Of a stretch of DNA of 64,000 nucleotides, positions 1 to 64,000 are shown piece by piece (position 1 is the first letter of the stretch; every line of letters starts with the position of its first letter). Position numbers and translations under genes: made by a program. Source of the stretch: Hymenobacter edaphi (GTDB lineage: Bacteria; Bacteroidota; Bacteroidia; Cytophagales; Hymenobacteraceae); NCBI RefSeq assembly GCF_003258365.1, contig NZ_QHKM01000003.1, positions 372,001 to 436,000 on the forward strand, read 5' to 3'. The notes under the pieces are model-generated. The model was not told the origin of the DNA. It did no database searches and was given only the letters and a program-made list of their open reading frames with translations.

Positions 1-170
1 GCTCGACCATGACCTCGAGCGAGACCATCACGATGGAGGACGGCAAAACCTACCCCGTCATCAAGGTGGAAGTTAGCAGCCAGTCGCACCCCTTCTACAC
101 GGGTAAGAACGTACTGCTCGACACGGCCGGCCGCGTGGAGAAGTTCATGAACCGCTACAAGAAGAAGTAA
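1..170 (+). CDS. rpmE2: 50S ribosomal protein L31 type B, C-terminal part
   Basis: This is the 3' end of a gene whose start lies before the window; the reading frame begins at base 3. The visible 55 residues contain [20 protein letters not shown] and end in a basic tail ([12 protein letters not shown]), which matches the C-terminal half of the type B L31 protein of the large ribosomal subunit. No zinc-binding Cys motif is seen in this part, as expected for the zinc-free type B form, although the N-terminal part cannot be inspected. A hairpin terminator follows, so the gene probably ends its transcript. Confidence 0.93.
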
Positions 171-228
171 GCTTCTTTGAGGTATTAGTTGCGGGTTGGC
201 AGCTGTCAGTGGCAGCTGCGCCTGCCCC

Positions 229-264
229 AAAACTCCCGCCGGCCCTGGGCCAGCGGGAGTTTTG
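229..264 (+). terminator. Rho-independent terminator after rpmE2
   Basis: A GC-rich inverted repeat (arms around AAAACTCCCGCCGGCC) is followed by a T-rich run. It sits about 60 bases after the rpmE2 stop codon and before the next gene. Confidence 0.8.
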
Positions 265-374
265 TTTTTACCCCGGGGTTTTATGCTGACCAGCAGACTC
301 CGACCTTTGCCCCCGGCGCCGCGCAGCTGCGCCGTTGCCACGGACAACCGGCAACCGTCACCTGACCACTTCCC

Positions 375-1613
375 ATGACTGTTCTGCTCTTCGACGACCC
401 CGCCATCCGGCCCAACCTGCTCCCGTTTACCTTCACCCGGCCCGTGGCGGCGCTGCGCTGCGGCATCCTTACGCTGGCCGAGAAGTGGGAGCACCGCCTC
501 GGCCAGGAAGCGCATTACCTCACCGAGCCCTACCTGCAGGCTAAGTTTCCGGCCGCGCCCGCCGAGGGGCCCGCGCTGGTCATCAACGGGGCCGTGTGCG
601 CCGACGACCTGCTGGCCCGGCAGGTGCAGGCCCTGCAGCCCGGCGAGGCCCTGTTCGACGGCGAGCTGCTGGTGGCGGCCCACCTGGCCGACGCGGGCAA
701 GGTAGCCGAGCTGATTCAGGACGGCTTTCAGCAGGTGAAGCAGGTGGCCGAGCCGGTGACGGTCATCACGCAGCCCTGGCACCTGTTTCTGCGCAACGGG
801 GCCGAAATTCGCCGCGACTTCGCCCTGCTCACCAAGGGCCGCGAGTCGCAGCCGGTGAATGATCCGCACACCATCGTGTACGCGCCGGAAAACATCTTTA
901 TCGAGGAGGGCGTCAAGATTCGGGCGGCCATTCTGAACGCGGAGGACGGCCCGATTTACCTCGGCAAAAACTCCCAAGTGCACGAAGGCGCCATCATCAA
1001 GGGGCCGCTGGCGCTCTGCGAAGGCTCGCACATCAACTCGGGCGCCAAGATGCGCGGCGACAACACCGTGGGCCCGCACTGTAAGGTGGGCGGCGAAGTG
1101 GGCAACTCGATTCTGCTCGGCTACTCCAACAAGGGCCACGACGGCTACCTCGGCAACTCGGTGATAGGGGAGTGGTGCAACCTGGGGGCCGACACCAACA
1201 CCTCGAACCTGAAGAACAACTACGCCCCGGTGAAAATCTGGAGCCACGCCGCCGGCCGCTTCGTGAACACCGGGCAGCAGTTCTGCGGGCTGATGATGGG
1301 CGACCATAGCAAATGCGGCATCAACACCATGTTCAACACCGGCACGGTGGTGGGCGTGGCGGCCAACATCTTCGGGGCCGGCTTCCCGCGCAACTTCATT
1401 CCCTCGTTCAGCTGGGGCGGGCCCGCGGGCTTCGAAACCTTCCGCCTGCCCAAGGTGGCCGAGGTGAATGAGCGCGTGATGGCCCGCCGCGGCCTGCCCT
1501 ACGACGAAGTGGAGCGCGGCATCATGCAGCACGTGTACGAACTGACGGCCAAGGACCGCGCCTGGGAGCGGACGGGGCCCGTCGCCGATACCAATACCAC
1601 CATTGAGCTGTAG
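375..1613 (+). CDS. GlmU-like sugar-1-phosphate nucleotidyltransferase/acetyltransferase
   Basis: The 412-residue protein resembles the Bacteroidota alternative GlmU family: a divergent N-terminal nucleotidyltransferase-like half, then a left-handed beta-helix half rich in hexapeptide repeats (residues about 180-350, for example GAIIKGPLALCEGSHINSGA). In that family the role is to make UDP-GlcNAc for peptidoglycan and lipopolysaccharide precursors. The start is the ATG right after CTTCCC, giving an N-terminus MTVLLFDDP that is typical of the family. The classical GlmU pyrophosphorylase motif LAAGxGTRM is absent, so whether both activities are present cannot be read from the sequence. The next gene starts 3 bases after its stop, suggesting co-transcription. 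Confidence 0.85.
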   Translation: MTVLLFDDPAIRPNLLPFTFTRPVAALRCGILTLAEKWEHRLGQEAHYLTEPYLQAKFPAAPAEGPALVINGAVCADDLLARQVQALQPGEALFDGELLVAAHLADAGKVAELIQDGFQQVKQVAEPVTVITQPWHLFLRNGAEIRRDFALLTKGRESQPVNDPHTIVYAPENIFIEEGVKIRAAILNAEDGPIYLGKNSQVHEGAIIKGPLALCEGSHINSGAKMRGDNTVGPHCKVGGEVGNSILLGYSNKGHDGYLGNSVIGEWCNLGADTNTSNLKNNYAPVKIWSHAAGRFVNTGQQFCGLMMGDHSKCGINTMFNTGTVVGVAANIFGAGFPRNFIPSFSWGGPAGFETFRLPKVAEVNERVMARRGLPYDEVERGIMQHVYELTAKDRAWERTGPVADTNTTIEL

Positions 1614-1616
1614 ACC

Positions 1617-1892
1617 GTGAAGGAAACCGACGAGCCTACCCCCGGCCTGCAGGGCGCCGACTTTGCCGTGGGCATTTTCGCCCTCATGTTTCTGGCCACC
1701 GGGGCGGTGATGGACACGCTGCGCTCGGTAACGCTGGGCGCCGCGTCGTTGGCGGTAACGACGCTGGGACTGTGGCTGCTGTTTCGCTGGCTGAAGTCGG
1801 GCCGGCCGCAGGCGGTGCGCTTCGTGGGGGCGGTGGTTATCGTGGCGGCGGTGCTGGGCGTGCGCGTGGTGCTGAGCCAGGTGCTGCTGTAG
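1617..1892 (+). CDS. Small membrane protein, unknown function
   Basis: A 91-residue protein starting with GTG only 3 bases after the stop of the GlmU-like gene. After a polar N-terminus (KETDEPTPGL) it has three hydrophobic segments at about residues 15-30, 40-58 and 67-90, so it is probably an inner-membrane protein. No family is recognised. Its stop codon TAG lies inside the terminal inverted repeat of a dispersed repeat element starting at 1889, so the present C-terminus may have been set by that insertion. Confidence 0.6.
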   Translation: MKETDEPTPGLQGADFAVGIFALMFLATGAVMDTLRSVTLGAASLAVTTLGLWLLFRWLKSGRPQAVRFVGAVVIVAAVLGVRVVLSQVLL

Positions 1893-2011
1893 CGCGAACT
1901 TTCAGTTCGCTGACCTTCGGTTGTAGTTCGCGTATTCCAGAACGGTAATCGTTGCGCCGCTCCAATACCCGCCGACCGTCCTGAAGCACGCGACCTGAAA
2001 ATTCGCGCTAC
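1889..2011. repeat. MITE-like dispersed repeat, copy 1
   Basis: A 123-bp element bounded by perfect 10-bp inverted ends GTAGCGCGAA and TTCGCGCTAC. A second copy lies in reverse orientation at 5493-5620; about 45 of the first 50 bases match, including TTCGCTGACCTTCGGTTGTA. No coding capacity is seen. The first end overlaps the stop codon of the gene at 1617-1892. Confidence 0.75.
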
Positions 2012-2054
2012 ACGCGCTGTTTCGCCTGCTTACAATCCTTCTCTACCCAAAACC

Positions 2055-3200
2055 ATGCGTTTCGCCGACATTCCCGGACTCGCCGAAGTCAAGCAGGTGC
2101 TGCGCCAGTCGGTGCGGCGGCAGCACGTGGCGCACGCCCAGCTGTTTCGCGGGGCCGAGGGCTCGGGGGCGCTGGCGCTGGCGCTGGCCTACGCGGCCTT
2201 TCTGAACTGCGAAAACCGCCAGCCCGAGGACTCCTGCGGGCAGTGCCCGAACTGCCGCAAAATCGACCGGCTGGTGCACCCCGACCTGAACTTCATCCTG
2301 CCCGTGACGACTACCAAGGCCGTCAGCAAGGACGCGCTCAGCCACAAGTTTACCGCCGACTGGCGCAGCTTCGTGCTGGCCGATGGGGGAATGTACCAGG
2401 GCCTGAACGACTGGATGCAGCACATCGGGGCCGATAACAAGCAGGGCAGCATCTCGAAGGACGAGGCGGTGCAGCTGCTCAAGCTGGTGTCGCTGAAGGC
2501 TTTTGAGGCGCCGTTTAAAATCGTGGTCATCTGGCTGCCCGAGCTGATGCACCCGGCCGCCGCCAACGCTGTGCTCAAGCTGCTGGAGGAGCCGCCGCCC
2601 GCCACCGTGTTCCTGCTCGTGAGCCAGCAGCCCGACAAGCTGCTGCCCACCATCCTGAGCCGGGTGCAGGTGGTGCCGGTGCCGCGCTTCCAGGAGCCGG
2701 ACCTCACGCAGTACCTCGTGGATAACTACCAGGTGCCCGAGACCAAGGCCCGGCAGCTGGCGCTGGTGAGCGAGGGCAACCTCGGCGCCGCCCTGGCCGC
2801 CCGCGACGCGCCCGACAACGACTACTTCACCTTCTTCCGCGAGTGGATGCAGGCCTGCTTCCGCGTCAGCCAGGGCAAGCTGGAGGACATGGTGGCCCAG
2901 GCCGACAAGTTTCAGAAGCTGGGCCGCGAAAACCAGAAGGAGCTGCTGCAGTATTCCCTGGGCCTGGTGCGCAAGGTGCTGCTCTTCGGCCTCGACAGCC
3001 AGCTGGTGCCCCACCTGCCGGCCGCCGAGCAGACGTTTATCAGTAAGTTCAGCCCCTTCGTGCACCGCTACAACGCCGAGGGCCTGGCGCAGGTGCTCAA
3101 CGAGGCGCACTTTCACGTGGAGCGCAACGCCAACCCGCGCATGACCTTCGTGGACGTTTCGCTGCAAATAGCCGAGCTGCTGCGCGTAGCGGTGAACTAG
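2055..3200 (+). CDS. holB: DNA polymerase III subunit delta'
   Basis: A 381-residue clamp-loader subunit that helps load the sliding clamp onto DNA at the replication fork. The N-terminus IPGLAEVKQVLRQSV is the delta'/DnaX-like AAA+ start; the P-loop region is degenerate (GAEGSGALA, residues 33-41), as is normal for delta'. Four cysteines at residues 52, 61, 64 and 67 form the C-x8-C-x2-C-x2-C zinc motif of the family. The stretch AANAVLKLLEEPPPATVFLL is a hallmark. The arginine of the SRC motif is kept but the last Cys is replaced (ILSRVQ). The last codons and stop (GTGAACTAG) belong to a low-complexity repeat that fills the gap to hemC. Confidence 0.92.
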   Translation: MRFADIPGLAEVKQVLRQSVRRQHVAHAQLFRGAEGSGALALALAYAAFLNCENRQPEDSCGQCPNCRKIDRLVHPDLNFILPVTTTKAVSKDALSHKFTADWRSFVLADGGMYQGLNDWMQHIGADNKQGSISKDEAVQLLKLVSLKAFEAPFKIVVIWLPELMHPAAANAVLKLLEEPPPATVFLLVSQQPDKLLPTILSRVQVVPVPRFQEPDLTQYLVDNYQVPETKARQLALVSEGNLGAALAARDAPDNDYFTFFREWMQACFRVSQGKLEDMVAQADKFQKLGRENQKELLQYSLGLVRKVLLFGLDSQLVPHLPAAEQTFISKFSPFVHRYNAEGLAQVLNEAHFHVERNANPRMTFVDVSLQIAELLRVAVN

Positions 3201-3341
3201 TGAGGTGGTGAACTGGTGAGTTTGATGTCCTAGAGGAGCATCCCGCCCAGGTAGCACAATCAGAACGGCACTTACTATTTTACCAGCTCACTGGTTCACC
3301 AGCTCGCCACTCACCATTTCACTATCTCTCCATTTCACCAT
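3191..3341. repeat. Low-complexity GTGAAC-type inverted repeat filling the holB-hemC gap
   Basis: The left arm (about 3191-3222) is built of units like GTGAACTGGTGAG and starts inside the last codons of holB. The right arm (about 3279-3341) carries the complement (CTCACTGGTTCACCAG, CATTTCACCAT) and ends exactly before the hemC ATG. The arms could pair into a long imperfect stem. Related stems occur at 7022-7130, 30703-30740 and 38608-38800. Confidence 0.7.
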
Positions 3342-4295
3342 ATGACCCGTCCCATCCGCATCGGAACCCGCGGTAGCAAGCTGGCCTTGTGGCAGGCCCA
3401 TCACGTGGCTGATACCCTGAACGCCGCCGGCCTCGCCACCGAAATCGTCATCATTACCACCAAGGGCGACGTGGTGCTGGACCGCTCCCTCGACAAGATC
3501 GGGGCCAAGGGCGTGTTTACGGAGGAGCTGGAGGAAAGCCTGCGCACCGGGCACATCGACATTGCCGTGCACAGCGCCAAGGACGTGCAAAGCTCCATTC
3601 CGGAGGATTTGGAGCTGCTGGCCTTTATGACGCGCGAGCAGGTCAACGACGTCATCATCAGCTTCGACCCGGGCTTCTCACTCGACCGGCCCGACATCGT
3701 GCTCGGCACCAGCAGCACCCGGCGCCGGGCCCTCTTCAAGCGTCACTACCCGCACGCCATTACGGCCGAGGCCCGCGGCAACCTGCAGACGCGCCTGCGC
3801 AAGCTGGAGGAAGGCCAGTACGACGCGCTGGTGCTGGCCTTTGCCGGCGTGCACCGCATGGAGTACGACAACTTAATCGTGCGCGTGCTGCCCGAAACGC
3901 AGTTTATCCCCGCTGCCGGGCAGGGCTCGGTGGCCATCGAGTGCGCCAAAAGCCTCGACCTGCCCCGCAAGCTGGCCCTGCGCAACCTGCTCGACGACCC
4001 CGACACCCACACCTGCCTGCGGGCCGAGCGCGCCTTCCTGCGCACCATGGAAGGCGGCTGCAGCATCCCCAGCTTCGCCCTGGCCACCTTCACCGACGAA
4101 GGCGCCCTGCAGCTGCACGGCGGCCTCATCAGCCTCGACGGGCAGCAGTACGTGGAGGAAACCCAGCTCACCCACGACCCCGAAGCCGCCGAGCAGCTGG
4201 GCGTAGCCGTGGCCGAAGCCGTGCTCAGCCGCGGCGGGGAGCAGATTCTGCAGGAAATCCGGGCGCACCGGGACTCGGAATCGGCGACGTTCTAA
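3342..4295 (+). CDS. hemC: Porphobilinogen deaminase (hydroxymethylbilane synthase)
   Basis: A 317-residue cytoplasmic enzyme that joins four porphobilinogen molecules into hydroxymethylbilane in haem synthesis. Family signatures are IRIGTRGSKLALWQA at the N-terminus, IDIAVHSAKDVQS, TSSTRRRA, and EGGCSIP with the Cys at residue 240 that carries the dipyrromethane cofactor. Length is normal for the family. The start ATG lies flush with the end of the intergenic inverted repeat. No other haem gene is adjacent. Confidence 0.96.
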   Translation: MTRPIRIGTRGSKLALWQAHHVADTLNAAGLATEIVIITTKGDVVLDRSLDKIGAKGVFTEELEESLRTGHIDIAVHSAKDVQSSIPEDLELLAFMTREQVNDVIISFDPGFSLDRPDIVLGTSSTRRRALFKRHYPHAITAEARGNLQTRLRKLEEGQYDALVLAFAGVHRMEYDNLIVRVLPETQFIPAAGQGSVAIECAKSLDLPRKLALRNLLDDPDTHTCLRAERAFLRTMEGGCSIPSFALATFTDEGALQLHGGLISLDGQQYVEETQLTHDPEAAEQLGVAVAEAVLSRGGEQILQEIRAHRDSESATF

Positions 4296-4316
4296 ACCAA
4301 CTTATTGGATGAAAAT

Positions 4317-4802
4317 ATGACGACGGGCGTTCCGATGGTTAAGCCAGTGGCTTGGGTCGCGTTGCTGCCGGCCCTTGCGGTTATGGCATTGGCTATCTGG
4401 TTTTGGCAAGCAGTAGGAGTGGTGGGCGCTAATGCGTGGGCGCTAGGTGCCGCTACGCACCTGCTGTTGGCTTGGGTATTGCGCGGCTCCTTAGGACGCT
4501 ATCATCAGCAAGGCATCCGGCTGGTGAAGCAGGAGAAATTTGCAGAAGCCATTCCCTGTTTCGAGCAGAGTTACCATTTCTTCCAGCGTCATACCTGGAT
4601 TGACCGGTGGCGTTATCTGACCATGCTCAGTGCTGGCAAAATGAGCTATCGGGAAATGGCGCTGAATAATATTGCTTTCTGCTACGGTCAGGTGGGTAAC
4701 GGGCAACAAGCCAAGGCTTATTATGAGCAGGCGCTACGGGAGTTTCCAGGTAGTGGGCTGGCTAAAGCCGGTTTGCGGATGCTGGAATCAGTCCACAGCT
4801 AA
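4317..4802 (+). CDS. Membrane-anchored TPR-like protein, unknown function
   Basis: About 161 residues from the ATG at 4317 (a TTG 12 bases upstream is an alternative). Two hydrophobic segments (about residues 10-30 and 35-55) are followed by a helical region with two TPR-like units: one around YHQQGIRLVKQEKFAEAIPCF and one around MALNNIAFCYGQVGNGQQAK. A soluble TPR domain tethered to the inner membrane is likely. Its base composition is clearly less GC-rich than its neighbours, which could mean recent acquisition. It ends by overlapping the convergent DUF2238 gene by 15 bp. Confidence 0.7.
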   Translation: MTTGVPMVKPVAWVALLPALAVMALAIWFWQAVGVVGANAWALGAATHLLLAWVLRGSLGRYHQQGIRLVKQEKFAEAIPCFEQSYHFFQRHTWIDRWRYLTMLSAGKMSYREMALNNIAFCYGQVGNGQQAKAYYEQALREFPGSGLAKAGLRMLESVHS

Positions 4803-5420
4803 TTCTGGCCGCTTGTTCGTCACCGCGTACAGCAGCAAGGCCATAACGGCGCCGCTGGTATCGGCCAGCATGTCCTTCTGCGCGTCCCAGATGTCGCCCT
4901 GGCTGCCGAGGAAGGCGGCGCCGGACTCCCCGCCGGCCGTGGCCGCGTACAGCCACTCGATGATTTCGTAGCTCATGGCCACCGTGCCGATGACGCACAG
5001 CGGCAGCAGGTAGGAGAGGAAGCGGCTACGGATCAGCCCGCGGGCGTCGGTATACTCGATGAGGGCGTAGGCGTAGAAGCCCACCGTGACGTGCGCCACC
5101 CGGTCGTACATGTTGCGCTTGTAGCCCAGCAGGTCGTTGAACCAGTCGAAGGGCACCCGCTCGAAGGTGTAGTAGCCGCCGATGGTGTGCAGGTACAGCA
5201 GCACGCTCATCAGCACGTAGGCGGTGTTGGAGAACTGCACGCCCCGGCGGTACAGCACCACCAAGGCCACCACGATGAGCACGATGGGCAGGTTTTCGAC
5301 CACCCAGGTGGCGCGGCTGTAGGGCGTAAAGGCCAGGGCGGTGAACAGCGCCAGGTAGCCGACGAGCAGCAGCTTGGGCAGCCAGGAATTGTTTTGCAGC
5401 GGGGTAGAGGAAGCAGGCAT
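4788..5420 (-). CDS. DUF2238 (YjdF-like) inner-membrane protein
   Basis: A 210-residue protein with about five hydrophobic segments. It carries the conserved polar residues of the DUF2238 family (YYTFERVPF, YDRVAHVTVGFYAYAL, SYEIIEWLYA, GSQGDIWDAQKDMLADTSGA). The family is widespread in bacterial inner membranes; its function is not known to me. The 3' end overlaps the convergent gene at 4802. Confidence 0.85.
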   Translation of the reverse strand: MPASSTPLQNNSWLPKLLLVGYLALFTALAFTPYSRATWVVENLPIVLIVVALVVLYRRGVQFSNTAYVLMSVLLYLHTIGGYYTFERVPFDWFNDLLGYKRNMYDRVAHVTVGFYAYALIEYTDARGLIRSRFLSYLLPLCVIGTVAMSYEIIEWLYAATAGGESGAAFLGSQGDIWDAQKDMLADTSGAVMALLLYAVTNKRPELAVD

Positions 5421-5492
5421 ACAGTGCGGCAGAGGGGAGTTGGAGCCGCTTACGTAAACTTGGGCCGCGCCGCCGTCGGCACCGCCAGCGTG

Positions 5493-5620
5493 GTAGCGCG
5501 AACCGTAGGTCGCGTATCCGGAACGACTCGTTGAACGGCACCCGTTGAATCGTTCTGCGACAATCGACCAGGAATACGCAAACTACAACCGAAGGTCAGC
5601 GAAGCTAACGTTCGCGCTAC
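5493..5620. repeat. MITE-like dispersed repeat, copy 2 (inverted)
   Basis: A 128-bp element with perfect 11-bp inverted ends GTAGCGCGAAC and GTTCGCGCTAC. It matches the element at 1889-2011 when reverse-complemented. It lies between two divergent genes, upstream of both. Confidence 0.75.
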
Positions 5621-5677
5621 GACGCGGCCGGCCTGTTGCTTGTCACCTGTCACCTATTACCTGTCAGCCCCAAACCC

Positions 5678-6271
5678 ATGCGCCCCCGCCCGCTGCCGCC
5701 CGCCCCCACGCTCCGCACTGCCCGCCTGCTGCTGCGCCCCTGGCAGCCCGGGGATGCTGCGGCCCTGTTCCGGCTGCTCGATGCTGACCGCGCCCGCCTC
5801 ACCCGCGACTTTCCCAAGACCACCCAGGCGGTGCAGGACGAAGCCGACGCCCGGGTGTTCATCGAAATCCGGGAGGCCGACTGGCAGATCGGCAAGGGCA
5901 TTCAGTTCGGCATCTTCCGGCCCGGGGAGGCTGCGCCGCTGGGGCTGGTGAGCCTGCGCAACATCGAGTGGGAGGTGCCCAAGGCCGAGCTGTCGTACCT
6001 GCTGGGCCGCGCCGCCGAGGGGCAGGGCCTGATGCACGAAGCCGCCGGGGCCGTCATCGACTGGGCCTTTCGCGCGCTGGGGCTGGAGCGGGTGTACTGC
6101 TGCGCGGCCCTCGACAACGCCCGGAGCGCGGCTCTGGCCGAGCGCTGCGGCCTGCGGCGCGAGGGGCTGCTGCGCCACAACTTTCGCGGCGGCGACGGAC
6201 TGCTGCACGACAGCTACTGCTTCGGCCTCACCCGGGATGAGTGGCGGGCGGGTTCCACCGAATCGGCTTAG
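5678..6271 (+). CDS. GNAT family N-acetyltransferase (RimJ/RimL type)
   Basis: A 197-residue protein from the ATG at 5678. It has the GNAT layout of the RimJ/RimL ribosomal-protein acetyltransferase group: LRTARLLLRPWQPGDAAALF at the N-terminus, beta strand GLVSLRNIEWEV, a motif A region (LSYLLGRAAEGQGLMHEA) for acetyl-CoA binding, and the C-terminal ALDNARSAALAERCGLRREG. The substrate is unknown. An in-frame TTG at 5636 would add 14 residues, but these are encoded by a low-complexity repeat (CTTGTCACCTGTCACC), so the ATG is preferred. Confidence 0.85.
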   Translation: MRPRPLPPAPTLRTARLLLRPWQPGDAAALFRLLDADRARLTRDFPKTTQAVQDEADARVFIEIREADWQIGKGIQFGIFRPGEAAPLGLVSLRNIEWEVPKAELSYLLGRAAEGQGLMHEAAGAVIDWAFRALGLERVYCCAALDNARSAALAERCGLRREGLLRHNFRGGDGLLHDSYCFGLTRDEWRAGSTESA

Positions 6272-6326
6272 CTTCGCCTTCGGAAACGCCGCCCCGGCGG
6301 TTTTTACTTCCTTTCCCCCGTCGTTC

Positions 6327-7022
6327 ATGAACCGCATTTTTCGTTTCAGCGGCCTGCTGGCGGCCCTGCTCTGCCTCGGGCCCCTCACCGCGCTGCACGC
6401 CCAAACGGCCCCCTCCACCGGCCCGATCCAGCCCATCAAAGTCAAGACCAAGCCCGGCAAGAAGGACGAGCTGGTGACCATTCACGTCACGCAGGGCGAC
6501 GTGGCCCTCGGCGACATCAAAATCCTGCTCTACGACCAGACGCCCCAGCACAAGGCCAACTTCCTGCAGAAGGCCAAAAGCGGCTTTTACAACGGCACGA
6601 CCTTTCACCGCGTCATTCCGAACTTCATGGTGCAGGGCGGCGACGCCAACTCCAAAAACGACGACCCCAACGACGACGGCCTGGGCCAGCCCTCGGACCC
6701 GACCATTCCGGCCGAAATCGTGCCCGAGCTGAAGCACCAGCGCGGCGCCGTGGCCGCCGCCCGCCAGGGCGACTACGTGAACCCGCAGCGCGCCAGCTCC
6801 TCCTCGCAGTTCTACATCGTGCAGAACGTGACCGGCACCCCGCACCTCGACAACCACTACACCGTGTTCGGGCTGGTGGTGCAGGGCCAGGCCGTGGTCG
6901 ACAAGATTGTGGCCGTGCCCATTACCGGCCCCGACCGCCCCGTGACGCCCGTACGCATGAAGTTCGAAGTGAAAAAGCTCAGCAAAAAGAAGATCATGCA
7001 GGAGTACGGGTTTCAGTATTAG
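6327..7022 (+). CDS. Secreted cyclophilin-type peptidyl-prolyl isomerase
   Basis: A 231-residue protein with an N-terminal signal peptide (FSGLLAALLCLGPLTALHAQ), so it acts in the periplasm. The cyclophilin fold is shown by FHRVIPNFMVQGGD, the SSQFYIVQN core and DNHYTVFGLVVQGQAVVDKI. It would speed cis-trans proline isomerisation in exported proteins. The start was placed at the ATG before the signal peptide; the longer upstream frame has no signal-like features. Its TAG stop is flush with an intergenic inverted repeat. Confidence 0.93.
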   Translation: MNRIFRFSGLLAALLCLGPLTALHAQTAPSTGPIQPIKVKTKPGKKDELVTIHVTQGDVALGDIKILLYDQTPQHKANFLQKAKSGFYNGTTFHRVIPNFMVQGGDANSKNDDPNDDGLGQPSDPTIPAEIVPELKHQRGAVAAARQGDYVNPQRASSSSQFYIVQNVTGTPHLDNHYTVFGLVVQGQAVVDKIVAVPITGPDRPVTPVRMKFEVKKLSKKKIMQEYGFQY

Positions 7023-7130
7023 GTGAAATGGGGAGGGGGTGAACGGGTGAGTGCCGTTCTGGCTGCACCGTCTGCGCAGTCCCGGCCTCCCAACCAGCAC
7101 CATACCCGTTCACCCCCTTCCCATTTCACC
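7022..7130. repeat. Inverted repeat spanning the gap between two genes
   Basis: Two 27-bp arms (7022-7048 and 7104-7130) match with one mismatch. They are built from GGTGAAATGGGG and GGTGAACGGGT units like the other GTGAAC-type stems. The left arm begins at the last base of the upstream stop codon and the right arm ends 5 bases before the next ATG. Confidence 0.8.
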
Positions 7131-7135
7131 GCCCT

Positions 7136-8035
7136 ATGCGCTTGCTCATTACCGGGGCCAACGGCCTGCTCGGCCAGAAGCTGCTCGACCGCCTGCACCG
7201 GCAGCCCGGCGTGGCGCTCATTGCCACCGGCCGCGGCCCGTTTCGGCTGGCCGAAGCCTACCCCGCGGTGCCCTACGTGCCGCTCGACGTGAGCGACGCC
7301 GCCCAGGTGGCCGCCGTGCTGCGCGCGCAGCAGCCCACGCACGTCATTCACACCGCGGCCATGACGCAGGTGGACGACTGCGAGCTGCACCCCGACGAGT
7401 GCTGGCTGCACAACGTGACGGCCGTGGATATCCTGGCCCGCGCCTGCGCCGCCCTCGGGGTGCACCTGACGCACCTGAGCACCGATTTTGTCTTCGACGG
7501 CTCGCACGGGCCGCTGGCCGAAGACGCCGCGCCCAACCCCATCAGCCACTACGGCCGCAGCAAGCTGGCCGCCGAGCAGGCCGTGCAGGCCACGCCCGGC
7601 CTGCGCTGGGCCATTGCCCGCACGGTGCTGGTGTACGGGGTGCTGCGCGGCGGCGGGCGCAGCAACATCGTGCTCTGGGTGCGCGACTCACTGCGCGCCG
7701 GCAAGCCCATCAACGTGGTGTCGGACCAGTGGCGCACGCCCACGCTGGCCGAGGACCTGGCCGAAGGCTGCTGGCTGCTGGCCCGGCAGAGCGCCCGGGG
7801 CATTTACCACCTTTCCGGCCGCGAGCTGCTGACGCCCTACGACATGGCCCTGCAGGTAGCCGCGCACTTCGGCCTCGATGCCGCGCTCATTACCCGCGTC
7901 GACGCCGGCACCTTCACCCAGCCGGCCAGGCGGCCGGCCCGCACCGGCTTTATCATCGACAAGGCCGAGCGGGAGCTGGGCTTCCGGCCGCATTCCTTCG
8001 AAGAGGGCATTGAAATAGTGGCCGCGCAGGCGTAG
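7136..8035 (+). CDS. RmlD-like NAD(P)-dependent sugar nucleotide reductase
   Basis: A 299-residue short-chain dehydrogenase of the RmlD substrate-binding group. It has the nucleotide-binding motif ITGANGLLGQKLL at the N-terminus, HTAAMTQVDDCE, the STDFVFDG strand and the catalytic YGRSKLAAE (Tyr-x3-Lys). RmlD reduces dTDP-4-keto-rhamnose, but there are no rml neighbours here, so the substrate is uncertain. Other family members include subunits that regulate methionine adenosyltransferase. Confidence 0.85.
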   Translation: MRLLITGANGLLGQKLLDRLHRQPGVALIATGRGPFRLAEAYPAVPYVPLDVSDAAQVAAVLRAQQPTHVIHTAAMTQVDDCELHPDECWLHNVTAVDILARACAALGVHLTHLSTDFVFDGSHGPLAEDAAPNPISHYGRSKLAAEQAVQATPGLRWAIARTVLVYGVLRGGGRSNIVLWVRDSLRAGKPINVVSDQWRTPTLAEDLAEGCWLLARQSARGIYHLSGRELLTPYDMALQVAAHFGLDAALITRVDAGTFTQPARRPARTGFIIDKAERELGFRPHSFEEGIEIVAAQA

Positions 8036-8061
8036 GGCGCGGGGCGTCGGTTGTTCTGCGG

Positions 8062-8197
8062 TTTTTGGCCCGCAGCGGGCGCGGAGGATTGCGCAGCAGA
8101 CGCTGTTCTGATAGTGCATCAGCGGAACGACGCAGCGTCCTCGGCGCAAGCGAAGGAAGGCGGTAGTCAACCTTCTGCGCCCGCTGCGGGCTAAAAA
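8062..8197. repeat. Intergenic element with 29-bp imperfect inverted ends
   Basis: The left end (8062-8090) and right end (8169-8197) match at about 25 of 29 positions as inverted copies, centred on GCCCGCAGCGGGCGC. The internal sequence CGAAGGAAGGCGGTAGTCAA recurs with one gap at 31933, in a separate element. No ORF is seen. Confidence 0.65.
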
Positions 8198-8250
8198 CGC
8201 CCGCTCAGCCCGCTTCAAATCAAGGCGCGCCGGCTTACTTTCGACCCGCT

Positions 8251-10542
8251 ATGCCCAAACCCCTACTCCTCCTCGCGCTACTGCTGGCCGCCCTCACGGC
8301 CCGCGCCCAATCCCTGCCCGAGCCCGTCGACCTGGTGAATCCGCTGATGGGCACCGACTCCAAGGTGGAGCTGTCGAACGGCAACACCTACCCGGCCATT
8401 GCGCTGCCCTGGGGCATGAACTGCTGGATGCCGCAGACCGGCAAGATGGGCAGCGGCTGGGCCTACCAGTACGCGGCCGACAAAATCCGGGGCTTCAAGC
8501 AGACGCACCAACCCTCGCCGTGGATGAACGACTACGGGCAGTTCGTGCTCATGCCCATCACCGGGCAGCGGCGCTTCGAGGAGGACGCCCGGGCCAGCTG
8601 GTTTTCGCACAAGTCCGAGGAAGCCCGCCCGTACTACTACCGCGTGTACCTGGCCGACCACGACGTGACCACCGAAATAGCCCCCACCGAGCGGGCGGCC
8701 CGCTTCCGCTTCACTTTCCCGCGCACCGACAGCGCCTACGTGGTGCTCGACGCCCTGGACCGCGGCTCCAGCGTGCAGCTGTTGCCCCGGCAGCGGCGCA
8801 TCACGGGGTACACGACGCGCAACAGCAAGGGCGTGCCGGCCAACTTCCGGAACTACTTCGTCATCGAGTTCGACCACGACTTCACCAGCACCGCCATCTT
8901 CCAGGACAAGGTGCTCGACGCCGCCCGGCTGGCCGCCGAAGCCAACCATACCGGCGCGGTGGTGGGCTTCAAAACCCGCAAGGGCGAGCAGGTGCAGGCG
9001 CGGGTGGCCTCGTCGTTTATCAGCCCCGAGCAGGCCCTGCGCAACCTGGAGGAGGTGGGGGCCGATGACTTCGAGACGGTGAAGCGCAAGGCGCGGGCGG
9101 CCTGGGCCGCGCAGCTGGGCAAGATTCAGATCGAGGGCGGCTCGGAGGCCCAACAGCGCACGTTTTACTCCTGCCTGTACCGCAGCCTGCTGTTTCCGCG
9201 CAAGTTTTACGAGCTGGATGCCGCCGGGCAGCCCGTGCACTACTCGCCCTACAACGGGCAGGTGCTGCCCGGCTACCTCTACACCGATACCGGCTTCTGG
9301 GACACGTTCCGCTGCCTGTTTCCCTTCCTGAACCTGCTGTACCCGGGCGTCAACGCGCAGATTCAGGCGGGCCTGGCCAACGCCTACAAAGAAGGTGGCT
9401 GGCTGCCGGAGTGGGGCAGCCCCGGCTACCGCAACGTGATGATTGGCAATAACTCGGCCTCCGTCGTGGCCGACGCCTACCTCAAGGGCGGGCGCGGCTA
9501 CGACATCAGCACGCTCTACGAGGCCCTGCTGCACGGAGCCAACAACGCCGGGCCGCTGCAGGCCGTGGGCCGCGCCGGCGTGGAGCACTACAACCGGCTC
9601 GGCTACGTGCCCTACGACGTCAAAATCAACGAAAGCGCGGCCCGCACCCTGGAATACGCCTACGACGACTTCGCCATCTACCAGCTCGGCAAGGCGCTGG
9701 GCCGGCCGAAAAAGGAACTCAACCTCTACGCCCGGCGCAGCCAGAACTACCGCCACCTGTTCGACAAGCAGACCGGGCTGATGCGGGGCAAAAACCAGAA
9801 CGGCACCTTCCAAACGCCCTTCAACCCCTTCAAGTGGGGCGACGCCTTCACCGAGGGCAACAGCTGGCACTACACCTGGTCGGTGTTTCACGACATCCAC
9901 GGGCTGATGACCTTGATGGGCGGGCCCCGGCCCTTCGTGGCCACGCTCGACACGGTGTTTACCCTCGCGCCGGTGTTCGATGCCTCGTACTACGGGGAGG
10001 TCATCCACGAAATCCGCGAGATGCAGATTGCCGGCATGGGCAACTACGCCCACGGCAACCAGCCCATTCAGCACATGACCTACCTCTACAACTACGCCGG
10101 CCAGCCCTGGAAGGCGCAGTACTGGGTGCGCGAGACGCTGAACCGCCTCTACCAGCCCACCCCCGATGGCTACTGCGGCGACGAGGACAACGGCCAGACC
10201 TCGGCCTGGTACGTCTTTTCCGCCCTGGGTTTCTATCCCGTTTGCCCCGCCACCGACGAGTACGTGCTCGGCGCCCCGCTCTTCCCCCGGGCCACCCTGC
10301 GCCTGGACAACGGCAAGACCATTGTGCTCAACGCCCCCGGCAACCAGGACGCCGCCAACCGCTACATCGGCGGCCTGCGCCTGAACGGCCAAGCGTACGG
10401 CCGCAACTTCCTGCGCCACGCCGAGCTGCTGCAGGGCGCCACCCTCGACTTCGACATGCAGGCCCGGCCTAACCCGCAGCGCGGCACCCGCGCCGAGGAC
10501 GCGCCGTATTCGTTCAGCAAGGACGAAAAAACGGGGCGCTAG
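8251..10542 (+). CDS. GH92 family alpha-mannosidase, secreted
   Basis: A 763-residue protein with signal peptide PLLLLALLLAALTARAQ. It matches glycoside hydrolase family 92, calcium-dependent exo-acting alpha-mannosidases that trim N-glycans or mannans. Hallmarks are VNPLMGTDS near the start, FKQTHQPSPWMNDYGQ, TGFWDTFRCLFPF, NGQVLPGY, and GYCGDEDNGQTSAWYVFSAL carrying the catalytic acidic residues. Length is typical. There is no SusCD pair or other glycanase nearby, so it is a stand-alone enzyme rather than part of a polysaccharide utilisation locus. Confidence 0.94.
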   Translation: MPKPLLLLALLLAALTARAQSLPEPVDLVNPLMGTDSKVELSNGNTYPAIALPWGMNCWMPQTGKMGSGWAYQYAADKIRGFKQTHQPSPWMNDYGQFVLMPITGQRRFEEDARASWFSHKSEEARPYYYRVYLADHDVTTEIAPTERAARFRFTFPRTDSAYVVLDALDRGSSVQLLPRQRRITGYTTRNSKGVPANFRNYFVIEFDHDFTSTAIFQDKVLDAARLAAEANHTGAVVGFKTRKGEQVQARVASSFISPEQALRNLEEVGADDFETVKRKARAAWAAQLGKIQIEGGSEAQQRTFYSCLYRSLLFPRKFYELDAAGQPVHYSPYNGQVLPGYLYTDTGFWDTFRCLFPFLNLLYPGVNAQIQAGLANAYKEGGWLPEWGSPGYRNVMIGNNSASVVADAYLKGGRGYDISTLYEALLHGANNAGPLQAVGRAGVEHYNRLGYVPYDVKINESAARTLEYAYDDFAIYQLGKALGRPKKELNLYARRSQNYRHLFDKQTGLMRGKNQNGTFQTPFNPFKWGDAFTEGNSWHYTWSVFHDIHGLMTLMGGPRPFVATLDTVFTLAPVFDASYYGEVIHEIREMQIAGMGNYAHGNQPIQHMTYLYNYAGQPWKAQYWVRETLNRLYQPTPDGYCGDEDNGQTSAWYVFSALGFYPVCPATDEYVLGAPLFPRATLRLDNGKTIVLNAPGNQDAANRYIGGLRLNGQAYGRNFLRHAELLQGATLDFDMQARPNPQRGTRAEDAPYSFSKDEKTGR

Positions 10543-10573
10543 CCATTGATTGTGTATTAATAGTCAGTAGTTT

Positions 10574-11014
10574 ATGTCCCAAGGAATCCGAATTCGCTGC
10601 ATATCCGAATCAGCGGGACCAATAGTCCGCTATGCGTATCACCTGTACAACGATTCGGTTTCGGTGCAGTTCGAGGTAGGCGGCAGCTACGACGAGTTAA
10701 TCGATTTTGGGCGGCAGCTACAGCAATACCCGCTGGTGTATTTTAATGATGAGCAGGAATACCAGGCGGTGTTTCAGAAAGGGAAAAACCGGCCCCGATT
10801 CCTTTGGTACTTCCGCATAGAGGTTTTTGCCTACAAAACCAATGGCGCGGCGGCCGTGAAGATGGTCTATGACAACAACGCCGCCGCTGAGTACCGAAAC
10901 CGGGCAGCGTTTTCGATAAGGACCAGTCCGGCTTCCATCGTTGAGCTGGGCCACCTGCTGGCCACCTGGAAGCCGACGGAACAGGCAGAAGTGGTGTGGG
11001 TTGCGGATGAGTAG
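10574..11014 (+). CDS. Hypothetical protein
   Basis: A 146-residue soluble protein with no signal peptide, membrane segment or motif I recognise. The sequence looks globular with alternating strands and helices (VSVQFEVGGSYDELIDFGRQL, FLWYFRIEVFAYKT). Base composition is lower in GC than the flanking genes, suggesting later acquisition. It follows the GH92 gene by about 30 bases on the same strand. Confidence 0.65.
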   Translation: MSQGIRIRCISESAGPIVRYAYHLYNDSVSVQFEVGGSYDELIDFGRQLQQYPLVYFNDEQEYQAVFQKGKNRPRFLWYFRIEVFAYKTNGAAAVKMVYDNNAAAEYRNRAAFSIRTSPASIVELGHLLATWKPTEQAEVVWVADE

Positions 11015-11186
11015 CTTCCGGAGCACCTGAACGCCATTGGGGCGGGTGAAGGGGGCGGTGTAACTGGCTGACGGATAGCGCTGAGTGGAACGATTGATTG
11101 CCGCCGACTCCGCCCGCCAGACAACCTACGGCAGAAATGGGTCGTTATTCCTGGCTACCTATCTACCACAACCAAACCCCGCTTAC

Positions 11187-12350
11187 ATGAAAGCTCTCGT
11201 CTTCCACGGCATCAAGGATGTGCGCGTCGACACCGTCGACGACCCCGAAATCGTCGACTCCCGCGACGCTATTATCCGCGTGACGAGCACCGCCATCTGC
11301 GGCTCCGATTTGCACATCTACAACGGCGGCATTCCCCAGCCCCGGCCCATGGTGCTCGGCCACGAGTTCATGGGCATCGTGGAAGAAGTGGGCAAGGGCG
11401 TGGGCGGCAAGCTCAAGGTGGGCGACCGGGTGGTGGTGCCCTTCCCGGTGGCCTGCGGCTGCTGCTTTTTCTGCAACCACGACCTGCCCGGCCACTGCGA
11501 GCATTCCAACCCCGACCACTACGGCCCCGAGGGCGGCGTGCTCACCGAAAAAGGCGGCGCCCTCTTCGGCTACACCGACCTCTACGGCGGCTACAACGGC
11601 GGCCAGGCCGAGTACGTGCGCGTGCCCTACGCCGACTACGGCCCCCGCGTCATTCCCGACTCGCTCACCGACGAGCAGGCCCTGTTCCTGACCGACATCT
11701 TCCCCACCGGCTACTCCGGCATTGATTGGGGCGAGGTGAAGGGCGGCGAGTTCGTGGCCATTTTCGGGGCCGGCCCGGTGGGCATCATGGCCGCCAAATC
11801 GGCCTGGCTGCGCGGCGCTGCCCGCGTGGTCATCGTCGACGTGCTCCCGTACCGCCTCGACAAAGCCAAGGCCGCGGCCAACTGCGAAGTCATTCTGTGG
11901 GAGGACCGCAAGCAGGTTATCGAAGCCATCCGCGGCATGAGTCAGGGGCGCGGCGCCGACGTGTGCGTGGAGGCCGTGGGCTTCGAGCCGGAGCGCGACC
12001 TGCTGGACCGCGCCAAGGCCGTCGTCAACTTCGAGAAAGGCTCGCCCAAGGTCATCGAGGCCTGCATGAGCGCGGTGCGCCGCGGCGGCATCGTGTCGGT
12101 GCTGGGCGTGTACGGGGCTTACTTCGACAACTTCCCGCTGGGCCAGTTCTTCGACAAGGGCATCACCCTGCGCGGTGGCCAGGCCCCCGCCCACAAGCAC
12201 ATCGACCAGCTGCTGCAGTACGTGGTGGAGGGCAAGGTCAAGCTCGACGACGTGATTTCGCACCGCCTGCCCCTGAGCGAAGCAGCCCTCGGCTACGACA
12301 TCTTCCGCAACAAAAAGGACAACTGCACCAAAGTCGTGCTCAAGCCCTAG
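11187..12350 (+). CDS. Zinc-dependent alcohol dehydrogenase
   Basis: A 387-residue medium-chain dehydrogenase. Catalytic zinc ligands are seen in the motif STAICGSDLH (Cys) and GHEFMGIVEEVG (His-Glu). A structural zinc region contains the clustered cysteines ACGCCFFCNHDLPGHC. The NAD-binding motif is FGAGPVGIMAAKSA. Overall it resembles glutathione-independent formaldehyde dehydrogenase and threonine-dehydrogenase-like enzymes; the substrate cannot be read. The ATG at 11187 starts the usual KALVFHG N-terminus; the longer frame upstream has no family similarity. Confidence 0.92.
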   Translation: MKALVFHGIKDVRVDTVDDPEIVDSRDAIIRVTSTAICGSDLHIYNGGIPQPRPMVLGHEFMGIVEEVGKGVGGKLKVGDRVVVPFPVACGCCFFCNHDLPGHCEHSNPDHYGPEGGVLTEKGGALFGYTDLYGGYNGGQAEYVRVPYADYGPRVIPDSLTDEQALFLTDIFPTGYSGIDWGEVKGGEFVAIFGAGPVGIMAAKSAWLRGAARVVIVDVLPYRLDKAKAAANCEVILWEDRKQVIEAIRGMSQGRGADVCVEAVGFEPERDLLDRAKAVVNFEKGSPKVIEACMSAVRRGGIVSVLGVYGAYFDNFPLGQFFDKGITLRGGQAPAHKHIDQLLQYVVEGKVKLDDVISHRLPLSEAALGYDIFRNKKDNCTKVVLKP

Positions 12351-12378
12351 ACGCCCCGGCACCCGCCGCCAGCTTCAG

Positions 12379-12409
12379 ATACCCCGGCCGGGCTGGCCGG
12401 GGTATTTTT
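12379..12409 (+). terminator. Rho-independent terminator after the alcohol dehydrogenase
   Basis: Stem ATACCCCGGCC pairs with GGCCGGGGTAT around a 5-base loop and is followed by TTTTT. Confidence 0.85.
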
Positions 12410-12474
12410 GTTGCCCGGGCTGTACCTTCTCCGGCCCTTCCCCGTCGACTTATCCCCTTTGCTGTCTGTTACTG

Positions 12475-12843
12475 GTGCGGCCCGGGTGCGCGCTGCTGCG
12501 CCCGCCGGCCGGTGCGCCGCCCGGCGGGTTCGCCACGGTGGCAACGCTGGCCGGCCCGCCAGCAAGGGCCGCACCGACGGCTCCGGCCCGGCCGCCCGCT
12601 TCAGCCACCCAATGGGCGTGGTTGTCGACCCTGTACGTGGCCGAGGCCGCCGGCGCGCTGGTGCGCCGCATCAGCGCCGCCGGGCGGGTAAGCCCGCTGG
12701 CCGGCGCCGCCAATGCGCCCGGCAGCGCCGACGGTCCGGTGGCCGCCGCCCGCTTTAAAAGTCCGCTGGGCCTGGCGGGAGGACCCGCCGGCACGGTGTA
12801 CGTGGCCGGTGGGCGGAACCACACCGAGCGGGCAATTCGGTAA
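12475..12843 (+). pseudogene. Decayed NHL-repeat protein gene
   Basis: Pieces of NHL beta-propeller repeats appear in two reading frames. One frame gives GFATVATLAG, then the other gives GRTDGSGPAARFSHPMGVVV, then the first again gives TLYVAEAAGALVRRISAAG, GSADGPVAAARFKSPLGLA and GTVYVAGGRNH. At least two frameshifts are needed to join them, and there is no plausible start or signal peptide, so this is a broken remnant of what is usually a secreted protein of several hundred residues. It lies directly upstream of the S8 protease gene. Confidence 0.7.
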
Positions 12844-12961
12844 GCCAAGGAACGGGAAAAAGCCGGAGCGGGCGCGCGTGCATCCGTCGACGGGCTTTCG
12901 TATCTTGAAAGCCTTTCTGCTGCTCCGGCAATCAGCCCGCGCCGCGTACGCGCCGGTCCGA

Positions 12962-15649
12962 TTGCGCGCCTTACCCAACCAAGCCACCACTCTGAAAACC
13001 GCCCTTTTTCGTTCCGCTTTGGCGGTGCTGCTGCCCGCGGCGCTGCTTTCCTCGGTCCACGCCCAAACGCCCGGCGGCCGTGCCGCGCCGGCTACCAAGC
13101 TGGCTCCGCCGCTGCAGCTGGCTCCGCTGGCCGCCGCCTACCGCGTGCAGGTGCCGGATGCCGCCGCCTTCCGCCGCTGGGCCCGGCAGCACCTGCCGGC
13201 GGCCCGCCTGACGGCCGCGCCGGGCCCGGCCGGCCTCTTCACCGTGCACGGGGCGTCCTCCGCCGCCGCCCTGGCCGCCTGCCCGCTGGTTGAGTTCGTC
13301 GACGTGGCCGACCGCCGCGCCCAGCCCGAAAAGGAAATTGACGGGGTGGACCTCGGCGCCAACCGCGTGTGGCCCGTGCACGCCCTCTTCCCCCAGCTCG
13401 ACGGCCGCGGCCTCACCGCCTCGGTGAAGGAAGAGCCCTTCGACTCGGCCGACATCGACTTTCACGGGCGCGTGCTGCCCAGCGCCCTGCTGGGCGGCCA
13501 GCCCTCCGACCACGCCACCATCATGGCCACGCTTATCGGCGGGGCCGGCAACTCGGCGCCCACCGGGCGCGGGGCGGCCGGGCAGGTGCGCCTGGCCTCG
13601 TCGAGCTACGCCAACCTGCTGCCCGACGACGGGGCGCAGCTCAGCGCCGCGGGCGTGTCGGTGCAAAACCACTCGTACGGAGTGGCCGCCGTCGAAAGCT
13701 ACTACGGCCTCGAAGCCCGTGCCTACGACCAGCAGACGCGGCAGTACCCGGCGCTGCTGCACGTGTTTTCCTCGGGCAACCGCGGCACGCAAACCAGCCC
13801 CGCCGGCAGCCGCTACGCCGCCGTGGCGGGCGTGGCCAACCTGACGGGCCAGTTCAAGCAGTCGAAAAACACCCTGAGCGTGGGCGCCACCGACGTGCTG
13901 GGCCAGGTGGCCCCGCTTAGCTCGCGCGGCCCCGCCCACGACGGCCGCCTCAAGCCCGAGCTGGTGGCCCTGGGCGAAGCCGGCACCTCCGACGCGGCCG
14001 CGCTGGTATCGGGCGCGGCCCTGCTGGCGCAGCACGCCTACCGCGACCAGCACGCGGGCGTGCTGCCCCCGGCGGCCCTCACCAAGGCCGTGCTCCTGAA
14101 CAGCGCCGACGACGTGGGCCGTCCCGGCCCCGACTTCGAGGCGGGCTTCGGCCAGACCGACGCCCTGGGCGCCGTGCAAACCATGCTCGCCGGCCGCGTG
14201 CTGCTCGATGCCGTGGGGGCAGGGGCCACGAGCAGCTTCCCGCTGGCGGTGCCCGCGGGTGTGCGGCAGCTCAAGCTCACCCTGGTGTGGGCCGATGCCG
14301 AAGCCGCTGCCAATGCCGCCCAGGCCCTGGTCAACGACCTCGACGTGGAGCTGGTGGGGCCCGGCGGGCAGCGCTGGCGCCCCTGGGTGCTCAGCGCCTA
14401 CGCGCACCCGGATTCGCTGCGCCTGCCCGCCCGCCGCGGCGCCGACCACCTCAACAACGTCGAGCAAATCACGCTGGCCGTTCCCGCCGCCGGTACCTAC
14501 CAGGTGCAGGTGCGCGGCTACCGCCTGGCCGTGGGCAGCAGCCAGGACTTCGCCGTGGCCTACGAACTGGAAACGGCCGGCCTCGACTGGACCAACCCCG
14601 CCAGCACCGGCACCGCCCTGCGCGCCGACCAGCCCCAGCGCCTGCGCTGGCAGTGGCGCGGCCCCGCCGCCACGGGCCGCCTGGAGTACCGCCTCGGCAG
14701 CACCGGCAGCTGGCAGCTCATCGGCGCCGCCGTCGACGTGGCCGCGGGCCTCTACCTCTGGACGCCGCCCGACGTGGCCGGCGCGGCGCAGGTACGGCTG
14801 GTAGTGGGCAGCACGGAGTACCCCAGCGGTGCGTTTGCCCTAAGCCGCCGCCCCCAGCCCGAAGTGGGCTACTACTGCCCGTCCGAGGGCTCCGTCGCCG
14901 CCGAAGCGCTGCTGACGTGGCCGCCCGTGCCCGGCGTGTCGGAGTACCAGATTCTTCGCCTCGGCGCCACCCGTCTGGAGCCCTTTCGCGTGGTGGCCGA
15001 TACGGCGCTGTTGCTCAGCGGCGCGGCTCTTGGCAGCCGCTACTACGGCGTGGTGCCCCTGCTGCCCGATGGCACCCCGGCCGCTCGCGCCCGTACCCTC
15101 GACTATACCCGCAGCGGCACCGGCTGCTACGTGCGCTCCTTTCTGCCGCGGCAGCTGGTGAGCAGCGAAGTGCAGTTCGAGCTGGTGCTCGGTACCACCT
15201 ACCGCCTGCGGCGCATCTACCTGGAACGCCAGACCGCCGCCGGCTTCGAAACGGTGCAGACCCTCACGCCGGGCCCGCAGCCGCGGTTTTGGCTCACCGA
15301 TGTGCCGCCCGGCCCCGGCCGCTACGCCTACCGCGCCCACCTCGAAACCCAGGCTGGCCGTAGTATTTACACCGGCATCGAGGAGGCTTATTTCGCCGCC
15401 GTTGGGGACGTGGCCGTGTTCCCCAACCCCGTGGCGGCCGGCCAGCCCATCACCGTGCTCGACGCCGAGCAGCGCCTCCTGCACTGGCAGCTATTCGACC
15501 ACCTCGGCCGCCTGCTGCGCGAAGCCTCCACCGACGAAGGCACGCTCGGCCAGGTCCCGACCGACGGGCTGCACCCCGGTACCTACGTGCTGCGCCTGCG
15601 GCCGGCTGGCGGCGGAGCCAGCTTTACGCGCCGCGTGCTGGTGCGCTGA
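12962..15649 (+). CDS. S8 family serine protease with T9SS sorting domain
   Basis: About 895 residues. A signal peptide (KTALFRSALAVLLPAALLSSVHAQ) is followed by a subtilisin-like domain: Asp region VKEEPFDSADIDFHGR, His region DHATIMATLIGG, oxyanion Asn in FSSGNRG, and Ser in GTSDAAALVSGAALL. Beta-sandwich regions follow, and the last 80 residues are a type A sorting domain (VAVFPNPVAAGQ to TRRVLVR), so it is exported by T9SS. The start is uncertain: no ATG precedes the signal peptide. TTG at 12962 or CTG at 12992 fit; the frame also runs on upstream through the NHL pseudogene, which is not believed to be part of it. Confidence 0.88.
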   Translation: MRALPNQATTLKTALFRSALAVLLPAALLSSVHAQTPGGRAAPATKLAPPLQLAPLAAAYRVQVPDAAAFRRWARQHLPAARLTAAPGPAGLFTVHGASSAAALAACPLVEFVDVADRRAQPEKEIDGVDLGANRVWPVHALFPQLDGRGLTASVKEEPFDSADIDFHGRVLPSALLGGQPSDHATIMATLIGGAGNSAPTGRGAAGQVRLASSSYANLLPDDGAQLSAAGVSVQNHSYGVAAVESYYGLEARAYDQQTRQYPALLHVFSSGNRGTQTSPAGSRYAAVAGVANLTGQFKQSKNTLSVGATDVLGQVAPLSSRGPAHDGRLKPELVALGEAGTSDAAALVSGAALLAQHAYRDQHAGVLPPAALTKAVLLNSADDVGRPGPDFEAGFGQTDALGAVQTMLAGRVLLDAVGAGATSSFPLAVPAGVRQLKLTLVWADAEAAANAAQALVNDLDVELVGPGGQRWRPWVLSAYAHPDSLRLPARRGADHLNNVEQITLAVPAAGTYQVQVRGYRLAVGSSQDFAVAYELETAGLDWTNPASTGTALRADQPQRLRWQWRGPAATGRLEYRLGSTGSWQLIGAAVDVAAGLYLWTPPDVAGAAQVRLVVGSTEYPSGAFALSRRPQPEVGYYCPSEGSVAAEALLTWPPVPGVSEYQILRLGATRLEPFRVVADTALLLSGAALGSRYYGVVPLLPDGTPAARARTLDYTRSGTGCYVRSFLPRQLVSSEVQFELVLGTTYRLRRIYLERQTAAGFETVQTLTPGPQPRFWLTDVPPGPGRYAYRAHLETQAGRSIYTGIEEAYFAAVGDVAVFPNPVAAGQPITVLDAEQRLLHWQLFDHLGRLLREASTDEGTLGQVPTDGLHPGTYVLRLRPAGGGASFTRRVLVR

Positions 15650-15705
15650 GCCTCTCTGAGCCGATGCGGCTGGCCCTGCCCCCGGCCCGTAGCCCCGCCT
15701 TCGCC

Positions 15706-15777
15706 GCCTGGCCTCCCCAACGGGACAACGCCCGACTCCGCAGGGAGCCGGGCGTTGTCGCGTTGGGGAGGCCAGGC
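15706..15777. terminator. Bidirectional terminator between convergent genes
   Basis: Two 29-bp arms (15706-15734 and 15749-15777) are complementary with one mismatch. It separates the S8 protease gene from the convergent metalloprotease gene and could end transcripts from both sides, although T-runs are short. Confidence 0.65.
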
Positions 15778-15787
15778 GCGGGGGAGC

Positions 15788-16582
15788 TTAGTAGAGGTAG
15801 TTGAGGGCCGTTTTGTCGTGCGAGTCGAATGGGCGGCTCTGGCCTGCGCCGATGCAGGCGAGCATCCACGAATTGGGCTCGGCCGTGGTGGGCGTGCCGG
15901 GAATGTGGATGGCGCCCACTGTGCTGGCGCCTTCGTTGGCCGTAGCCCCGCCGCAGCTGTAGGAGCGGTCCATGAAGTCGGTGTGGCGGAAGCCGATGCA
16001 GTGGCCGATTTCGTGGGCCAGAATGGTGCCCAGGTAGTTGGCCGATGGGCTGGCGCCAATGGCCTGCGAATTCACCTTCACCTGGCCGTACGGAGCGCCG
16101 GCGGAAGTGGGGAAACCGGCCGAAGCCAGGAAGCTGCCGTTGCCCTTCACGATATCGATATCAGCCCCCGACGACACGCGCTGGAAGGTGATGAGCAGGT
16201 TTTCGGCATTGTAACGGCGAATGGCTTCGTCCAGCCCCGCCACGTAGGCGGTGGGCAGCCGGCTGGAAATGCTCACCCTGATAACGCGGCCCGGGCCGGC
16301 GCTGACCAGGTTGTTGGTGCGGTACTGCTCGGCGTTGCCCACGCGCAGCAGCTGGTGCAGGGGCGTGCTGCCCAGGTCAGCTTCCGTCAGCACAATGTCG
16401 CCTTCGACCAAGTATCCGTCCTCGGTTTTCTGCGCGTTGTGGGTGCTGAAGCCCAGGGCCCGGATCTGCGTCAGGGCTTGCTCGCTGGGCTGGTCGGCGG
16501 CGCGCACGTCGTCCTTCTTCCCGCAGGAATTCAGGCCGAGCACGGCGAGGGCAAGAGCGGCGGTAAACAGCGGTTTCTTCAT
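15788..16582 (-). CDS. M57-like zinc metalloprotease lipoprotein, copy 1
   Basis: A 264-residue protein with lipoprotein signal (lipobox LNSC, Cys 20), so it is anchored in the envelope. The zinc site is HEIGHCIGFRH with His 190, Glu 191, His 194 and His 200, the extended HExxHxxGxxH motif of metzincin-like peptidases; the HEIGH form is that of the M57 family. A Cys-containing tail (SYSCGGA, MLACIGAG) may form a disulfide. It is a tandem paralogue of the next gene at 16750, with the same architecture. The start is the ATG that opens the lipoprotein signal. Confidence 0.88.
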   Translation of the reverse strand: MKKPLFTAALALAVLGLNSCGKKDDVRAADQPSEQALTQIRALGFSTHNAQKTEDGYLVEGDIVLTEADLGSTPLHQLLRVGNAEQYRTNNLVSAGPGRVIRVSISSRLPTAYVAGLDEAIRRYNAENLLITFQRVSSGADIDIVKGNGSFLASAGFPTSAGAPYGQVKVNSQAIGASPSANYLGTILAHEIGHCIGFRHTDFMDRSYSCGGATANEGASTVGAIHIPGTPTTAEPNSWMLACIGAGQSRPFDSHDKTALNYLY

Positions 16583-16685
16583 GGGTGTTGGGGTTGCGGA
16601 ACAGAGGGCAAGCGCAAGGGGCAAACGGTGACCGGAGAAGCGGAGCGCCGAAATGGCTTGAATCTCCGCGCCTGCGGCCCTAAAC

Positions 16686-16718
16686 ACAAGACCCGCCTGG
16701 GGAGCAGGCGGGTCTTGT
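16686..16718 (-). terminator. Terminator after metalloprotease copy 2
   Basis: A 14-bp perfect stem (ACAAGACCCGCCTG and its complement) lies just downstream of the copy 2 stop codon on the minus strand. Confidence 0.65.
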
Positions 16719-16749
16719 CGTCGGAAAATCAGGCTAAGCGCGGGGGAGC

Positions 16750-17568
16750 TTAGTAGAGGTAGTTGAGGGCCGTTTTGTCGTTCGTGTTGAACGGACGGTT
16801 GGCCCCGGTGCCGATGCAAGCCAGCATCCAGGAGGTGCCGTCGCCATTGTAGGCCGTGGGCGTGCCCGGGATGTGAACGGCACCCACCGTGCTGGCACCT
16901 TCGTTGGTGTAAGCCCCGCCGCAGCTAAACGCGCGGTTGGCGTAGTCGGTGTGGCGGAAGCCGATGCAGTGACCAACTTCGTGGGCCAGGATGGTGGCCA
17001 GGTAGTTGGTGCCGGGGCTCGTGCCCAGGTAGGTGGAGTTAACCAGTACTTGGTTGTGGGGATTACCGCCGGAGGTGGGGAAGCCAGCCGAAGCCAGGTA
17101 GCCAGCACCGCTCGGGGCTTTGGTCAGGGTGATGTTGGCGCCCGAGCTAACGCGGCTGAAGCGCAGACGCAGGTTTTCGGCGTTGTAGCGGCGGATGAGC
17201 TCATCGGTGGCCGTCACGTAGGCTGCGGGCAGCGTGCTCGATACGGCAATGGTAATGGTACGGGTCGTCGAGCCTACGCTCACCAGGTTGTTGGTGCGGT
17301 ACTGCTCGTTGTCGCCTACGCGCAGGAACTGCCGGTCCGGTACGCTCTGCAGGTCGGCCTCCGACAGGAAGATGTCACCTTCTACCAGGTAGCCATTGTC
17401 CACTTTTACAGCGCCGGTCGATGTGAAGCCCATTGCGTGGATTTTCGCCAGAGCTTCTTCCGATACGGCGTCTTTAGCTTGGACATTTTCCTTCTTGCTG
17501 CAGCTGGTCATCGAGAGAGCAGCGAAGGCGCATACGGCCAGGGTCGAAAGTACGGGGGTAAACTTCAT
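16750..17568 (-). CDS. M57-like zinc metalloprotease lipoprotein, copy 2
   Basis: A 272-residue lipoprotein (lipobox MTSC, Cys 23) with HEVGHCIGFRH at residues 196-206. It is highly similar to copy 1 over the whole mature part, for example EQYRTNNLVS, RRYNAENL, VSSGA, LASAGFPTS, EGASTVGA and the identical end DKTALNYLY. The duplicated DNA even continues about 10 bases past the stop codon, so the pair arose by tandem duplication. A promoter of Bacteroidota type lies upstream. Confidence 0.88.
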   Translation of the reverse strand: MKFTPVLSTLAVCAFAALSMTSCSKKENVQAKDAVSEEALAKIHAMGFTSTGAVKVDNGYLVEGDIFLSEADLQSVPDRQFLRVGDNEQYRTNNLVSVGSTTRTITIAVSSTLPAAYVTATDELIRRYNAENLRLRFSRVSSGANITLTKAPSGAGYLASAGFPTSGGNPHNQVLVNSTYLGTSPGTNYLATILAHEVGHCIGFRHTDYANRAFSCGGAYTNEGASTVGAVHIPGTPTAYNGDGTSWMLACIGTGANRPFNTNDKTALNYLY

Positions 17569-17602
17569 TGGTGGTTTGGTTGGGGTTTGGTTGAACAATG
17601 CG

Positions 17603-17634
17603 CAAAAGGTAGGAGGCTTTTTTGAAAACATCAA
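17603..17634 (-). promoter_or_regulatory. Candidate promoter for metalloprotease copy 2
   Basis: On the minus strand a TTG (17632-17634) and a TACCTTTTG box (17603-17611) are 20 bases apart, close to the Bacteroidota -33/-7 pattern (TTG and TAnnTTTG). Confidence 0.45.
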
Positions 17635-18049
17635 GATAATTTCATCAAAACTTCATTTAACGTTTGCCGTATCGCGCGCGTTTGCCCGTGCCTGTTCCTT
17701 GTAAATAAAGAAGAGATACTATATAATTCTCATTAAATGCTTTGTCGCTTACAGGTGGCGTTTATTGCATAATACCGATGTAGGTACTTGGTTTACGAGC
17801 TCGAAACGTACGATTGTTAGGCTTGCACACGACGCAGGCAGGGTCTTGCTATAATCCAGTATCGGGAAAGCACCGGCCGAAGGTGCGATAATGGGTCAGT
17901 TGGCCTGCATTGGGCCACCCAAAATGAGACGCCTGGAAGGCCGTCACGCCACCTCCCGCGCCGGCAAGCGAAATGCGTATCTTTGTTTGAAACCGAATTG
18001 TTCTTCGCGGGCCCCACTCCGGCGGCCTGCTTGTTAATAGATCTTCATT
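17635..18049. other. Intergenic region between divergent genes
   Basis: About 415 bases with a noticeably AT-rich stretch (17635-17830) and no convincing ORF. It holds the outer part of the metalloprotease promoter on one side and a -7-like box for ricT on the other. Confidence 0.5.
17978..17985 (+). promoter_or_regulatory. Candidate -7 promoter box for ricT
   Basis: TATCTTTG matches the Bacteroidota TAnnTTTG consensus exactly and lies 64 bases before the ricT start. No clear -33 element was found. Confidence 0.45.
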
Positions 18050-19603
18050 GTGGCTTGCACTTCATGTTCCAGCGGGGGCGGATGCTCTACCGGTGGCTGT
18101 GGCTCCAAAGGGGGCTGCTCCTCGGGGGGCTGCACGCGCCTGAATGTTTTCGACTGGCTGCAGGATATTGACCTGCCTGCTGGCTTCCAAGAATTTGACC
18201 TCGTTGAAATCCGCTTCAAGGGCGGCCGCAAAGAGTTTTACCGCAACGATAAGCGCCTGCACCTCACCACCGGCGACGCCGTGGTGGTGGAGGCTGGCGG
18301 CAACGGCTGGCACCTGGGCTACGTCTCGCTCAAGGGCGAGCTGGTGCGTCTGCAGATGAAAAAGAAGAAGGTGCCGCAGGACTCCAAGGACATCCGCGGC
18401 ATCCTGCGCGTGGCCTCCGAGCAGGACGTGGAGCGCTACGAAGCCGCCCGCGAGCTGGAGCTGAACACCATGTTCCGGGCCCGCTCGGTGGTGGATGAGC
18501 TGCGCCTCAAGATGAAGCTCTCCGACGTGGAGTACCAGGCCGACCGCACCCGCGCCACGTTCTTCTACTCGGCCGAAGACCGCGTCGACTTCCGCGACCT
18601 GATCAAGCGCCTCGCGGAGGAATTCCGGGTGCGGGTGGAGATGCGGCAGATTTCGCTGCGCCACGAGGCCGGCCGCCTCGGCGGCATCGGGGCCTGCGGG
18701 CGCGAGCTGTGCTGCTCCACCTGGCTGACGGAGTTCAAGAGCGTGAGCACCACCGCCGCCCGCTACCAGAACCTGAGCCTGAACCCGGCCAAGCTCTCGG
18801 GACAGTGCGGCCGCCTGAAGTGCTGCCTGAACTACGAACTGGAAACTTACCTCGACGCGCTCAAGGATATTCCGCAGGTGTCGCGGCCGCTGCAGACGCA
18901 GCTGGGTGACGCCTTCCTGCAGAAAACCGACATCTTCAAGAAGCGCATGTGGTTTGCCCTGCGCGGCGACAACAACTGGGTGATGCTGCCCACCGAGCGG
19001 GTCAAGGAAATTCTGGCCCTGAACAAGGCCGGCGAGAAGCCCGACACCCTGCTGGCCCCCGTGACCGAGCCCGTGGTGGAAGTAAGCGTGCAGGAGCACG
19101 TAGAAGGCTCCCTCGACCGCCTCGACGACAAGATCAAGGCGGGCAAGCGCACCAAGCGCAAAAAGAAAAAGGAGAAGGAAAAAGGCCCGCTGGCGCCGGC
19201 CGCCGGCGTGCAGCCCAAGCCCACGGCCACCGTGCCCAAAGACGCCCCGCGCCCGCGCCCCGAGCCCAAGCCCAAACCGCCCGTAGAAGCGGCTCCGGCG
19301 GCGGCCGAAGGCGGTGAGGCCCGCGGCAACAAGGCCGGCGCCCGCGGCGGCAACAACCGCCGCAGCCGCGCCAACGTGAGCACCGACGCCCCGCGCACCG
19401 ACCGCCCGGCTCCGCGCTTCGACCCGCGCTTCCGCAACGCTGCCGGTGGCGACAATAGCGGCCCGGATACAGGGGCCGGCCGGGCGCCGGGCGAAGAAGG
19501 CCGGGGCGAGCGAAGCGGCCGTTCGCGCCGTGGTGGCCGCCGCAGCGGCGGGGGCGAAGGTGGCTCCGGCGCACCCGGTAATTCGGCTCCTTCCGCTTCC
19601 TGA
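18050..19603 (+). CDS. ricT: PSP1 domain protein, RicT-like
   Basis: A 517-residue protein starting with GTG. The N-terminal 28 residues carry six cysteines (3, 6, 12, 17, 23, 28) in a Gly/Ser-rich setting. The PSP1 domain follows (about residues 95-290), with GIGACGRELCCSTWL and SGQCGRLKCCLNYE, the Cys motifs of RicT/YaaT. In Bacillus subtilis RicT is part of an iron-sulfur Ric complex that helps RNase Y mature mRNAs; the role in Bacteroidota is not established. From about residue 365 the tail is a Lys/Pro/Arg/Gly-rich disordered region (TKRKKKKEKEK, RSGRSRRGGRRSGG) that could bind RNA. gldH follows 13 bases later. Confidence 0.88.
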   Translation: MACTSCSSGGGCSTGGCGSKGGCSSGGCTRLNVFDWLQDIDLPAGFQEFDLVEIRFKGGRKEFYRNDKRLHLTTGDAVVVEAGGNGWHLGYVSLKGELVRLQMKKKKVPQDSKDIRGILRVASEQDVERYEAARELELNTMFRARSVVDELRLKMKLSDVEYQADRTRATFFYSAEDRVDFRDLIKRLAEEFRVRVEMRQISLRHEAGRLGGIGACGRELCCSTWLTEFKSVSTTAARYQNLSLNPAKLSGQCGRLKCCLNYELETYLDALKDIPQVSRPLQTQLGDAFLQKTDIFKKRMWFALRGDNNWVMLPTERVKEILALNKAGEKPDTLLAPVTEPVVEVSVQEHVEGSLDRLDDKIKAGKRTKRKKKKEKEKGPLAPAAGVQPKPTATVPKDAPRPRPEPKPKPPVEAAPAAAEGGEARGNKAGARGGNNRRSRANVSTDAPRTDRPAPRFDPRFRNAAGGDNSGPDTGAGRAPGEEGRGERSGRSRRGGRRSGGGEGGSGAPGNSAPSAS

Positions 19604-19616
19604 TTTCTTACCTTCG

Positions 19617-20141
19617 ATGATGCTCAGAATGCTGAACAACTGGCGCCAGGCCACGCTGCTGCTGGTGCTGGCCCCGGCCCTGGCCGCCTGCGACCCGAAC
19701 CGGGTGTACGAGGACAACGCCGACCTGAAGGCCAACGGCCAGCCCTACCTGTGGTCGGTGCAGGACAAGCCCGCGTTTGAGTTCGAGATTACCGATCCGG
19801 GGCAGCTCTATAACGTGTACTTCAACGTGCGCAATGCCATGGGCTACGGCTACTACAACCTCTACATGAAAGCCACGCTGACCGGCCCCGACGGCAAGCC
19901 GGTGGGCGCCCCCAAGCTGCACCAGATGATTCTGATGGACCCCAAGACCGGGGAGCCCCGCGGCAACGGCACCGGCGACATCTTCGACCACCAGTTTCTG
20001 GCCATGCCGCAGCAGCGTTTTGCGCAGGCCGGCAAGTACCGCGTGGTGCTCGAGCAGTACATGCGTCAGGACGTGCTGCCGGGCATTATGTCGGTGGGCG
20101 TGCGGGTGGAGAAAGTGCCGGCCGAAGGCGCCGCCAAATAA
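19617..20141 (+). CDS. gldH: Gliding motility lipoprotein GldH
   Basis: A 174-residue lipoprotein (signal LLLVLAPALAAC, Cys 25). The mature part matches GldH: CDPNRVYEDN at the start, YNVYFNVRNAMGYGYYNLYM, GTGDIFDHQF and a C-terminal MSVGVRVEKV. GldH is needed for gliding motility in Flavobacterium and is found in many Bacteroidota alongside the T9SS gliding machinery; its exact role is unknown. The gene sits directly after ricT, an arrangement consistent with an operon. The second ATG, 3 bases in, is an equally good start. Confidence 0.9.
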   Translation: MMLRMLNNWRQATLLLVLAPALAACDPNRVYEDNADLKANGQPYLWSVQDKPAFEFEITDPGQLYNVYFNVRNAMGYGYYNLYMKATLTGPDGKPVGAPKLHQMILMDPKTGEPRGNGTGDIFDHQFLAMPQQRFAQAGKYRVVLEQYMRQDVLPGIMSVGVRVEKVPAEGAAK

Positions 20142-20164
20142 GCGGTAACTGACTGATTGAAGAT

Positions 20165-20198
20165 ACCAAAGCCGCTCCGGAAACGGGGCGGCTTTGGT
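20165..20198 (+). terminator. Terminator after gldH
   Basis: Stem ACCAAAGCCGCTCCG pairs with CGGGGCGGCTTTGGT (one G-U type mismatch) around GAAA and is followed by a short T run. Confidence 0.75.
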
Positions 20199-20290
20199 GA
20201 TTTTACAGCGGGGGGTACCGGAGCGGGCGAGGGGCAAAGCAGGACGGGAAATGTATCCGTTTGGACAACTCCGCGGGAAAAGGCGGCGTA

Positions 20291-20298
20291 TAGTTTTG
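20291..20298 (+). promoter_or_regulatory. Candidate -7 box for the low-complexity protein gene
   Basis: TAGTTTTG matches TAnnTTTG and lies 44 bases before the start codon. The nearest upstream TTTG (20260) is spaced too far for a standard -33 element. Confidence 0.4.
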
Positions 20299-20342
20299 AC
20301 TGCTTTCCTACTTCTCACCCTAACCAACCAACACCTTTCACA

Positions 20343-22082
20343 ATGGCTGACAACACCAAAAATCCGAACAGCGCCCAGAACTCGGCCTCGGGTTCGACCC
20401 AGGGTGGCACCACGGGCTCGACGGGCATGAACGCCAATGCCGGCGGTATGCAGGGTAATACCAGCAACCAACCCGGTTCCTCTACTTCCTCTTCCTCGGG
20501 CCTGACCAGCGGTGACAGCAACCGCCCGTCAGGCTCGACTACTTCCAGCCAGTCGCTGGCCAACTCGGAAACGAGCATGGGCCAGGGCGGACTCACCGGC
20601 TCGGCCTCGGACAGCAAATCGGGCAGCAAGTCGGGCGGCGCCGGCGGCAAGAGCAGCGGCGCCAAATCGGCCACCGGCTCCACATCGGCTTCGACGTCGA
20701 CGGCGGCCAAGAAATCGGGCAGCAGCTCTACGAAGGCGTCTTCGGGCAAGAGCGGCTCGTCGTCCGGCAAAAGCCAGGACCAGAACAGCGGCCAGCAAGG
20801 CAACTACGGCGGCAACTTCGGCAACTCCATGGAGGGCAGCCACCGCGACCATGACCGCGACGAAAACATGTATAGCGGCGCCGGGCGCGGCGAATTTGGC
20901 TCGCAGGGACGCGGCAATACCCAGGGCGGCTACGGCAACCAGGACCGCGACTTCGATACCCGCTCGCGCGGCGGAGAGTACGGCGACGACGGCTACAACC
21001 GTGGCCGTCAGGGTAACTCCTACGGTCAGTACGGCGGCCAGGACGACTACCGCGGCAGCCAGGGCGGCAGTGGCTACAACGGCAACTACGGCCAGCAAAG
21101 CAACTACGGCGGCCAGGGCAACTACGGCCAGCAGGGTGGCATGAGCAACAGCAGCCGCGGCGGCCAGCAGGGCGGCCACAACTACGGCGAGCAGCGTCAG
21201 GGGCACATGGATAGCCACTACGGCCAGCGCGACTCCTATGGCTACCAGGAGCGCGGTTACGGCCAGCAGGGCGGCAGCAGCATGGGCGGCGGCTACCAAG
21301 AGCGCGCCGGTTCGCAGGGCGGCGACTTCAGCGGCCGTAACTACGGCGGCCAGGGCAGCTACGGCAACCAGAGCAACATGAGCGGCCGCGGGATGCAAAC
21401 CAATGAGCGCGACGACTACCGCAGCTCCAACGACAACGGTTCGCGCTATGGCCAGGGCCAGGGTTACAGCCAGGACTACGGCCACTCGTCGATGGGTGAC
21501 CAGGGCCGCAGCATGCAGGGCGGCTACGGCCGCGGCGGCCGCGAGCAGGACGACTACGGCCAGTACAGCACCCGCAACCAGCGCGAAGACCAGGACCGCT
21601 CGTCCTCGCGCGGCGGCTACGACAACCAGGGCTCGGGCCGGCGCGACTGGGAAAACCAGAACAACCGCAGCCAGGGTAACTACGGCCGCAGCAACATGGG
21701 CGGTGGCCAGATGGGCAGCGGCTACGGCGGCGGCTACAACGATGACCGCTACAGCTCGGGTCGCTCCGGCTCGTCGTCCGGCGCGCAGAACAGCAACTAC
21801 GACTCGCGCAGCGGCTACAACGAAGGCCGCGGCGGCTACATGGGCAACTCCGACCAGGGCTTCGGCTCGCGCGGTGGCTCCTACAACGACGAGTACGATT
21901 CCTCGAACCGCAACTCGCGCCAAGGCTCGGCCTCGCGCGGCGACATGCGCAACGAAGACCGTAGCCAGAACTACGGCCAGCAGAACCGCGGCAACTACCG
22001 CAGCCAGGAAGACGACTCGGACTACGGCTCCGGCTCGGCCGGGCGCCGCAACCGCGGCCGCGACGATGACGACCGTTACTAG
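20343..22082 (+). CDS. Large intrinsically disordered Gly/Ser/Tyr/Gln/Arg-rich protein
   Basis: A 579-residue protein with no signal peptide, membrane segment or folded domain that I can see. The first 150 residues are Ser/Gly/Thr/Ala/Lys-rich (STSASTSTAAKKSGSSSTK); the rest is a long repeat-like tract of SYGQ, NYGGQ, YGQQGG, RGG, GRG and DRD units, ending in GRRNRGRDDDDRY. This composition (Tyr and Gln spaced by Gly/Ser plus Arg-Gly motifs) is that of prion-like and RGG domains in FUS-type RNA-binding proteins that condense into droplets. It may bind RNA or act in desiccation or stress tolerance; this is inference. It has its own promoter-like box and a strong terminator, so it is a single-gene unit. 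The upstream in-frame extension overlaps the gldH terminator and is not believed. Confidence 0.8.
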   Translation: MADNTKNPNSAQNSASGSTQGGTTGSTGMNANAGGMQGNTSNQPGSSTSSSSGLTSGDSNRPSGSTTSSQSLANSETSMGQGGLTGSASDSKSGSKSGGAGGKSSGAKSATGSTSASTSTAAKKSGSSSTKASSGKSGSSSGKSQDQNSGQQGNYGGNFGNSMEGSHRDHDRDENMYSGAGRGEFGSQGRGNTQGGYGNQDRDFDTRSRGGEYGDDGYNRGRQGNSYGQYGGQDDYRGSQGGSGYNGNYGQQSNYGGQGNYGQQGGMSNSSRGGQQGGHNYGEQRQGHMDSHYGQRDSYGYQERGYGQQGGSSMGGGYQERAGSQGGDFSGRNYGGQGSYGNQSNMSGRGMQTNERDDYRSSNDNGSRYGQGQGYSQDYGHSSMGDQGRSMQGGYGRGGREQDDYGQYSTRNQREDQDRSSSRGGYDNQGSGRRDWENQNNRSQGNYGRSNMGGGQMGSGYGGGYNDDRYSSGRSGSSSGAQNSNYDSRSGYNEGRGGYMGNSDQGFGSRGGSYNDEYDSSNRNSRQGSASRGDMRNEDRSQNYGQQNRGNYRSQEDDSDYGSGSAGRRNRGRDDDDRY

Positions 22083-22098
22083 GGTTGCTTAACCCAAT

Positions 22099-22135
22099 AA
22101 AAAAAGCCCCCCGGCAGGTGCCGGGGGGCTTTTTT
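22099..22135 (+). terminator. Strong Rho-independent terminator
   Basis: AAAAAAAGCCCCCCGGCA and its complement form a long stem ending in six T, 17 bases after the stop of the low-complexity protein gene. Confidence 0.88.
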
Positions 22136-22245
22136 GTGAATGATACAAGGTCGGCGTTGAAAGGCTGTTTGCTCCGGTTCGGCTGCGTCTCAGAAAACTG
22201 CCCGCCACACCGGTTCAACCTTGAAGCCGCGGCCGGCGCCGCGGC

Positions 22246-23121
22246 TTACGGCTGCCAGGCGTGCCGGTTGGCCTGGGCAAACTCCTGCACCGTGCGCGGC
22301 CGCTGGCCGGTGAGCTGCTGCCCGTCGGCGGTGATGGGGGCCGCGTAGCCGGCCCGGCCGAGGGCGTTCAGCTCCATCAGGGCATCAATCATCCACTGCG
22401 GGGCCCCCGGCATGGCCTGGCGGGCGGCTTCCTCCGGCACGTCGACGTAGCGCACCGGGCGGCCGGTGGCGGCCCCGATGGCCGCCGCCACCTCGTGGCC
22501 GCTCAGGGCCTCGGGGCCGGTGAGCGTGAAGGCGCGGCCGTGGTAGCGGGCCACGTCGGCGGTGAGCAGGGCGGCGGCGGCTTCGGCAATGTCGAAAGCG
22601 TCGATGTAGCTCACGCGGCCCTCGCCCAGCGGTTGGTAGATGGCGCCCTGCTCGCGGATGCTCGGACCCTGATACGTAATGAAGTTCTGCAGGAAGCTGT
22701 TGGGGCGCAGAATGGCGTAGGCCAGCCCGCTCTGGGCCAGGTACTGCTCGGCCTCGCGGTGCCAGCGGCCCAGCTGAATGCCCGGTTCGGCGTCGGCGCC
22801 CATGGCCGAGAGCTTTACCACCTGTTTCACGCCGGCTGCCTTGGCCGCGTCGATGAACCGCTTGCTGTCCTCGACTTGCGTCTCGACGAAGGGCACCAAC
22901 AGAAACGCGCGGTCGACGCCGGTGAGGGCCACGTCCAGCGTCTCGGGGCGCTGAAAATCCAGCTCCACGAGCTGCACGGCGGGGTTGAGCTGGCGCAGCC
23001 GGTCGCCCTTGATGACGGAATGTACGCCGGCGCGCACGTGTACGCCGCGGTTGCTGAGGGCGCGCACCAGCTCGGAGCCGACGGTGCCGGTGGCGCCGGT
23101 AACCAGAATTGTTTCAGGCAT
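22246..23121 (-). CDS. NmrA-like NAD(P)-binding SDR protein
   Basis: A 291-residue atypical short-chain dehydrogenase. The N-terminus PETILVTGATGTVGSELVRAL is the GxxGxxG nucleotide-binding motif, followed by GDRLRQLNPAVQLVELDFQ and the family segment VVKLSAMGADAEP. The usual Tyr-x3-Lys catalytic pair is not evident, as in NmrA/HSCARG and NAD(P)H:quinone oxidoreductase-like (azoreductase-type) members, so it may act as a redox sensor or quinone reductase. The ATG before PETILV is chosen as start. A GC-rich hairpin (about 22224-22247) overlaps the stop codon. Confidence 0.88.
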   Translation of the reverse strand: MPETILVTGATGTVGSELVRALSNRGVHVRAGVHSVIKGDRLRQLNPAVQLVELDFQRPETLDVALTGVDRAFLLVPFVETQVEDSKRFIDAAKAAGVKQVVKLSAMGADAEPGIQLGRWHREAEQYLAQSGLAYAILRPNSFLQNFITYQGPSIREQGAIYQPLGEGRVSYIDAFDIAEAAAALLTADVARYHGRAFTLTGPEALSGHEVAAAIGAATGRPVRYVDVPEEAARQAMPGAPQWMIDALMELNALGRAGYAAPITADGQQLTGQRPRTVQEFAQANRHAWQP

Positions 23122-23201
23122 GGGGGTGATGGTTCGGTTGGGGGATGCTTGCGGGGTGATTACCACCGGGCCGCCCGCTTTGTTCGCGCGGCCCGCCGCG
23201 G

Positions 23202-24086
23202 TCAGCGGGCGGCGGTGTCGCGGCGGAAGCTGGCCCGGAACAGCTTGCCTTTCTCGTTGCTGAGCACGAAGTCGTGGTCGTTGACAAAGGTCAGCGCTTC
23301 GGCCTGCCCGCTGCTGGGCAGGGGCAGGCAGCTCTTGGGGCCGTCGAACAAGCGCCGGCCGGGCGCCACGTCGAGCAGATACACGTGGCCGTAGCCGAGC
23401 AGGGCCACGCGGCGCCCGTCGGGGCTGATGTCGGCGGCGGTAATCCAGGTATTGATGCGGATGCTGTCGGCGAGGCGGGCTACGTAGCTACCGGGCCGGG
23501 CGGGCAGGTGGTATTCCTTCACCCAGTTGCCTTCGCCGCGGTTCTTGGTAAAGAGGTACAGGCTGTCGTTGTGGTAGAAAAAGGCTTCGCAGTCGAAGTT
23601 GCGGGCCTTTTTCTTGGGCGGAAACAGCTTCTGGTCGGGGTAGTGGAAGCGGATGGTATCGACCTGCTTCAGGTCGGGGCCGGAGAGGCGGTACACGCGC
23701 AGGTCGCGGCGCTTGTTGCCGTTGTTGCCGAAGTCGCCGATGAACAGCTGCCCGCGCTGCCGGTCCTGGGCCAGGTCTTCCCAGTCCACGTTGCTGGCGC
23801 CGCGCACCGGGTGCGTCCGGATCAGGTCACCCTGCGGGTTGACGAGGTACAGCCAGGTGGTGTTGCCGCCGTCGCCGTGGGTCCAGAGGTTGCCGTCGGC
23901 GTCGGCCAGGGCCAGGCCCGAGCTTTCCACCACCTCCTGCTTGTGCAGGCGGCCCACCGTCTGTACCTGGTAGTCCTTGCTCACGCGGGCGAAGTCGCCG
24001 CGGTCATCCTTCTTGGTGCAGCCGCAGAGCACGGAATGCGCAAAAATCAGCAGGGGAATCAGCTTATCGCGGAGTACAAACAGCAT
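23202..24086 (-). CDS. Secreted beta-propeller-like lipoprotein, unknown function
   Basis: A 294-residue protein with a likely lipoprotein signal (LLIFAHSVLCGC, then TKKDD). The rest reads as short strand repeats typical of a propeller: GLALADADGNLWTHGDGGN, WEDLAQDRQRGQLFIGDFGNN, CEAFFYHNDSLYLFTKNRG, AADISPDGRRVALLGYG, AEALTFVNDHDFVLSNE. These resemble esterase-like or phytase-like propeller proteins, but I cannot name a family with certainty. Confidence 0.75.
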   Translation of the reverse strand: MLFVLRDKLIPLLIFAHSVLCGCTKKDDRGDFARVSKDYQVQTVGRLHKQEVVESSGLALADADGNLWTHGDGGNTTWLYLVNPQGDLIRTHPVRGASNVDWEDLAQDRQRGQLFIGDFGNNGNKRRDLRVYRLSGPDLKQVDTIRFHYPDQKLFPPKKKARNFDCEAFFYHNDSLYLFTKNRGEGNWVKEYHLPARPGSYVARLADSIRINTWITAADISPDGRRVALLGYGHVYLLDVAPGRRLFDGPKSCLPLPSSGQAEALTFVNDHDFVLSNEKGKLFRASFRRDTAAR

Positions 24087-24193
24087 GGCGAAGGCAGAAA
24101 AACGCGGCTTCGGGCGCCGAAACCGGGGGCATTCTGCGCTGCCTTACGCAAAGCGCGGCCGATTGGCTGCAATTCGGCCGCGCGGCCCGGGCC

Positions 24194-25189
24194 TCAGAAG
24201 CGCAGGTAGGGCAGTAGCTTCTGATAGGTCGCGTCGTCGAGCACGCGGATCTGGCGCAGGTCGGTGGGCTGGCGGAAGCGGCCGTGCTGCTGGCGGTAGG
24301 CCACCACCACGCGGGCCAGGCGCTTGCCCAGGTACGGGTGCTGGCAGATTTCCTCAAATTCGCCTTCGTTCACGTTCAGCGGCTGGGGCTGGTAGCCGGC
24401 CGGCACGAAGGTGTACTTGCGCAGGCTGTCCACCAGGTCGGGCGCGTCGCGCAGGCTGTAGATTTCGGCCGCCTGGTCCACCGTGATGAAGCCGCCCAGC
24501 CGCTCGCGGTACTCCACCACCCGCGCCGACAGCCGCCGCCCGATGCCGCGAATCTGCATGAGCTGGGTGGTGTCGGCCGCGTTCAGGTCGAAGGGCTGCA
24601 GGTGGCGCGGCTTGCGCGGAAACTTGCCCGGCGCAGCGCTGCCCACATCGGCGAAGGGCTGGCCTTTGCGGTCGGGGTAGCGGCTGGCGTACTGTTTCTT
24701 TTCGCCGGGCGGCAGCTGCTCGGGCAGCCGCAGGTAGGGCGCCAGCCGCTGGTAGGTGGTGTCGTCGAGGCCGTAGGCTTTGCGCAGCTGCTCCTTAGCC
24801 TTGAAGCCGCCGATGACGTCGCGGTACTTCACCAGGCGCTTGGCCAGAAAGCGCGGCAACCCGCGGGCTTGCCAGCCGGTTTCGTCCACCGCGTTGGGGT
24901 CGAAGGGCGTGAGCGGAATGCGGGCCACGCGCACGTAGGCGGGCCGGCGGGCCGGGTAGCGGCGGCGGGTGGCTTCGGCGGGGCGGGCGGCGGTCAGCTC
25001 GGCGGCTACCTGCTCCAGCTGCCGGCGGTCGGCGGCGGGGTTGTAACGAGGCAGCGCCGGGCGCAGCAGGGCCGGGGTGGCCAGCAGCGCCAGCAGCAGA
25101 ATCAGCAGGAAGGCAAAGCCATTGGTTTCGGTGCGGGAAAACCCGAAATGCCGCCGCACGAAACGGCGCAGGGAATCAGCCACGGACAT
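24194..25189 (-). CDS. Helix-hairpin-helix (ComEA-like) membrane protein
   Basis: A 331-residue protein with one membrane segment near the N-terminus (FAFLLILLLALLATPALL) and three repeated helix-hairpin-helix regions: around FLAKRLVKYRDVIGGFKAKE, around MQIRGIGRRLSARVVEYRER and around PYLGKRLARVVVAYRQQHG. Each repeat starts with a FDxNxA or LNVNEG type sequence, as in ComEA and its Bacteroidota relatives. DNA binding on the outer face of the membrane is likely; a part in DNA uptake is possible but no com genes are nearby. The ATG at 25189 is used; a TTG two codons upstream is possible. Confidence 0.87.
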   Translation of the reverse strand: MSVADSLRRFVRRHFGFSRTETNGFAFLLILLLALLATPALLRPALPRYNPAADRRQLEQVAAELTAARPAEATRRRYPARRPAYVRVARIPLTPFDPNAVDETGWQARGLPRFLAKRLVKYRDVIGGFKAKEQLRKAYGLDDTTYQRLAPYLRLPEQLPPGEKKQYASRYPDRKGQPFADVGSAAPGKFPRKPRHLQPFDLNAADTTQLMQIRGIGRRLSARVVEYRERLGGFITVDQAAEIYSLRDAPDLVDSLRKYTFVPAGYQPQPLNVNEGEFEEICQHPYLGKRLARVVVAYRQQHGRFRQPTDLRQIRVLDDATYQKLLPYLRF

Positions 25190-25430
25190 AATCAAGAAGG
25201 CAACAGAACACTAGAATCGGTGGAAAATCTACTGATTAATAGCGTGTGTTGGATGCTGGCTGGATAAAAAATATGGTAATTCTGCCACCGAGGCTTGGCT
25301 CGTAACACGCGTGGACCCAGGCCCCGACCAGCTTCTGACAGGCGTACAGCCGCTTGTGGGTCAACGACAGTGGCCCAACGAATGTAGCTTCGCCGCCCGG
25401 CGGTTGGAGGCGGCGGAGTACTGCGTTGCT

Positions 25431-26375
25431 TCAGCGCGGCAGTTGGTACACGCTGAAGCCCGTCGGGGTGAGGGCGTAGAGGTACTGCTCGCCCACCAGC
25501 ACCTGGGTGGCATCGGGCACGGGCAGTAGCACGGTGCGCTCCTGAAAGCTGTAGAGGTGGTAGAAGTGTAGCAGGCCGTCCCGGAGGTAGTACAGCTCGT
25601 CGCCGCGGAAGCCGGCCCAGCTCAGGCCGGTGATGGGCAGGCGCTTGCGGAAGTTGCCGAGGTTGTCGAACACCCACACGCCGCTGGTGCGGTCGACGAG
25701 GTAGAGGTTGTTCTGGTACTCGCGCAGAAAGCGGAAATCGGGCTTGGTGCGGCCCAGCAGCACGTCCAGGGGCGTGGTCACCGTCACGCGCTGCTGGCCC
25801 GAGCTGTACTGCAGCAGCGTCAGGTTGCTTTCGTTGAGCAGCCAGAGGTTGTCGTCGGGCGCGATGGTGGCCAGGCGAATCAGCCCGTTGTCGATGATTT
25901 CGGAAAAGCGCGTGCCGCCGATGGGCGCCAGAAACCGGTCGAGCACCAGCAGCTCCTGCCGGTCGTCGTAGTACACCAGGATTTTGGCCGCGTTCCAGGC
26001 TTCCACCGAGCCGGTATGGCCCACCAGCGGCGGCGAGTAGGTGGCCAGCAGCTGCCCGTCGGGCCCGAACTGCCGCAGGCTGTTTCGGGCGTCGGTTACG
26101 TAGAGGTTGCCGCGCCGATCCAGCGAAGCCGGGCCGGGCTGGGCCAGCGGCACGGTGCGCACCAGCGTCAGGTTGGGGGCCGGGGCGGCGGCGGCCGGCA
26201 GCTGGGCGGCGGGGCGGGCTTCGGCCGGAGCCGTGGGCTGGGGCGTGGTTGTCTGGGCCAGGGCCGGGGCCGCGCCGAGCAGCGTCAGGCCAAGTGCGGC
26301 GGCCGATTTGCCGAGCCGGGCATTCAGCCAGCGGAGCCTAGCCTTCAAAACGTTCCAGGGACAGGTTGTTGCCAT
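25431..26375 (-). CDS. Secreted NHL-type beta-propeller protein
   Basis: Up to 314 residues. A hydrophobic signal (LGLTLLGAAPALAQ) is followed by an Ala/Pro-rich linker and then propeller-like repeats (SLDRRGNLYVTDARNSLRQFGPDGQLL, LATIAPDDNLWLLNES, YQNNLYLVDRTSGVWVFDN, FRGDELYYLRDGLLHFY). It is probably periplasmic or outer-membrane attached; the function is unknown. The ATG at 26375 lies inside the upstream gene; TTG at 26348 would give a more normal signal peptide (KARLRWLNARLGK). It overlaps the LpxH-like gene, implying translation coupling. Confidence 0.78.
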   Translation of the reverse strand: MATTCPWNVLKARLRWLNARLGKSAAALGLTLLGAAPALAQTTTPQPTAPAEARPAAQLPAAAAPAPNLTLVRTVPLAQPGPASLDRRGNLYVTDARNSLRQFGPDGQLLATYSPPLVGHTGSVEAWNAAKILVYYDDRQELLVLDRFLAPIGGTRFSEIIDNGLIRLATIAPDDNLWLLNESNLTLLQYSSGQQRVTVTTPLDVLLGRTKPDFRFLREYQNNLYLVDRTSGVWVFDNLGNFRKRLPITGLSWAGFRGDELYYLRDGLLHFYHLYSFQERTVLLPVPDATQVLVGEQYLYALTPTGFSVYQLPR

Positions 26376-27123
26376 CGTAGACGCCGTAGGTGCAATAATT
26401 GACCCACTCGCCGAGGTTGACGTAGCGGCTGTGCGCGCCCACGGGCACGTCGAGCGGCAGGTGACGGTGGCCGAACACGTAGTAGTCGTGGTGGAAACGC
26501 TTTTCCAGCTCCCGGCAGTACACCAGCAGCCACTCGTCGTCGCCGAGGTAAATGTCGTCCTTGGCCGTGTTGCTCAGGCGGCTGCGCTGGCTCCAGGCGT
26601 TGGCAATGCCGATGCCCACGTTGGGGTGGATGCGCGCAAACAGCCACTGGGCCACCGGCGAGGCGAAAATACGCTTGAGCACCTTGTAGGTGTAGTCCTT
26701 GGGCCCCAGCCCGTCGCCGTGGCCGAGGTGAAAGCGCTGCTCCCCGATGCTGAGGCTGACCGGGTGGCGCAGCACCGGAATGCCCAGCTCCTGGGTGAAG
26801 TAGCCGAACATCCACATGTCGTGGTTGCCGGTGAAGAAGGTTACGGGCAGTCCGCCGTCGACCAGCTCGGCCAGCTTGCCCTGCAGGCGGATAAAGCCCC
26901 GGGGAATGGCGTGGCGGTACTCAAACCAGAAGTCGAAAATGTCGCCCACGAGGTAGATGGCCGCCGCGTCCTGGGCGGCCATGTCCAGCCAGCGCACGAT
27001 GCGCCGCTCCCGTTCCCGCGAGCTGGCGGGGTTAGGGGCGCCGAGGTGGAAGTCGGAGGCAAAGTACACCTTGCGGTCGGGCGCCAGCACGATGGGGGGC
27101 AGCTCAGGCAGTGGCGAGGTCAT
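26338..27123 (-). CDS. LpxH-like UDP-2,3-diacylglucosamine diphosphatase
   Basis: A 261-residue metallophosphoesterase. The metal-binding motifs are DFH (Asp 24, His 26), GD (60-61), GNHD (99-102), HGDG (135-138) and GHRH (218-221). Together with FDFWFEYR and the length this fits the LpxH family, which cleaves UDP-2,3-diacylglucosamine to lipid X in lipid A synthesis. Its start overlaps the end of the LutC-like gene by 20 bases and its end overlaps the propeller gene, so the three are probably one transcript. Confidence 0.9.
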   Translation of the reverse strand: MTSPLPELPPIVLAPDRKVYFASDFHLGAPNPASSRERERRIVRWLDMAAQDAAAIYLVGDIFDFWFEYRHAIPRGFIRLQGKLAELVDGGLPVTFFTGNHDMWMFGYFTQELGIPVLRHPVSLSIGEQRFHLGHGDGLGPKDYTYKVLKRIFASPVAQWLFARIHPNVGIGIANAWSQRSRLSNTAKDDIYLGDDEWLLVYCRELEKRFHHDYYVFGHRHLPLDVPVGAHSRYVNLGEWVNYCTYGVYDGNNLSLERFEG

Positions 27124-27760
27124 CCAGCAGGAACAAGGTGATGCTGCGCGGCCCGTGGGCGCCGAGCACGAGGGTTTTCTCGATGTCGGCGGTGCGGCTG
27201 GGGCCGGTGGCCAAGGAAAGCATGGACGGCAGCTTGTCCAGCCCACCGAACTTGGCCTCGGCCAGCTGCAGGGCGTCGCTGATGTCGGCCACCACCTGGG
27301 AGGCGCGGGCGAAAACCAGCTGCTGATCGGGGTAGATGCTCAGGCGCCGCCCGCTGGCCGTGGCCGAGCTCAGCAGCACCGAGCCGGTGCGGGCCACCAG
27401 CGCCTCGCAGGTGGTCAGGCCCGCGTCGGCGTGGGCAATGAAGTCGGTTTCGTCGCCGATGTGCACGATGCCGGCCGCGTGCAGCAGCTTCTTCAGCTCC
27501 GGTTCCCACACGAACAGGTGCTCGATGCCACGCTCCTTTTTGTGGGTGTAGAGCAGGTCGTAGAAGTGCTCTTCGGTGGCGCAGTAGTAAAACGTGCCGC
27601 CGGCCCGCACGAAGCTTTCGGCGAAGCTGATGGTCAGGTCGTCGGCCGGGGCCGGGAAGAGCGGCGCGGTGAAGTTGGGCACGGCCGGCTGCTGCGGGCT
27701 GGGCTGCTGCAGGGCCGTGCGGATGCGCTTCAGGATGATGTCACGGGACGACTCGACCAC
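27104..27760 (-). CDS. LutC/YkgG domain protein
   Basis: About 218 residues. It matches the LUD domain (LutC/YkgG) proteins linked to lactate utilisation: SSRDIILKRIRTAL at the N-terminus, FVRAGGTFYYC, the GDETDFIAHADAGLTTCEALVARTGS core (pieces) and GPSRTADIEK. LutA and LutB are not adjacent, so the physiological role is open. The start is uncertain: GTG at 27760 is chosen because the upstream part up to TTG 27826 is encoded by a dispersed repeat (27756-27797) and is low-complexity (KSVQSEKSVESV). Confidence 0.85.
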   Translation of the reverse strand: MVESSRDIILKRIRTALQQPSPQQPAVPNFTAPLFPAPADDLTISFAESFVRAGGTFYYCATEEHFYDLLYTHKKERGIEHLFVWEPELKKLLHAAGIVHIGDETDFIAHADAGLTTCEALVARTGSVLLSSATASGRRLSIYPDQQLVFARASQVVADISDALQLAEAKFGGLDKLPSMLSLATGPSRTADIEKTLVLGAHGPRSITLFLLDDLATA

Positions 27761-27797
27761 GGATTCGACGGATTTTTCGGATTGAACGGATTTTGTG
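27756..27797. repeat. AATCCG-type dispersed repeat, copy 1
   Basis: A roughly 40-bp tract made of ACGGATT units spaced 10-12 bases. It matches the tract at 28534-28573 in inverted orientation almost base for base. It overlaps the 5' end of the LutC-like gene frame. Confidence 0.75.
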
Positions 27798-27846
27798 GAC
27801 GGCTGCTGCGTGGCATTTCCGGGCAAGGTACTGGCCGCATTTAGGC

Positions 27847-28248
27847 TCAGGAAGGGGTAAGCGGGCGGGGCTGGTTTTTGAGGAAACGTTTGTAGCGCAG
27901 GCTTGGCTCCCCAAAGTTCAGCAATAAACCTATTTCAAGCTGGTAAGCTTCCAGGTAATTGATGGTTTGGGCGAAATGCACGGCGGTTAACTCATTCAGG
28001 GCCTTGAGTTCTACCAGCACTACATCAGCTACCAGAAAATCAACGCGGCGCGAACCGACCTCGATATTCTTGTAGAAAACGGGCATTACCACCTCCCGTT
28101 GAAATGGAAGGCCCGCTTCCTCGAACTCAACGGCCAGACTGCGCTGGTACACCACCTCCGGAAACCCATTGCCCAGCTGTCGGTGCACCTGCATAGCACA
28201 GCCAATTACCTGCCGGGTCAATTCATTATAGCGCGTATCCAGCAACAT
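27847..28248 (-). CDS. GxxExxY protein
   Basis: A 133-residue protein of the GxxExxY family: the naming motif is GFPEVVY after HRQLGN. A PD-(D/E)xK-like core can be seen (RVDFLVADVVLVELKA), followed by NYLEAYQLEIGLLLNFG. The family is common in Bacteroidota and resembles restriction-type nucleases, but no activity is known to me. It stands just before a repeat-rich, hairpin-rich region. Confidence 0.9.
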   Translation of the reverse strand: MLLDTRYNELTRQVIGCAMQVHRQLGNGFPEVVYQRSLAVEFEEAGLPFQREVVMPVFYKNIEVGSRRVDFLVADVVLVELKALNELTAVHFAQTINYLEAYQLEIGLLLNFGEPSLRYKRFLKNQPRPLTPS

Positions 28249-28401
28249 AGATAAAGCAGGCTGCCAAAGCCGCCCTGCCCCAAGTTATTCCACCGTAACA
28301 ATCAAAGCCATGAGAGGCTACAGAATTAACGATAGTCACGGCCAGTCCCGAACGGAAATGGCCAACGCGGAAATATCCACTGAGTATTTCCATCCGACGA
28401 A

Positions 28402-28512
28402 GGCCGTTGGGAGAATCCACAACGGCCTCCGTCGTACGGCGAAGTCCGCCGGGAATTCCACAGGCAGGCGGCTTAAAACAGTGGTGCCACGGCTGCAAGC
28501 CGTGGCACCACT
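28402..28512. repeat. Hairpin-rich intergenic region
   Basis: Contains a 9-bp stem at 28402-28431 (AGGCCGTTG and CAACGGCCT) and a strong 14-bp stem at 28480-28512 (AGTGGTGCCACGGC and its complement, five-base loop). The whole gap 28249-28575 has no convincing ORF and looks like repeat material. Confidence 0.65.
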
Positions 28513-28533
28513 TCGTTGAACGACAATCGTCCC

Positions 28534-28573
28534 CAAAATCCGTGTAATCCGAAAAATCCGTCGAATCCGTGGT
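28534..28573. repeat. AATCCG-type dispersed repeat, copy 2
   Basis: Four AATCCG units at 10-12 base spacing, 2 bases downstream of the stop codon of the OmpA-family gene on the minus strand. It is the inverted match of the tract at 27756-27797. Confidence 0.75.
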
Positions 28574-28575
28574 CC

Positions 28576-30630
28576 TTATTTACCAATCACCTTGAACTCG
28601 GTGCGGCGGTTCAGCTGTCGGCCTTCCTTGGTGGTGTTGGGCGCCACGGGCTGGGTGTCGCCGTAGCCGGCGGAGCTGAGGCGGGCGGCGGCCACGCCGT
28701 GGGCGGTGAGGTAATCCACCACGGCCTTGGCGCGACGGAGCGAGAGGTCCTTGTTGTACTCGGCCTTGCCCACGTTATCGGTGTGGCCCGACATTTCGAT
28801 GCGCAAAGCCGGGTATTCCACCGTCATCAGCTGCACCAGGCGCTCCAGCTCGGCGGTGCTTTCCTTGCGCAGGGTCGCCTTGTCGAAGTCGAAGAAGATG
28901 TTGTTCAAGACCACCTTGGCGCCCACGTCCAGCTTCTTGAGCGGAATGTCCTTCACCACTTCCGAGTAGGCCGCGCCCTGGGGCAAATCGAAGTTTTCGG
29001 AGTGGAACAGGTAGCCCTCCTTGCGCACCACGATGCCGTAGTTCACGCCGGAAGGCAACGACACCAGGTAGCGCCCCGACTGCGAGTTCGAGCGGAACGA
29101 GGCAATGACCTGGTTCAGCGTGTTGTCGACCAGGTCGATGGTGGCCTCGATGGGCTGCTTCGAGTCGGCATCCGTCACGGTGCCTTTCAGGATGGTTACC
29201 TGGGCGGTGGCAATGGGCACGGCGGGGGCCAGCAGCGTTTGCCGCACCGGGGCCGCGCGGGAGGCCAGCAGCGGCTCTTCAGAGGAAATAACCGGCGGCT
29301 TCTCGGGGCCCAGGAAGGTAATCATGTAGATGTCGCGGCTGCCCTGCGTGTCGTCGCGGGACGAGGCGAAGTAGCCGTGGCGCCCCGAGGCCGACAGCAC
29401 GAAGAACACGTCGTCGTCGGGGGTGTTGATGGGCCAGCCCAGGTTTTCGGGCTTGGTCCACTGCCCGTTTTTCCACTCCGAGCGGAAGATGTCGTAGCCG
29501 CCCATGGAGTTGTGGCCCTGCGAGGAGAAGTAGATGGTCTTGCCGTCGGGGTGCACGAAGATGCCGTCCTCGTCGTAGGGCGTGTTGATGACCGAGCCCA
29601 GGTTTTCGGCCTTGCCCTTGCCCTCGATGTCGAGCCGCCAGATGTCGTGGCCGCCGCGGCTGCTTTCCTCCGAGCCGTTGCTGACGAAGTACAGCATCCG
29701 CCCGTTGGGGGCGTAGGCGGCGGACGATTCGTGCGCCTGCCCACCGTTCACGCGCCGGCCCAACGAGCCAGGCTTGCTCCAGGCGCTGCCCTTTAGGTTG
29801 GCTTCGTACAGGTCGCCGGCGCCGTCTTCCACGTAGGTCACCAGCTTCTGCCCGTCGGGCGAGAGGGCCACCACCGCGTCGTGGCCCTTGGTATTCACCG
29901 TCGGTCCCAGGTTCTTGGCCGGCTGCCACTGCCCGTCCTTGCCCTTCACCGACTGCCAGATGTCCTCGAAGTAGCCGCCGAGAAACGGGTCCTTCTCGTC
30001 GCCCACGCCCCCGTCGCGGCGCGACGTGAACAGCATCACCGACTCGTCGGCCGTGATGACCGGGCCGTACTCGGGGTAGGGCGTATTGATGGCCGGGCCC
30101 ACGTTGTCGATAAAGGCGCGGGTAGGCGTTTTCATCAAAGCCAGGCCCGCTTCGCACTCCTGAATCTTCTTGCGAATGTCGCTGAGCTGGGCGGTGGCAT
30201 TCTTGCTGCCGGCGGCCGGCTGGGCGGCTTTGTACTCGGCAATGGCCTCTTCCCATCGGGCATTCAGGTGCAGCCCGCGGCCCAGCATGTAGCGGATGCG
30301 CGCGTCCACCTGCGCATCGAGCTGGTAGGCCTTCTGCAGGTAGGGCAGGGCCTTCGATTTGTAGGTCGAGTTCAGGTAGCAGTGCCCGATGCGGAAGTTG
30401 AGCTGGGCGTTGTTGGGGTTGACCTGCTGGGCGGCCAGAAAGTGCGGCAGGGCCTGCTCGTAGCGCGGCGGGTCGGTTTCGTACCAGCTGTTGGCCTCCT
30501 TGAGCTCCTTCTGGGCGTTCTTGAGGCTTTCCTTGTCGCCCTTGAACTCGTCCTTGGTGAAGTCCACGTTCTGCGCCTGCGCCGTCAGCGTCAGCAGCAA
30601 AAAGGAAGCGGCGTATAAATATCTAAGCAT
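28576..30630 (-). CDS. PorE-like TPR/PD40/OmpA-family protein
   Basis: A 684-residue outer-membrane-associated protein. Domains in order: signal peptide (FLLLTLTAQAQ), TPR region (about 30-160), WD40-like PD40 propeller (about 180-450, with SPDGQK, YAPNGRMLYFVSNG, HPDGKTIYFSSQG), a carboxypeptidase-regulatory-like fold (about 475-550, KGTVTDADSKQPIEATI) and a C-terminal OmpA peptidoglycan-binding domain (FFDFDKATLR, MSGHTDNVG, LSLRRAKAVVDYL). This order is that of PorE, which anchors the T9SS to the cell wall in Porphyromonas. It may be PorE or a paralogue. Confidence 0.87.
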   Translation of the reverse strand: MLRYLYAASFLLLTLTAQAQNVDFTKDEFKGDKESLKNAQKELKEANSWYETDPPRYEQALPHFLAAQQVNPNNAQLNFRIGHCYLNSTYKSKALPYLQKAYQLDAQVDARIRYMLGRGLHLNARWEEAIAEYKAAQPAAGSKNATAQLSDIRKKIQECEAGLALMKTPTRAFIDNVGPAINTPYPEYGPVITADESVMLFTSRRDGGVGDEKDPFLGGYFEDIWQSVKGKDGQWQPAKNLGPTVNTKGHDAVVALSPDGQKLVTYVEDGAGDLYEANLKGSAWSKPGSLGRRVNGGQAHESSAAYAPNGRMLYFVSNGSEESSRGGHDIWRLDIEGKGKAENLGSVINTPYDEDGIFVHPDGKTIYFSSQGHNSMGGYDIFRSEWKNGQWTKPENLGWPINTPDDDVFFVLSASGRHGYFASSRDDTQGSRDIYMITFLGPEKPPVISSEEPLLASRAAPVRQTLLAPAVPIATAQVTILKGTVTDADSKQPIEATIDLVDNTLNQVIASFRSNSQSGRYLVSLPSGVNYGIVVRKEGYLFHSENFDLPQGAAYSEVVKDIPLKKLDVGAKVVLNNIFFDFDKATLRKESTAELERLVQLMTVEYPALRIEMSGHTDNVGKAEYNKDLSLRRAKAVVDYLTAHGVAAARLSSAGYGDTQPVAPNTTKEGRQLNRRTEFKVIGK

Positions 30631-30660
30631 GTTTTCGGGAAGGTGGCGCGGGCGTCAGGT

Positions 30661-30740
30661 TAGCCCGCAGAGGACGCAGAGGTTTTCGCAGAAGGCGCAG
30701 TGGCCGAACTCACCAGTTCACCATCTCACTATTTCACCAC
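30661..30740. repeat. Repeat tracts between two minus-strand genes
   Basis: Two low-complexity tracts lie side by side. One is CGCAGAGGACGCAGAGG-like (30667-30700). The other is a GTGAAC-type tract (30709-30740) that reads GTGGTGAAATAGTGAGATGG on the minus strand and starts directly after the stop codon of the TPR gene. Confidence 0.65.
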
Positions 30741-31796
30741 TTACTCGCAGCCCGAGTTGGCGGCGTAGGCGGTGCCGGCCGTGATGCCCAGCTCGGCGGC
30801 TTTGCGCCAGTCGGCGCAGGCACCGGGCACGTTGCGCAGCATCTCGCGGGCGTGGCCGCGGTTCAGGTAGGCCTCGGCGTACTGCGGGTTCTGGCCGATG
30901 GCGGCCGTGGCGTCGGCTTCGGCCTCCTTGTATTTCTTGAGCTGCTGGTAGGCGGCGGCGCGGTTGTTCAGGGCCAGCGCGTAGTCGGGCTTGAGCTTCA
31001 GCGCCTGGGTCAGGTCATCCACGGCGGCCTGGTACTCGCCGGCTTCGTAACGGGCCCCGGCGCGGCCGAGGTAGCCCACCGGGTCGTCGGTGCGGCGGCG
31101 CAGGTAGTCGGAGTAGTCTTCCTGGGCGCCTTTGTAGTCCTTCTGCCGGCGCTTGGCGGCGGCGCGGTTCAGCAGGGCCACGTGCAGGTCGGGGTTGAGG
31201 CGCAGGGCCTCGGTATAGTCGCGCACGGCGGCCTCGGGCTGGCCCAGCTGCCGCTCGGCGCTGGCGCGGTCGTGCCAGGCGTAGGCGTACTTCGGGTCGA
31301 CTTTGGTGGCCTGGGTGAAGTCCTGCAGGGCGGCCTGGTAGTCGCCCTTCTCGAAGCGCAGGGCGCCCCGGTCGTACCAGGCGGCGGCGTAGTCGGGCTT
31401 CAGCTCCGTCACCTTGCTGTAGTCCTGCTCGGCTTCGGCGGGCAGGTTCTGGGCCTGCCGGGCCTGGGCGCGGCCGTACCAGGCCGTGAAAGTTGAGGGG
31501 TCGAGGCGGATGGCTTCGTTGTAGTCCTGCACGGCCGGGGCGTACTGCTTCAGTTCGTAGCGGGTGGCGGCGCGGTTGTAGTAAGCCTTGGCAAAATCGG
31601 GCTTGGCGGCCAGCGCCCGGTCGAAGTCCTGAATGGCGGCGTTGTAGCTTTTGTCGTTGAACTTCGCGACGCCGCTATTGTAATATTTCTCGGCCAGCTG
31701 CGCCGGCGGCAGGGTAGAAGCCCGTACCGTATCAGTTTGCGCCTGCGCGACAAAGCCCGCCAGCGTGCATCCAAAAAGGAATAAGTATTGTTTCAT
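30741..31796 (-). CDS. Periplasmic tetratricopeptide repeat protein
   Basis: A 351-residue protein with a signal peptide (FLFGCTLAGFVAQAQ) followed by about eight TPR units from residue 40 to the end (for example AEKYYNSGVAKFNDKSYNAAIQ in pieces, AYYNRAATRYELKQYAPAV, AWYDRGALRFEKGDYQAAL). TPR repeats mediate protein contacts; partners are unknown. It stands upstream of the PorE-like gene in the same direction, so a shared envelope role is possible. The ATG at 31796 starts the signal peptide. Confidence 0.88.
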   Translation of the reverse strand: MKQYLFLFGCTLAGFVAQAQTDTVRASTLPPAQLAEKYYNSGVAKFNDKSYNAAIQDFDRALAAKPDFAKAYYNRAATRYELKQYAPAVQDYNEAIRLDPSTFTAWYGRAQARQAQNLPAEAEQDYSKVTELKPDYAAAWYDRGALRFEKGDYQAALQDFTQATKVDPKYAYAWHDRASAERQLGQPEAAVRDYTEALRLNPDLHVALLNRAAAKRRQKDYKGAQEDYSDYLRRRTDDPVGYLGRAGARYEAGEYQAAVDDLTQALKLKPDYALALNNRAAAYQQLKKYKEAEADATAAIGQNPQYAEAYLNRGHAREMLRNVPGACADWRKAAELGITAGTAYAANSGCE

Positions 31797-31906
31797 AGTC
31801 GACTTAAGCAAAAGGTGCGGAGGCGGAACTTGTCGAAATATATTGCATTTTTCCGGAGATGCGGCCGGCTATAGATGAAAGATGAGCGGAGGAGTAAGTA
31901 AAAAGC

Positions 31907-32049
31907 CCGCCATCCTGAGCGCAGCGAAGACCCGAAGGAAGGCGGAGTCAATCTCGCGTGCTGACGTTGGATAGCTTTCTTCTCGTTGAGCGAAGGAATT
32001 CCCATCTGGCGTCAGCACCTGAGGTGTCTCGACCAGCTCACCATGACGG
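31907..32049. repeat. Dispersed repeat with imperfect inverted ends
   Basis: A 140-bp element starting with CCATCCTGAGCGCAGCGAAG and ending with its imperfect complement (CTCGACCAGCTCACCATGAC). It includes CGAAGGAAGGCGGAGTCAA at 31933, also present in the element at 8062-8197. Repeats of the kind TCATCCTGAGCGCAGCGAAG are familiar from intergenic regions of this group of bacteria. Confidence 0.6.
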
Positions 32050-32057
32050 TCTTTTAT

Positions 32058-32351
32058 CTACGGCCCCAGCACTGCCCATACCAATGCCTGCCACTCTTCG
32101 GCCTCGGAGCCCGCAAAGCGCCCCCGGCCGGCGCGGCGGTACCAGTAGCCGGCGTTGCCCGCGTCGCCCTCGCGGCGGTGCAGGTAGGCGTGCAGCCAGC
32201 AGCTGAGCGGGTCGGTTTCGTCTTGCTGAGCCAAATCGTGGGCGGCAGCCCAGCGCCCGTGGTGCTCCAGCCACAGGGCGCGTAGCAGCGGGGAGAGGCC
32301 GGGCGGTGGGGCCGAAGCGCTGAGGGTGGCGGTGAATTCGGCGTAGGTCAT
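32058..32351 (-). CDS. Small hypothetical protein
   Basis: A 97-residue protein starting at the ATG of MTYAEFTATL. It is rich in Trp, His and Ala (LWLEHHGRWAAAHDLAQQDE, WLHAYLHRREGDAGNAGYWY) and looks like a short helical TPR-like protein of the kind found in Bacteroidota, with no known function. It is divergent from the DUF3861 gene. Confidence 0.7.
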   Translation of the reverse strand: MTYAEFTATLSASAPPPGLSPLLRALWLEHHGRWAAAHDLAQQDETDPLSCWLHAYLHRREGDAGNAGYWYRRAGRGRFAGSEAEEWQALVWAVLGP

Positions 32352-32453
32352 CGGTGGAAAAACCGGGTAAGGCTGCCACAAATAAACCGGCTGGCGGTTA
32401 AAGCAAAAGCGTCCCGGCGGCGTCAAGCGAATAGGTAACGAACCGAGTAAATC

Positions 32454-32789
32454 ATGAGCAAACGCGCTTATCAGTACCGCCTGCGCCTGGAACAGGTAGC
32501 CGGCATCAGCTCCGACGGCCCCCGGCACGAGCCGCTGGAACTGGAATTCAACAATCACGACGATATTTTCAGCATCGTGCAGCGGCTGCAGCAGCGCAAC
32601 TTATTTGCGGAGCCGGGGCACGCTACCGAGTTTGCCATCGGCCTGAAGCTGTTCAGCGAGGTAATGCTCAAAAACCGGCAGCATCCACTGTTTGAGGAGC
32701 TGGCGCCGGCTTTTCGCGCCTTTATGCAGCGCCTGAAATCGGGGGCAGCTGCCGGCAGCCCCGCCGCACCCGACGCCGCCGAGAGCTAA
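32454..32789 (+). CDS. DUF3861 domain protein
   Basis: A 111-residue cytoplasmic protein. It matches DUF3861: YRLRLEQV, LELEFNNHDDIFSIVQRLQQ and LGLKLFSEVMLKN-like sequence. The last 20 residues are an Ala/Gly/Pro-rich tail. Function is not known to me. It lies divergent from the 97-residue gene with a 100-base gap. Confidence 0.85.
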   Translation: MSKRAYQYRLRLEQVAGISSDGPRHEPLELEFNNHDDIFSIVQRLQQRNLFAEPGHATEFAIGLKLFSEVMLKNRQHPLFEELAPAFRAFMQRLKSGAAAGSPAAPDAAES

Positions 32790-32861
32790 AAATCGAGCCT
32801 TCCTAAACTTCTGCCGGGGGCTTGGCGGTTATACACGCGTTCCGCCCAAGCGGAGTTTGCG

Positions 32862-32869
32862 TAATTTTG
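32862..32869 (+). promoter_or_regulatory. Candidate -7 box for the bacilliredoxin gene
   Basis: TAATTTTG fits TAnnTTTG and lies about 60 bases before the start codon. The -33 region is not clear. Confidence 0.4.
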
Positions 32870-32930
32870 TCAGCACCGGCTCCGGCCGTGCTTACCCAAT
32901 AGATTTTCCTACCCCAAGCGTTTGTCAATC

Positions 32931-33356
32931 ATGGCAATGTACCCCGAATACATGGTGGCCCCCATCCGCCAGGACCTCACCGAAGCCGGCTTCGAGCAGC
33001 TCTACTCGCCCGAAGAAGTGGAATCGGCCCTCAACCTCCAGGAAGGCACCGTGCTGGTGGCCGTCAACTCGGTGTGCGGCTGCGCCGCCGCCAAGGCCCG
33101 CCCGGCCCTGAAAATGGCCCTGTCCTCGTCCGACAAGAAGCCCGCCAAGCTGGTGACGGTATTTGCCGGCATGGAAACCGAAGCCGTGGCCAAGGCCCGC
33201 GAGTTCATGCTGCCCTACCCGCCCTCCTCGCCGAGCATTGCCCTCTTCAAAGACGGCGAGCTGGTGCACATGATCGAGCGCTACCACATCGAGGGCAACG
33301 ATTTAATGCGCATTGTCGACAACCTTCAGGGCGCTTTTGCCGAATACTGCGACTAG
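32931..33356 (+). CDS. Bacilliredoxin (BrxA/BrxB family)
   Basis: A 141-residue protein of the YphP/YqiW family. The active-site motif is Cys 49-Gly-Cys 51 in VNSVCGCAAAKARPAL. Other family features are MYPEYMVAPIRQDLTE at the start, LVTVFAGME and PYPPSSPSIALFKDGELV. In Bacillus these proteins remove bacillithiol from oxidised proteins; many Bacteroidota also make bacillithiol, so de-bacillithiolation is a reasonable inference. The ATG at 32931 gives the usual N-terminus. Confidence 0.93.
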   Translation: MAMYPEYMVAPIRQDLTEAGFEQLYSPEEVESALNLQEGTVLVAVNSVCGCAAAKARPALKMALSSSDKKPAKLVTVFAGMETEAVAKAREFMLPYPPSSPSIALFKDGELVHMIERYHIEGNDLMRIVDNLQGAFAEYCD

Positions 33357-33376
33357 TAAAAGTTTTTCATGCACCG

Positions 33377-33412
33377 AAAAAGGCCCGCGGCACTTGCCGA
33401 GGGCCTTTTTGC
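33377..33412 (+). terminator. Terminator after the bacilliredoxin gene
   Basis: AAAAAGGCCC(G) pairs with GGGCCTTTTT around a GC-rich loop region, about 20 bases after the stop codon and ahead of the convergent DHFR-family gene. Confidence 0.75.
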
Positions 33413-33429
33413 TTTTACCGGAGGCGGCA

Positions 33430-34005
33430 TCAGCGCTGCAGCGCGTACTCCAGCATCAGCACCCCATCCGGGTAGCGCGTCAGGTTTTCCAGGACGAGTT
33501 TCTGGGCGGGTGGCTGGCTGAGCAGCTTGATGCCGCGGCCCACAAACACGGGCATCACCGCCAGCATCAGCCGATCGATAAGCCCGGCGGCGTTAAACGA
33601 GTCGATGAGCTGCCCGCCACCCACCAGCCAGGTGCGGCCCGCGGGCAGCTGCGCCGCCAGCTCGGTCACCGGGGCCGTCCAGAGCCGGATGTTCGGGTCA
33701 GCAGCGGTTGGCAGGGCCCGCTTGGTGCACACGTACGTCGGCAGGCCCTTGTACGGCCACTCGGGTAGGTCGAAGCTGAGCACCTGCTCGTAGGTTTTCG
33801 CACCCATGACCACGGCGCTGAGCGAGTGCACGAACTCCCGGTAGCCGTAGTCCTGGCCGGATTCTTCGAAGGGCCGCAGAAAGCCCACGCCGCCGTCTTC
33901 ATCGGCGACGTAGCCGTCGAGCGAGGCGGCAATGTAGAGGACGATTTCAACCCGCGGATTCGACGGAATATCCACGACTGAAGTAGAAGCGGCTGGGGCG
34001 GACAT
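33430..34005 (-). CDS. Dihydrofolate reductase / RibD C-terminal family protein
   Basis: A 191-residue NADPH-dependent reductase-like protein: YIAASLDGYVADEDGGVGFL at the N-terminus, VVMGAKTYEQVL, TWLVGGGQLIDSF (the GG nucleotide-binding motif) and DRLMLAVMPVFVGRGIKLL. The family is the RibD_C/DHFR-like group (YyaP/YwjB type). Real folate reductase activity is unlikely to be its main role; the substrate is unknown. A second in-frame ATG 27 bases upstream is possible. Confidence 0.88.
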   Translation of the reverse strand: MSAPAASTSVVDIPSNPRVEIVLYIAASLDGYVADEDGGVGFLRPFEESGQDYGYREFVHSLSAVVMGAKTYEQVLSFDLPEWPYKGLPTYVCTKRALPTAADPNIRLWTAPVTELAAQLPAGRTWLVGGGQLIDSFNAAGLIDRLMLAVMPVFVGRGIKLLSQPPAQKLVLENLTRYPDGVLMLEYALQR

Positions 34006-34078
34006 AGCATTCGAGTTTAGTGGTAACGGCACGCGGCCAACAGCAAGTAATCCTTTTCACGTGATTCGCCCAACGCAA

Positions 34079-34108
34079 AACGCCCGCGGTCAATACGACC
34101 ACGGGCGT
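34079..34108 (-). terminator. Terminator after recQ
   Basis: On the minus strand an 11-bp stem (CGCCCGTGGTC and GACCGCGGGCG, one mismatch) is followed by TTTT, 35 bases after the recQ stop codon. Confidence 0.75.
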
Positions 34109-34110
34109 CC

Positions 34111-34143
34111 ACAAAATCCGTCAAATCCGCTGGAATCCGTGGC
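34111..34143. repeat. AATCCG-type dispersed repeat, copy 3
   Basis: Three AATCCG units ending in GGAATCCGTGGCC abut the recQ stop codon. Same repeat family as at 27756 and 28534. Confidence 0.7.
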
Positions 34144-36375
34144 CTAATTGGCCACCTCGCTCAGGAACTTGATGCGCATCAGGCGCAGATCCTCTTCGGT
34201 GAAGTCGTCGGTGCCCAGCTCCTTCAGCGCCACCGCAATGTTATCGGTGTGGGCCGACATGAAGTAGTCGTAGATTTCGTCCTGCCGGTCCTCGTCGAGC
34301 ACCGAGTTGATGTAGTAGTCCAGGTTGAGCTTGGTGCCGGAGTAGCAGATGTGCTCGATTTCCTCCATCAGCTCCCGCATGTCGATGCCCTTGGAGGAGG
34401 CAATTTCCTCCAGGTCCATCTTCTTGTCGATCTGCTGAATGATGTAAATCTTGATCTTGGACTTGTTGACGGCCGATTTCACCACCACGTCGGCGGCGGT
34501 TTCGATGTCGTTTTCCTGCACGTACTTCTTGATCAGCTCCAGGAACGGCCCGCCGAATTTCACGGCCTTGCCCTGGCCCACGCCCGAGACGTGCGCCAGG
34601 TCTTCCATCTTCACCGGGAAGGTGGTGGCCATTTCCTTGAGCGAAGGGTCCTGAAACAGCACGTAGGGCGGCAGGTTCTTCTGCTGGGCCAGCTTTTTGC
34701 GCAAGGCTTTCAGCATGTCGAACAGGGCCTGGTCGTGGCCGGCCGACTGCTGCACTTCCTCTTTCTGCTCTTCTTGCTGCACTTCCTCCTCGTAGTTGTG
34801 GTCCTTGGAGAACTTCAGGTTGAACGGCTCCTGCAAAAACTCCTCGCCCTTGGGACAGATACGCACCACGCCGAAGTTTTCGATGTCCTTGCCCAGGAAG
34901 CCCGCAATCATGCACTGACGCAGCACCGAGTGCCAAAAGGCAATGTCACGGTCCTTGCCCGCCCCGTATATCGGCAGCTGGTCGTGGCCGTAGCTTTCCA
35001 CGTGCGGGTTGGTCATGCCCGTGAGCACCGCCGTCAGGTGCTCGATGCCGAAGCGCTGCTCGGTCTGCACCACCGCCTGCAGGGCCAGCAGCACGTGCTG
35101 CTTGGCTTCGAACTTCTCGCGCGGGTGGCGGCAGTTGTCGCAGAAGCCGCAGTCCTTTTCGTACACCTCGCCGAAGTAGTGCAGCAGCTGCTTGCGCCGG
35201 CACACCGCCGAATCGGCGTAGTTGGCCATTTCCTGCAGCAGCAGCTTGGAGTTGTCGCGCTCGGTTACGGGCTTATCCTTGTTGAACTTCTCCAGCTTCA
35301 CGATGTCGTCGTAGCTGTAGAACATCAGGCAGTGGCCGTCGAGCCCGTCGCGGCCGGCGCGGCCGGTTTCCTGGTAGTAGCCTTCGATGCTTTTCGGCGT
35401 ATCGTAGTGAATCACGAAGCGCACGTCCGGCTTGTCGATGCCCATGCCGAAGGCAATGGTAGCCACAATCACGTCGCAGTCCTCGCTCAGGAACGCGTCC
35501 TGGTTGTTCATGCGCGTCTGCGGGTCGAGGCCGGCGTGGTAGGGCAGGGCGCGCACGTCGTTGACGCGCAGCAGCTCGGCAATTTCCTCCACCTTCTTGC
35601 GGCTCAGGCAGTACACGATGCCCGCCTGTCCCTTCATGCCCTTCACGAACTGAATCAGGGCCTTTTTGGTCTGGTGCTTGGGCCGCACCTCGTAGTAGAG
35701 GTTGGTGCGGTTAAACGACGACTTGAACACCGACGCGTCGTCCATCTGCAGGTTTTTCTGGATGTCCAGCTGCACCTTGGGCGTGGCCGTAGCCGTGAGG
35801 GCAATAATCGGCACGTTGGCGCCGATATCGTCGATGATGCCGCGGATGCGGCGGTATTCCGGCCGGAAGTCGTGGCCCCACTCCGAAATGCAGTGCGCCT
35901 CGTCGATGGCCACGAACGAGATGGTGGCTTTCTGCAGGAAGTCCAGCGTCTCCTCCTTCGTCAGCGACTCGGGCGCCACGTAGAGCAGCTTCACGTCGCC
36001 GTTGATGACGTCGCGCTTCACCTTATTGGCCTCGGTCTTGGTGAGCGTGGAGTTCATCACCTGCGCATTCACCCCGAAGGCGTTGAGCTGGTCGACCTGG
36101 TTTTTCATCAGGGCAATCAGCGGCGAGATGACGATGGCCGTGCCCGGCAAGACCAGCGCCGGCAGCTGGTAGCACAGCGACTTACCCGCGCCCGTGGGCA
36201 TTATCACGAAGGTGTTGTGCCCGTCGATGACGTTCTGGATGATGGCTTCCTGCGTGCCGCGGAACTGACCGTAGCCAAAAACTTCCTTTAACTTGGCCTT
36301 CAGATCAGCCGCCACGGGTTTGGCGGCCTTTTTCACGGGCGCCGCAAGTTCTGCTGTATTTGCTGCTTCTGACAT
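34144..36375 (-). CDS. recQ: ATP-dependent DNA helicase RecQ
   Basis: A 743-residue 3'-5' helicase for DNA repair and recombination. Walker A is TGAGKS (61-66), the DEAH box is at 158-161 ([19 protein letters not shown]), and motif VI contains [11 protein letters not shown] zinc site follows (CRRKQLL and CGFCDNC), then the RQC winged-helix region, then an HRDC domain (about 560-640, [20 protein letters not shown]). The extra C-terminal 100 residues are normal for Bacteroidota RecQ. It is divergent from kdsD. Confidence 0.96.
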
Positions 36376-36455
36376 CGTACTTCCTCGCTGAGCAAAAGGG
36401 TAAACCAGACGAAATTCACGCTCGGGGTTTACTGCTCAATCTAGACAAATTTAGA

Positions 36456-37436
36456 TTGAAACCGTTGACGGACGTCAATTCCATTGGAAAAAATGTGCTT
36501 CTGCAAGAAGCAGAGGCCATTCGGGGGGTAGCCGAAGCTATAAGCCAAACCGGAGATTTTCAAGAGTGCGTGCGTGCCATTTTGGGACTACGCGGGCGCG
36601 TGGTCGTCACCGGCATCGGCAAGAGCGCGCACATTGCCGCCAAGATGGTGGCCACCTTCAACTCCACCGGCACGCCGGCCCTCTTTATGCACGCCGCCGA
36701 CGCCATTCACGGCGACCTGGGCATGATTCAGGAAAGCGACTTTGTCATCTGCATCAGCAAGTCGGGCGACACGCCCGAAATCAAGGTGCTGGTGCCGCTG
36801 CTGCGCCGCCGACAGGTGCCCCTGGCCGCTTTGGTGTCAAACCGCGACTCCTACCTGGCCAAGCAGGCCGACTACGTGCTGCACGCCCCGGTAGAGCGCG
36901 AGGCCTGCCCGCACAACCTGGCGCCCACCACCAGCACCACCGCCGCCCTGGCCCTGGGCGACGCTTTGGCGGTGGCTCTGCTGGAGTCGCGCGGCTTCAC
37001 GTCCCGCGACTTTGCCACCCTGCACCCGGGCGGCACGCTGGGCAAGAAGCTTTATTTAAAGGTGGGCGACCTGAGCCGGCAAAACCAGGTGCCCCAAGTC
37101 CTTGATAACGCCGGGCTGCGCGAAATAATTCTGGAAATCAGCGGCAAGCGCCTCGGCGCCACCGCCGTGCTCGACGCGGCCGGCCAGCTGCAGGGCATCA
37201 TCACCGACGGCGACCTGCGCCGCATGCTCACCAACTTCGAGCCCGAGCGCCTCGGCGAAGTGCGGGCCCGCGCCATTATGACGCTCAGCCCGGTGACCAT
37301 CGAGGTAGAGGAGTTTGCGGTGGAGGCGCTGGCCCGCATGCAGGCGCGCAATATCACCCAGCTGGTGGTAACGGAAGCGGGCCGTTTTCAGGGTTTTATC
37401 CACCTGCACGATTTGCTGCGCGAGGGGCTGGTCTAA
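36456..37436 (+). CDS. kdsD: Arabinose-5-phosphate isomerase (KpsF/GutQ family)
   Basis: About 326 residues. An N-terminal SIS domain (about 30-170) contains GKSAHIAAKMVATFNSTGTP, HGDLGMI and SKSGDTPE; two CBS domains follow (about 205-326, VGDLSRQN, GIITDGDLRRML, ITQLVV). The enzyme converts ribulose-5-phosphate to arabinose-5-phosphate for Kdo in lipopolysaccharide. No ATG is available: TTG at 36456 (KPLTDVNSIGKNV) or 36465 are the likely starts. It shares a 5' region with divergent recQ. Confidence 0.92.
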   Translation: MKPLTDVNSIGKNVLLQEAEAIRGVAEAISQTGDFQECVRAILGLRGRVVVTGIGKSAHIAAKMVATFNSTGTPALFMHAADAIHGDLGMIQESDFVICISKSGDTPEIKVLVPLLRRRQVPLAALVSNRDSYLAKQADYVLHAPVEREACPHNLAPTTSTTAALALGDALAVALLESRGFTSRDFATLHPGGTLGKKLYLKVGDLSRQNQVPQVLDNAGLREIILEISGKRLGATAVLDAAGQLQGIITDGDLRRMLTNFEPERLGEVRARAIMTLSPVTIEVEEFAVEALARMQARNITQLVVTEAGRFQGFIHLHDLLREGLV

Positions 37437-37446
37437 GCGAATCCCT

Positions 37447-37454
37447 TACCTTTG
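37447..37454 (+). promoter_or_regulatory. Candidate -7 box for manC
   Basis: TACCTTTG is an exact TAnnTTTG match located between the kdsD stop and the manC start. Confidence 0.45.
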
Positions 37455-37522
37455 CGGGCCCCCAGCGGCGCGGCATTCCCCTTACTGCACGGCCGCGCCG
37501 GGCTTTTGTTACTCCCTTCCTG

Positions 37523-38608
37523 ATGAATCAGAATACGTACCTCGTGGTCATGGCCGGCGGCATCGGTAGCCGTTTCTGGCCCTTTAGCCGCACCAACAAC
37601 CCCAAGCAGTTCCACGACGTGCTGGGCGTGGGCAAATCCATGCTGCGCCTGACGGTCGACCGTTTCGCCGGCATCTGCCCGCCCGAAAACGTGTTTGTGG
37701 TGACCAACCGCGACTACACCGAGCTGGTGCAGCAGCACCTGCCCGAGCTGCAGCCCGACCAGATTCTGGGGGAGCCCATCGGCCGCAACACCGCGCCCTG
37801 CATCGCCTACGCCAGTTACCGCATTGCCCAGCGCGACCCGCAGGCTACCATCATCGTGACGCCGGCCGACCACGCCGTGCTCAAGGAGGACGTGTTTCAG
37901 GACGTGATTCGGCAGGCCGTCAGCGCCGCGCAGCAGAACGACGTGCTCATCACGCTCGGCATTCAGCCTTCGCGCCCCGATACCGGCTACGGCTACATTC
38001 AGTTCATGGACGAGCAGAAACTCGGCGACACCAACCTGCGGAAGGTCAAGACCTTCACCGAGAAGCCCAACCTGGAGCTGGCGCAGATGTTCGTCGACAG
38101 CGGCGACTTCCTCTGGAATTCTGGCCTCTTCGTGTGGCGCGCCGACGTCATCGTGCGGGCCTTCCACCACTACCTCTCGGACATTGCCGAGGTATTTGAT
38201 GAGGGCGCCGGGCAGCTGGGCACCGCGCAGGAAGCCGGTTTTATCGACGAGGCCTACTCGCGCAGCCGCAACATCAGCATCGACTACGGCATCATGGAGA
38301 AGGCCGACAACGTGTACGTGCTGCCCGCTGACTTCGGCTGGAGCGACCTGGGCACCTGGGACTCGCTGCACCGCATGGGCCGCCGCGACGAGCACAACAA
38401 CGTCATCGACGGCGACGCCATGCTCTACGACACCAAGGAGTGCGTCATCAAAACGCCTTCGGAGCGCCTCGTGGTGGTGCAGGGCCTGGAAGGCTACATC
38501 GTGGCCGAGTACGACAACGTGCTGCTGATCTGCAAGCGCACCGAGGAGCAGCGCGTGAAGGAGTTCGTGGCCGACGTGAAGTCGAAGAAGGGCGCGGGAT
38601 ATAACTAG
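37523..38608 (+). CDS. manC: Mannose-1-phosphate guanylyltransferase
   Basis: A 361-residue enzyme making GDP-mannose from mannose-1-phosphate and GTP. Signature residues are VVMAGGIGSRFWPFSR at the N-terminus, PKQFHDVLG, ILGEPIGRNTAPCIAYASY, VTPADHAV, TGYGYIQF, FTEKP and NSGLFVW. It lacks the C-terminal isomerase domain of the bifunctional enzyme, so it is monofunctional. Its TAG stop abuts a low-complexity inverted repeat. Confidence 0.95.
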   Translation: MNQNTYLVVMAGGIGSRFWPFSRTNNPKQFHDVLGVGKSMLRLTVDRFAGICPPENVFVVTNRDYTELVQQHLPELQPDQILGEPIGRNTAPCIAYASYRIAQRDPQATIIVTPADHAVLKEDVFQDVIRQAVSAAQQNDVLITLGIQPSRPDTGYGYIQFMDEQKLGDTNLRKVKTFTEKPNLELAQMFVDSGDFLWNSGLFVWRADVIVRAFHHYLSDIAEVFDEGAGQLGTAQEAGFIDEAYSRSRNISIDYGIMEKADNVYVLPADFGWSDLGTWDSLHRMGRRDEHNNVIDGDAMLYDTKECVIKTPSERLVVVQGLEGYIVAEYDNVLLICKRTEEQRVKEFVADVKSKKGAGYN

Positions 38609-38800
38609 GTGACAAGTAAGAGGTAACACGTGACAGGTTTATGTTCTGTCCGGCCCCTACTTCGTCGCTCTACGAAAAAGGCCGGCCGCTCGATTGAGCG
38701 GCCGGCCTTCTGTTTTGGCGGTAGAGAGTGGTGACTTATTACGGGCCGTCTATCTCCTCATCACCCAAAACCTGTCACGTGTCACCTCTTACTTGTCACC
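38608..38800. repeat. GTGAC-type inverted repeat flanking a terminator
   Basis: Two 33-bp arms (38608-38640 and 38768-38800) match with one mismatch; units are GGTGACAAGTAAGAGG and ACGTGACAGG. The left arm starts at the manC stop codon; the right arm encodes the last residues and stop of rlmB on the minus strand (GGTGACAAGTAA = Gly-Asp-Lys-stop). Confidence 0.85.
38678..38709. terminator. Bidirectional terminator between manC and rlmB
   Basis: A 14-bp perfect stem (AAGGCCGGCCGCTC and its complement, 4-base loop) with A-rich and T-rich flanks, between convergent genes. Confidence 0.85.
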
Positions 38801-39637
38801 CGCTACAAGTCGCTGGCGCAGCACTTCGTAGAGCAGGATGCCGCTGGCGACGGACACGTTCAACGAGCCAATCTGGCCAATCATCGGGATGCGGAGGCGG
38901 GCGTCGGACAGCTCCAGCAACTCGGGGCTGATGCCGTCTTCCTCGCTGCCCATCACCACCACCAGCGGGCCGGTCATGTCGATGCTGGCTTGCTCCAGGC
39001 TTGCGTTGCCCTTCTCGGTACAGGCCACGATCTGCAGGCCCGAGTCCTTGAGGCGGCGCAGGGTGGCGTGCAGGTTGGATTCGCGGCACACAGGTACGCG
39101 GGTGAGGGCGCCGGTCGAGGTCTTCAGCGCGTCGCCGTTCATCTGGGCCGCGCCGTGGGTGGGCACCACGATGGCGTCGACGCCGAGGCACTCCGCGGAG
39201 CGGGCAATGGCGCCGAAGTTGCGCACGTCGGTGATGCGGTCCAGCACCAGAATCAGCGGGGTCTTGCCCTGCTCGAACAGCGTCGGCAGCAGGTTGTCGA
39301 GCGGGGCGTAGTCGATGGGGGAGAGGAAGGCAACGGCACCCTGGTGGTTTTTGCGGGTGAGGTTGTCGAGCTTCTCGTTGGGCACCAGCGAAATGGGCGT
39401 GCCGGCGGCGCGGGCCAGGGCGCTGATGTCGCTGACGATGGTGTTTTTGGCACCCTTCAGCAGGTAGATTTTTTCCAGCGTCTTGCCGGCCTGCAGCGCT
39501 TCCATGATGGGGCGCAAGCCGAACACCATCTCGATGCTGCGGTCCTGGGCCTGGCGCGGCGGGTATTTCTTGTAGTCGGGGCGGCGCTCATTCAGCGGCC
39601 GGCCCGCGGGGCGGGGGCGTTCTTGCCAGTTCTCCAT
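38789..39637 (-). CDS. rlmB: 23S rRNA 2'-O-ribose methyltransferase (RlmB-like, SpoU family)
   Basis: A 282-residue SPOUT enzyme. After a basic, Pro/Arg-rich N-terminus comes the substrate-binding domain (EMVFGLRPIMEALQAGKTLE) and the knotted SpoU domain with motif 1 LDRITDVRNFGAIARSAE, motif 2 VVVMGSEEDGIS and motif 3 IPMIGQIGSLNVSVASGILLYE. RlmB methylates G2251 in 23S rRNA using S-adenosylmethionine. The C-terminal residues GDK and stop are contributed by a repeat arm. The 5' end overlaps the GWxTD gene by 46 bases. Confidence 0.93.
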   Translation of the reverse strand: MENWQERPRPAGRPLNERRPDYKKYPPRQAQDRSIEMVFGLRPIMEALQAGKTLEKIYLLKGAKNTIVSDISALARAAGTPISLVPNEKLDNLTRKNHQGAVAFLSPIDYAPLDNLLPTLFEQGKTPLILVLDRITDVRNFGAIARSAECLGVDAIVVPTHGAAQMNGDALKTSTGALTRVPVCRESNLHATLRRLKDSGLQIVACTEKGNASLEQASIDMTGPLVVVMGSEEDGISPELLELSDARLRIPMIGQIGSLNVSVASGILLYEVLRQRLVAGDK

Positions 39638-40818
39638 TGTTGCACGGCGCGCATCCAAAGCCATTCGTACTCAGGCCGACGCACCAGTTCGTAGTAGTCA
39701 GGGGCAAAGGTACTCGGTTTGGGCCGGAACGTGTAAGTGCCGGCGCGCTCGGGGCCCAGGTACTCCCAGCGCTCCGCCGTGGCCGAGCGCTCCACGCGGT
39801 CGGGCGGGCCGAGCACCACGTAGAGCAGGCCGCGGTCGGTCATCCAGCCGGGCTTGTGGGCGGTGAAGAGGCGGTTGGCCTCGGCCACGCGGCCGTAAAA
39901 GTCGCGAATGAGCACCCGGGCTACGCTTTGCTCCCCGCCGGCCGCCCGCAGCCAGAACTCGTCGACGGCGCGCTTGGGGGCTTCAGACCGCTCCAGCTGC
40001 TCGCGCTCCAGGGAGGTGGTCAGGTAGCGCAGCGGGTCAATCAGCTCGGGCGCGGTGGTGACTTCCGGAAAGCCGTCGGGCTGCACCAGCACGCCCAGCG
40101 GCGGGGCGTCGCCGAGCTGCAGGGTGTAGAGGCCGGGCTCGGCGAAGCGGATGGGCTGATCGGCCACCAGCGTCTGCACCGAAGCGGCGGTGAGGGTACG
40201 CGGGGCGGGGCGCTGCCGGGCCGGGTCGGTGTGCGGGGGCAGGGCGGGGCTGAAGTCGTGCGGGTAACGGCGCAGCGTGAGCACGGCGCTGGCGCCAGCG
40301 TCCAGGTCGAGGCGCACGGTTTCGCCGGTGCGCAGGTAGCGGCGCAGCAGCGGCCGGCCGGCCGAGTCGGTCAGCACAAAGGGGCGGCGGCGCAGCTCGG
40401 CGGTGAGCAGCAGCCAGGCCGTGACTTCGGGGGCGTCGGCAATGGCTTCGACGGAGCCCACGGCCAGCACCGCGGCGGCGGCCAGCGGGGCCAGCGGCAC
40501 GCAGAAGCTCACCGTCACGTCGTTGCCGCGGCTGGTCTGGCCGAAGGGGCCGAGGTCGTCCTGCCAGCCCGGGCGCCGCGCCTCGTAGCTGCTCCAGGTC
40601 ATCACGCGCAGGTGCTGATCGGCCCGCGGGGCGGTGCCAGCCGGAAAGCGCACGAACAGGCGCAGGCTGTCCGCGCCCTCACGCCGGGCGTCGATGCCGG
40701 GGCGGCCGGGGTGGTAGAGGCCGGCGAAGTCGATGCGCCAGGGCACGGGCTGCTTCTGGGCCGATACTGAGCCGGCAATTCCGAGGTAGCACAGAAGGAG
40801 CAGCAACGGACGCATCAT
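39592..40818 (-). CDS. GWxTD domain protein, secreted
   Basis: A 408-residue protein with signal peptide (LLLLLCYLGIAGSVSAQ). The naming motif is GWMTDRGLLYVVLGPPD near residue 330, followed by WEYLGPERAG and a C-terminal YYELVRRPEYEWLWMRAV. GWxTD proteins are common in Bacteroidota and related groups; I know of no firm function. It overlaps rlmB downstream, so the two are likely co-transcribed. Confidence 0.88.
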   Translation of the reverse strand: MMRPLLLLLCYLGIAGSVSAQKQPVPWRIDFAGLYHPGRPGIDARREGADSLRLFVRFPAGTAPRADQHLRVMTWSSYEARRPGWQDDLGPFGQTSRGNDVTVSFCVPLAPLAAAAVLAVGSVEAIADAPEVTAWLLLTAELRRRPFVLTDSAGRPLLRRYLRTGETVRLDLDAGASAVLTLRRYPHDFSPALPPHTDPARQRPAPRTLTAASVQTLVADQPIRFAEPGLYTLQLGDAPPLGVLVQPDGFPEVTTAPELIDPLRYLTTSLEREQLERSEAPKRAVDEFWLRAAGGEQSVARVLIRDFYGRVAEANRLFTAHKPGWMTDRGLLYVVLGPPDRVERSATAERWEYLGPERAGTYTFRPKPSTFAPDYYELVRRPEYEWLWMRAVQQWRTGKNAPAPRAGR

Positions 40819-40905
40819 GTTCCCAATAACGGCGGTGGGGCGGAAAAAGCTATACCGGCTGCAAATCAGCTGCCCGCCCTATGTACTACCGCTGGCAATT
40901 TATCA

Positions 40906-40985
40906 TGTATACTATTCTCACTGGTGAAGCCCAAAAGTATACAGGCCTGTATACTTTTGGGCTTCACCAGTGAGAATAGTATACA
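40906..40985. repeat. Perfect 80-bp palindrome
   Basis: Bases 40906-40945 are the exact reverse complement of 40946-40985, with no spacer. Each half contains a 38-bp unit bounded by TGTATAC and GTATACA, and the two units are joined head to head through GGCC. It lies 120 bases downstream of the DUF2723 gene and 87 bases upstream of the GWxTD gene. The local sequence is AT-richer than its surroundings. Confidence 0.95.
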
Positions 40986-41016
40986 GCATCAGTCAGCTAA
41001 TTGAAATCTGACCTCA

Positions 41017-41063
41017 ACACGAAACCGCCCCGCCGATGCAGTATCGGCGGGGCGGTTTCGTGT
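41017..41063 (-). terminator. Terminator after the DUF2723 gene
   Basis: A 21-bp perfect stem (ACACGAAACCGCCCCGCCGAT and complement is at 41017-41037 and 41043-41063, 5-base loop) ends in TTTCGTGTT on the minus strand, 17 bases after the gene. Confidence 0.8.
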
Positions 41064-41079
41064 CAGTCAGCGGGCCGTA

Positions 41080-44000
41080 TTAGCCACCCTGCTGCGGGTA
41101 GTACTGCTGCAGCAGGTTCAGGGCCTTGGTGGCGCGGCCCCGGTCACCCACTTGCTCGGCGGCGCGGTACACGCTCTGCAGGGTGAGCAGGTTCAGCTGC
41201 ACTTCCAGGTCGAACAGGCCGCCGTCGGGGGCGGTGTTGTAGTAGGCCAGGGCCTGCTGGGCGCGGTTGGTCATGGTGTCCATGATTTCGTTGGCGCGCT
41301 GCGTTTCGCCCACTTTCACCAGCGGCACCACGAACTGCGGCACGTAGTAGTCGTAGGGAATGGCCTTGTCGGGCATCACCTTGAAGCAGTAGTTCATCAC
41401 CTCCTTGGCCTTGGCGTTGTCGCCGGCGTCCACGTAGCTCTGGGCCAGGCGGTAGAACTTGTCGCGGTAGTTGGCGGGGAAGCGCAGGTTGTTCTCGTCG
41501 TAGAAGATGTCGGCGCGGTCCAGGTTGCGGTAGGCGAAGCGCTTCATCATGATGTCGTACATCAGGTCCTTCGCCACGTAGCCCTCCTGGTTGCTCTGCG
41601 GGTTGAAGCCGGGGTCCTTGATGGGCAGCACCCGGTAGGCCATGCCTTCCAGCTGGAAGTAGGGCTGCAGGTTCATGAAGTCCTGCGTGTTCACCGTCGA
41701 GGAGAAGTAAATCGGGCGCTGCCAGTTGTTGGTGGCCAGCATGTCCAGAATTACCAGGTTTTTCTTCTCGATGGCGCCGCGGCCCATGTCCCACTCCATG
41801 CGAGACACCACCTGGTTGCGGCGCTCGGGCAGCACCAGGCCCATTTTCTCCACCGCCACGGTATCGATAGGCAGGTAGAACTTACGCGTCGGGAACGAGA
41901 GCAGCGGACGGCCGCTCTGCGTCTGCACCTGCAGCAAGGGGGAGTTTTGCTCCACCAGCTGCATGAACTGCTTCAGGTCAACCTCCTTCACGGCCGGGTT
42001 TTCGGCGTAGGGTAGGTAGTCGTTGGTGCCCTGCTGGTACACCGAGTGCTCCATAGAAATCGGCAGCGGCTGCGACTTGTAGCTGCGGCGCTTCATCTGG
42101 TCGATGTACCAGTCGGTGTTCAGGTAGCTGAGCACGGCCACCCGCACGTCGGTGCGCACGCCCTCCACTTCCTGGGCGTACCAGAGCGGGAAGGTGTCGT
42201 TGTCGCCGTTGGTAAACAGAATGGCGTTGGGCTGCAGCGAGTTCAGTAGGTTCTTGGCCGAGTCCACCGAGTTGTAGCGGTCCGACCGGTCGTGGTCGTT
42301 CCAGCCTTGGGCGGCCATCAGCGCGGGCGCCACAAGGCCGATAGCCACGGCAATACCGCCGCGGGCCGAATCCGACTTGAGCACCGTGCGCAGCAGCGCC
42401 GCAAGGCCCAGTACCCCGAGCCCAATCCAGATGGCAAAGGCGTAGGTGGCCCCGGCGAAGGTGTAGTCCCGCTCGCGCGGCTCGATGGGCGGCTGGTTGA
42501 GGTAAATGACGATGGCCAGGCCCGTGAACAGGAACAGGAAGCCCACCATCAGGGCGTTGTTGCCGTCGCGGCGGGCGTGGAAGAACAAACCTACAATGCC
42601 GAGCAGCAGCGGAATGGCGAAGAAGTTGTTGCGGGCCTTGCTGTCGGCAATGCGCTCGGGCAGGCCGCTATTGCTGCCCTCGTTGGGCCACATCACGCCG
42701 GCCTGCTGCACGTCGGAGTCGCGGCCCACGAAGTTCCACATGAAGTAGCGCCAGAACATGTGGCCCATCTGGTAACGGAACAAGAAGCCCAGATTTTCGC
42801 CCATGGTGGGCTTGGCGTAGGCCGTCTGGCCCGTCTCGGGGTCTTGGGTCTGGCGCACGTCCACGCCCCACTTCTGGTACTGCTGAATGTGGCCGGGGTC
42901 GGGCGAGTAAAGGCGCGGCAACAGCACTTTGTCCTCGTCGCGGTACAGCGTTTCGAGGCGGTGCTCGGCAATTTCGTACTTGTCCTTGCCGCGCACGTAG
43001 CGCGGGGCGCCTTCCTTCTGGTCGTAGGGCTGGGCGCTGAACTGCGGCCCGTAGAGGAGGGGCCGGTCACCGTACTGCTCGCGCTTCAGGTAGCTCACGA
43101 ACGATAGCACGTCGTTGGGCGTGTTCTCGTTGATGGTCGGCAAGAACGACGAGCGGATCGGAATGATCAGGTACGAGGAGTAGCCGATCAGGATGAACAC
43201 CAGGCTGAGCAGGGCCGTGTTGAGCAGGCGGCTGCTGCGCTGCTTGGAGTAGCGGAAGCCAAACCAGAGCAGCCCGAAGAAGACAATCAGGAAGAAGATC
43301 AGGCCCGAGCTGAACGGCAGCCCGAACGAGTTGACGAACAGCACCTCAAACCAGCCGGCAATCGACGGCAGGCCCGGGATAATGCCCGCCAGAATCACCC
43401 CCACGATAACGCTGCTGACCACCAGGGTGATAAAGCCGCCGGTCCAGGTCGGCGTAGCGGTGCGCCGGAAGTAGTAGATCAGGCCCAGGGCCGGAATGGC
43501 GAGCAGGTTCAGCAAGTGCACCCCGATACTCAGACCCATCACGTAGGCAATCAGAATCAGCCACTTATCCGAGTCGTACTCGTCGGCGCGGTTTTCCCAC
43601 TTCAGCATCAGCCACACCACCGCGGCGGTGCACAGCGACGACATGGCGTACACCTCGGCCTCCACGGCGTTGAACCAGAACGAGTCGGAGAAGGCTAGGG
43701 CCAGCGCGCCGACCACGCCACTGCCCAGGATGAGCAGGGTTTGGCCGCTGCTGGGCTCGGCGTGCCGGTCGTCGTGCATGCCGGGGCGGCCCAGTACCAG
43801 CTTCTTGGCCAGCATGGTGATGGTCCAGAACAGGAACAGCACCGTGAACGAGGAGCTCAGCCCCGACAGGGCATTCACCAGCACCGACACCTTCGTCACG
43901 TCGCCGAAGGAGAGCAGGGAGAACAGGCGACCCAGCAGCAGGAAGGTGGGCGCGCCGGGCGGGTGCGGTACCAGCAGCTTGTAGGAGCAGGCAATGAACT

Positions 44001-44112
44001 CGCCGCAGTCCCAGAAACTAGCCGTGGGTTCCAGCGTGAGCAGATAGGTAATGGTGGCCACGGCAAATACCAGCCAGCCCACCAGGTTATTCAGTCGCGA
44101 GTAACGCTGCAT
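41080..44112 (-). CDS. DUF2723 multi-pass membrane protein (protein O-mannosyltransferase-like)
   Basis: A 1010-residue protein. The N-terminal half has about a dozen membrane segments; the DUF2723 signature is near the start (ATITYLLTLEPTASFWDCGEF, PHPPGAPTFLLLGRL), with an acidic residue in the first outer loop as in GT-C type glycosyltransferases. The C-terminal part (from about 620) is mostly soluble and periplasmic, with TPR-like helices near the end. In Bacteroidota, DUF2723 proteins are thought to transfer sugars to exported proteins. The ATG at 44112 starts the first membrane segment; the longer frame is unlikely. Confidence 0.9.
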   Translation of the reverse strand: MQRYSRLNNLVGWLVFAVATITYLLTLEPTASFWDCGEFIACSYKLLVPHPPGAPTFLLLGRLFSLLSFGDVTKVSVLVNALSGLSSSFTVLFLFWTITMLAKKLVLGRPGMHDDRHAEPSSGQTLLILGSGVVGALALAFSDSFWFNAVEAEVYAMSSLCTAAVVWLMLKWENRADEYDSDKWLILIAYVMGLSIGVHLLNLLAIPALGLIYYFRRTATPTWTGGFITLVVSSVIVGVILAGIIPGLPSIAGWFEVLFVNSFGLPFSSGLIFFLIVFFGLLWFGFRYSKQRSSRLLNTALLSLVFILIGYSSYLIIPIRSSFLPTINENTPNDVLSFVSYLKREQYGDRPLLYGPQFSAQPYDQKEGAPRYVRGKDKYEIAEHRLETLYRDEDKVLLPRLYSPDPGHIQQYQKWGVDVRQTQDPETGQTAYAKPTMGENLGFLFRYQMGHMFWRYFMWNFVGRDSDVQQAGVMWPNEGSNSGLPERIADSKARNNFFAIPLLLGIVGLFFHARRDGNNALMVGFLFLFTGLAIVIYLNQPPIEPRERDYTFAGATYAFAIWIGLGVLGLAALLRTVLKSDSARGGIAVAIGLVAPALMAAQGWNDHDRSDRYNSVDSAKNLLNSLQPNAILFTNGDNDTFPLWYAQEVEGVRTDVRVAVLSYLNTDWYIDQMKRRSYKSQPLPISMEHSVYQQGTNDYLPYAENPAVKEVDLKQFMQLVEQNSPLLQVQTQSGRPLLSFPTRKFYLPIDTVAVEKMGLVLPERRNQVVSRMEWDMGRGAIEKKNLVILDMLATNNWQRPIYFSSTVNTQDFMNLQPYFQLEGMAYRVLPIKDPGFNPQSNQEGYVAKDLMYDIMMKRFAYRNLDRADIFYDENNLRFPANYRDKFYRLAQSYVDAGDNAKAKEVMNYCFKVMPDKAIPYDYYVPQFVVPLVKVGETQRANEIMDTMTNRAQQALAYYNTAPDGGLFDLEVQLNLLTLQSVYRAAEQVGDRGRATKALNLLQQYYPQQGG

Positions 44113-44202
44113 ACAGGGATTTTCAGGAATCCCAAAAGTAGGGATAAATGCGGCAAGGGCCACGCCCCGGCCGTCGGGGCGTTTTTCGGCGGGGAAAGGC
44201 AC

Positions 44203-44234
44203 AAAAAAACATCCGCCCCGGAAGGAGCGGATGC
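44203..44234 (-). terminator. Terminator after the cupredoxin gene
   Basis: On the minus strand GCATCCGCTCC pairs with GGGGCGGATG around TTCC and is followed by seven T, about 30 bases past the stop codon. Confidence 0.9.
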
Positions 44235-44264
44235 TGGTATGAGCGGGGGCTGAAGGGCCGCGGA

Positions 44265-44897
44265 CTAGTTCTGCACCGTCACGCGCTTCGTGGCCAGCAC
44301 CTTGTCGTTGCTGAGCACCGAGCAGATGTAAAGCCCGGCCGGCAGGGCCGCAAAATTGATGGGCTGGCCGCTGGTCAGGGTCTCGGGGCGCAGCACCACG
44401 CTCTGCACCTCGCGCCCGATGATGTTGGTGATACGCAGGCGGTAGGCCTGCCCGCCTTTCAGCTCACCCATGGTCAGCACGGCCTCGCCGCCCCGCACCG
44501 GGTTGGGGAAAATGTTGAGCTGCGCCGCCGCCTGCTTGGTGGCTTCCTGGGCCGGCGTCGGGGTCGAGACGCGCACGCTGCCCCACATGCCGATGCGGCC
44601 GGGCGCCCCGTGGGCCGAGCAGTAGTAGTCGTAAGTGCCCGCCGTGGCGAAGGTGACGCTGCGGGTCAGGAGGGTGGGGCCGAGGGTGAAGGGCGAGAAG
44701 GCCGCGGGCGAGCTTTCCGACACCGTCGGGTGCGTGCCGGCCACCAGCTCAAACCGCACCACGTCGCCGGGGGCAATGTTGACCACCTGTGGGGTGTACT
44801 GGTTGTTATCAACCTGCACCGTAAACGTGGCCGCCCATGCGGGCGCCTGCAGCAAAAGCAGGCTGGTAGCGGCAACTAGGCGAGTAAAAAGCTTCAT
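44265..44897 (-). CDS. Cupredoxin with T9SS sorting domain
   Basis: A 210-residue exported protein. After the signal peptide (LLLLQAPAWAA) comes a plastocyanin/azurin-like domain (about 24-110) with all four type 1 copper ligands visible: His 56 (GTHPTV), Cys 93 and His 96 (YYCSAHG) and Met 104 (RIGM). The last 80 residues are a type A sorting domain (LNIFPNPVRGGEA to TKRVTVQN), so it leaves by T9SS and may be a cell-surface electron carrier or copper binder. No redox partner lies nearby. Confidence 0.88.
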   Translation of the reverse strand: MKLFTRLVAATSLLLLQAPAWAATFTVQVDNNQYTPQVVNIAPGDVVRFELVAGTHPTVSESSPAAFSPFTLGPTLLTRSVTFATAGTYDYYCSAHGAPGRIGMWGSVRVSTPTPAQEATKQAAAQLNIFPNPVRGGEAVLTMGELKGGQAYRLRITNIIGREVQSVVLRPETLTSGQPINFAALPAGLYICSVLSNDKVLATKRVTVQN

Positions 44898-45162
44898 GGG
44901 AAATTGGCGTTGAGAGCGGGCCCCGCTGAGGTTTCAGCCAGGCCTAAGATAGGAAATTTCCGAGGGAGTCCGGCGGAGGCAGCAGCCCTGATGCAAGGCC
45001 CGTGCCGGAACCGGGGCGGGCGGTGGCCAGCGGTTGGAACCTCGTTTGGCCGGTGGGTTTAAGCAGCTAGGGAGCGGGCATAGCGGTAGCGGTGAAGAAG
45101 GTGCGCTTCTTCACTCGCAGGCGGCGCCCCAATGGTTGCCCGCCGGCCGAAAATGCCCGGGT
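44898..45162. other. Intergenic region without recognised features
   Basis: About 265 bases between two minus-strand genes. I see no ORF, clear hairpin terminator or known repeat. Confidence 0.5.
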
Positions 45163-45936
45163 CTAGTCGTTCAGCACGTGGCGAATTTCCTGCAGCCCGA
45201 AGCTGCGCCGCTGCCCGCCGGCCTGCTCCACCACCAGCTGCCCGGCCTCGGTCACGTCCACGATGCGGCCCGGCGCGCGCTTGCCCGCCACTTCGAAGGT
45301 GTGCCACTCGTCGTAGCGGTAGAGCACCTGCCGGTAAGCCTGCTGCAGCGCTGCCACGTGGCCGGCGCGCAGCTGCAGGTAGCGGCGCTCCAGGCTTTCG
45401 AGCAGGCGGGCGGCCAGCGGCGGCAGGGCGTAGGCGCGGCCCGTCAGGCGGCTCAGCGAAGTGGCCGTGGGCGCGTCGAACTGCGTCTGGTTGACATTTA
45501 TTCCGATGCCCGCCACGCTGTAATGAATTTGTGCGCCGTTCAGCGTGTTCTCAATCAGGATGCCGCCCAGCTTCTGGTCCTGGTAAAACAGGTCGTTGGG
45601 CCACTTCAGGCGCAGGGCCGGGTCGGGGCCGAGCAGGGCACTGGCCCAGTCGTGCACGGCCAGGGCCACGGCCAGGTTCAGGTGAAACGAGGCTGCCGCC
45701 GGCAGAAACGCCGGGCGCCACACCACCGACAGGGTCAGGTTTTCGCCCGGGGCGGCTTCCCACTGATTGCCGCGCTGGCCGCGTCCGGCCGTCTGCTTGT
45801 CCGTTATGACGGTACAGCCATCGGTGGCGCGGTTTTGGCCTATCAGCTCCCGGGCTTCCGTGTTTGTGGAGCCACATTCCGGCAACCAGATAAGCTGTTG
45901 GCCCGTGAAGAGCGTTTGGGGACTGATTGGCTCCAC
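45163..45936 (-). CDS. birA: Biotin--[acetyl-CoA carboxylase] ligase
   Basis: About 257 residues. The ligase motif GRGQRGNQWEA binds biotinyl-AMP, followed by LRLKWPNDLFYQDQKLGGIL and GIGINVNQ; the C-terminal SH3-like domain ends with SFGLQEIRHVL. It attaches biotin to carrier proteins. It lacks an N-terminal DNA-binding domain, so it is a non-regulatory enzyme. The start is uncertain: GTG at 45936, TTG at 45963 and GTG at 45978 are possible; the frame beyond is antisense to rsfS. It is divergent from rsfS. Confidence 0.9.
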   Translation of the reverse strand: MEPISPQTLFTGQQLIWLPECGSTNTEARELIGQNRATDGCTVITDKQTAGRGQRGNQWEAAPGENLTLSVVWRPAFLPAAASFHLNLAVALAVHDWASALLGPDPALRLKWPNDLFYQDQKLGGILIENTLNGAQIHYSVAGIGINVNQTQFDAPTATSLSRLTGRAYALPPLAARLLESLERRYLQLRAGHVAALQQAYRQVLYRYDEWHTFEVAGKRAPGRIVDVTEAGQLVVEQAGGQRRSFGLQEIRHVLND

Positions 45937-45954
45937 TTGTTTTTCGCTACTTTG
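45927..45954 (+). promoter_or_regulatory. Candidate promoter for rsfS
   Basis: TTG at 45927-45929 and TACTTTG at 45948-45954 with an 18-base spacer, 25 bases before the rsfS ATG. It overlaps the 5' end of divergent birA. Confidence 0.4.
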
Positions 45955-45978
45955 TATTGACAAACCTACTTTCTTCAC

Positions 45979-46365
45979 ATGAAAATTACCCCGGTTCGGC
46001 AGGATTCGGACAACTTGGCAGACCTCGTCGTACGTGGGATGCAGGACAAAAAGGCTTCTGACATCGTCGTACTCAATCTTAAACACCTCAAAAACGCCGT
46101 TGCCGATTACTTCGTCATCTGCTCGGCTTCCTCCGATACCCAGCTCGACGCCATTGCCCGCTCGGTAGAGGAAGAAGTGGAAAAATCCACCGGGCAGAAC
46201 CCGTGGCAGAGCGAAGGCCGCCAGAACCGCGAGTGGGTCCTGCTCGATTACGTCGACGTAGTCGTGCACGTCTTCCTGCGCGACCGTCGCTCGTTCTACG
46301 CCCTCGAAGAGTTGTGGGGCGACGCGGAAATTTCCTTTATCGAGGAAGAAACGGCGGTCAAGTAA
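45979..46365 (+). CDS. rsfS: Ribosome silencing factor RsfS
   Basis: A 128-residue protein of the RsfS/Iojap family: KASDIVVLNLKHLKNAVADYFVICSASSD-like core in pieces, EGRQNREWVLLDYVDVVVHVF and FYALEELWGDAE. It binds ribosomal protein L14 and blocks subunit joining in slow growth. In Bacteroidota rsfS commonly precedes ftsH, as here (183 bases apart). Confidence 0.95.
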   Translation: MKITPVRQDSDNLADLVVRGMQDKKASDIVVLNLKHLKNAVADYFVICSASSDTQLDAIARSVEEEVEKSTGQNPWQSEGRQNREWVLLDYVDVVVHVFLRDRRSFYALEELWGDAEISFIEEETAVK

Positions 46366-46548
46366 CCCCCGATTGCCCTGCTTGCTGCTGATTTTGCGCG
46401 GCCGGTAAAGTAATTGCCGGGCCGTTGCGTCAGCCCTGGCAACCAGGCCCCGCCGGCAGCGACCTTGCCGCCAGCGGGGTCGAACAAACCGCTTTGGCGG
46501 CGTGTTCAGGTCTGCAGTGTCTCTCTTTGTTGAAGACCAATCTTATTC

Positions 46549-48675
46549 ATGCCAGATAACACCCCTTCTCCGAAAAAGAAAAAACCCATGCTGCCCTCGC
46601 CCGGTGCTCCCAAGCCCGGCGTGCAGCTGTGGGTGCTGCTCGGGCTGACGATTCTCGTGTTTGGGTTCTACTACCTGAACCGCGGCAACTCGGCCATCGA
46701 GATTAACCAGCAGGAGTTTGAGCAGATGTACCAGGCCGGTGACGTGCGCGACGTCACGCTCATCAACGACCGGCTGGTGGAAGTCACGCTCAAGAAAGAC
46801 GCCCTGCAAACCAACAAGTACGGCTCGCAGTTGCGCAACCGCGGCCCGCTGATGACCGAGCAGACGCCGCAGTTCAACTTCCGCGTCATCGACGGCAAGA
46901 CGTTTAAGGAAGACTTCGATAAGCTGCAGGCCAACATTCCGCCGCCCCAGCGCGTGGGTCTGAAAGTGGACAGCCGCCAGGGCGTCACCGATCTATTTGC
47001 CAGCTGGGGCTTTATGCTGCTGCTGCTCGTGGGCTTCTGGTTCCTGATGCGCCGCATGAGCGGCGCGGGCGGGCCCGGTGGCCAGATCTTCAACATCGGC
47101 AAGTCGCGCGCGGCCCTGTTTGAGGGCGGCGACAAAGTGAAAATCACCTTCAAGGACGTTGCCGGTCTGGAAGAGGCCAAGGAAGAGGTGCAGGAAATCG
47201 TGGAGTTCCTCAAGAACCCCTCGAAGTTCACCATCCTCGGCGGCAAGATTCCCAAAGGCGCCCTGCTCGTGGGGCCTCCCGGTACGGGCAAGACCTTGCT
47301 GGCTAAGGCCGTAGCCGGCGAAGCCGACGTGCCCTTCTTCTCGCTGTCGGGCTCCGACTTCGTGGAAATGTTTGTCGGGGTGGGGGCCGCCCGCGTGCGG
47401 GACCTGTTTAAGCAGGCCAAGGCCAAGGCGCCCTGTATCATCTTCATCGACGAAATCGATGCCATCGGCCGCAGCCGCAGCCGGGGCAACGTGCCCGGCG
47501 GCAACGACGAGCGGGAAAACACCCTGAACTCGCTGCTGGTGGAAATGGACGGCTTCGGTACCGACTCCGGCGTCATCATCCTGGCCGCCACCAACCGTCC
47601 CGATACCCTCGACTCGGCCCTGCTGCGCCCTGGCCGCTTCGACCGACAAATCAGCGTCGACCCGCCGGATCTGAATGGCCGCACCGCCATCTTCCAGGTG
47701 CACCTGAAGCCGCTGACGCTGGCGCCCGACGTGGACGCCAAACGCCTGTCGGCCCAGACGCCGGGCTTTGCCGGCGCCGAAATTGCCAACGTCTGCAACG
47801 AAGCCGCCCTCATTGCCGCCCGCCGCGACAAGAAGATGGTGACCATGCAGGACTTCCACGACGCCATCGACCGCGTCATCGGCGGCTTGGAGAAGAAAAA
47901 CAAAATCATCAGCCCCGAGGAAAAGAAAATCGTGGCCTACCACGAAGCGGGCCACGCCGTGGCCGGCTGGTTCCTGGAGCACGCCGAGCCGCTGGTGAAG
48001 GTGAGCATTGTGCCCCGCGGCTACGCGGCCCTGGGCTACGCGCAGTACCTGCCGCGCGAGCAGTTCCTCTACACCACCGACCAGCTGCTCGACCAGATGT
48101 GCGTGACGCTGGGCGGCCGGGCCGCCGAGGACCTGGTGTTCAACAAGATTTCGACCGGTGCCCTGTCTGACCTCGAAAGCATCACCAAGCGCGCCTACGG
48201 CATGGTGTCGGTGTACGGCATGAACGACAAGATTGGCAACGTGTCGTTCTACGACTCGCAGGGCCGCAACGAGTACGGCTTCTCCAAGCCCTACTCCGAA
48301 GCCACCGCCCAGACCATCGACGAGGAAGTGCGCAAAATGATTGACGAGCAGTACCAGCGCACCAAGCAGCTGCTGACCGAGCGCGGCGCCGAGCTGGAAG
48401 CCGTGGCGCAGGAACTGCTGCGCAAGGAAGTGCTGCTGCAGGACGATCTGGAGCGCCTCGTGGGCAAGCGGCCTTTCTCGGTGCCGACGGCCTACCAGGC
48501 CCATATGGAAGGCACCGACCGCAGCGAAACGCTGTCGGAGTGGCGCGAAGGGCACCCCAGCGGCGCCTCGCCCATGCACCGCGACGCCCCGGAGCCGCCG
48601 CTGCCCGGCATCGATACCCCGCCGGTGACGCCTCCCGCACCCGCGCCCAGCGTACCAAGTGGTACGGCCGTTTAG
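46549..48675 (+). CDS. ftsH: ATP-dependent zinc metalloprotease FtsH
   Basis: A 708-residue membrane-bound AAA+ protease that degrades damaged or regulatory membrane and cytoplasmic proteins. Membrane segments are at about 23-42 ([15 protein letters not shown]) and about 148-165 ([15 protein letters not shown]) with a periplasmic loop between. Walker A is GPPGTGKT (about 242-249), Walker B is FIDEIDAIG, and the zinc site is HEAGH (His 465, Glu 466). The C-terminus is a Pro-rich disordered tail. Length is normal. A hairpin terminator follows. Confidence 0.97.
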
Positions 48676-48698
48676 CAAGCGGTAACTAAACCACCCAG

Positions 48699-48738
48699 GA
48701 AAAGCCCGCTGCCTTGCGAAAGGCAGCGGGCTTTTTTA
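48699..48738 (+). terminator. Terminator after ftsH
   Basis: AAAGCCCGCTGCCTT and its complement with a 4-base loop, followed by six T, about 25 bases after the stop codon. Confidence 0.88.
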
Positions 48739-48763
48739 CGCCCTGCAGAGCACGGGCAAACGC

Positions 48764-48795
48764 AAAAAAACCGCCGGCACAGCCTGCGGTTTTTC
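48764..48795 (-). terminator. Terminator on the minus strand for the 60-residue ORF
   Basis: On the minus strand AAACCGCAGGC pairs with GCCGGCGGTTT (one mismatch) and is followed by seven T, about 70 bases after the small ORF. Confidence 0.7.
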
Positions 48796-48864
48796 GACAC
48801 ACCTATTGCAACAACCTACTAGAGAAGGGTCTAATAAAGTGACCAGTCTCCGGATAGATAGTAT

Positions 48865-49047
48865 CTAAGCTGGGCCGTCCAAGGTGGGGAACAGACCAAC
48901 TATTATATCTCCGATGCGCACGGCGGCTCCGCGGCGCAGGGCTTCTTCAACTTTCGACACATCGGCGACCAAAAGGCCGTCCGTCGTGCTGACGGCATCC
49001 ACACCTGACTCCAGATTGGATGCGGTGGTTAGGCTGGTGGCTTGCAT
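48865..49047 (-). CDS. Small ORF (60 residues) beside the peptide importer
   Basis: The ORF starts with ATG and reads MQATSLTTASNLESGV, then TTDGLLVADVSKVEEALRRG and a hydrophobic end (GDIIVGLFPTLDGPA). No signal peptide or known family is seen. It is supported as a gene by a promoter motif (49147-49201) shared with the small ORF at 53157 and by a terminator after it. It lies downstream of the dppC-like gene on the same strand. Confidence 0.5.
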   Translation of the reverse strand: MQATSLTTASNLESGVDAVSTTDGLLVADVSKVEEALRRGAAVRIGDIIVGLFPTLDGPA

Positions 49048-49146
49048 TGTGATGGTGGTTTGAATGCAACAACCCGGATCTGGAAAAGCGGGCGCCAACA
49101 CGAGTGGTTAGCCTTGAGCTGGCGGCCTTTCCTAATCTTTACACTA

Positions 49147-49201
49147 CAAAGGAAGGGTGCAGACGGGCGCAGGTAAAGGAAGAACGCCTTGCTGGTGTGA
49201 C
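49147..49201 (-). promoter_or_regulatory. Shared promoter motif, copy 1
   Basis: On the minus strand a 30-bp block (49172-49201) including TTCTTCCTTTACC is followed 19 bases later by TTCCTTTG (49147-49154), the spacing expected of Bacteroidota -33/-7 boxes. The block matches 24 of 30 bases ungapped with 53437-53466. It drives towards the 60-residue ORF. Confidence 0.55.
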
Positions 49202-49331
49202 GCGTATTTTCTTGAAAGTCGTGGCCCGGTTGTCCGTCGGAGCAGTATGTGTTATTCGTACAACGCATTCAAGACCCAAGCTTTGTGGGCTATATTAAGG
49301 CGTTGCTGTAATTAGTGCGTCTGCGAATTTG

Positions 49332-50348
49332 TTAGCTCTTTGTGACATGCATGCCAGAGGCAAGGCTGGTGGATGTTTGCAAGGGACTGGCTTGCGTAGG
49401 GAGCAGTTGGTAAATGGCGGTAATGGTCAGGGTCAGGGCTAGCAAGCTGCTCGTTATCAGCCACCAGGCCGCTGGCTCCAGCCGGGCGTTGGCCAGTGTA
49501 AGTCCCCAATCGGCCTGATCAGGAGTAAGCCCGACACCCAGAAATGCCAGCGTGGTTTGGAGTCCAAGGCAGATGCTGAGGTTGAGCGGGAGGGTGCTGC
49601 GCAGGCTGGGCCAGGCGTTTGGGATAATGTGGGCCCACAGCAAACGAGCCGCGGAGTAGCCCGCTACGCGCCCGGCCTCCACGTAGGAACGGCGGCGCAG
49701 CTGCTGGACCAGAGTACGGGTAAGGCGGGCGGTACTAGGCCAACAGGTAAATACCAATACGCCGAGCAGCCAGCCGCCGGCCGGGGGGTGAAGAGCAGTC
49801 AGGGCCAGCACCAGCACCAGCCGCGGCACCGCGCCCAGCCAGGCCGCCGCACTCAGCACCAGCCAGTCGAGAGGCACGGCCACGGTGGCGGCAAAAGCAG
49901 CCCGTGAATAAATGGCTGCCGTTGCAAGGGCCGCGCCCAGCAGCCACCAGCCGGCGGCTGCCGGAGCCGAGGCCAGCAGGCCAATAAGGCCAGCGAGTAA
50001 CACGGCGGCCGCGCTGCGCCGCACCCGCAGGCCGGTGTTGCCCCAGTAGCCCGCCGCGGCCCCCAGCAGCAGGCCCAGCGCCGAGGCCAGCAGTGCCGCC
50101 GGCAGGCTGATGATAAATAAGCGCCGTGTGCCCAGCATCAGGTCGGTCAGCACGTCGCGGCCGAAAGGGTCGGTGCCCAGCCAATGCTGCCGGGAAGGCG
50201 GCTGGCTGAGGAGCCCCACGTCCACAAGCGCGGGCCGGCCGGCGGCTGGCCCAAACGCCGCCCAGGCGGCGGCCACGGCCAGCAGCAGCAGCCAGAGCCC
50301 GGCCAGCCCGCGGCCGGAAAAGCGAAAACGCGAACGGGCCGGAGTCAC
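49332..50348 (-). CDS. Oligopeptide ABC transporter permease (DppC/OppC-like)
   Basis: A 338-residue inner-membrane permease with about six hydrophobic segments. The N-terminal WLGTDPFGRDVLTDLMLGTR is the DppC/OppC hallmark and the C-terminal cytoplasmic EAA-like loop is YVEAGRVAGYSAARLLWAHIIPNAW. It starts 4 bases before the stop of the DppB-like gene (ATGA overlap), so they are translationally coupled. No ATPase gene follows. Confidence 0.9.
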   Translation of the reverse strand: MTPARSRFRFSGRGLAGLWLLLLAVAAAWAAFGPAAGRPALVDVGLLSQPPSRQHWLGTDPFGRDVLTDLMLGTRRLFIISLPAALLASALGLLLGAAAGYWGNTGLRVRRSAAAVLLAGLIGLLASAPAAAGWWLLGAALATAAIYSRAAFAATVAVPLDWLVLSAAAWLGAVPRLVLVLALTALHPPAGGWLLGVLVFTCWPSTARLTRTLVQQLRRRSYVEAGRVAGYSAARLLWAHIIPNAWPSLRSTLPLNLSICLGLQTTLAFLGVGLTPDQADWGLTLANARLEPAAWWLITSSLLALTLTITAIYQLLPTQASPLQTSTSLASGMHVTKS

Positions 50349-51349
50349 AGCAGGCGCGGGTCAAGCAGCACATTGAGGAAGTCGGCCAGTAGCCAGGCCA
50401 GCAGGCGCACGGCCGCTATCAGCAGCACGCCCCCGACCAGCACCGGAACGTCGCGGGCGGCGGCGGCTTCGGCCAGCAGGCGGCCCATGCCCGGCAGCGC
50501 GAAGACCACCTCGATAACGACCGCCCCGGCCACCACGCCCGGCACTAGGTCGGCGAGGCGCGTGAAGAACACGGGCGCGGCATTGGGCAGCACATGGCGC
50601 CAGCTGGTGCGTTGCCGCGACGCACCTTTGGCGCGGGCCGTAGCCACGTAAGGCTGTTGCCACTGCTCACGCAGGGCCGCCGCCACCGGCAAAAACAAGG
50701 CGGGCAGGCTGCTTATCGTCAGGGCCGTAACCGGCAGCACGAAGTAGGGCGCCGCCTGCCACGGCCGGGCACCCGTAACCGAAAAATCAGCCGGCAGGCC
50801 GTACGCCGGAAACAGCGGCCAGAAATCAGGGTTGGCCAATAGCAGCAGTAGCAGCATGCCGACGACAAACAAGGGCAGGCTATCCAGAAAATACCCGGCC
50901 GATACCAACCGTCGGTACCAGCGGGGGCGCCGCGCGGCCCACTGGGCCAGCAGCAGCGATAACCCGGCGCCCAGCAGCAGGGCACTGCCGGTGAGCGGCA
51001 GCGTGAGTTGCAGGGCCCGGCGCAGGTGCTCCGTCACGGCTGTGCCGTCGCGAAACGAGCTGCCCAGCTCCCCGCGGCTCACTTGCGTCAGCCAGCGGTG
51101 GTACTGGTTGGGCGTGCCGTGCCACCGCCACGGCAGCAGGCGAAAGTAAAACAGCGGCGTTTGCAGGCCTAGCCGCTGCTGGTAGTCCGTTTCGGCGGCG
51201 GCCTGCTGGCCGAAAGTGCCGACGCGCTCATCCGTGAACAGCTGCGGCGCCGCGCCCGGTAGGCTGCGGCTCAGCAGAAACAGCGCGGAGGCAATCAGCC
51301 AGGCCGTGCCCAGCGCCCGCGCGACGCGCAGCAGCAACGCTCCGGCCAT
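50345..51349 (-). CDS. Oligopeptide ABC transporter permease (DppB/OppB-like)
   Basis: A 334-residue permease partner of the DppC-like protein. N-terminal membrane anchor (LGTAWLIASALFLLSRSLPG) and the conserved region GELGSSFRDGTAVTEHL; the EAA loop is YVATARAKGASRQRTSWRHVLPNA. Other segments are hydrophobic through the C-terminus. It follows the binding protein gene by 4 bases. Confidence 0.9.
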   Translation of the reverse strand: MAGALLLRVARALGTAWLIASALFLLSRSLPGAAPQLFTDERVGTFGQQAAAETDYQQRLGLQTPLFYFRLLPWRWHGTPNQYHRWLTQVSRGELGSSFRDGTAVTEHLRRALQLTLPLTGSALLLGAGLSLLLAQWAARRPRWYRRLVSAGYFLDSLPLFVVGMLLLLLLANPDFWPLFPAYGLPADFSVTGARPWQAAPYFVLPVTALTISSLPALFLPVAAALREQWQQPYVATARAKGASRQRTSWRHVLPNAAPVFFTRLADLVPGVVAGAVVIEVVFALPGMGRLLAEAAAARDVPVLVGGVLLIAAVRLLAWLLADFLNVLLDPRLL

Positions 51350-51353
51350 GGCG

Positions 51354-53090
51354 TCAGGGCTGCACCGGCGCCGGCGTAAACGAGGGCAGGTCGTAGCCCG
51401 GCTCCAGGCCGTTGGGCCGCACGTGCTCGAAGCTCCGCGACACGGCTAGTCGGTTCGGCTCGAAGAACAGCGGGGTAAACGGCACTTCCTGGTACAGCAG
51501 CGTCTGCAGGCGGTGCAGCAGCCGCACCTTGGCAACGGAGTCCTCCGTGCTGGCAAGGGTTTCCAGTAGCTGATCCGAGGCCGCGTTGCCGAAGCGGCTG
51601 CGGTTGGCGCCCCCACTGCCGATGCTGCGCGTGTGCAGCAGCGGCCGCAGGTCGTAGGCAAACGGGTTGCCGTAGAGCGTACGCAGGCTCAAATCAAACT
51701 CCCCGTTGCGGCGCAGTTCCGACAGCTGCCCGGCTTCCGTCGGGTGCAGGGTCACGGGCAGGCCAATCTGCCGGGCGCTCTGCTGAAAAAGCAGCGCGAT
51801 GGTTTCGTAGGTCCGGTCGCCGGCGCTGTAAAACAACCGCAGCGTCAGGGGCTGGGGTTGTTGGGGGCGGCGCCAGCCCTCGGCCGTTTGCTGCCAGCCG
51901 GCCTGCCGGAGCAGCGCCGCCGCCCGGGGCGGGGCGTAAGGCCGCAGGGGCAGGCTGTCGTGGTAGGCCCATTTTTCGCGCGGGCTGATCAGCCCGGTGC
52001 TGCGCTGGCCCTGCCCGTATTGGGTGGCTCGCAGCAGCTGGTCATAGTCGATCAGGTGCGCCAGGGCCTGCCGGGTGCGGGTCTCGCGCAGGCGGGGCTG
52101 CTGCACGTTCATTTCCAGCACCACCACCCGGTAAGATGCGGGCGAGTAGAAGCGGAAGCGGGTGCTGTCGGTGGCTTGGAGCCGCGCAAAATCCGGCCCC
52201 GGCATGTGCGGATACACATCCAGCTCGTTGCGGCGCAGCGCCAGCAGGGCCGTGGCGGGGTTGGGTATCACGTGAAACTCGATGCGGCCGGGTTCGGCCG
52301 CGAGGGCGGGCGTGGTGGCCGCCAGGTTATCGGCCCACCAGTGCGGCTTCCGGGTAAAAGCCAGCTGTTGGCCGACCTGCCAGGTGGCCAGCTGGTAAGG
52401 GCCACTGCCGCGGAGTGTGCGCGGGTCGCGCCAGCGAGCGGGCTGGTTGAATTCTTGCTGAAAAGCCCGGATGGGCGCCAGACGGGCTACCGAGCTGTCC
52501 GCCCGCGTCAGCAGCTGCAGGGGCACGGGCCGCAGGCGGCCCTGCGGATCGATGAGGTACTCGGGCAGGATGGGAAATTCGCCGCTGTTGTCGCGGTATT
52601 CGGGGGCGTAGCCGCGGCACACCAGCGTAAACCGGCGCGGGTCAGCCGCATCAAGCTGCACATCCCGGATAAAGCTCACCAAGCCGCGCAGCCCTTCGTT
52701 GGGCAGGCCCGGGCAGTTGAGTACTTTCAGGGTAAAGGCCACATCCTGCGCCAGGATGGGCTGGCCGTTGTCCCACGTCGCCCGCGGGTGCAGGCGGTAG
52801 CGCAGGTAGGTAAGCGAGTCGCGTCGCTCGACGGCGGGCAGCGTTGCTGCCAGCCAGGGCACGTGGCGCCGGGCGGGGCCGTCCACGGTCAGCAGGCTCT
52901 GGTAAAGCAGGTTGTTGGCCTGCACGGCGTAGGCGTTGGGCAGCGTCACCGGATTCAACGACTCCGGGTCGCGGGGCCAGCAAACCCGTACGGTGGGGGC
53001 ACCGGCCGACTGGGATGATGAGGAAGGCGAGCAGGCAGCGAGACCAAAAATACCGCTGAGCAGGCCCCAAATGGCGGCAGATCGGAGCAT
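51354..53090 (-). CDS. Oligopeptide-binding lipoprotein (SBP family 5)
   Basis: A 578-residue lipoprotein (lipobox LAAC, Cys 20) of solute-binding family 5: VRVCWPRDPESLNPVTLPNAY at the start, LTYLRYRLHPRATWDNGQPI, RGSGPYQLATW and the middle YPHMPGPDF. This family binds peptides, nickel or sugars for ABC import. Directly upstream on the same strand is a 71-residue peptide-like ORF (67-base gap); downstream are two permeases, making an importer unit lacking ATPases. The start is the ATG of the lipoprotein signal. Confidence 0.9.
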   Translation of the reverse strand: MLRSAAIWGLLSGIFGLAACSPSSSSQSAGAPTVRVCWPRDPESLNPVTLPNAYAVQANNLLYQSLLTVDGPARRHVPWLAATLPAVERRDSLTYLRYRLHPRATWDNGQPILAQDVAFTLKVLNCPGLPNEGLRGLVSFIRDVQLDAADPRRFTLVCRGYAPEYRDNSGEFPILPEYLIDPQGRLRPVPLQLLTRADSSVARLAPIRAFQQEFNQPARWRDPRTLRGSGPYQLATWQVGQQLAFTRKPHWWADNLAATTPALAAEPGRIEFHVIPNPATALLALRRNELDVYPHMPGPDFARLQATDSTRFRFYSPASYRVVVLEMNVQQPRLRETRTRQALAHLIDYDQLLRATQYGQGQRSTGLISPREKWAYHDSLPLRPYAPPRAAALLRQAGWQQTAEGWRRPQQPQPLTLRLFYSAGDRTYETIALLFQQSARQIGLPVTLHPTEAGQLSELRRNGEFDLSLRTLYGNPFAYDLRPLLHTRSIGSGGANRSRFGNAASDQLLETLASTEDSVAKVRLLHRLQTLLYQEVPFTPLFFEPNRLAVSRSFEHVRPNGLEPGYDLPSFTPAPVQP

Positions 53091-53156
53091 GGGCAGGAGC
53101 GCTACCGTTGAGGTAAGGCCGGCCAAGATACCCAAGTGCCGCCGAATACAGCCTAA

Positions 53157-53372
53157 TTACTGACCTTCGCCCCAGCCCGTACCGCCCGTGCCCAGCGACG
53201 CCGTGGTCGTTATCTGGCCTTCGCCCCAGCCCGTGCCGCCCGTGTCGGCCGAAGTGGTGGTGGTCGTCGTGGTGGTCGTGGTCGTCGATTCGGCCGTGCC
53301 TTCGTGGACCAGATCCGGGGTAACAAAAAACGAGTTGAATTGGAGGAAGGCGGCGAGTAGAAGTTCCAGCAT
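53157..53372 (-). CDS. Small secreted peptide-like ORF with poly-Thr and tandem repeat
   Basis: 71 residues: a hydrophobic N-terminus (LELLLAAFLQFNSFF) that could be a signal or anchor, then VTPDLVHEGTAES, a run of 11 Thr, and two copies of TGGTGWGEGQ 18 residues apart, the second being the C-terminus. Nothing like it is known to me. It is the first gene of the importer unit and has the shared promoter motif upstream. Whether the C-terminal repeat is a released peptide is unproven. Confidence 0.55.
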   Translation of the reverse strand: MLELLLAAFLQFNSFFVTPDLVHEGTAESTTTTTTTTTTTSADTGGTGWGEGQITTTASLGTGGTGWGEGQ

Positions 53373-53410
53373 GACCGTTGATGTTTGAGGTGTCAAATCT
53401 TTGATTGACA

Positions 53411-53466
53411 CAAAGTTGGGTCATGCCCCTGCCCTGGGTAAAGGAAGAAGCGCGTGCCGTTGTGAC
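53411..53466 (-). promoter_or_regulatory. Shared promoter motif, copy 2
   Basis: On the minus strand a 30-bp block (53437-53466) with TTCTTCCTTTACC is followed 20 bases later by CAACTTTG (53411-53418), 38 bases before the 71-residue ORF. It matches copy 1 at 24 of 30 positions. A GTTGTGAC word at its far end (53459-53466) recurs at 53662-53669, closer to the divergent gene. Confidence 0.55.
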
Positions 53467-53733
53467 TATAATTCCTACTTTATCAGGTGTAATAGACGGA
53501 GAAGAAATGCAGCGGAGAAGTCCCGCTTAGCAGCCTGGGTACGTTAAATTTACCGTTAAATAGCTGCCAGCTGTGACAATACGCCTCTGCAAAGGCCCCA
53601 TTTTTCCAGAATACAAAGCTGCCGCCAAAGCAGGGGGACATTCAAGGAAAAACGGGGGAACGTTGTGACTTGTTCTTTGAGAGGAGAAAGGCAGTACAGA
53701 AAGCCGATTTAAGCGAAAAAACGGAATTAAGCC

Positions 53734-55272
53734 ATGAATGAGCTGGTGAATTTGGCTAAGGTTGTGACGAATCGGCGGTTGACGACCGTGCCCCTGATTG
53801 AGTTTACCAACCGCAGCGACTCCCGGACCCGGGAGGAAGAGCTGCTGGATATTCTGCTGGCCGACGCCAACGTCAGCAATCTGCAGGTAGCCAAGCGCAT
53901 GTACAATAGCGGCTCGGCCAAAAGCCAGGCCACCGTGCGCAAGCTCAAGCAGCGCCTGCAGCACAAGCTACTGAACCATCTGTTTTTTCTGGACCACACC
54001 GACCCGCGGCACCCGGCTTTTCGGCGCTACGAGCAGCAATGCCTGGAAATGCTGTACCAGGCCACGATGCTGTTGCGGGAAGGGGAGCGGGTGCTGCTGC
54101 CGCAGATGCTGCGCAAGGCCGCGCGCCTGGCGGCCGAAGGCGAGTTTACGCCTCAGGCTATCAATGCCTGGGACATGCTGCGCGCCATCAGCATCGAAAC
54201 CAATGACTATTCGCAGTACCGCAAGAGCGTAAAGCAGCTGGAAAAGCTGGAGCAGACGCTGCTGGTAGAGCAGCAGGCTCAGCATCTGTTTCGGGAGGCG
54301 AAGATGAACCTGGCCCGCTCGGTGTCGTCGCGGCGGCGGCTGCTGCAGGAGTTGCCGGTTATCATCGGCAAACTGGAGGCCCTGTATAAGCGGGTGCCTA
54401 CCTATAATGTGTACGACCCGCTGCTGAAGCTGCAGCTGATTCTGCAGGAGCTGGTTGGCAACTTCGAGGAAATCATTCGCATCACTCGCGAGGCCGAAGA
54501 CCTATTCGCCCGCGGCAAACTCAACCCGCGCCGCTTCGACGGGCGCTTTACTAAGTTCTATAACGTATACGGCCACCTGCGGGCCCGGCGCCTGAAGGAA
54601 GGGCTGGCCGTGGCCGAGGGCTACCTGCAGGCGTTTCACCGGTCCAGCAACAACTGGTTTGTGTTTCTGGAAAATTACTATCTACTGGCCATGCACGACG
54701 GCGACTACGCGCTGGCCGGCGACCTGCTGCGGCGGATGCAGAACAACCCGTTCGTGACCAAAATCTCGCAGCCGGCCCGGCAGCGCTGGGATTTGTTTCG
54801 GGCCTACCTATACTTTGTGCGGCCCGAGGAAGCAGGGCTGCGGCCGCTGCACTTTGCGCAGCTGGTGCAGCGCATTCCCGACCACAGCCGCGACAAGCAG
54901 GGCTACAACGTCGCCATCCTGATTCTGCAGTTTCTGCACTACCTGCGCGAGGGCAACATTGAGGCGCTGCTGGCGCGCCTGGAAAGCCTGCGCAAGTACG
55001 AAAGCGCCCACTTGCGCGACGCCGCCACGTTGCGCAGCCGGCTGATGTTCCGGCTGCTGCAACTGACGGTAAAAGAGAATTTCGACCCGAAAGCCTGCGA
55101 GAAGAAGGGGCAGGCCGTGCTGAGCCGGCTCAGCGAAACCCCGCCGCCCGGCGAGGCTTTCGCGGAAATTGAAATCATTCCCTACGAAAGCCTCTGGCAA
55201 CAAACCCTGCTGCTGCTCCAGCACATGGCCGACAAGCAGCAGCAGCGGGAACGGCTGGGGCGCGCCGGTTAG
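53734..55272 (+). CDS. Cytoplasmic helical-repeat protein, unknown function
   Basis: A 512-residue protein with no signal peptide or membrane segment, almost entirely alpha-helical by sequence. The N-terminus (TREEELLDILLADANVSNLQ, then KSQATVRKLKQRLQHKLLNHL) could include a helix-turn-helix-like or coiled-coil segment. The body has paired-helix repeats typical of TPR or TPR-like scaffolds (LEKLEQTLLVEQQAQHLFRE, YNVYGHLRARRLKEGLAVAE, YYLLAMHDGDYALAGDLLRR). It is divergent from the peptide-like ORF and importer across a 361-base regulatory gap. The family is not recognised. Confidence 0.75.
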   Translation: MNELVNLAKVVTNRRLTTVPLIEFTNRSDSRTREEELLDILLADANVSNLQVAKRMYNSGSAKSQATVRKLKQRLQHKLLNHLFFLDHTDPRHPAFRRYEQQCLEMLYQATMLLREGERVLLPQMLRKAARLAAEGEFTPQAINAWDMLRAISIETNDYSQYRKSVKQLEKLEQTLLVEQQAQHLFREAKMNLARSVSSRRRLLQELPVIIGKLEALYKRVPTYNVYDPLLKLQLILQELVGNFEEIIRITREAEDLFARGKLNPRRFDGRFTKFYNVYGHLRARRLKEGLAVAEGYLQAFHRSSNNWFVFLENYYLLAMHDGDYALAGDLLRRMQNNPFVTKISQPARQRWDLFRAYLYFVRPEEAGLRPLHFAQLVQRIPDHSRDKQGYNVAILILQFLHYLREGNIEALLARLESLRKYESAHLRDAATLRSRLMFRLLQLTVKENFDPKACEKKGQAVLSRLSETPPPGEAFAEIEIIPYESLWQQTLLLLQHMADKQQQRERLGRAG

Positions 55273-55625
55273 GGCTTGGCGGCGGTAGCGTTGGCGGGCG
55301 CCGTAGCGGCCCACTGCTCGAAGCGCTGGTACTGAACGGCCGTGAGCAGCGACTTCAGGTTCGTGCGGTATTCTTCGGCAACGGCCTGCAGCTTGGGCTG
55401 GCGCATGGCTTCATCACCCACGTACATGCGGTCGATTTCCTGTTCCTTTTCCATGCGGCTGATCGTCAGGCGCTTAACCTGCAGCTGCCGGGCATCGTCC
55501 AGGCCGAGGCGGGGGGCCAGCGAGCGGGTATAGTCGGCGGCGCGCTGCGCGATGGAAGGCGTGCCCTGGGCGTATGCGCCAACCAGCAGCAGCGAAAGGC
55601 AGGTGGTGGTCAGAAGCTTCTTCAT
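55269..55625 (-). CDS. Small periplasmic protein, unknown function
   Basis: A 118-residue protein with signal peptide (KKLLTTTCLSLLLVGAYAQ). The mature part is helical and charged (QVKRLTISRMEKEQEIDRMY), similar in style to Spy/CpxP-like or DUF-type small secreted proteins of Bacteroidota, with no firm family. It converges on, and overlaps by 4 bases, the helical-repeat gene. Confidence 0.75.
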   Translation of the reverse strand: MKKLLTTTCLSLLLVGAYAQGTPSIAQRAADYTRSLAPRLGLDDARQLQVKRLTISRMEKEQEIDRMYVGDEAMRQPKLQAVAEEYRTNLKSLLTAVQYQRFEQWAATAPANATAAKP

Positions 55626-55796
55626 GGTGGAGTATGGTTGCATTACGTTGAGAACATGTTGGATCGGCAGGACAAAGAAACGCAATGACTTGGAATTATT
55701 GTGAACTTTTGAAATATTTTTTTGCACAGGATTTTGAAGTCCATGAAAGTAAGTCTCGTAACAGTGCAAGTGGATAGAGCAAGTACAACGCCTAAA

Positions 55797-55820
55797 AGCC
55801 CGACCATATTGGCCGGGCTT
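55797..55820 (-). terminator. Terminator after the PKD gene
   Basis: AAGCCCGGCC pairs with GGTCGGGCTT (one mismatch) on the minus strand, followed by TTTT, 36 bases after the stop codon. Confidence 0.7.
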
Positions 55821-55855
55821 GGAAAAATGCATTTTATCAGCAGTGTTGAAATAAG

Positions 55856-56500
55856 CTAAGGCAGCACCACAATCGGACGGCTCACGCAGTGGCTGGCGGG
55901 GCAGGGGTCGGGGCCGTTGGCCCGCAGGCTCATGCGTACCTCGAAGCGGCCGGGCTTGCGGAAGGTGTGCGTCGGACGGCGGCCGTTGCTGATGGTGCCG
56001 TCGCGGAAGTCCCAGAGCACCACCGTGTTGGTGCAGGGCGGAATCTGAGCCCGGGAGGCATCGAAAGTGACCACCTGGCCCACGCGTACGGTATCGGTGG
56101 AAAGGGTGAAATCGACGAGGGGCTCCAGGGTGAAGTCCACCGGGTAGGTCTGCTCGGCGGTGCGCAGGCGGCCAGTGCGCTCATCCAGCACGTCGAGCTG
56201 AATCAGGTAGCGGCGCCGTTCGGCGTAGCAGTGCGACACGACCGGGCCGGTAAGCGTGGTCCCGTCGCCCATCTGCCAGCGGTAGGTGAGGGGGCCGGCC
56301 GCCGGATCGACGGACCGGCGGGCGTCGAGGTCGACGCAGGGCGGGGGCACGCTGGGCCGGGGGCAGGCCACGCTGAGCGTGTCGCCGGCCTGCTGGGCCA
56401 GCGCCGCCGGGCCCGCCAGCAGCAGCCCGAGCACAAGCCGCCGCCCAAAACGCGGGGCGGAGCCGGTAACGCGGGAATAAGCAGAAGCTGGTAGGGGCAT
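55856..56500 (-). CDS. Secreted PKD domain protein
   Basis: A 214-residue exported protein with signal peptide (LVLGLLLAGPAALAQ). Two PKD-like folds are seen: YRWQMGDGTTLTGPVVSHCYA and VLWDFRDGTISNGRRPTHTF with the WxFxDG type core. Six or so Cys residues suggest disulfides. There is no T9SS sorting domain, so it is probably periplasmic or outer-membrane attached. It lies directly after the LytTR regulator gene on the same strand. Confidence 0.82.
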   Translation of the reverse strand: MPLPASAYSRVTGSAPRFGRRLVLGLLLAGPAALAQQAGDTLSVACPRPSVPPPCVDLDARRSVDPAAGPLTYRWQMGDGTTLTGPVVSHCYAERRRYLIQLDVLDERTGRLRTAEQTYPVDFTLEPLVDFTLSTDTVRVGQVVTFDASRAQIPPCTNTVVLWDFRDGTISNGRRPTHTFRKPGRFEVRMSLRANGPDPCPASHCVSRPIVVLP

Positions 56501-56518
56501 GGAAGCGAAAATAACGCC

Positions 56519-57244
56519 CTAGAACTTGTTGAGGCGCTGCAGTACGTCGCGCAGGTAGGTTTGCCCGATGGGCAGGTGCTTGCCGTCGATAACGACGGCA
56601 TTGTCGTCGATGGCCTGCACGTAGCGCAGATTGACGATGGTGGAGCGGTGAATGCGCACGAACTGCTGCGGGGGAAACTTCTCCTCCACGGCCCGCATAG
56701 TGCTGTACACGATAAGCTTCTGCTGCCCGAGCACGATGTGCACGTAGTCGCCGAGGGCCTCCACGTAGTGCACGTCGTCGAAGGCCACGCGCACCAGCTT
56801 GCTGTCGACTTTGACGAAGGTATGGTCGGTGGAAACCGGGGCGGCGGCCGCGGGAGCGGGGGCGGCCTGCGCGGTTTCGAGGGCTTTCTGCGCGGCCTTG
56901 AGGAAGCGGGCGTAGGCCACCGGCTTCACCACGTAATCGACCACACGGTGCTCGAAAGCGGCCACGGCGTAGTCGCGGCTGCTGGTGACGAGCACGACCA
57001 TGGGGGGCTCGGTGAGGGTGTCGAGCAGGTCGAGGCCGCTCATTTCGGGCATATCCACGTCGAGAAACAGCAGGTCGACGGGCGTGGTGCGCAGGGCGGC
57101 GGCCGCCTCGATGGCGCTGCTGCAGGCCCCAACGGACTCCAGGAAATCGGTGTGGGTAATGCAGTTCTGAATCACCTGAATAGCTAGCGGGTCGTCGTCG
57201 ACAACGAGGCAACGCAACGTGGTGGGAGCGGCGGAGTTGGGCAT
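56519..57244 (-). CDS. LytTR family response regulator
   Basis: A 241-residue regulator. The receiver domain (about 10-125) has the acidic pocket VVDDDP and phospho-acceptor Asp 62 in LFLDVDMPEMSG, with Lys in VVKPVAYARF. The LytTR DNA-binding domain (about 143-241) has HTFVKVDSKLVRV, VHYVEALGDYVHI and FVRIHRSTIVNLRYV. It follows the hybrid kinase gene by 36 bases on the same strand, so the two probably form a signalling pair. Confidence 0.93.
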   Translation of the reverse strand: MPNSAAPTTLRCLVVDDDPLAIQVIQNCITHTDFLESVGACSSAIEAAAALRTTPVDLLFLDVDMPEMSGLDLLDTLTEPPMVVLVTSSRDYAVAAFEHRVVDYVVKPVAYARFLKAAQKALETAQAAPAPAAAAPVSTDHTFVKVDSKLVRVAFDDVHYVEALGDYVHIVLGQQKLIVYSTMRAVEEKFPPQQFVRIHRSTIVNLRYVQAIDDNAVVIDGKHLPIGQTYLRDVLQRLNKF

Positions 57245-57280
57245 AGAGCCAAAGGTAGCCGCCGGGGCGGAAAAAGCCAG

Positions 57281-60200
57281 TTAGCCGGCGGCCGCGGCGC
57301 GGCGCAGTTGCAGCAGCGGGAACAGCTGCTGCAACTGCGCCGCCGCCGCGGTGGCCTGGGCCGCCGCGGCGGCGGGCAACTGGCCCTGTTTGGCTTGTTG
57401 CTCAAGCGTATTCAGCTGCTCGTGCAGCCGGGGCAGGCCGAAATAGGCCAGCTGACCCTTGATGCGGTGCGCCAGACTGGCCGCCGCCGCGGCGTCGTGG
57501 GCCGCCACGGCCGCCCGTAGTTGCTCAAGAAGCGGCGGCACGTCGCGCAGGAAGGTGTCGATGACCTGGGCGATGAAGGCTTCGCTGCCAAAGGCCAGCT
57601 CCTCCAGCAGGGACCAGTCCGGCGCTTCGACATCGGAAGCGGGCGGCGGGGCTACTGACGCAATATCCTCGGCCGGCGCGGCCGGGGGCGTTTTTGGGGG
57701 CGTCGCGGCGGCTAGCGGCGTGGTGGCACGGCCGGTGAATCGGGCCAGCGTGGCGTAGAGCACGGCCGGGTCGAAAGGCTTGGGCAGGGTCTCGTTCATG
57801 CCGGCGGCCAGGGCCAGGGCGCGGTCTTCGGGCAGGGCCGAGGCGGTGAGGCCGATGATGGGCAGCGCGGCCGCATCGGGAAAGTGCCGGCGCAGCTGGC
57901 GGCTGGCCTCGTAGCCGTCCATTTCGGGCATCTGCACGTCCATCAGCACGGCGTCGAAGGCGGTGGCGGCGGCGGTTTGCACGGCCAGGCGGCCGTTGGC
58001 GGCCACGACGACCTGCACGTTCCAGGCCTCCAGGGTTTTGCGGGCCACCAGCTGGTTTAGCTCGTTGTCTTCGGCCACCAGTACGCGCAGGGGCGGCGAA
58101 AAAGGCGTCAGCTCGACGGGCGCGTCGGCGGGCAGCGCGGCCGCGTCGGCCTCCGCGTAGGGCAGCTCGAAGAAGAAGGTAGAGCCCACGCCGACCACGC
58201 TTTCCACCCAGAGGCGGCCGCCGTGCAGCTCCACCAGGTTGCGGGCAATGCTCAGGCCCAGGCCGGTGCCGCCAAACTGCCGGGTGGTGCTGGTGTTGGC
58301 CTGCGAGAAGTCCTCGAAAATGGCGTCGAGCTTGTCGGCCGGGATGCCGATGCCGGTGTCCTGCACCGCAAAGCGCACCCGCCACCGGTCGGCCTCGGGG
58401 CGGGCCGTTACGCGCACCGTCACCGTGCCCTGGGTAGTGAATTTGATGGCGTTGCCGATCAGGTTGACCAGCACCTGATTCAGGCGCACCGGGTCGCCCA
58501 GCACGGCGGCGGGCACCTCGGGTGCCAGCTCCAGGCGCAGCAGCAGGCCTTTGCTGGCAGTGGCAAACTCGAACATGCGCGCCACCCGCTGCAGCAGCCC
58601 GCGCAGGCCGAACGGAGTGCTTTCCAGCGTCATCTTGCCGGCCTCGATTTTGGAGGAGTCGAGGATGTCGTTGATGATGGTGAGCAGGTTCTGCGAGGAG
58701 CCCTGAATGGCGGCCAGGTACTCGGTCTGCTCGGGGTTGGTGGGCGTGCGCTGCAGCAGGTGCGTCAGGCCGATGACGGCATTCATCGGCGTGCGGATTT
58801 CGTGGCTCATGTTGGCCAGAAACTGCGCCTTGGCCCGCCGCGAGGCCTCGGCCGCGTCGCGGGCCACCACGAGGTCGGCGTTGATCTGCTCGATGTGGGC
58901 CTTCTGCTGGCGCAGCTCCTGGGTCCGCTCGCGCACCGTCAGCTCCAGCTGCAGCTTCTGGCGGCGCAGCGTGGCTTCGCGGGTGCGGACGAAGGCCCAG
59001 ACGGCGGCGGCGGTAGCCAGCAGCACCAGCGCGGCAAACCACCCGGTGCGCCAGAACGGGGTGGCAATGCCGAAGGCCACGGTGGTAACCGGCCCCCACG
59101 CATCCTGTGGGCGGAGGCGGGCGCGCACTTCCAGCACGTAGCGGCCCGCGTCGAGGCGGGGAAACTGCGCTTCGGATAAGGCCGTCGGCGCACTCCATTC
59201 ATCTATGTAGTTACGCAGACGGTACTGGTACTGCAGGCCCGTGGTGCGCGGCAGCAGGCTGATGCCGCGAAACCGGAAGCCTAGGCGGTGGGTGCCAGCC
59301 GGCAGTTCGCCCAGCTGCGCCGGGTTGCGGGCCGCGCCGTCCACTTCGGTACCGGCCACGACGGTGCGCGGCGGCTGATGGGTGGGCCAGGTAGCTTCCA
59401 GGGCCGCGTCGAGCTGGAGCAGGCCGGTTTGCGTGGCTATCCATAGCTGATTGCCTAGCTGTGACGTCGCAGCCAGCGGCCGGCAGTTGCGCACCAGCGG
59501 ATTATCCGGGTGCGCCAGCAGCAGCGCCCGGCCCCGGTGCGGATCGAAAGCAGTTAGCTGATTTTGGTGGACCAGCAGCAGATAATCTTGGTAGAGGCCG
59601 TATCCGGCGTACATATCGTGTGCTTCGGTGCTGCGCCGAAACGGCACCACGGCGTAGCAGTAGTTCGAGCCCAGGCCATCGGCGGTGGTGAACTGCCGGA
59701 AATGGCCGCCCGCATAGCGGAGCAGACCCTGGCCGGTGGTGCCCACCCAAACGGTGTCGCCGCGGGTTGAAAAGGCGAAATCGGCTACGTCGATGCCATT
59801 GCGAAAGCGGTGGTAGGTGAACCGCCCGGCTTGCCACACGGCCAGGCCGGTGTCGTGCGTTCCGATCCAGACGCGGCCTTGCGGGTCGCAGAGCAGGGCC
59901 GTGATGGCGTTGTGCAGCAAGCCGGTGGCGGTGGTGTAGTGCTGCGTAGGCCGGGCCGGCTGGCTAAACCAATGATACAGGCCATCGGCTTCGGTACCCA
60001 CCCACAGGCTGCTGTCGGCGGGCTGCCAGGCCAGGGACGTGACGCGCAGATTGGCGGGCAGGCGCGGCAGCCGCTGCCGGCGGCCAGCACCGACGCGCCA
60101 GACGCCCTGCGTCGCCGTGCCGGCCCAGGCCGCGGCGGGCCGTTCGTGGGCTACAGCAGCCGGTGGGTAAGCCAGGGCGGTGACGCGAGCAGGCAGCGCC

Positions 60201-60904
60201 GGACCCAGCATGGAGAACGGGCGGGCCGGCGGCAGCGAAGCCGGCGAGAATAGGGAGAAAACTGCGCCATCAGCACCGCCTAGTAGCCAGGCATCCTGAC
60301 GCGACATAGCCGTCAGCGGCTGGTGCGGCAGCTGCCGGCTCGGGCGAAGAAACAGGTGCCGGTCGGAGTGGCGCCACAGGCCCTGGCCGGCGGTGCCCAG
60401 CCAGGCGTTGCCTTCCCGGTCTTGGAGCAGGCAGCTGATGTCCGGGACTTCCGGCAGGTGAAAATAGTGCCGGTACGAGCTGATAGCGGCCGTATCGGCC
60501 ACCGGCAGGCCCGTACGAGCCTTGAACCCAGCGGGCAGAGGCGTGGTTTTATCGGCCCGCTGGAACCGTTGCCCGTCCCAGCGCGACACGCCGCCCTGGT
60601 AGTGGTTGACCCACAGCGTGCGCGTGGTCGAGTCCTCGTAGAGCCGGGTGGCGAAGTCCTCGGCCAGGCCCTGCCGGGTGGTGAAGGTGACGAACTCGGT
60701 GCCGTCGTAGCGCACGAGGCCCTCGGCGGTGGCCACCCAGAGGTAGCCCTGCCGGTCTTGGTGCAGGGCGTAGACGAAGCTGGGCGCGAAGCCCTCGGCC
60801 GGGCCGAACTGCTTCAGCCAGTGCCGCTGCTGGGCCGGCGCCGGCGCCAGCCCGGCCCAAAGCAAGCAAAGCAACAGCCCAAACCGCGCGCAGAAACGAA
60901 TCAT
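57281..60904 (-). CDS. Hybrid histidine kinase with two-component propeller sensor
   Basis: A 1207-residue protein. Order: signal peptide (LLLCLLWAGLAPAPA), a large periplasmic propeller of Reg_prop repeats (about 25-510, e.g. DRQGYLWVATAEGLVRYDG, DPQGRVWIGTHDTGLAVW), a Y_Y_Y domain (about 520-610), one membrane segment (about 621-640), a coiled coil, HisKA with MSHEIRTPMN (His about 699), an HATPase (NAIKF, DTGIGIP, GTGLGLSI), a receiver domain (about 936-1055, Asp in LMDVQMPEMDGY) and an Hpt domain (HRIKG, His about 1143). Phosphate can thus pass His-Asp-His and on to the LytTR regulator. There is no DNA-binding AraC domain, unlike classical hybrid two-component systems. No polysaccharide genes are nearby. 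Confidence 0.94.
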   Translation of the reverse strand: MIRFCARFGLLLCLLWAGLAPAPAQQRHWLKQFGPAEGFAPSFVYALHQDRQGYLWVATAEGLVRYDGTEFVTFTTRQGLAEDFATRLYEDSTTRTLWVNHYQGGVSRWDGQRFQRADKTTPLPAGFKARTGLPVADTAAISSYRHYFHLPEVPDISCLLQDREGNAWLGTAGQGLWRHSDRHLFLRPSRQLPHQPLTAMSRQDAWLLGGADGAVFSLFSPASLPPARPFSMLGPALPARVTALAYPPAAVAHERPAAAWAGTATQGVWRVGAGRRQRLPRLPANLRVTSLAWQPADSSLWVGTEADGLYHWFSQPARPTQHYTTATGLLHNAITALLCDPQGRVWIGTHDTGLAVWQAGRFTYHRFRNGIDVADFAFSTRGDTVWVGTTGQGLLRYAGGHFRQFTTADGLGSNYCYAVVPFRRSTEAHDMYAGYGLYQDYLLLVHQNQLTAFDPHRGRALLLAHPDNPLVRNCRPLAATSQLGNQLWIATQTGLLQLDAALEATWPTHQPPRTVVAGTEVDGAARNPAQLGELPAGTHRLGFRFRGISLLPRTTGLQYQYRLRNYIDEWSAPTALSEAQFPRLDAGRYVLEVRARLRPQDAWGPVTTVAFGIATPFWRTGWFAALVLLATAAAVWAFVRTREATLRRQKLQLELTVRERTQELRQQKAHIEQINADLVVARDAAEASRRAKAQFLANMSHEIRTPMNAVIGLTHLLQRTPTNPEQTEYLAAIQGSSQNLLTIINDILDSSKIEAGKMTLESTPFGLRGLLQRVARMFEFATASKGLLLRLELAPEVPAAVLGDPVRLNQVLVNLIGNAIKFTTQGTVTVRVTARPEADRWRVRFAVQDTGIGIPADKLDAIFEDFSQANTSTTRQFGGTGLGLSIARNLVELHGGRLWVESVVGVGSTFFFELPYAEADAAALPADAPVELTPFSPPLRVLVAEDNELNQLVARKTLEAWNVQVVVAANGRLAVQTAAATAFDAVLMDVQMPEMDGYEASRQLRRHFPDAAALPIIGLTASALPEDRALALAAGMNETLPKPFDPAVLYATLARFTGRATTPLAAATPPKTPPAAPAEDIASVAPPPASDVEAPDWSLLEELAFGSEAFIAQVIDTFLRDVPPLLEQLRAAVAAHDAAAAASLAHRIKGQLAYFGLPRLHEQLNTLEQQAKQGQLPAAAAAQATAAAAQLQQLFPLLQLRRAAAAG

Positions 60905-61005
60905 CGGGGCAAGATACGGCCGGGGACGGGCGGCCGGCGGCCGTTGGCGTTGAACGCGGGGCCTGACTCGGTCAACGCCACCACCGCCTCGCCGACGCCG
61001 CCGGT

Positions 61006-61977
61006 TTAGCGGCGAATTTTCACGTCCACGTCGTAGCGGTACTTGGGCGGGCCGCCCAGCGGAATGGCGAAGAAGGGCAGGGCCGTGTCATACTGGTCGG
61101 TGACGTAGAACACCAGGTCGTTGGCGGCGCGCGAGCGGCTGGTCAGCTGCATGTCGATGGAGAGGCCGTGCTCTTTCGGGCTGACGGGGTGGGTGCTGCT
61201 GGCCCAGCGCGTGTCGCCCGACACGGTGGCATCGTGCCCGTTCTTGGCCACCGAATACAGCTTGATTCCTAAATCGTCGTCGGCGTCGAAGTTGCTTTGC
61301 TTGATGCTGACCACGTGCTCGTTGATGAACGGGTAGAGGTGCGTGACGGCGTTGCGTTCGGGCGTGAGGCGAATGGCGTACTCGTAGGTGAAGGCGTTGC
61401 CGCCCTCCACGGCCACGTTCTGCGCGGGGCTGCTGCTCAGGAAAAAGCGGTAGAGGTTGCCGTCGTCGCCCTTTTTGCCCTGCACCACCACCTTGAACAC
61501 GTAGCCCTGAAACTCGGGCACCAGCTCGCCCTCCAGCGGGTTGAGCGGGCCGAAGGTGTACCACTGGTTATCCAGCCTGGCGTCCGGCCCGAAGCTCACC
61601 GACTTGAGCGGCGTGCCGGCGCGCAGGCCTGCTTTGGGCTCGGGCGAGCGGGCGTCGGCGGTGGAGTGGGCGCCGGGGCCGCCGTAGAGGCTGAACTCGG
61701 TCTGGGTGTTCCAGCCAAACTTGGCTTCGTCGTGCCGGCCGCCGCAGTCCGGATCGAACACGCGGATGTAGACCGGCTGGCGGCGCTCCTTAGGCACCAG
61801 AAAGAAGTACGTCGAAGTGAAGTCGTCGTCGCCCCAGCTTTTATCGGCCTGCGCCCCGAAGGTGACGAGGTAGGCAATGTTTTCGCCGGGGTTGGGCACG
61901 GCCTGGGCCCGGGCGGCCACCGGGCCGAGCAGCAGAAAAGCCAGCAGCAGCCGGCGCAGCGGGGAGTTCAGCGACAT
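61006..61977 (-). CDS. Hypothetical secreted protein
   Basis: A 323-residue protein with signal peptide (LLLAFLLLGPVAARAQ). It is rich in aromatic and charged residues with beta character (YFFLVPKERRQPVYIRVFDP, FGWNTQTEFSLYGGPGA, YRFFLSSSPAQNVAVEGGNA). No known domain is recognised. It lies 101 bases upstream of the hybrid kinase in the same direction, which may or may not be meaningful. Confidence 0.75.
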   Translation of the reverse strand: MSLNSPLRRLLLAFLLLGPVAARAQAVPNPGENIAYLVTFGAQADKSWGDDDFTSTYFFLVPKERRQPVYIRVFDPDCGGRHDEAKFGWNTQTEFSLYGGPGAHSTADARSPEPKAGLRAGTPLKSVSFGPDARLDNQWYTFGPLNPLEGELVPEFQGYVFKVVVQGKKGDDGNLYRFFLSSSPAQNVAVEGGNAFTYEYAIRLTPERNAVTHLYPFINEHVVSIKQSNFDADDDLGIKLYSVAKNGHDATVSGDTRWASSTHPVSPKEHGLSIDMQLTSRSRAANDLVFYVTDQYDTALPFFAIPLGGPPKYRYDVDVKIRR

Positions 61978-62105
61978 AAGCGGCAAGATATGCCGGCGCG
62001 GGACATTTGCCGTAGCCGGCGGGTAGTGCCCAGCGGCTGAGCCCGTAGCGGCCGGGCCGGGGCCGCCCACCGCGCAGCCGGCCAACCCGGCGGACCGTTT
62101 TCGCG

Positions 62106-62136
62106 TTGGCAAAGCCGCCCGCCCGCCGTACCTTGG
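62106..62136 (+). promoter_or_regulatory. Candidate promoter for the DinB gene
   Basis: TTG at 62106-62108 and TACCTTGG at 62129-62136 with a 20-base spacer, about 50 bases before the start. The -7 box is one base off consensus. Confidence 0.35.
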
Positions 62137-62187
62137 GCGGGCCGAGTTGTTATCCTACCTGTCCGCTGCATTCGTTTCCGCCCGCCG

Positions 62188-62772
62188 ATGGCTGCGTCCA
62201 CCCCGCTTCGTACCACTGAGTTTCTCGATCAGCTAACCCAGACCGTAGCCGATGTGCGGCGGGTGACGCAGGAGCGGTTTCGGCCGCTCAGCGAAGACCA
62301 GCTGAACCGCGGCCCGGCGCCCGGCAAGTGGAGCGTGGGCCAGTGCCTGGAGCACCTCAACATCATCGGTGGCCTGTATTTGCCGGTGATGAACCAGCGC
62401 CTGCGCCGGGCCCAGGAGCGCGGCACCCAGCCCGCCGAATACGTCAAGAACGGCTACTTCGGCAAGAAGCTGACCGTGGCCATGCAGACGCCGGCCCGCG
62501 AAAAGCCGCTCAAAACGCCCCAGCAGTACGCGCCCAGCGGTTCGCGCCTGCCGCGTACCGTGGTGGAGGTGTTTCTGCGCCAGCTCGACGACCTGAGCCA
62601 CCAGCTGCAGGTGGCGCGCACCGTCAACGCCAATGCCGTGCGCATTCCGAACGCCATCGTGCCGCTGCTGCGCCTGCGCCTCACCGATCAGTTTGCCTTC
62701 CTCATTGCCCACCTGCAGCGCCACGTCGCGCAGGCCGAGCGCGTGCTCGACAGCCGCACGGTGAGCCGCTAG
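62188..62772 (+). CDS. DinB family protein
   Basis: A 194-residue four-helix-bundle protein of the DinB/YfiT metal-binding type: LNRGPAPGKWSVGQCLEHL with His in CLEHL, and HLQRHVAQAERVL near the end, give the expected His ligands. Members include thiol transferases such as bacillithiol S-transferase, which would agree with the bacilliredoxin elsewhere in this window. Its end overlaps the convergent OMP gene by 4 bases. Confidence 0.88.
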   Translation: MAASTPLRTTEFLDQLTQTVADVRRVTQERFRPLSEDQLNRGPAPGKWSVGQCLEHLNIIGGLYLPVMNQRLRRAQERGTQPAEYVKNGYFGKKLTVAMQTPAREKPLKTPQQYAPSGSRLPRTVVEVFLRQLDDLSHQLQVARTVNANAVRIPNAIVPLLRLRLTDQFAFLIAHLQRHVAQAERVLDSRTVSR

Positions 62773-63506
62773 GGCTTGGTGGGCGCCAGCAGCCAGTAAG
62801 TGAGCGTGACGGAAGCGGCGCGGTGATACTGGCGCAGCTCGTCGGTTTTGGTGGCGGCGTAGAGGTTGCTCAGGCCCCAGCTGTACTGGGCCTGCGCCAG
62901 CCAGCGGCCGCGCTCGTAGCCCAGGCCCGCGTTCAGGCCGTAGTCGAAAGTGCGCGGGCCGGAGGTCTGGAAAAGGATGCCCGCGTAGCGCACCGGCGCG
63001 TCGTTGACTTGGGTACCGAGGTAGTTGCCCTGCTCGTCGAACTGCTGGTACTCATCGTGCTGGCGCCCGCCGACACCGACGGAGCCGTAGGCCCCGGCAA
63101 ACACCTGTAGGCCCCGGGCCGCGGCCGGGCTGTAGGCCAGGTGCAGGGGCACCTCCAGATAGGTATAGCGTATCCGGGAGCTGCTGGCCGCCTCGACGGG
63201 GCGCTGACCGGCCGTAAACGAGTAGGTGCTGGACGCCTGGTAGCCCCGGGTGGAATACAGCAAACCCGACTGCAGGGCCACGCTGTGGTAGCGAAGCTGC
63301 GTCATCACGCCCAGCTGGTAGGCCGCCAGCGGCTTTAAGCGGGTGTCGGCGGGCAGCGCCGTGGGGAGGCGCATGGAGCTGAAGCCGGCGCCCAGGCGCG
63401 GCCCGAAGGTGAATTGGGCCTGGGCCTGGGCCGCTGCCGGGCACAGCGCGGCGCTCAGCAACAGGGCGGCAACGGGGGAGAAACGGGGCAAGGAGAGCTT
63501 ACGCAT
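62769..63506 (-). CDS. Outer membrane beta-barrel protein
   Basis: A 245-residue protein with signal peptide (ALLLSAALCPAAAQAQ). The body has the repeated aromatic-ended strands of an OMP_b-brl porin-like family: FGPRLGAGFSSM, YQLGVMTQLRYHSVALQSGLLY, YLEVPLHLAYS and a last strand ending YWLLAPTKP. It probably forms a small barrel in the outer membrane; no partner is identified. Confidence 0.85.
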   Translation of the reverse strand: MRKLSLPRFSPVAALLLSAALCPAAAQAQAQFTFGPRLGAGFSSMRLPTALPADTRLKPLAAYQLGVMTQLRYHSVALQSGLLYSTRGYQASSTYSFTAGQRPVEAASSSRIRYTYLEVPLHLAYSPAAARGLQVFAGAYGSVGVGGRQHDEYQQFDEQGNYLGTQVNDAPVRYAGILFQTSGPRTFDYGLNAGLGYERGRWLAQAQYSWGLSNLYAATKTDELRQYHRAASVTLTYWLLAPTKP

Positions 63507-64000
63507 GGCGACAAGTGGAATACGCTGCTAAATACGGGCAGTGGCGGCCGCCCGCAAGTACCGTTGTTGGCTGTTGTCTGACTTTTGAAAAGAGCGTAAT
63601 GCGCCGGAAGGTGTAAGCTTTTGAAATAATCTTAAAAATGATTTTCAATGAGTTGCTGCTTGGGTGTAGCGCGGCGACAGTGCTGGCGATATGACGCCAG
63701 CGTTAGGCCGGCGCAGCACCGATTCTGCTGTCGGACGGGCCCGCTTGGTGGCGGCGCAGGTAAGTCCGCGTCAGCGAAGTGGTGGCAGGAAGCGGCGGTA
63801 CCATCCATCAGGCAGGTAACGAGTGAAACGTTTAACTCAAGAGGCTCCGGGGAAGTCGGACGAATCTGAAAATTCGGGCATCCAGGGAGTTATGCAGCCC
63901 CCGTGCGGCCCAATACGCGCAAGCGCGAACGAGCAGGCCAGGGCGGATATTTTGTGGCCCGGTGCTTGAATCGGGCCGTAATAAAAGCCGGCGGGCCGCG
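63507..64000. other. Intergenic region at the window end, nothing recognised
   Basis: About 490 bases. An ORF of 73 residues (63648-63869) lacks protein-like composition. The first 150 bases are AT-rich (63570-63650), possibly promoter territory for the OMP gene and for a gene beyond the window. No tRNA, rRNA or repeat was recognised. Confidence 0.5.

Follow-up and report, generated by a model that had tools for sequence, protein, structure and literature searches.

The genes described here lie in Hymenobacter edaphi (contig NZ_QHKM01000003.1), in a stretch of 64,000 nucleotides that we call the window and whose positions are used throughout. An ORF of 71 amino acids heads an apparent operon that continues with genes for a peptide-binding lipoprotein (SBP), two permeases (PermB and PermC) and a 60-aa protein, and it is divergent from the gene of a larger protein, HP. 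The first-pass annotation had listed the ORF with its repeated TGGTGWGEGQ, a binding lipoprotein and two permeases on the same strand, and a divergent helical-repeat protein of 512 residues, and all of these are present. The features of the block are as follows.

48865..49047 (-), conserved small protein of 60 aa, core TIDGxxVxxxxGxxALRxGxAxxIGxxxVG
49332..50348 (-), PermC, Opp/Dpp-type permease (Pfam BPD_transp_1, 2.9e-14)
50345..51349 (-), PermB, Opp/Dpp-type permease (Pfam BPD_transp_1, 3.1e-27)
51354..53090 (-), SBP, peptide-binding lipoprotein of family 5, start ATG at 53090 (Pfam SBP_bac_5, E 7e-55)
53157..53372 (-), 71-aa peptide precursor gene, start ATG at 53372
53160..53189 (-), unit 2 of the precursor, TGGTGWGEGQ, residues 62-71, C-terminal
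53214..53243 (-), unit 1 of the precursor, TGGTGWGEGQ, residues 44-53
53316..53372 (-), hydrophobic leader of the precursor, residues 1-19, with Gln11
53390..53411, inverted repeat GTGTCAA-N8-TTGACAC, sequence-based
53663..53669 (+), TTGTGAC element upstream of HP, likewise sequence-based
53734..55272 (+), HP, 512-aa alpha-solenoid protein, proposed peptide receptor

The precursor reads MLELLLAAFLQFNSFF...TGGTGWGEGQ...TGGTGWGEGQ. A GTG at 53411 is an alternative start that would lengthen the precursor to 84 aa, although it lies inside a promoter element. Relatives were gathered in two sets, one of 60 fetched HP loci from six genera and one of 80 named records that with the window make 81 loci; the sets overlap in genomes, L097 and L194, for example, being one place. 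The peptide finder required a hydrophobic N-terminus, no Lys or Arg at positions 2-9 as well as a Trp beyond residue 20, and therefore the hydrophobicity, the lack of Lys/Arg and the Trp of the precursors are partly there by construction. It returned 77 peptide ORFs from the 81 loci, and two more (L179 and L209) were added by hand to give 79 precursors, four of which (L191, L207, L211 and L221) are cut by contig ends. Within the leader, Gln11 is conserved in 76 of the 79, Leu9 in 71 and Ala8 in 66, and a basic residue at positions 2-9 is found only in L179 and L209, as Lys3 in both. With hardly any Lys or Arg, the leader does not look like a canonical Sec signal. Most precursors (60/79) are no longer than 100 aa, like that of the window, and the rest reach 271 aa; a Thr/Ser-rich linker accompanies Gly-rich repeats.

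The 79 precursors carry from 1 to 18 Trp/Gly units, with a single unit in 22. A codon pattern for GTGWGEG matched the whole genome twice, both times inside the 71-aa ORF, and the reversed control pattern did not match at all. Unit identity is 0.96 inside precursors (996 pairs) versus 0.53 between loci, and the 79 loci hold 62 distinct unit 9-mers. Among the 57 precursors with at least two units, the per-locus mean pS is 0.40 versus a pN of 0.043, with pS above pN in 54 and below it in 2. The relation is reversed in the other reading frames, so that purifying selection is seen in the predicted frame only, and the units are under selection at the codon level. Because the peptide ORF recurs at HP loci and its units show this selection, it is more than a chance ORF, a reading that the frame test and the conservation across loci rule out. 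Units that stay nearly identical within a precursor despite synonymous divergence, and that differ between loci and species, are what would be expected of a translated pheromone precursor, since all units would have to fit one receptor. Unit distance follows the distance between HP proteins only slightly more closely than that of the other proteins (partial rank correlation, computed from no more than 72 of the 79 loci: HP 0.17, PermB 0.11, SBP 0.07, PermC -0.01).

Linkage of the parts is conserved across relatives. The peptide ORF stands beside HP in 58 of 60 loci in the first set and 79 of 81 in the second, and the divergent SBP and both permeases are all present at 53/60 HP loci and 71/80 named loci, bearing out the co-occurrence of the three gene types for which the first-pass annotation had proposed a search. 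Peptide and HP genes are divergent neighbours, and in 75 of 77 loci their start codons are separated by 347-383 nt; the divergent promoter of the window is 361 nt long. The neighbours outside the block vary, FtsH, RsfS and BirA each occurring at 7/60 HP loci. Rearranged loci keep the block parts together: in L104, HP is followed by SBP with the peptide divergent, and elsewhere two HPs share a single SBP and a single peptide (L105, L106). Second HP copies without a peptide also occur. An HP match was found in 193 of 200 genomes of the family, and the seven genomes without HP are also without a linked SBP; in the same search, 7/7 HP-bearing genomes have one. This shared loss counts as one event, because the seven genomes form one clade.

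Of the 21 HP copies from other families and classes, 9 are accompanied by a divergent small ORF whose leader is hydrophobic, versus 4 of 135 other genes, by a filter that was set after viewing lists of the same loci and that yielded no peptide for the remaining 12 copies. These distant pairs have another C-terminal motif, IDRxED, and no importer of the window type lies near them. Among the neighbours of six distant HP copies (one neighbour each), no common family was found.

AlphaFold2 predicts HP to be an all-helical solenoid with confidence (pLDDT 89.6, pTM 0.85), and the nearest solved folds among the Foldseek matches listed are TPR superhelices, in line with the helical repeats read from the sequence at first. 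None of these matches reaches E<=0.001, and no RRNPP receptor appears by title among the best 50; nor, among the best 50 of 271 matches to viral models, does an AimR-like fold. At 58 loci HP is 474-520 aa long, and the remaining two of the 60 could not be cleanly read. The window HP matches no TPR profile in Pfam at E<=1. Across the alignments of the window HP with 41 of the 60 fetched HPs (A1 and A2), weak TPR_12 matches occur in 9 of 42 members (best 3.1e-4) and TPR_MalT in one (2.4e-5). The HP profile gave one match to PDB sequences, KWOCA_73 at E 0.019, which was of no use; NCBIfam gave none at E<=1 and PHROGs a best E of 0.26. Searches of Pfam, NCBIfam, PDB sequences and PHROGs thus placed HP in no known family with a different role. 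The N-terminal region gives weak hints of a possible helix-turn-helix: residues 28-118 modelled separately (pLDDT 81, pTM 0.51) give 11 Foldseek rows, all at E 5-10, and helix-turn-helix proteins, judged partly by title, account for 7 of these (6 entries); HTH_24 matches 5/42 members under its cut-off (best 0.031). NNH6 matches 9/42.

The family-5 binding lipoprotein, with a lipobox that we judged by eye to be LAAC, and the two BPD_transp_1 permeases make up the component set of an Opp/Dpp importer; the block differs from Opp/Dpp in being a dedicated copy with no ATPase gene of its own. Elsewhere in the genome there is one OppDF-type ORF, of 748 aa with two oligo_HPY matches, and an ATPase of this type may serve PermB and PermC. 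SBP is not the ordinary peptide-binding protein of the genome, whose other match to it is only 26%; the query for this search began one codon before the ATG (53093 versus 53090), and the matches were unaffected.

The inverted repeat at 53390..53411 probably lies at the transcription start of the peptide gene. TGTCA-N8-12-TGAC occurs in 24 of 77 loci versus 0.06% of random windows, and TTGTGAC upstream of HP in 38 of 77 versus 0.26%; both patterns were picked after inspecting the same promoter sequences, and the random windows ignore relatedness. TGTCA/TGACA half-sites are common to both divergent promoters.

We suggest that the block is probably a peptide signal-import-receptor module, autocrine or cell-to-cell, that works like the RRNPP systems of Gram-positive bacteria. 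The leader would hold the precursor in the inner membrane or pass it across, and proteolysis would release the Trp/Gly units. The dedicated lipoprotein would then capture a unit, PermB and PermC would take it into the cell with energy from an OppDF-type ATPase encoded elsewhere, and in the cytoplasm HP would bind it, with changed gene expression or a protein target as the output. Multiple units could provide dose, and a species-specific unit sequence could make the signal private.

Imported-peptide signalling through helical-repeat receptors in the cytoplasm is presented in the literature as characteristic of Gram-positive bacteria and their phages (for example PMC7564271, PMC12700828). According to a further source, an RRNPP/RRNPPA propeptide has 10-100 aa, is encoded directly adjacent to its receptor and is secreted by Sec, or for some by PptAB, and the receptor has about 250-500 aa and a TPR-profile match (PMC10075063). 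The window precursor is of such a size and its gene is directly adjacent to that of HP, which at 512 aa slightly exceeds the receptor range. No TPR profile matches the window HP, and no homology to known receptors was detected for it; for these two reasons we do not assign the block to RRNPP. The first-pass proposal of an RRNPP-like module is partly supported, through the parts, their linkage and the selection on the units; judged on the features tested, the block does not belong to RRNPP. The block shares with the RRNPP systems of Bacillota and phages (Rap, Rgg, NprR, PlcR, PrgX, AimR) a small precursor gene beside that of a helical-repeat cytoplasmic protein and, if import is as we propose, a peptide permease as the entry route. 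It differs in its Gram-negative host, in having the importer genes in the same block, in a leader almost without Lys/Arg and in its range of unit numbers. For RRNPPA propeptides, 1 to 4 repetitions are reported in PMC11343458, where Phr3T and Phr105 are tandemly duplicated Phr propeptides. These two resemble the block in having more than one pheromone copy per precursor, but the copy number of the block is much higher and HP has no detected homology to their receptors. In Bacteroidales RiPP clusters, as described in PMC10352776, leaders are of the GG type, exporters are PCATs and TPR-like genes occur in 2 of 9 clusters; small precursor peptides and, in some clusters, TPR-like genes are shared with the block, whose leader is by eye not of the GG type. 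Qsp1 of Cryptococcus neoformans is described in PMC7537855 as a secreted peptide that is imported by Opt1 and acts intracellularly. The block would share secretion, import and intracellular action with Qsp1, which is fungal and uses another transporter. We know of no receptor gene linked to Qsp1. Yeast alpha-factor precursors also carry tandem pheromone units, but they are eukaryotic and the pheromone is sensed at the cell surface, with no import.

Several observations count against a signal module: the leader nearly devoid of Lys/Arg, the co-loss that is a single event, the small margin by which unit distance follows HP, the distant HP copies with no peptide by the filter or no such importer nearby, the second HP copies that lack a peptide, the Foldseek results and the outer membrane that stands between cells. 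The outer membrane favours instead self-sensing within one cell, in which the peptide would stay in its own envelope and tell HP the state of the membrane, of secretion or of proteolysis, with no signal between cells. The short leader almost without Lys/Arg and the distant HP-peptide pairs that lack the importer point the same way, but units that vary between species, with up to 18 per precursor, would be more in keeping with a private signal between cells than with a housekeeping sensor, and we consider self-sensing fairly unlikely. Gly-rich repeated peptides that adjoin an importer might also be a peptide antibiotic or trojan-horse toxin against competitors or kin without the system, with the importer as entry and HP as immunity or regulation. 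Bacteriocin loci are patchy in distribution, unlike HP with its presence in nearly all genomes of the family; the neighbours outside the block change between loci, and by eye the genes close to the block in the window include neither a modification enzyme nor a PCAT or other peptide exporter. A toxin is thus quite improbable.

The place of the peptide ORF at the head of the apparent operon and the weak helix-turn-helix hints in HP would fit an importer of nutrient peptides under local regulation, in which the small ORF would act as a leader peptide or attenuator of the operon and HP would regulate peptide use. This is very improbable given the variable unit number with conservation at the protein level, and given HP and peptide ORFs that occur without the importer in other classes. 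A small secreted repeat protein, structural or adhesive, beside an unrelated importer is scarcely credible: the composition of linker and repeats would suit it, as would a resemblance to Pfam New_glue (E 0.0083, under the curated cut-off), but the single-unit precursors and the persistence of the HP and SBP linkage in rearranged loci argue against it.

Returning to the signal module, a fuller version, to which we give about an even chance, is that Gram-negative Bacteroidota have a pheromone import system whose receptor family is its own and bears no detectable sequence relation to RRNPP, with an importer in the block and as many as 18 species-specific units per precursor, and in which the receptor-peptide core would be older than the importer link and would reach other classes with the IDRxED motif. 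No description of such a system in Bacteroidota was found among the full-text literature matches listed, subscription journals being largely outside their scope. Should the block function in this way, such signalling would have arisen separately in a Gram-negative phylum, where it would occur in nearly every genome of one family. Candidate pheromone sequences would then be readable from the genome, and therefore directly testable, since the units can be synthesised and cross-talk predicted from the unit sequence. What the first-pass annotation had named as grounds for abandoning the idea turned out otherwise: the ORF is conserved, HP matched no known family with an unrelated role in the databases searched, and close relatives keep the block.

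The 60-aa protein has no family in a Pfam search. It was absent from the first-pass annotation, although the locus described there begins at 48865, the end of this ORF. Counting the window, 26 of 54 loci have a relative of it downstream of PermC, and 22 of these 26 small proteins make up the alignment A3.

The first-pass annotation had read a small peptide gene, a peptide importer and a divergent helical protein in this 6.04-Mb genome as parts of a possible peptide-signalling module, and all of these parts were found as claimed. A 71-codon ORF with two TGGTGWGEGQ copies is followed on the same strand by a lipobox-bearing family-5 binding protein (SBP) and two Opp/Dpp-type permeases (PermB and PermC), and a 512-residue protein (HP) is divergent from them. 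The SBP ATG lies 66 nt from the peptide ORF stop, a gap of 4 nt separates SBP from PermB, and the two permease genes overlap by 4 nt; because of this spacing, the four genes are likely to form an operon. The block and its neighbours are as follows.

48865-49047, minus strand: 60-residue ORF downstream of PermC, with the core TIDGxxVxxxxGxxALRxGxAxxIGxxxVG
49332-50348, minus strand: PermC
50345-51349, minus strand: PermB
51354-53090, minus strand: SBP
53157-53372, minus strand: peptide ORF
53734-55272, plus strand: HP
55269-60904, minus strand: behind HP, a small protein that is probably secreted, a PKD-domain protein, and a LytTR-type regulator and hybrid kinase (both assigned by eye)

Of 200 Hymenobacteraceae genomes, 193 contain an HP match, the nearest among the named records found being that of Hymenobacter jeollabukensis (95% identity), and HP occurs at one place in its own genome. 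In a first sample of 60 HP loci from six genera, the peptide ORF was present at 58 (the two without it, L073 and L097, are both second HP copies), and SBP and both permeases were divergent from HP at 53. Of the other seven, two lie at contig ends (L102, L103) and five are variants (L073, L097, L104, L105, L106); at variant loci, parts of the block stay together in a changed order. A second sample, which shares some genomes with the first, of 80 named loci (Hymenobacter, Solirubrum, Adhaeribacter, Botryobacter and Rufibacter) gave 78 with the peptide ORF and 71 with the divergent importer, four of the nine without it being contig ends (L191, L207, L211, L221). FtsH, RsfS and BirA, the window's neighbours on the importer side, were each found at 7 of the 60 loci. 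Among individual loci, L108 (G013:C5) has three similar tandem peptide genes between HP and SBP; L073, L097 (the same place as L194) and L227 are second HP copies that lack a peptide ORF, and L073 has retained SBP and lacks the permeases.

The linked SBP was present in all seven HP-bearing genomes that were searched together with the seven HP-less genomes of the family, and it was absent from all of the latter, where only a distant one (23-25% identity) was seen. The seven HP-less genomes form one clade in an FtsH tree (support 1.0); therefore, HP and the linked SBP were lost in one joint event, not seven.

The 79 precursors are 49-271 residues long (four truncated by contig ends) and carry 1-18 Trp units, with a single unit in 22, whereas 1 to 4 copies are reported for RRNPPA propeptides with repeats (PMC11343458). 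A Gly four residues N-terminal of the last Trp is invariant (79/79), and the linker is Thr- and Ser-rich in the window and many relatives. The leader consensus is M-[LF]-[EN]-L-..-A-L-[LF]-Q, and 76 of 79 precursors have Gln11. The finder itself required hydrophobicity, no Lys/Arg at positions 2-9 and a Trp; two precursors with Lys3 were the sole additions by hand. In 75 of 77 loci, 347-383 nt separate the peptide start from that of HP, and 17 of 77 peptide ORFs start with GTG. Within 85 nt 5' of the peptide start, TTTGTG occurs at 54 of 77 loci, in 49 of them 41-47 nt upstream. TGTCA-N8-12-TGAC was seen at 24 of 77 loci, versus 0.06% of random windows, and TTGTGAC upstream of HP at 38 of 77, versus 0.26%, these patterns having been picked after inspection of the sequences. 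Judging by these motifs, one regulator may serve both divergent promoters.

Inside one precursor, the units are 96% identical as protein (996 pairs); across loci, the last units are 53% identical, and the 79 loci give 62 distinct 9-mers. For the 57 precursors that carry at least two units, the per-locus mean pS was 0.40 versus a pN of 0.043. In the predicted frame, pS exceeded pN in 54 of 57 and fell below it in two, whereas the other two frames showed the reverse (pS below pN) in 55 and 49 of the 57 precursors. Because the unit copies diverge synonymously, the sequences suggest that unit likeness is kept by selection for one sequence more than by recent copying. Such a pattern would be expected of a pheromone precursor whose many copies act on a single receptor.

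HP has no significant family in Pfam, NCBIfam or PHROGs. AlphaFold2, with 42 sequences, predicts an all-helical solenoid (pLDDT 89.6, pTM 0.85), for which Foldseek ranked TPR-type superhelices highest (Ski complexes, LGN and SPINDLY; also MalT), with nothing at E<=0.001; single HP family members give weak TPR matches. Residues 28-118 form a helical region that looks helix-turn-helix-like by eye and reached significance for this fold in no test.

Beyond the observed anatomy, linkage and selection, we infer each functional step of the most likely signal-import-receptor route. The precursor would sit in, or cross, the inner membrane, and proteolysis would free the units; SBP would capture a unit, PermB and PermC would import it with an OppDF-type ATPase encoded elsewhere, and binding to HP would alter an output. 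A correlation test did not separate units tracking HP from units tracking the importer.

The overall plan is that of Gram-positive RRNPP quorum sensing. The RRNPP_detector study, which covered only complete Firmicutes genomes, gives five criteria (PMC10075063). The block has a small propeptide and an adjacent candidate receptor gene; for the Sec-signal criterion, its leader is hydrophobic but, in all except two of the 79 precursors, has no Lys/Arg at positions 2-9, residues that the finder excluded beforehand; the window's HP, for the length criterion, has 512 residues; and it gave no TPR-profile match. Homology of HP to known RRNPP receptors, a criterion added here, was not detected either. 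Because neither a profile match nor such homology was seen, we do not class the block as RRNPP, although it may work like such a system. No description of such a block in Bacteroidota appeared among the literature matches listed.

A profile search of 394 Bacteroidota genomes gave matches in 25, of which 21 are outside the family, some near threshold; eight of these genomes have copies at two or more places. With a filter chosen after viewing lists of these loci, 9 of 21 HP copies were accompanied by a small ORF in divergent orientation whose leader is hydrophobic, versus 4 of 135 other genes (20 fetched stretches). Eight of the nine pairs are in other classes, and the ninth, L245, comes from a different family within the class to which Hymenobacter belongs. 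Three of the small genes end in [IV]DRxED (L246, L248, L256), with similar ends in L257 and L261. Since the sole SBP-like match near distant HP copies was at 19% (L254), the HP-peptide pair seems to predate the importer link. In addition to the first peptide ORF, L256 and L257 have a second small one that lacks a hydrophobic leader and repeats IDRGENN-like units, and L252 (G356:C13), from another family of the class, has a tandem pair of HP relatives at which the filter found no peptide.

The small-protein group defined by the core of the 60-residue ORF was found at 26 of 54 loci, and five members had no significant family in a Pfam scan. The probably secreted protein, PKD-domain protein, LytTR-type regulator and hybrid kinase from behind HP were matched anywhere in the fetched stretch at 17, 11, 23 and 24 of 60 loci, respectively. 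Elsewhere in the window's genome, a single 748-residue ORF with two oligo_HPY matches (G000:C1:146330-147586), the only such match there, is probably a fused OppD-OppF ATPase.
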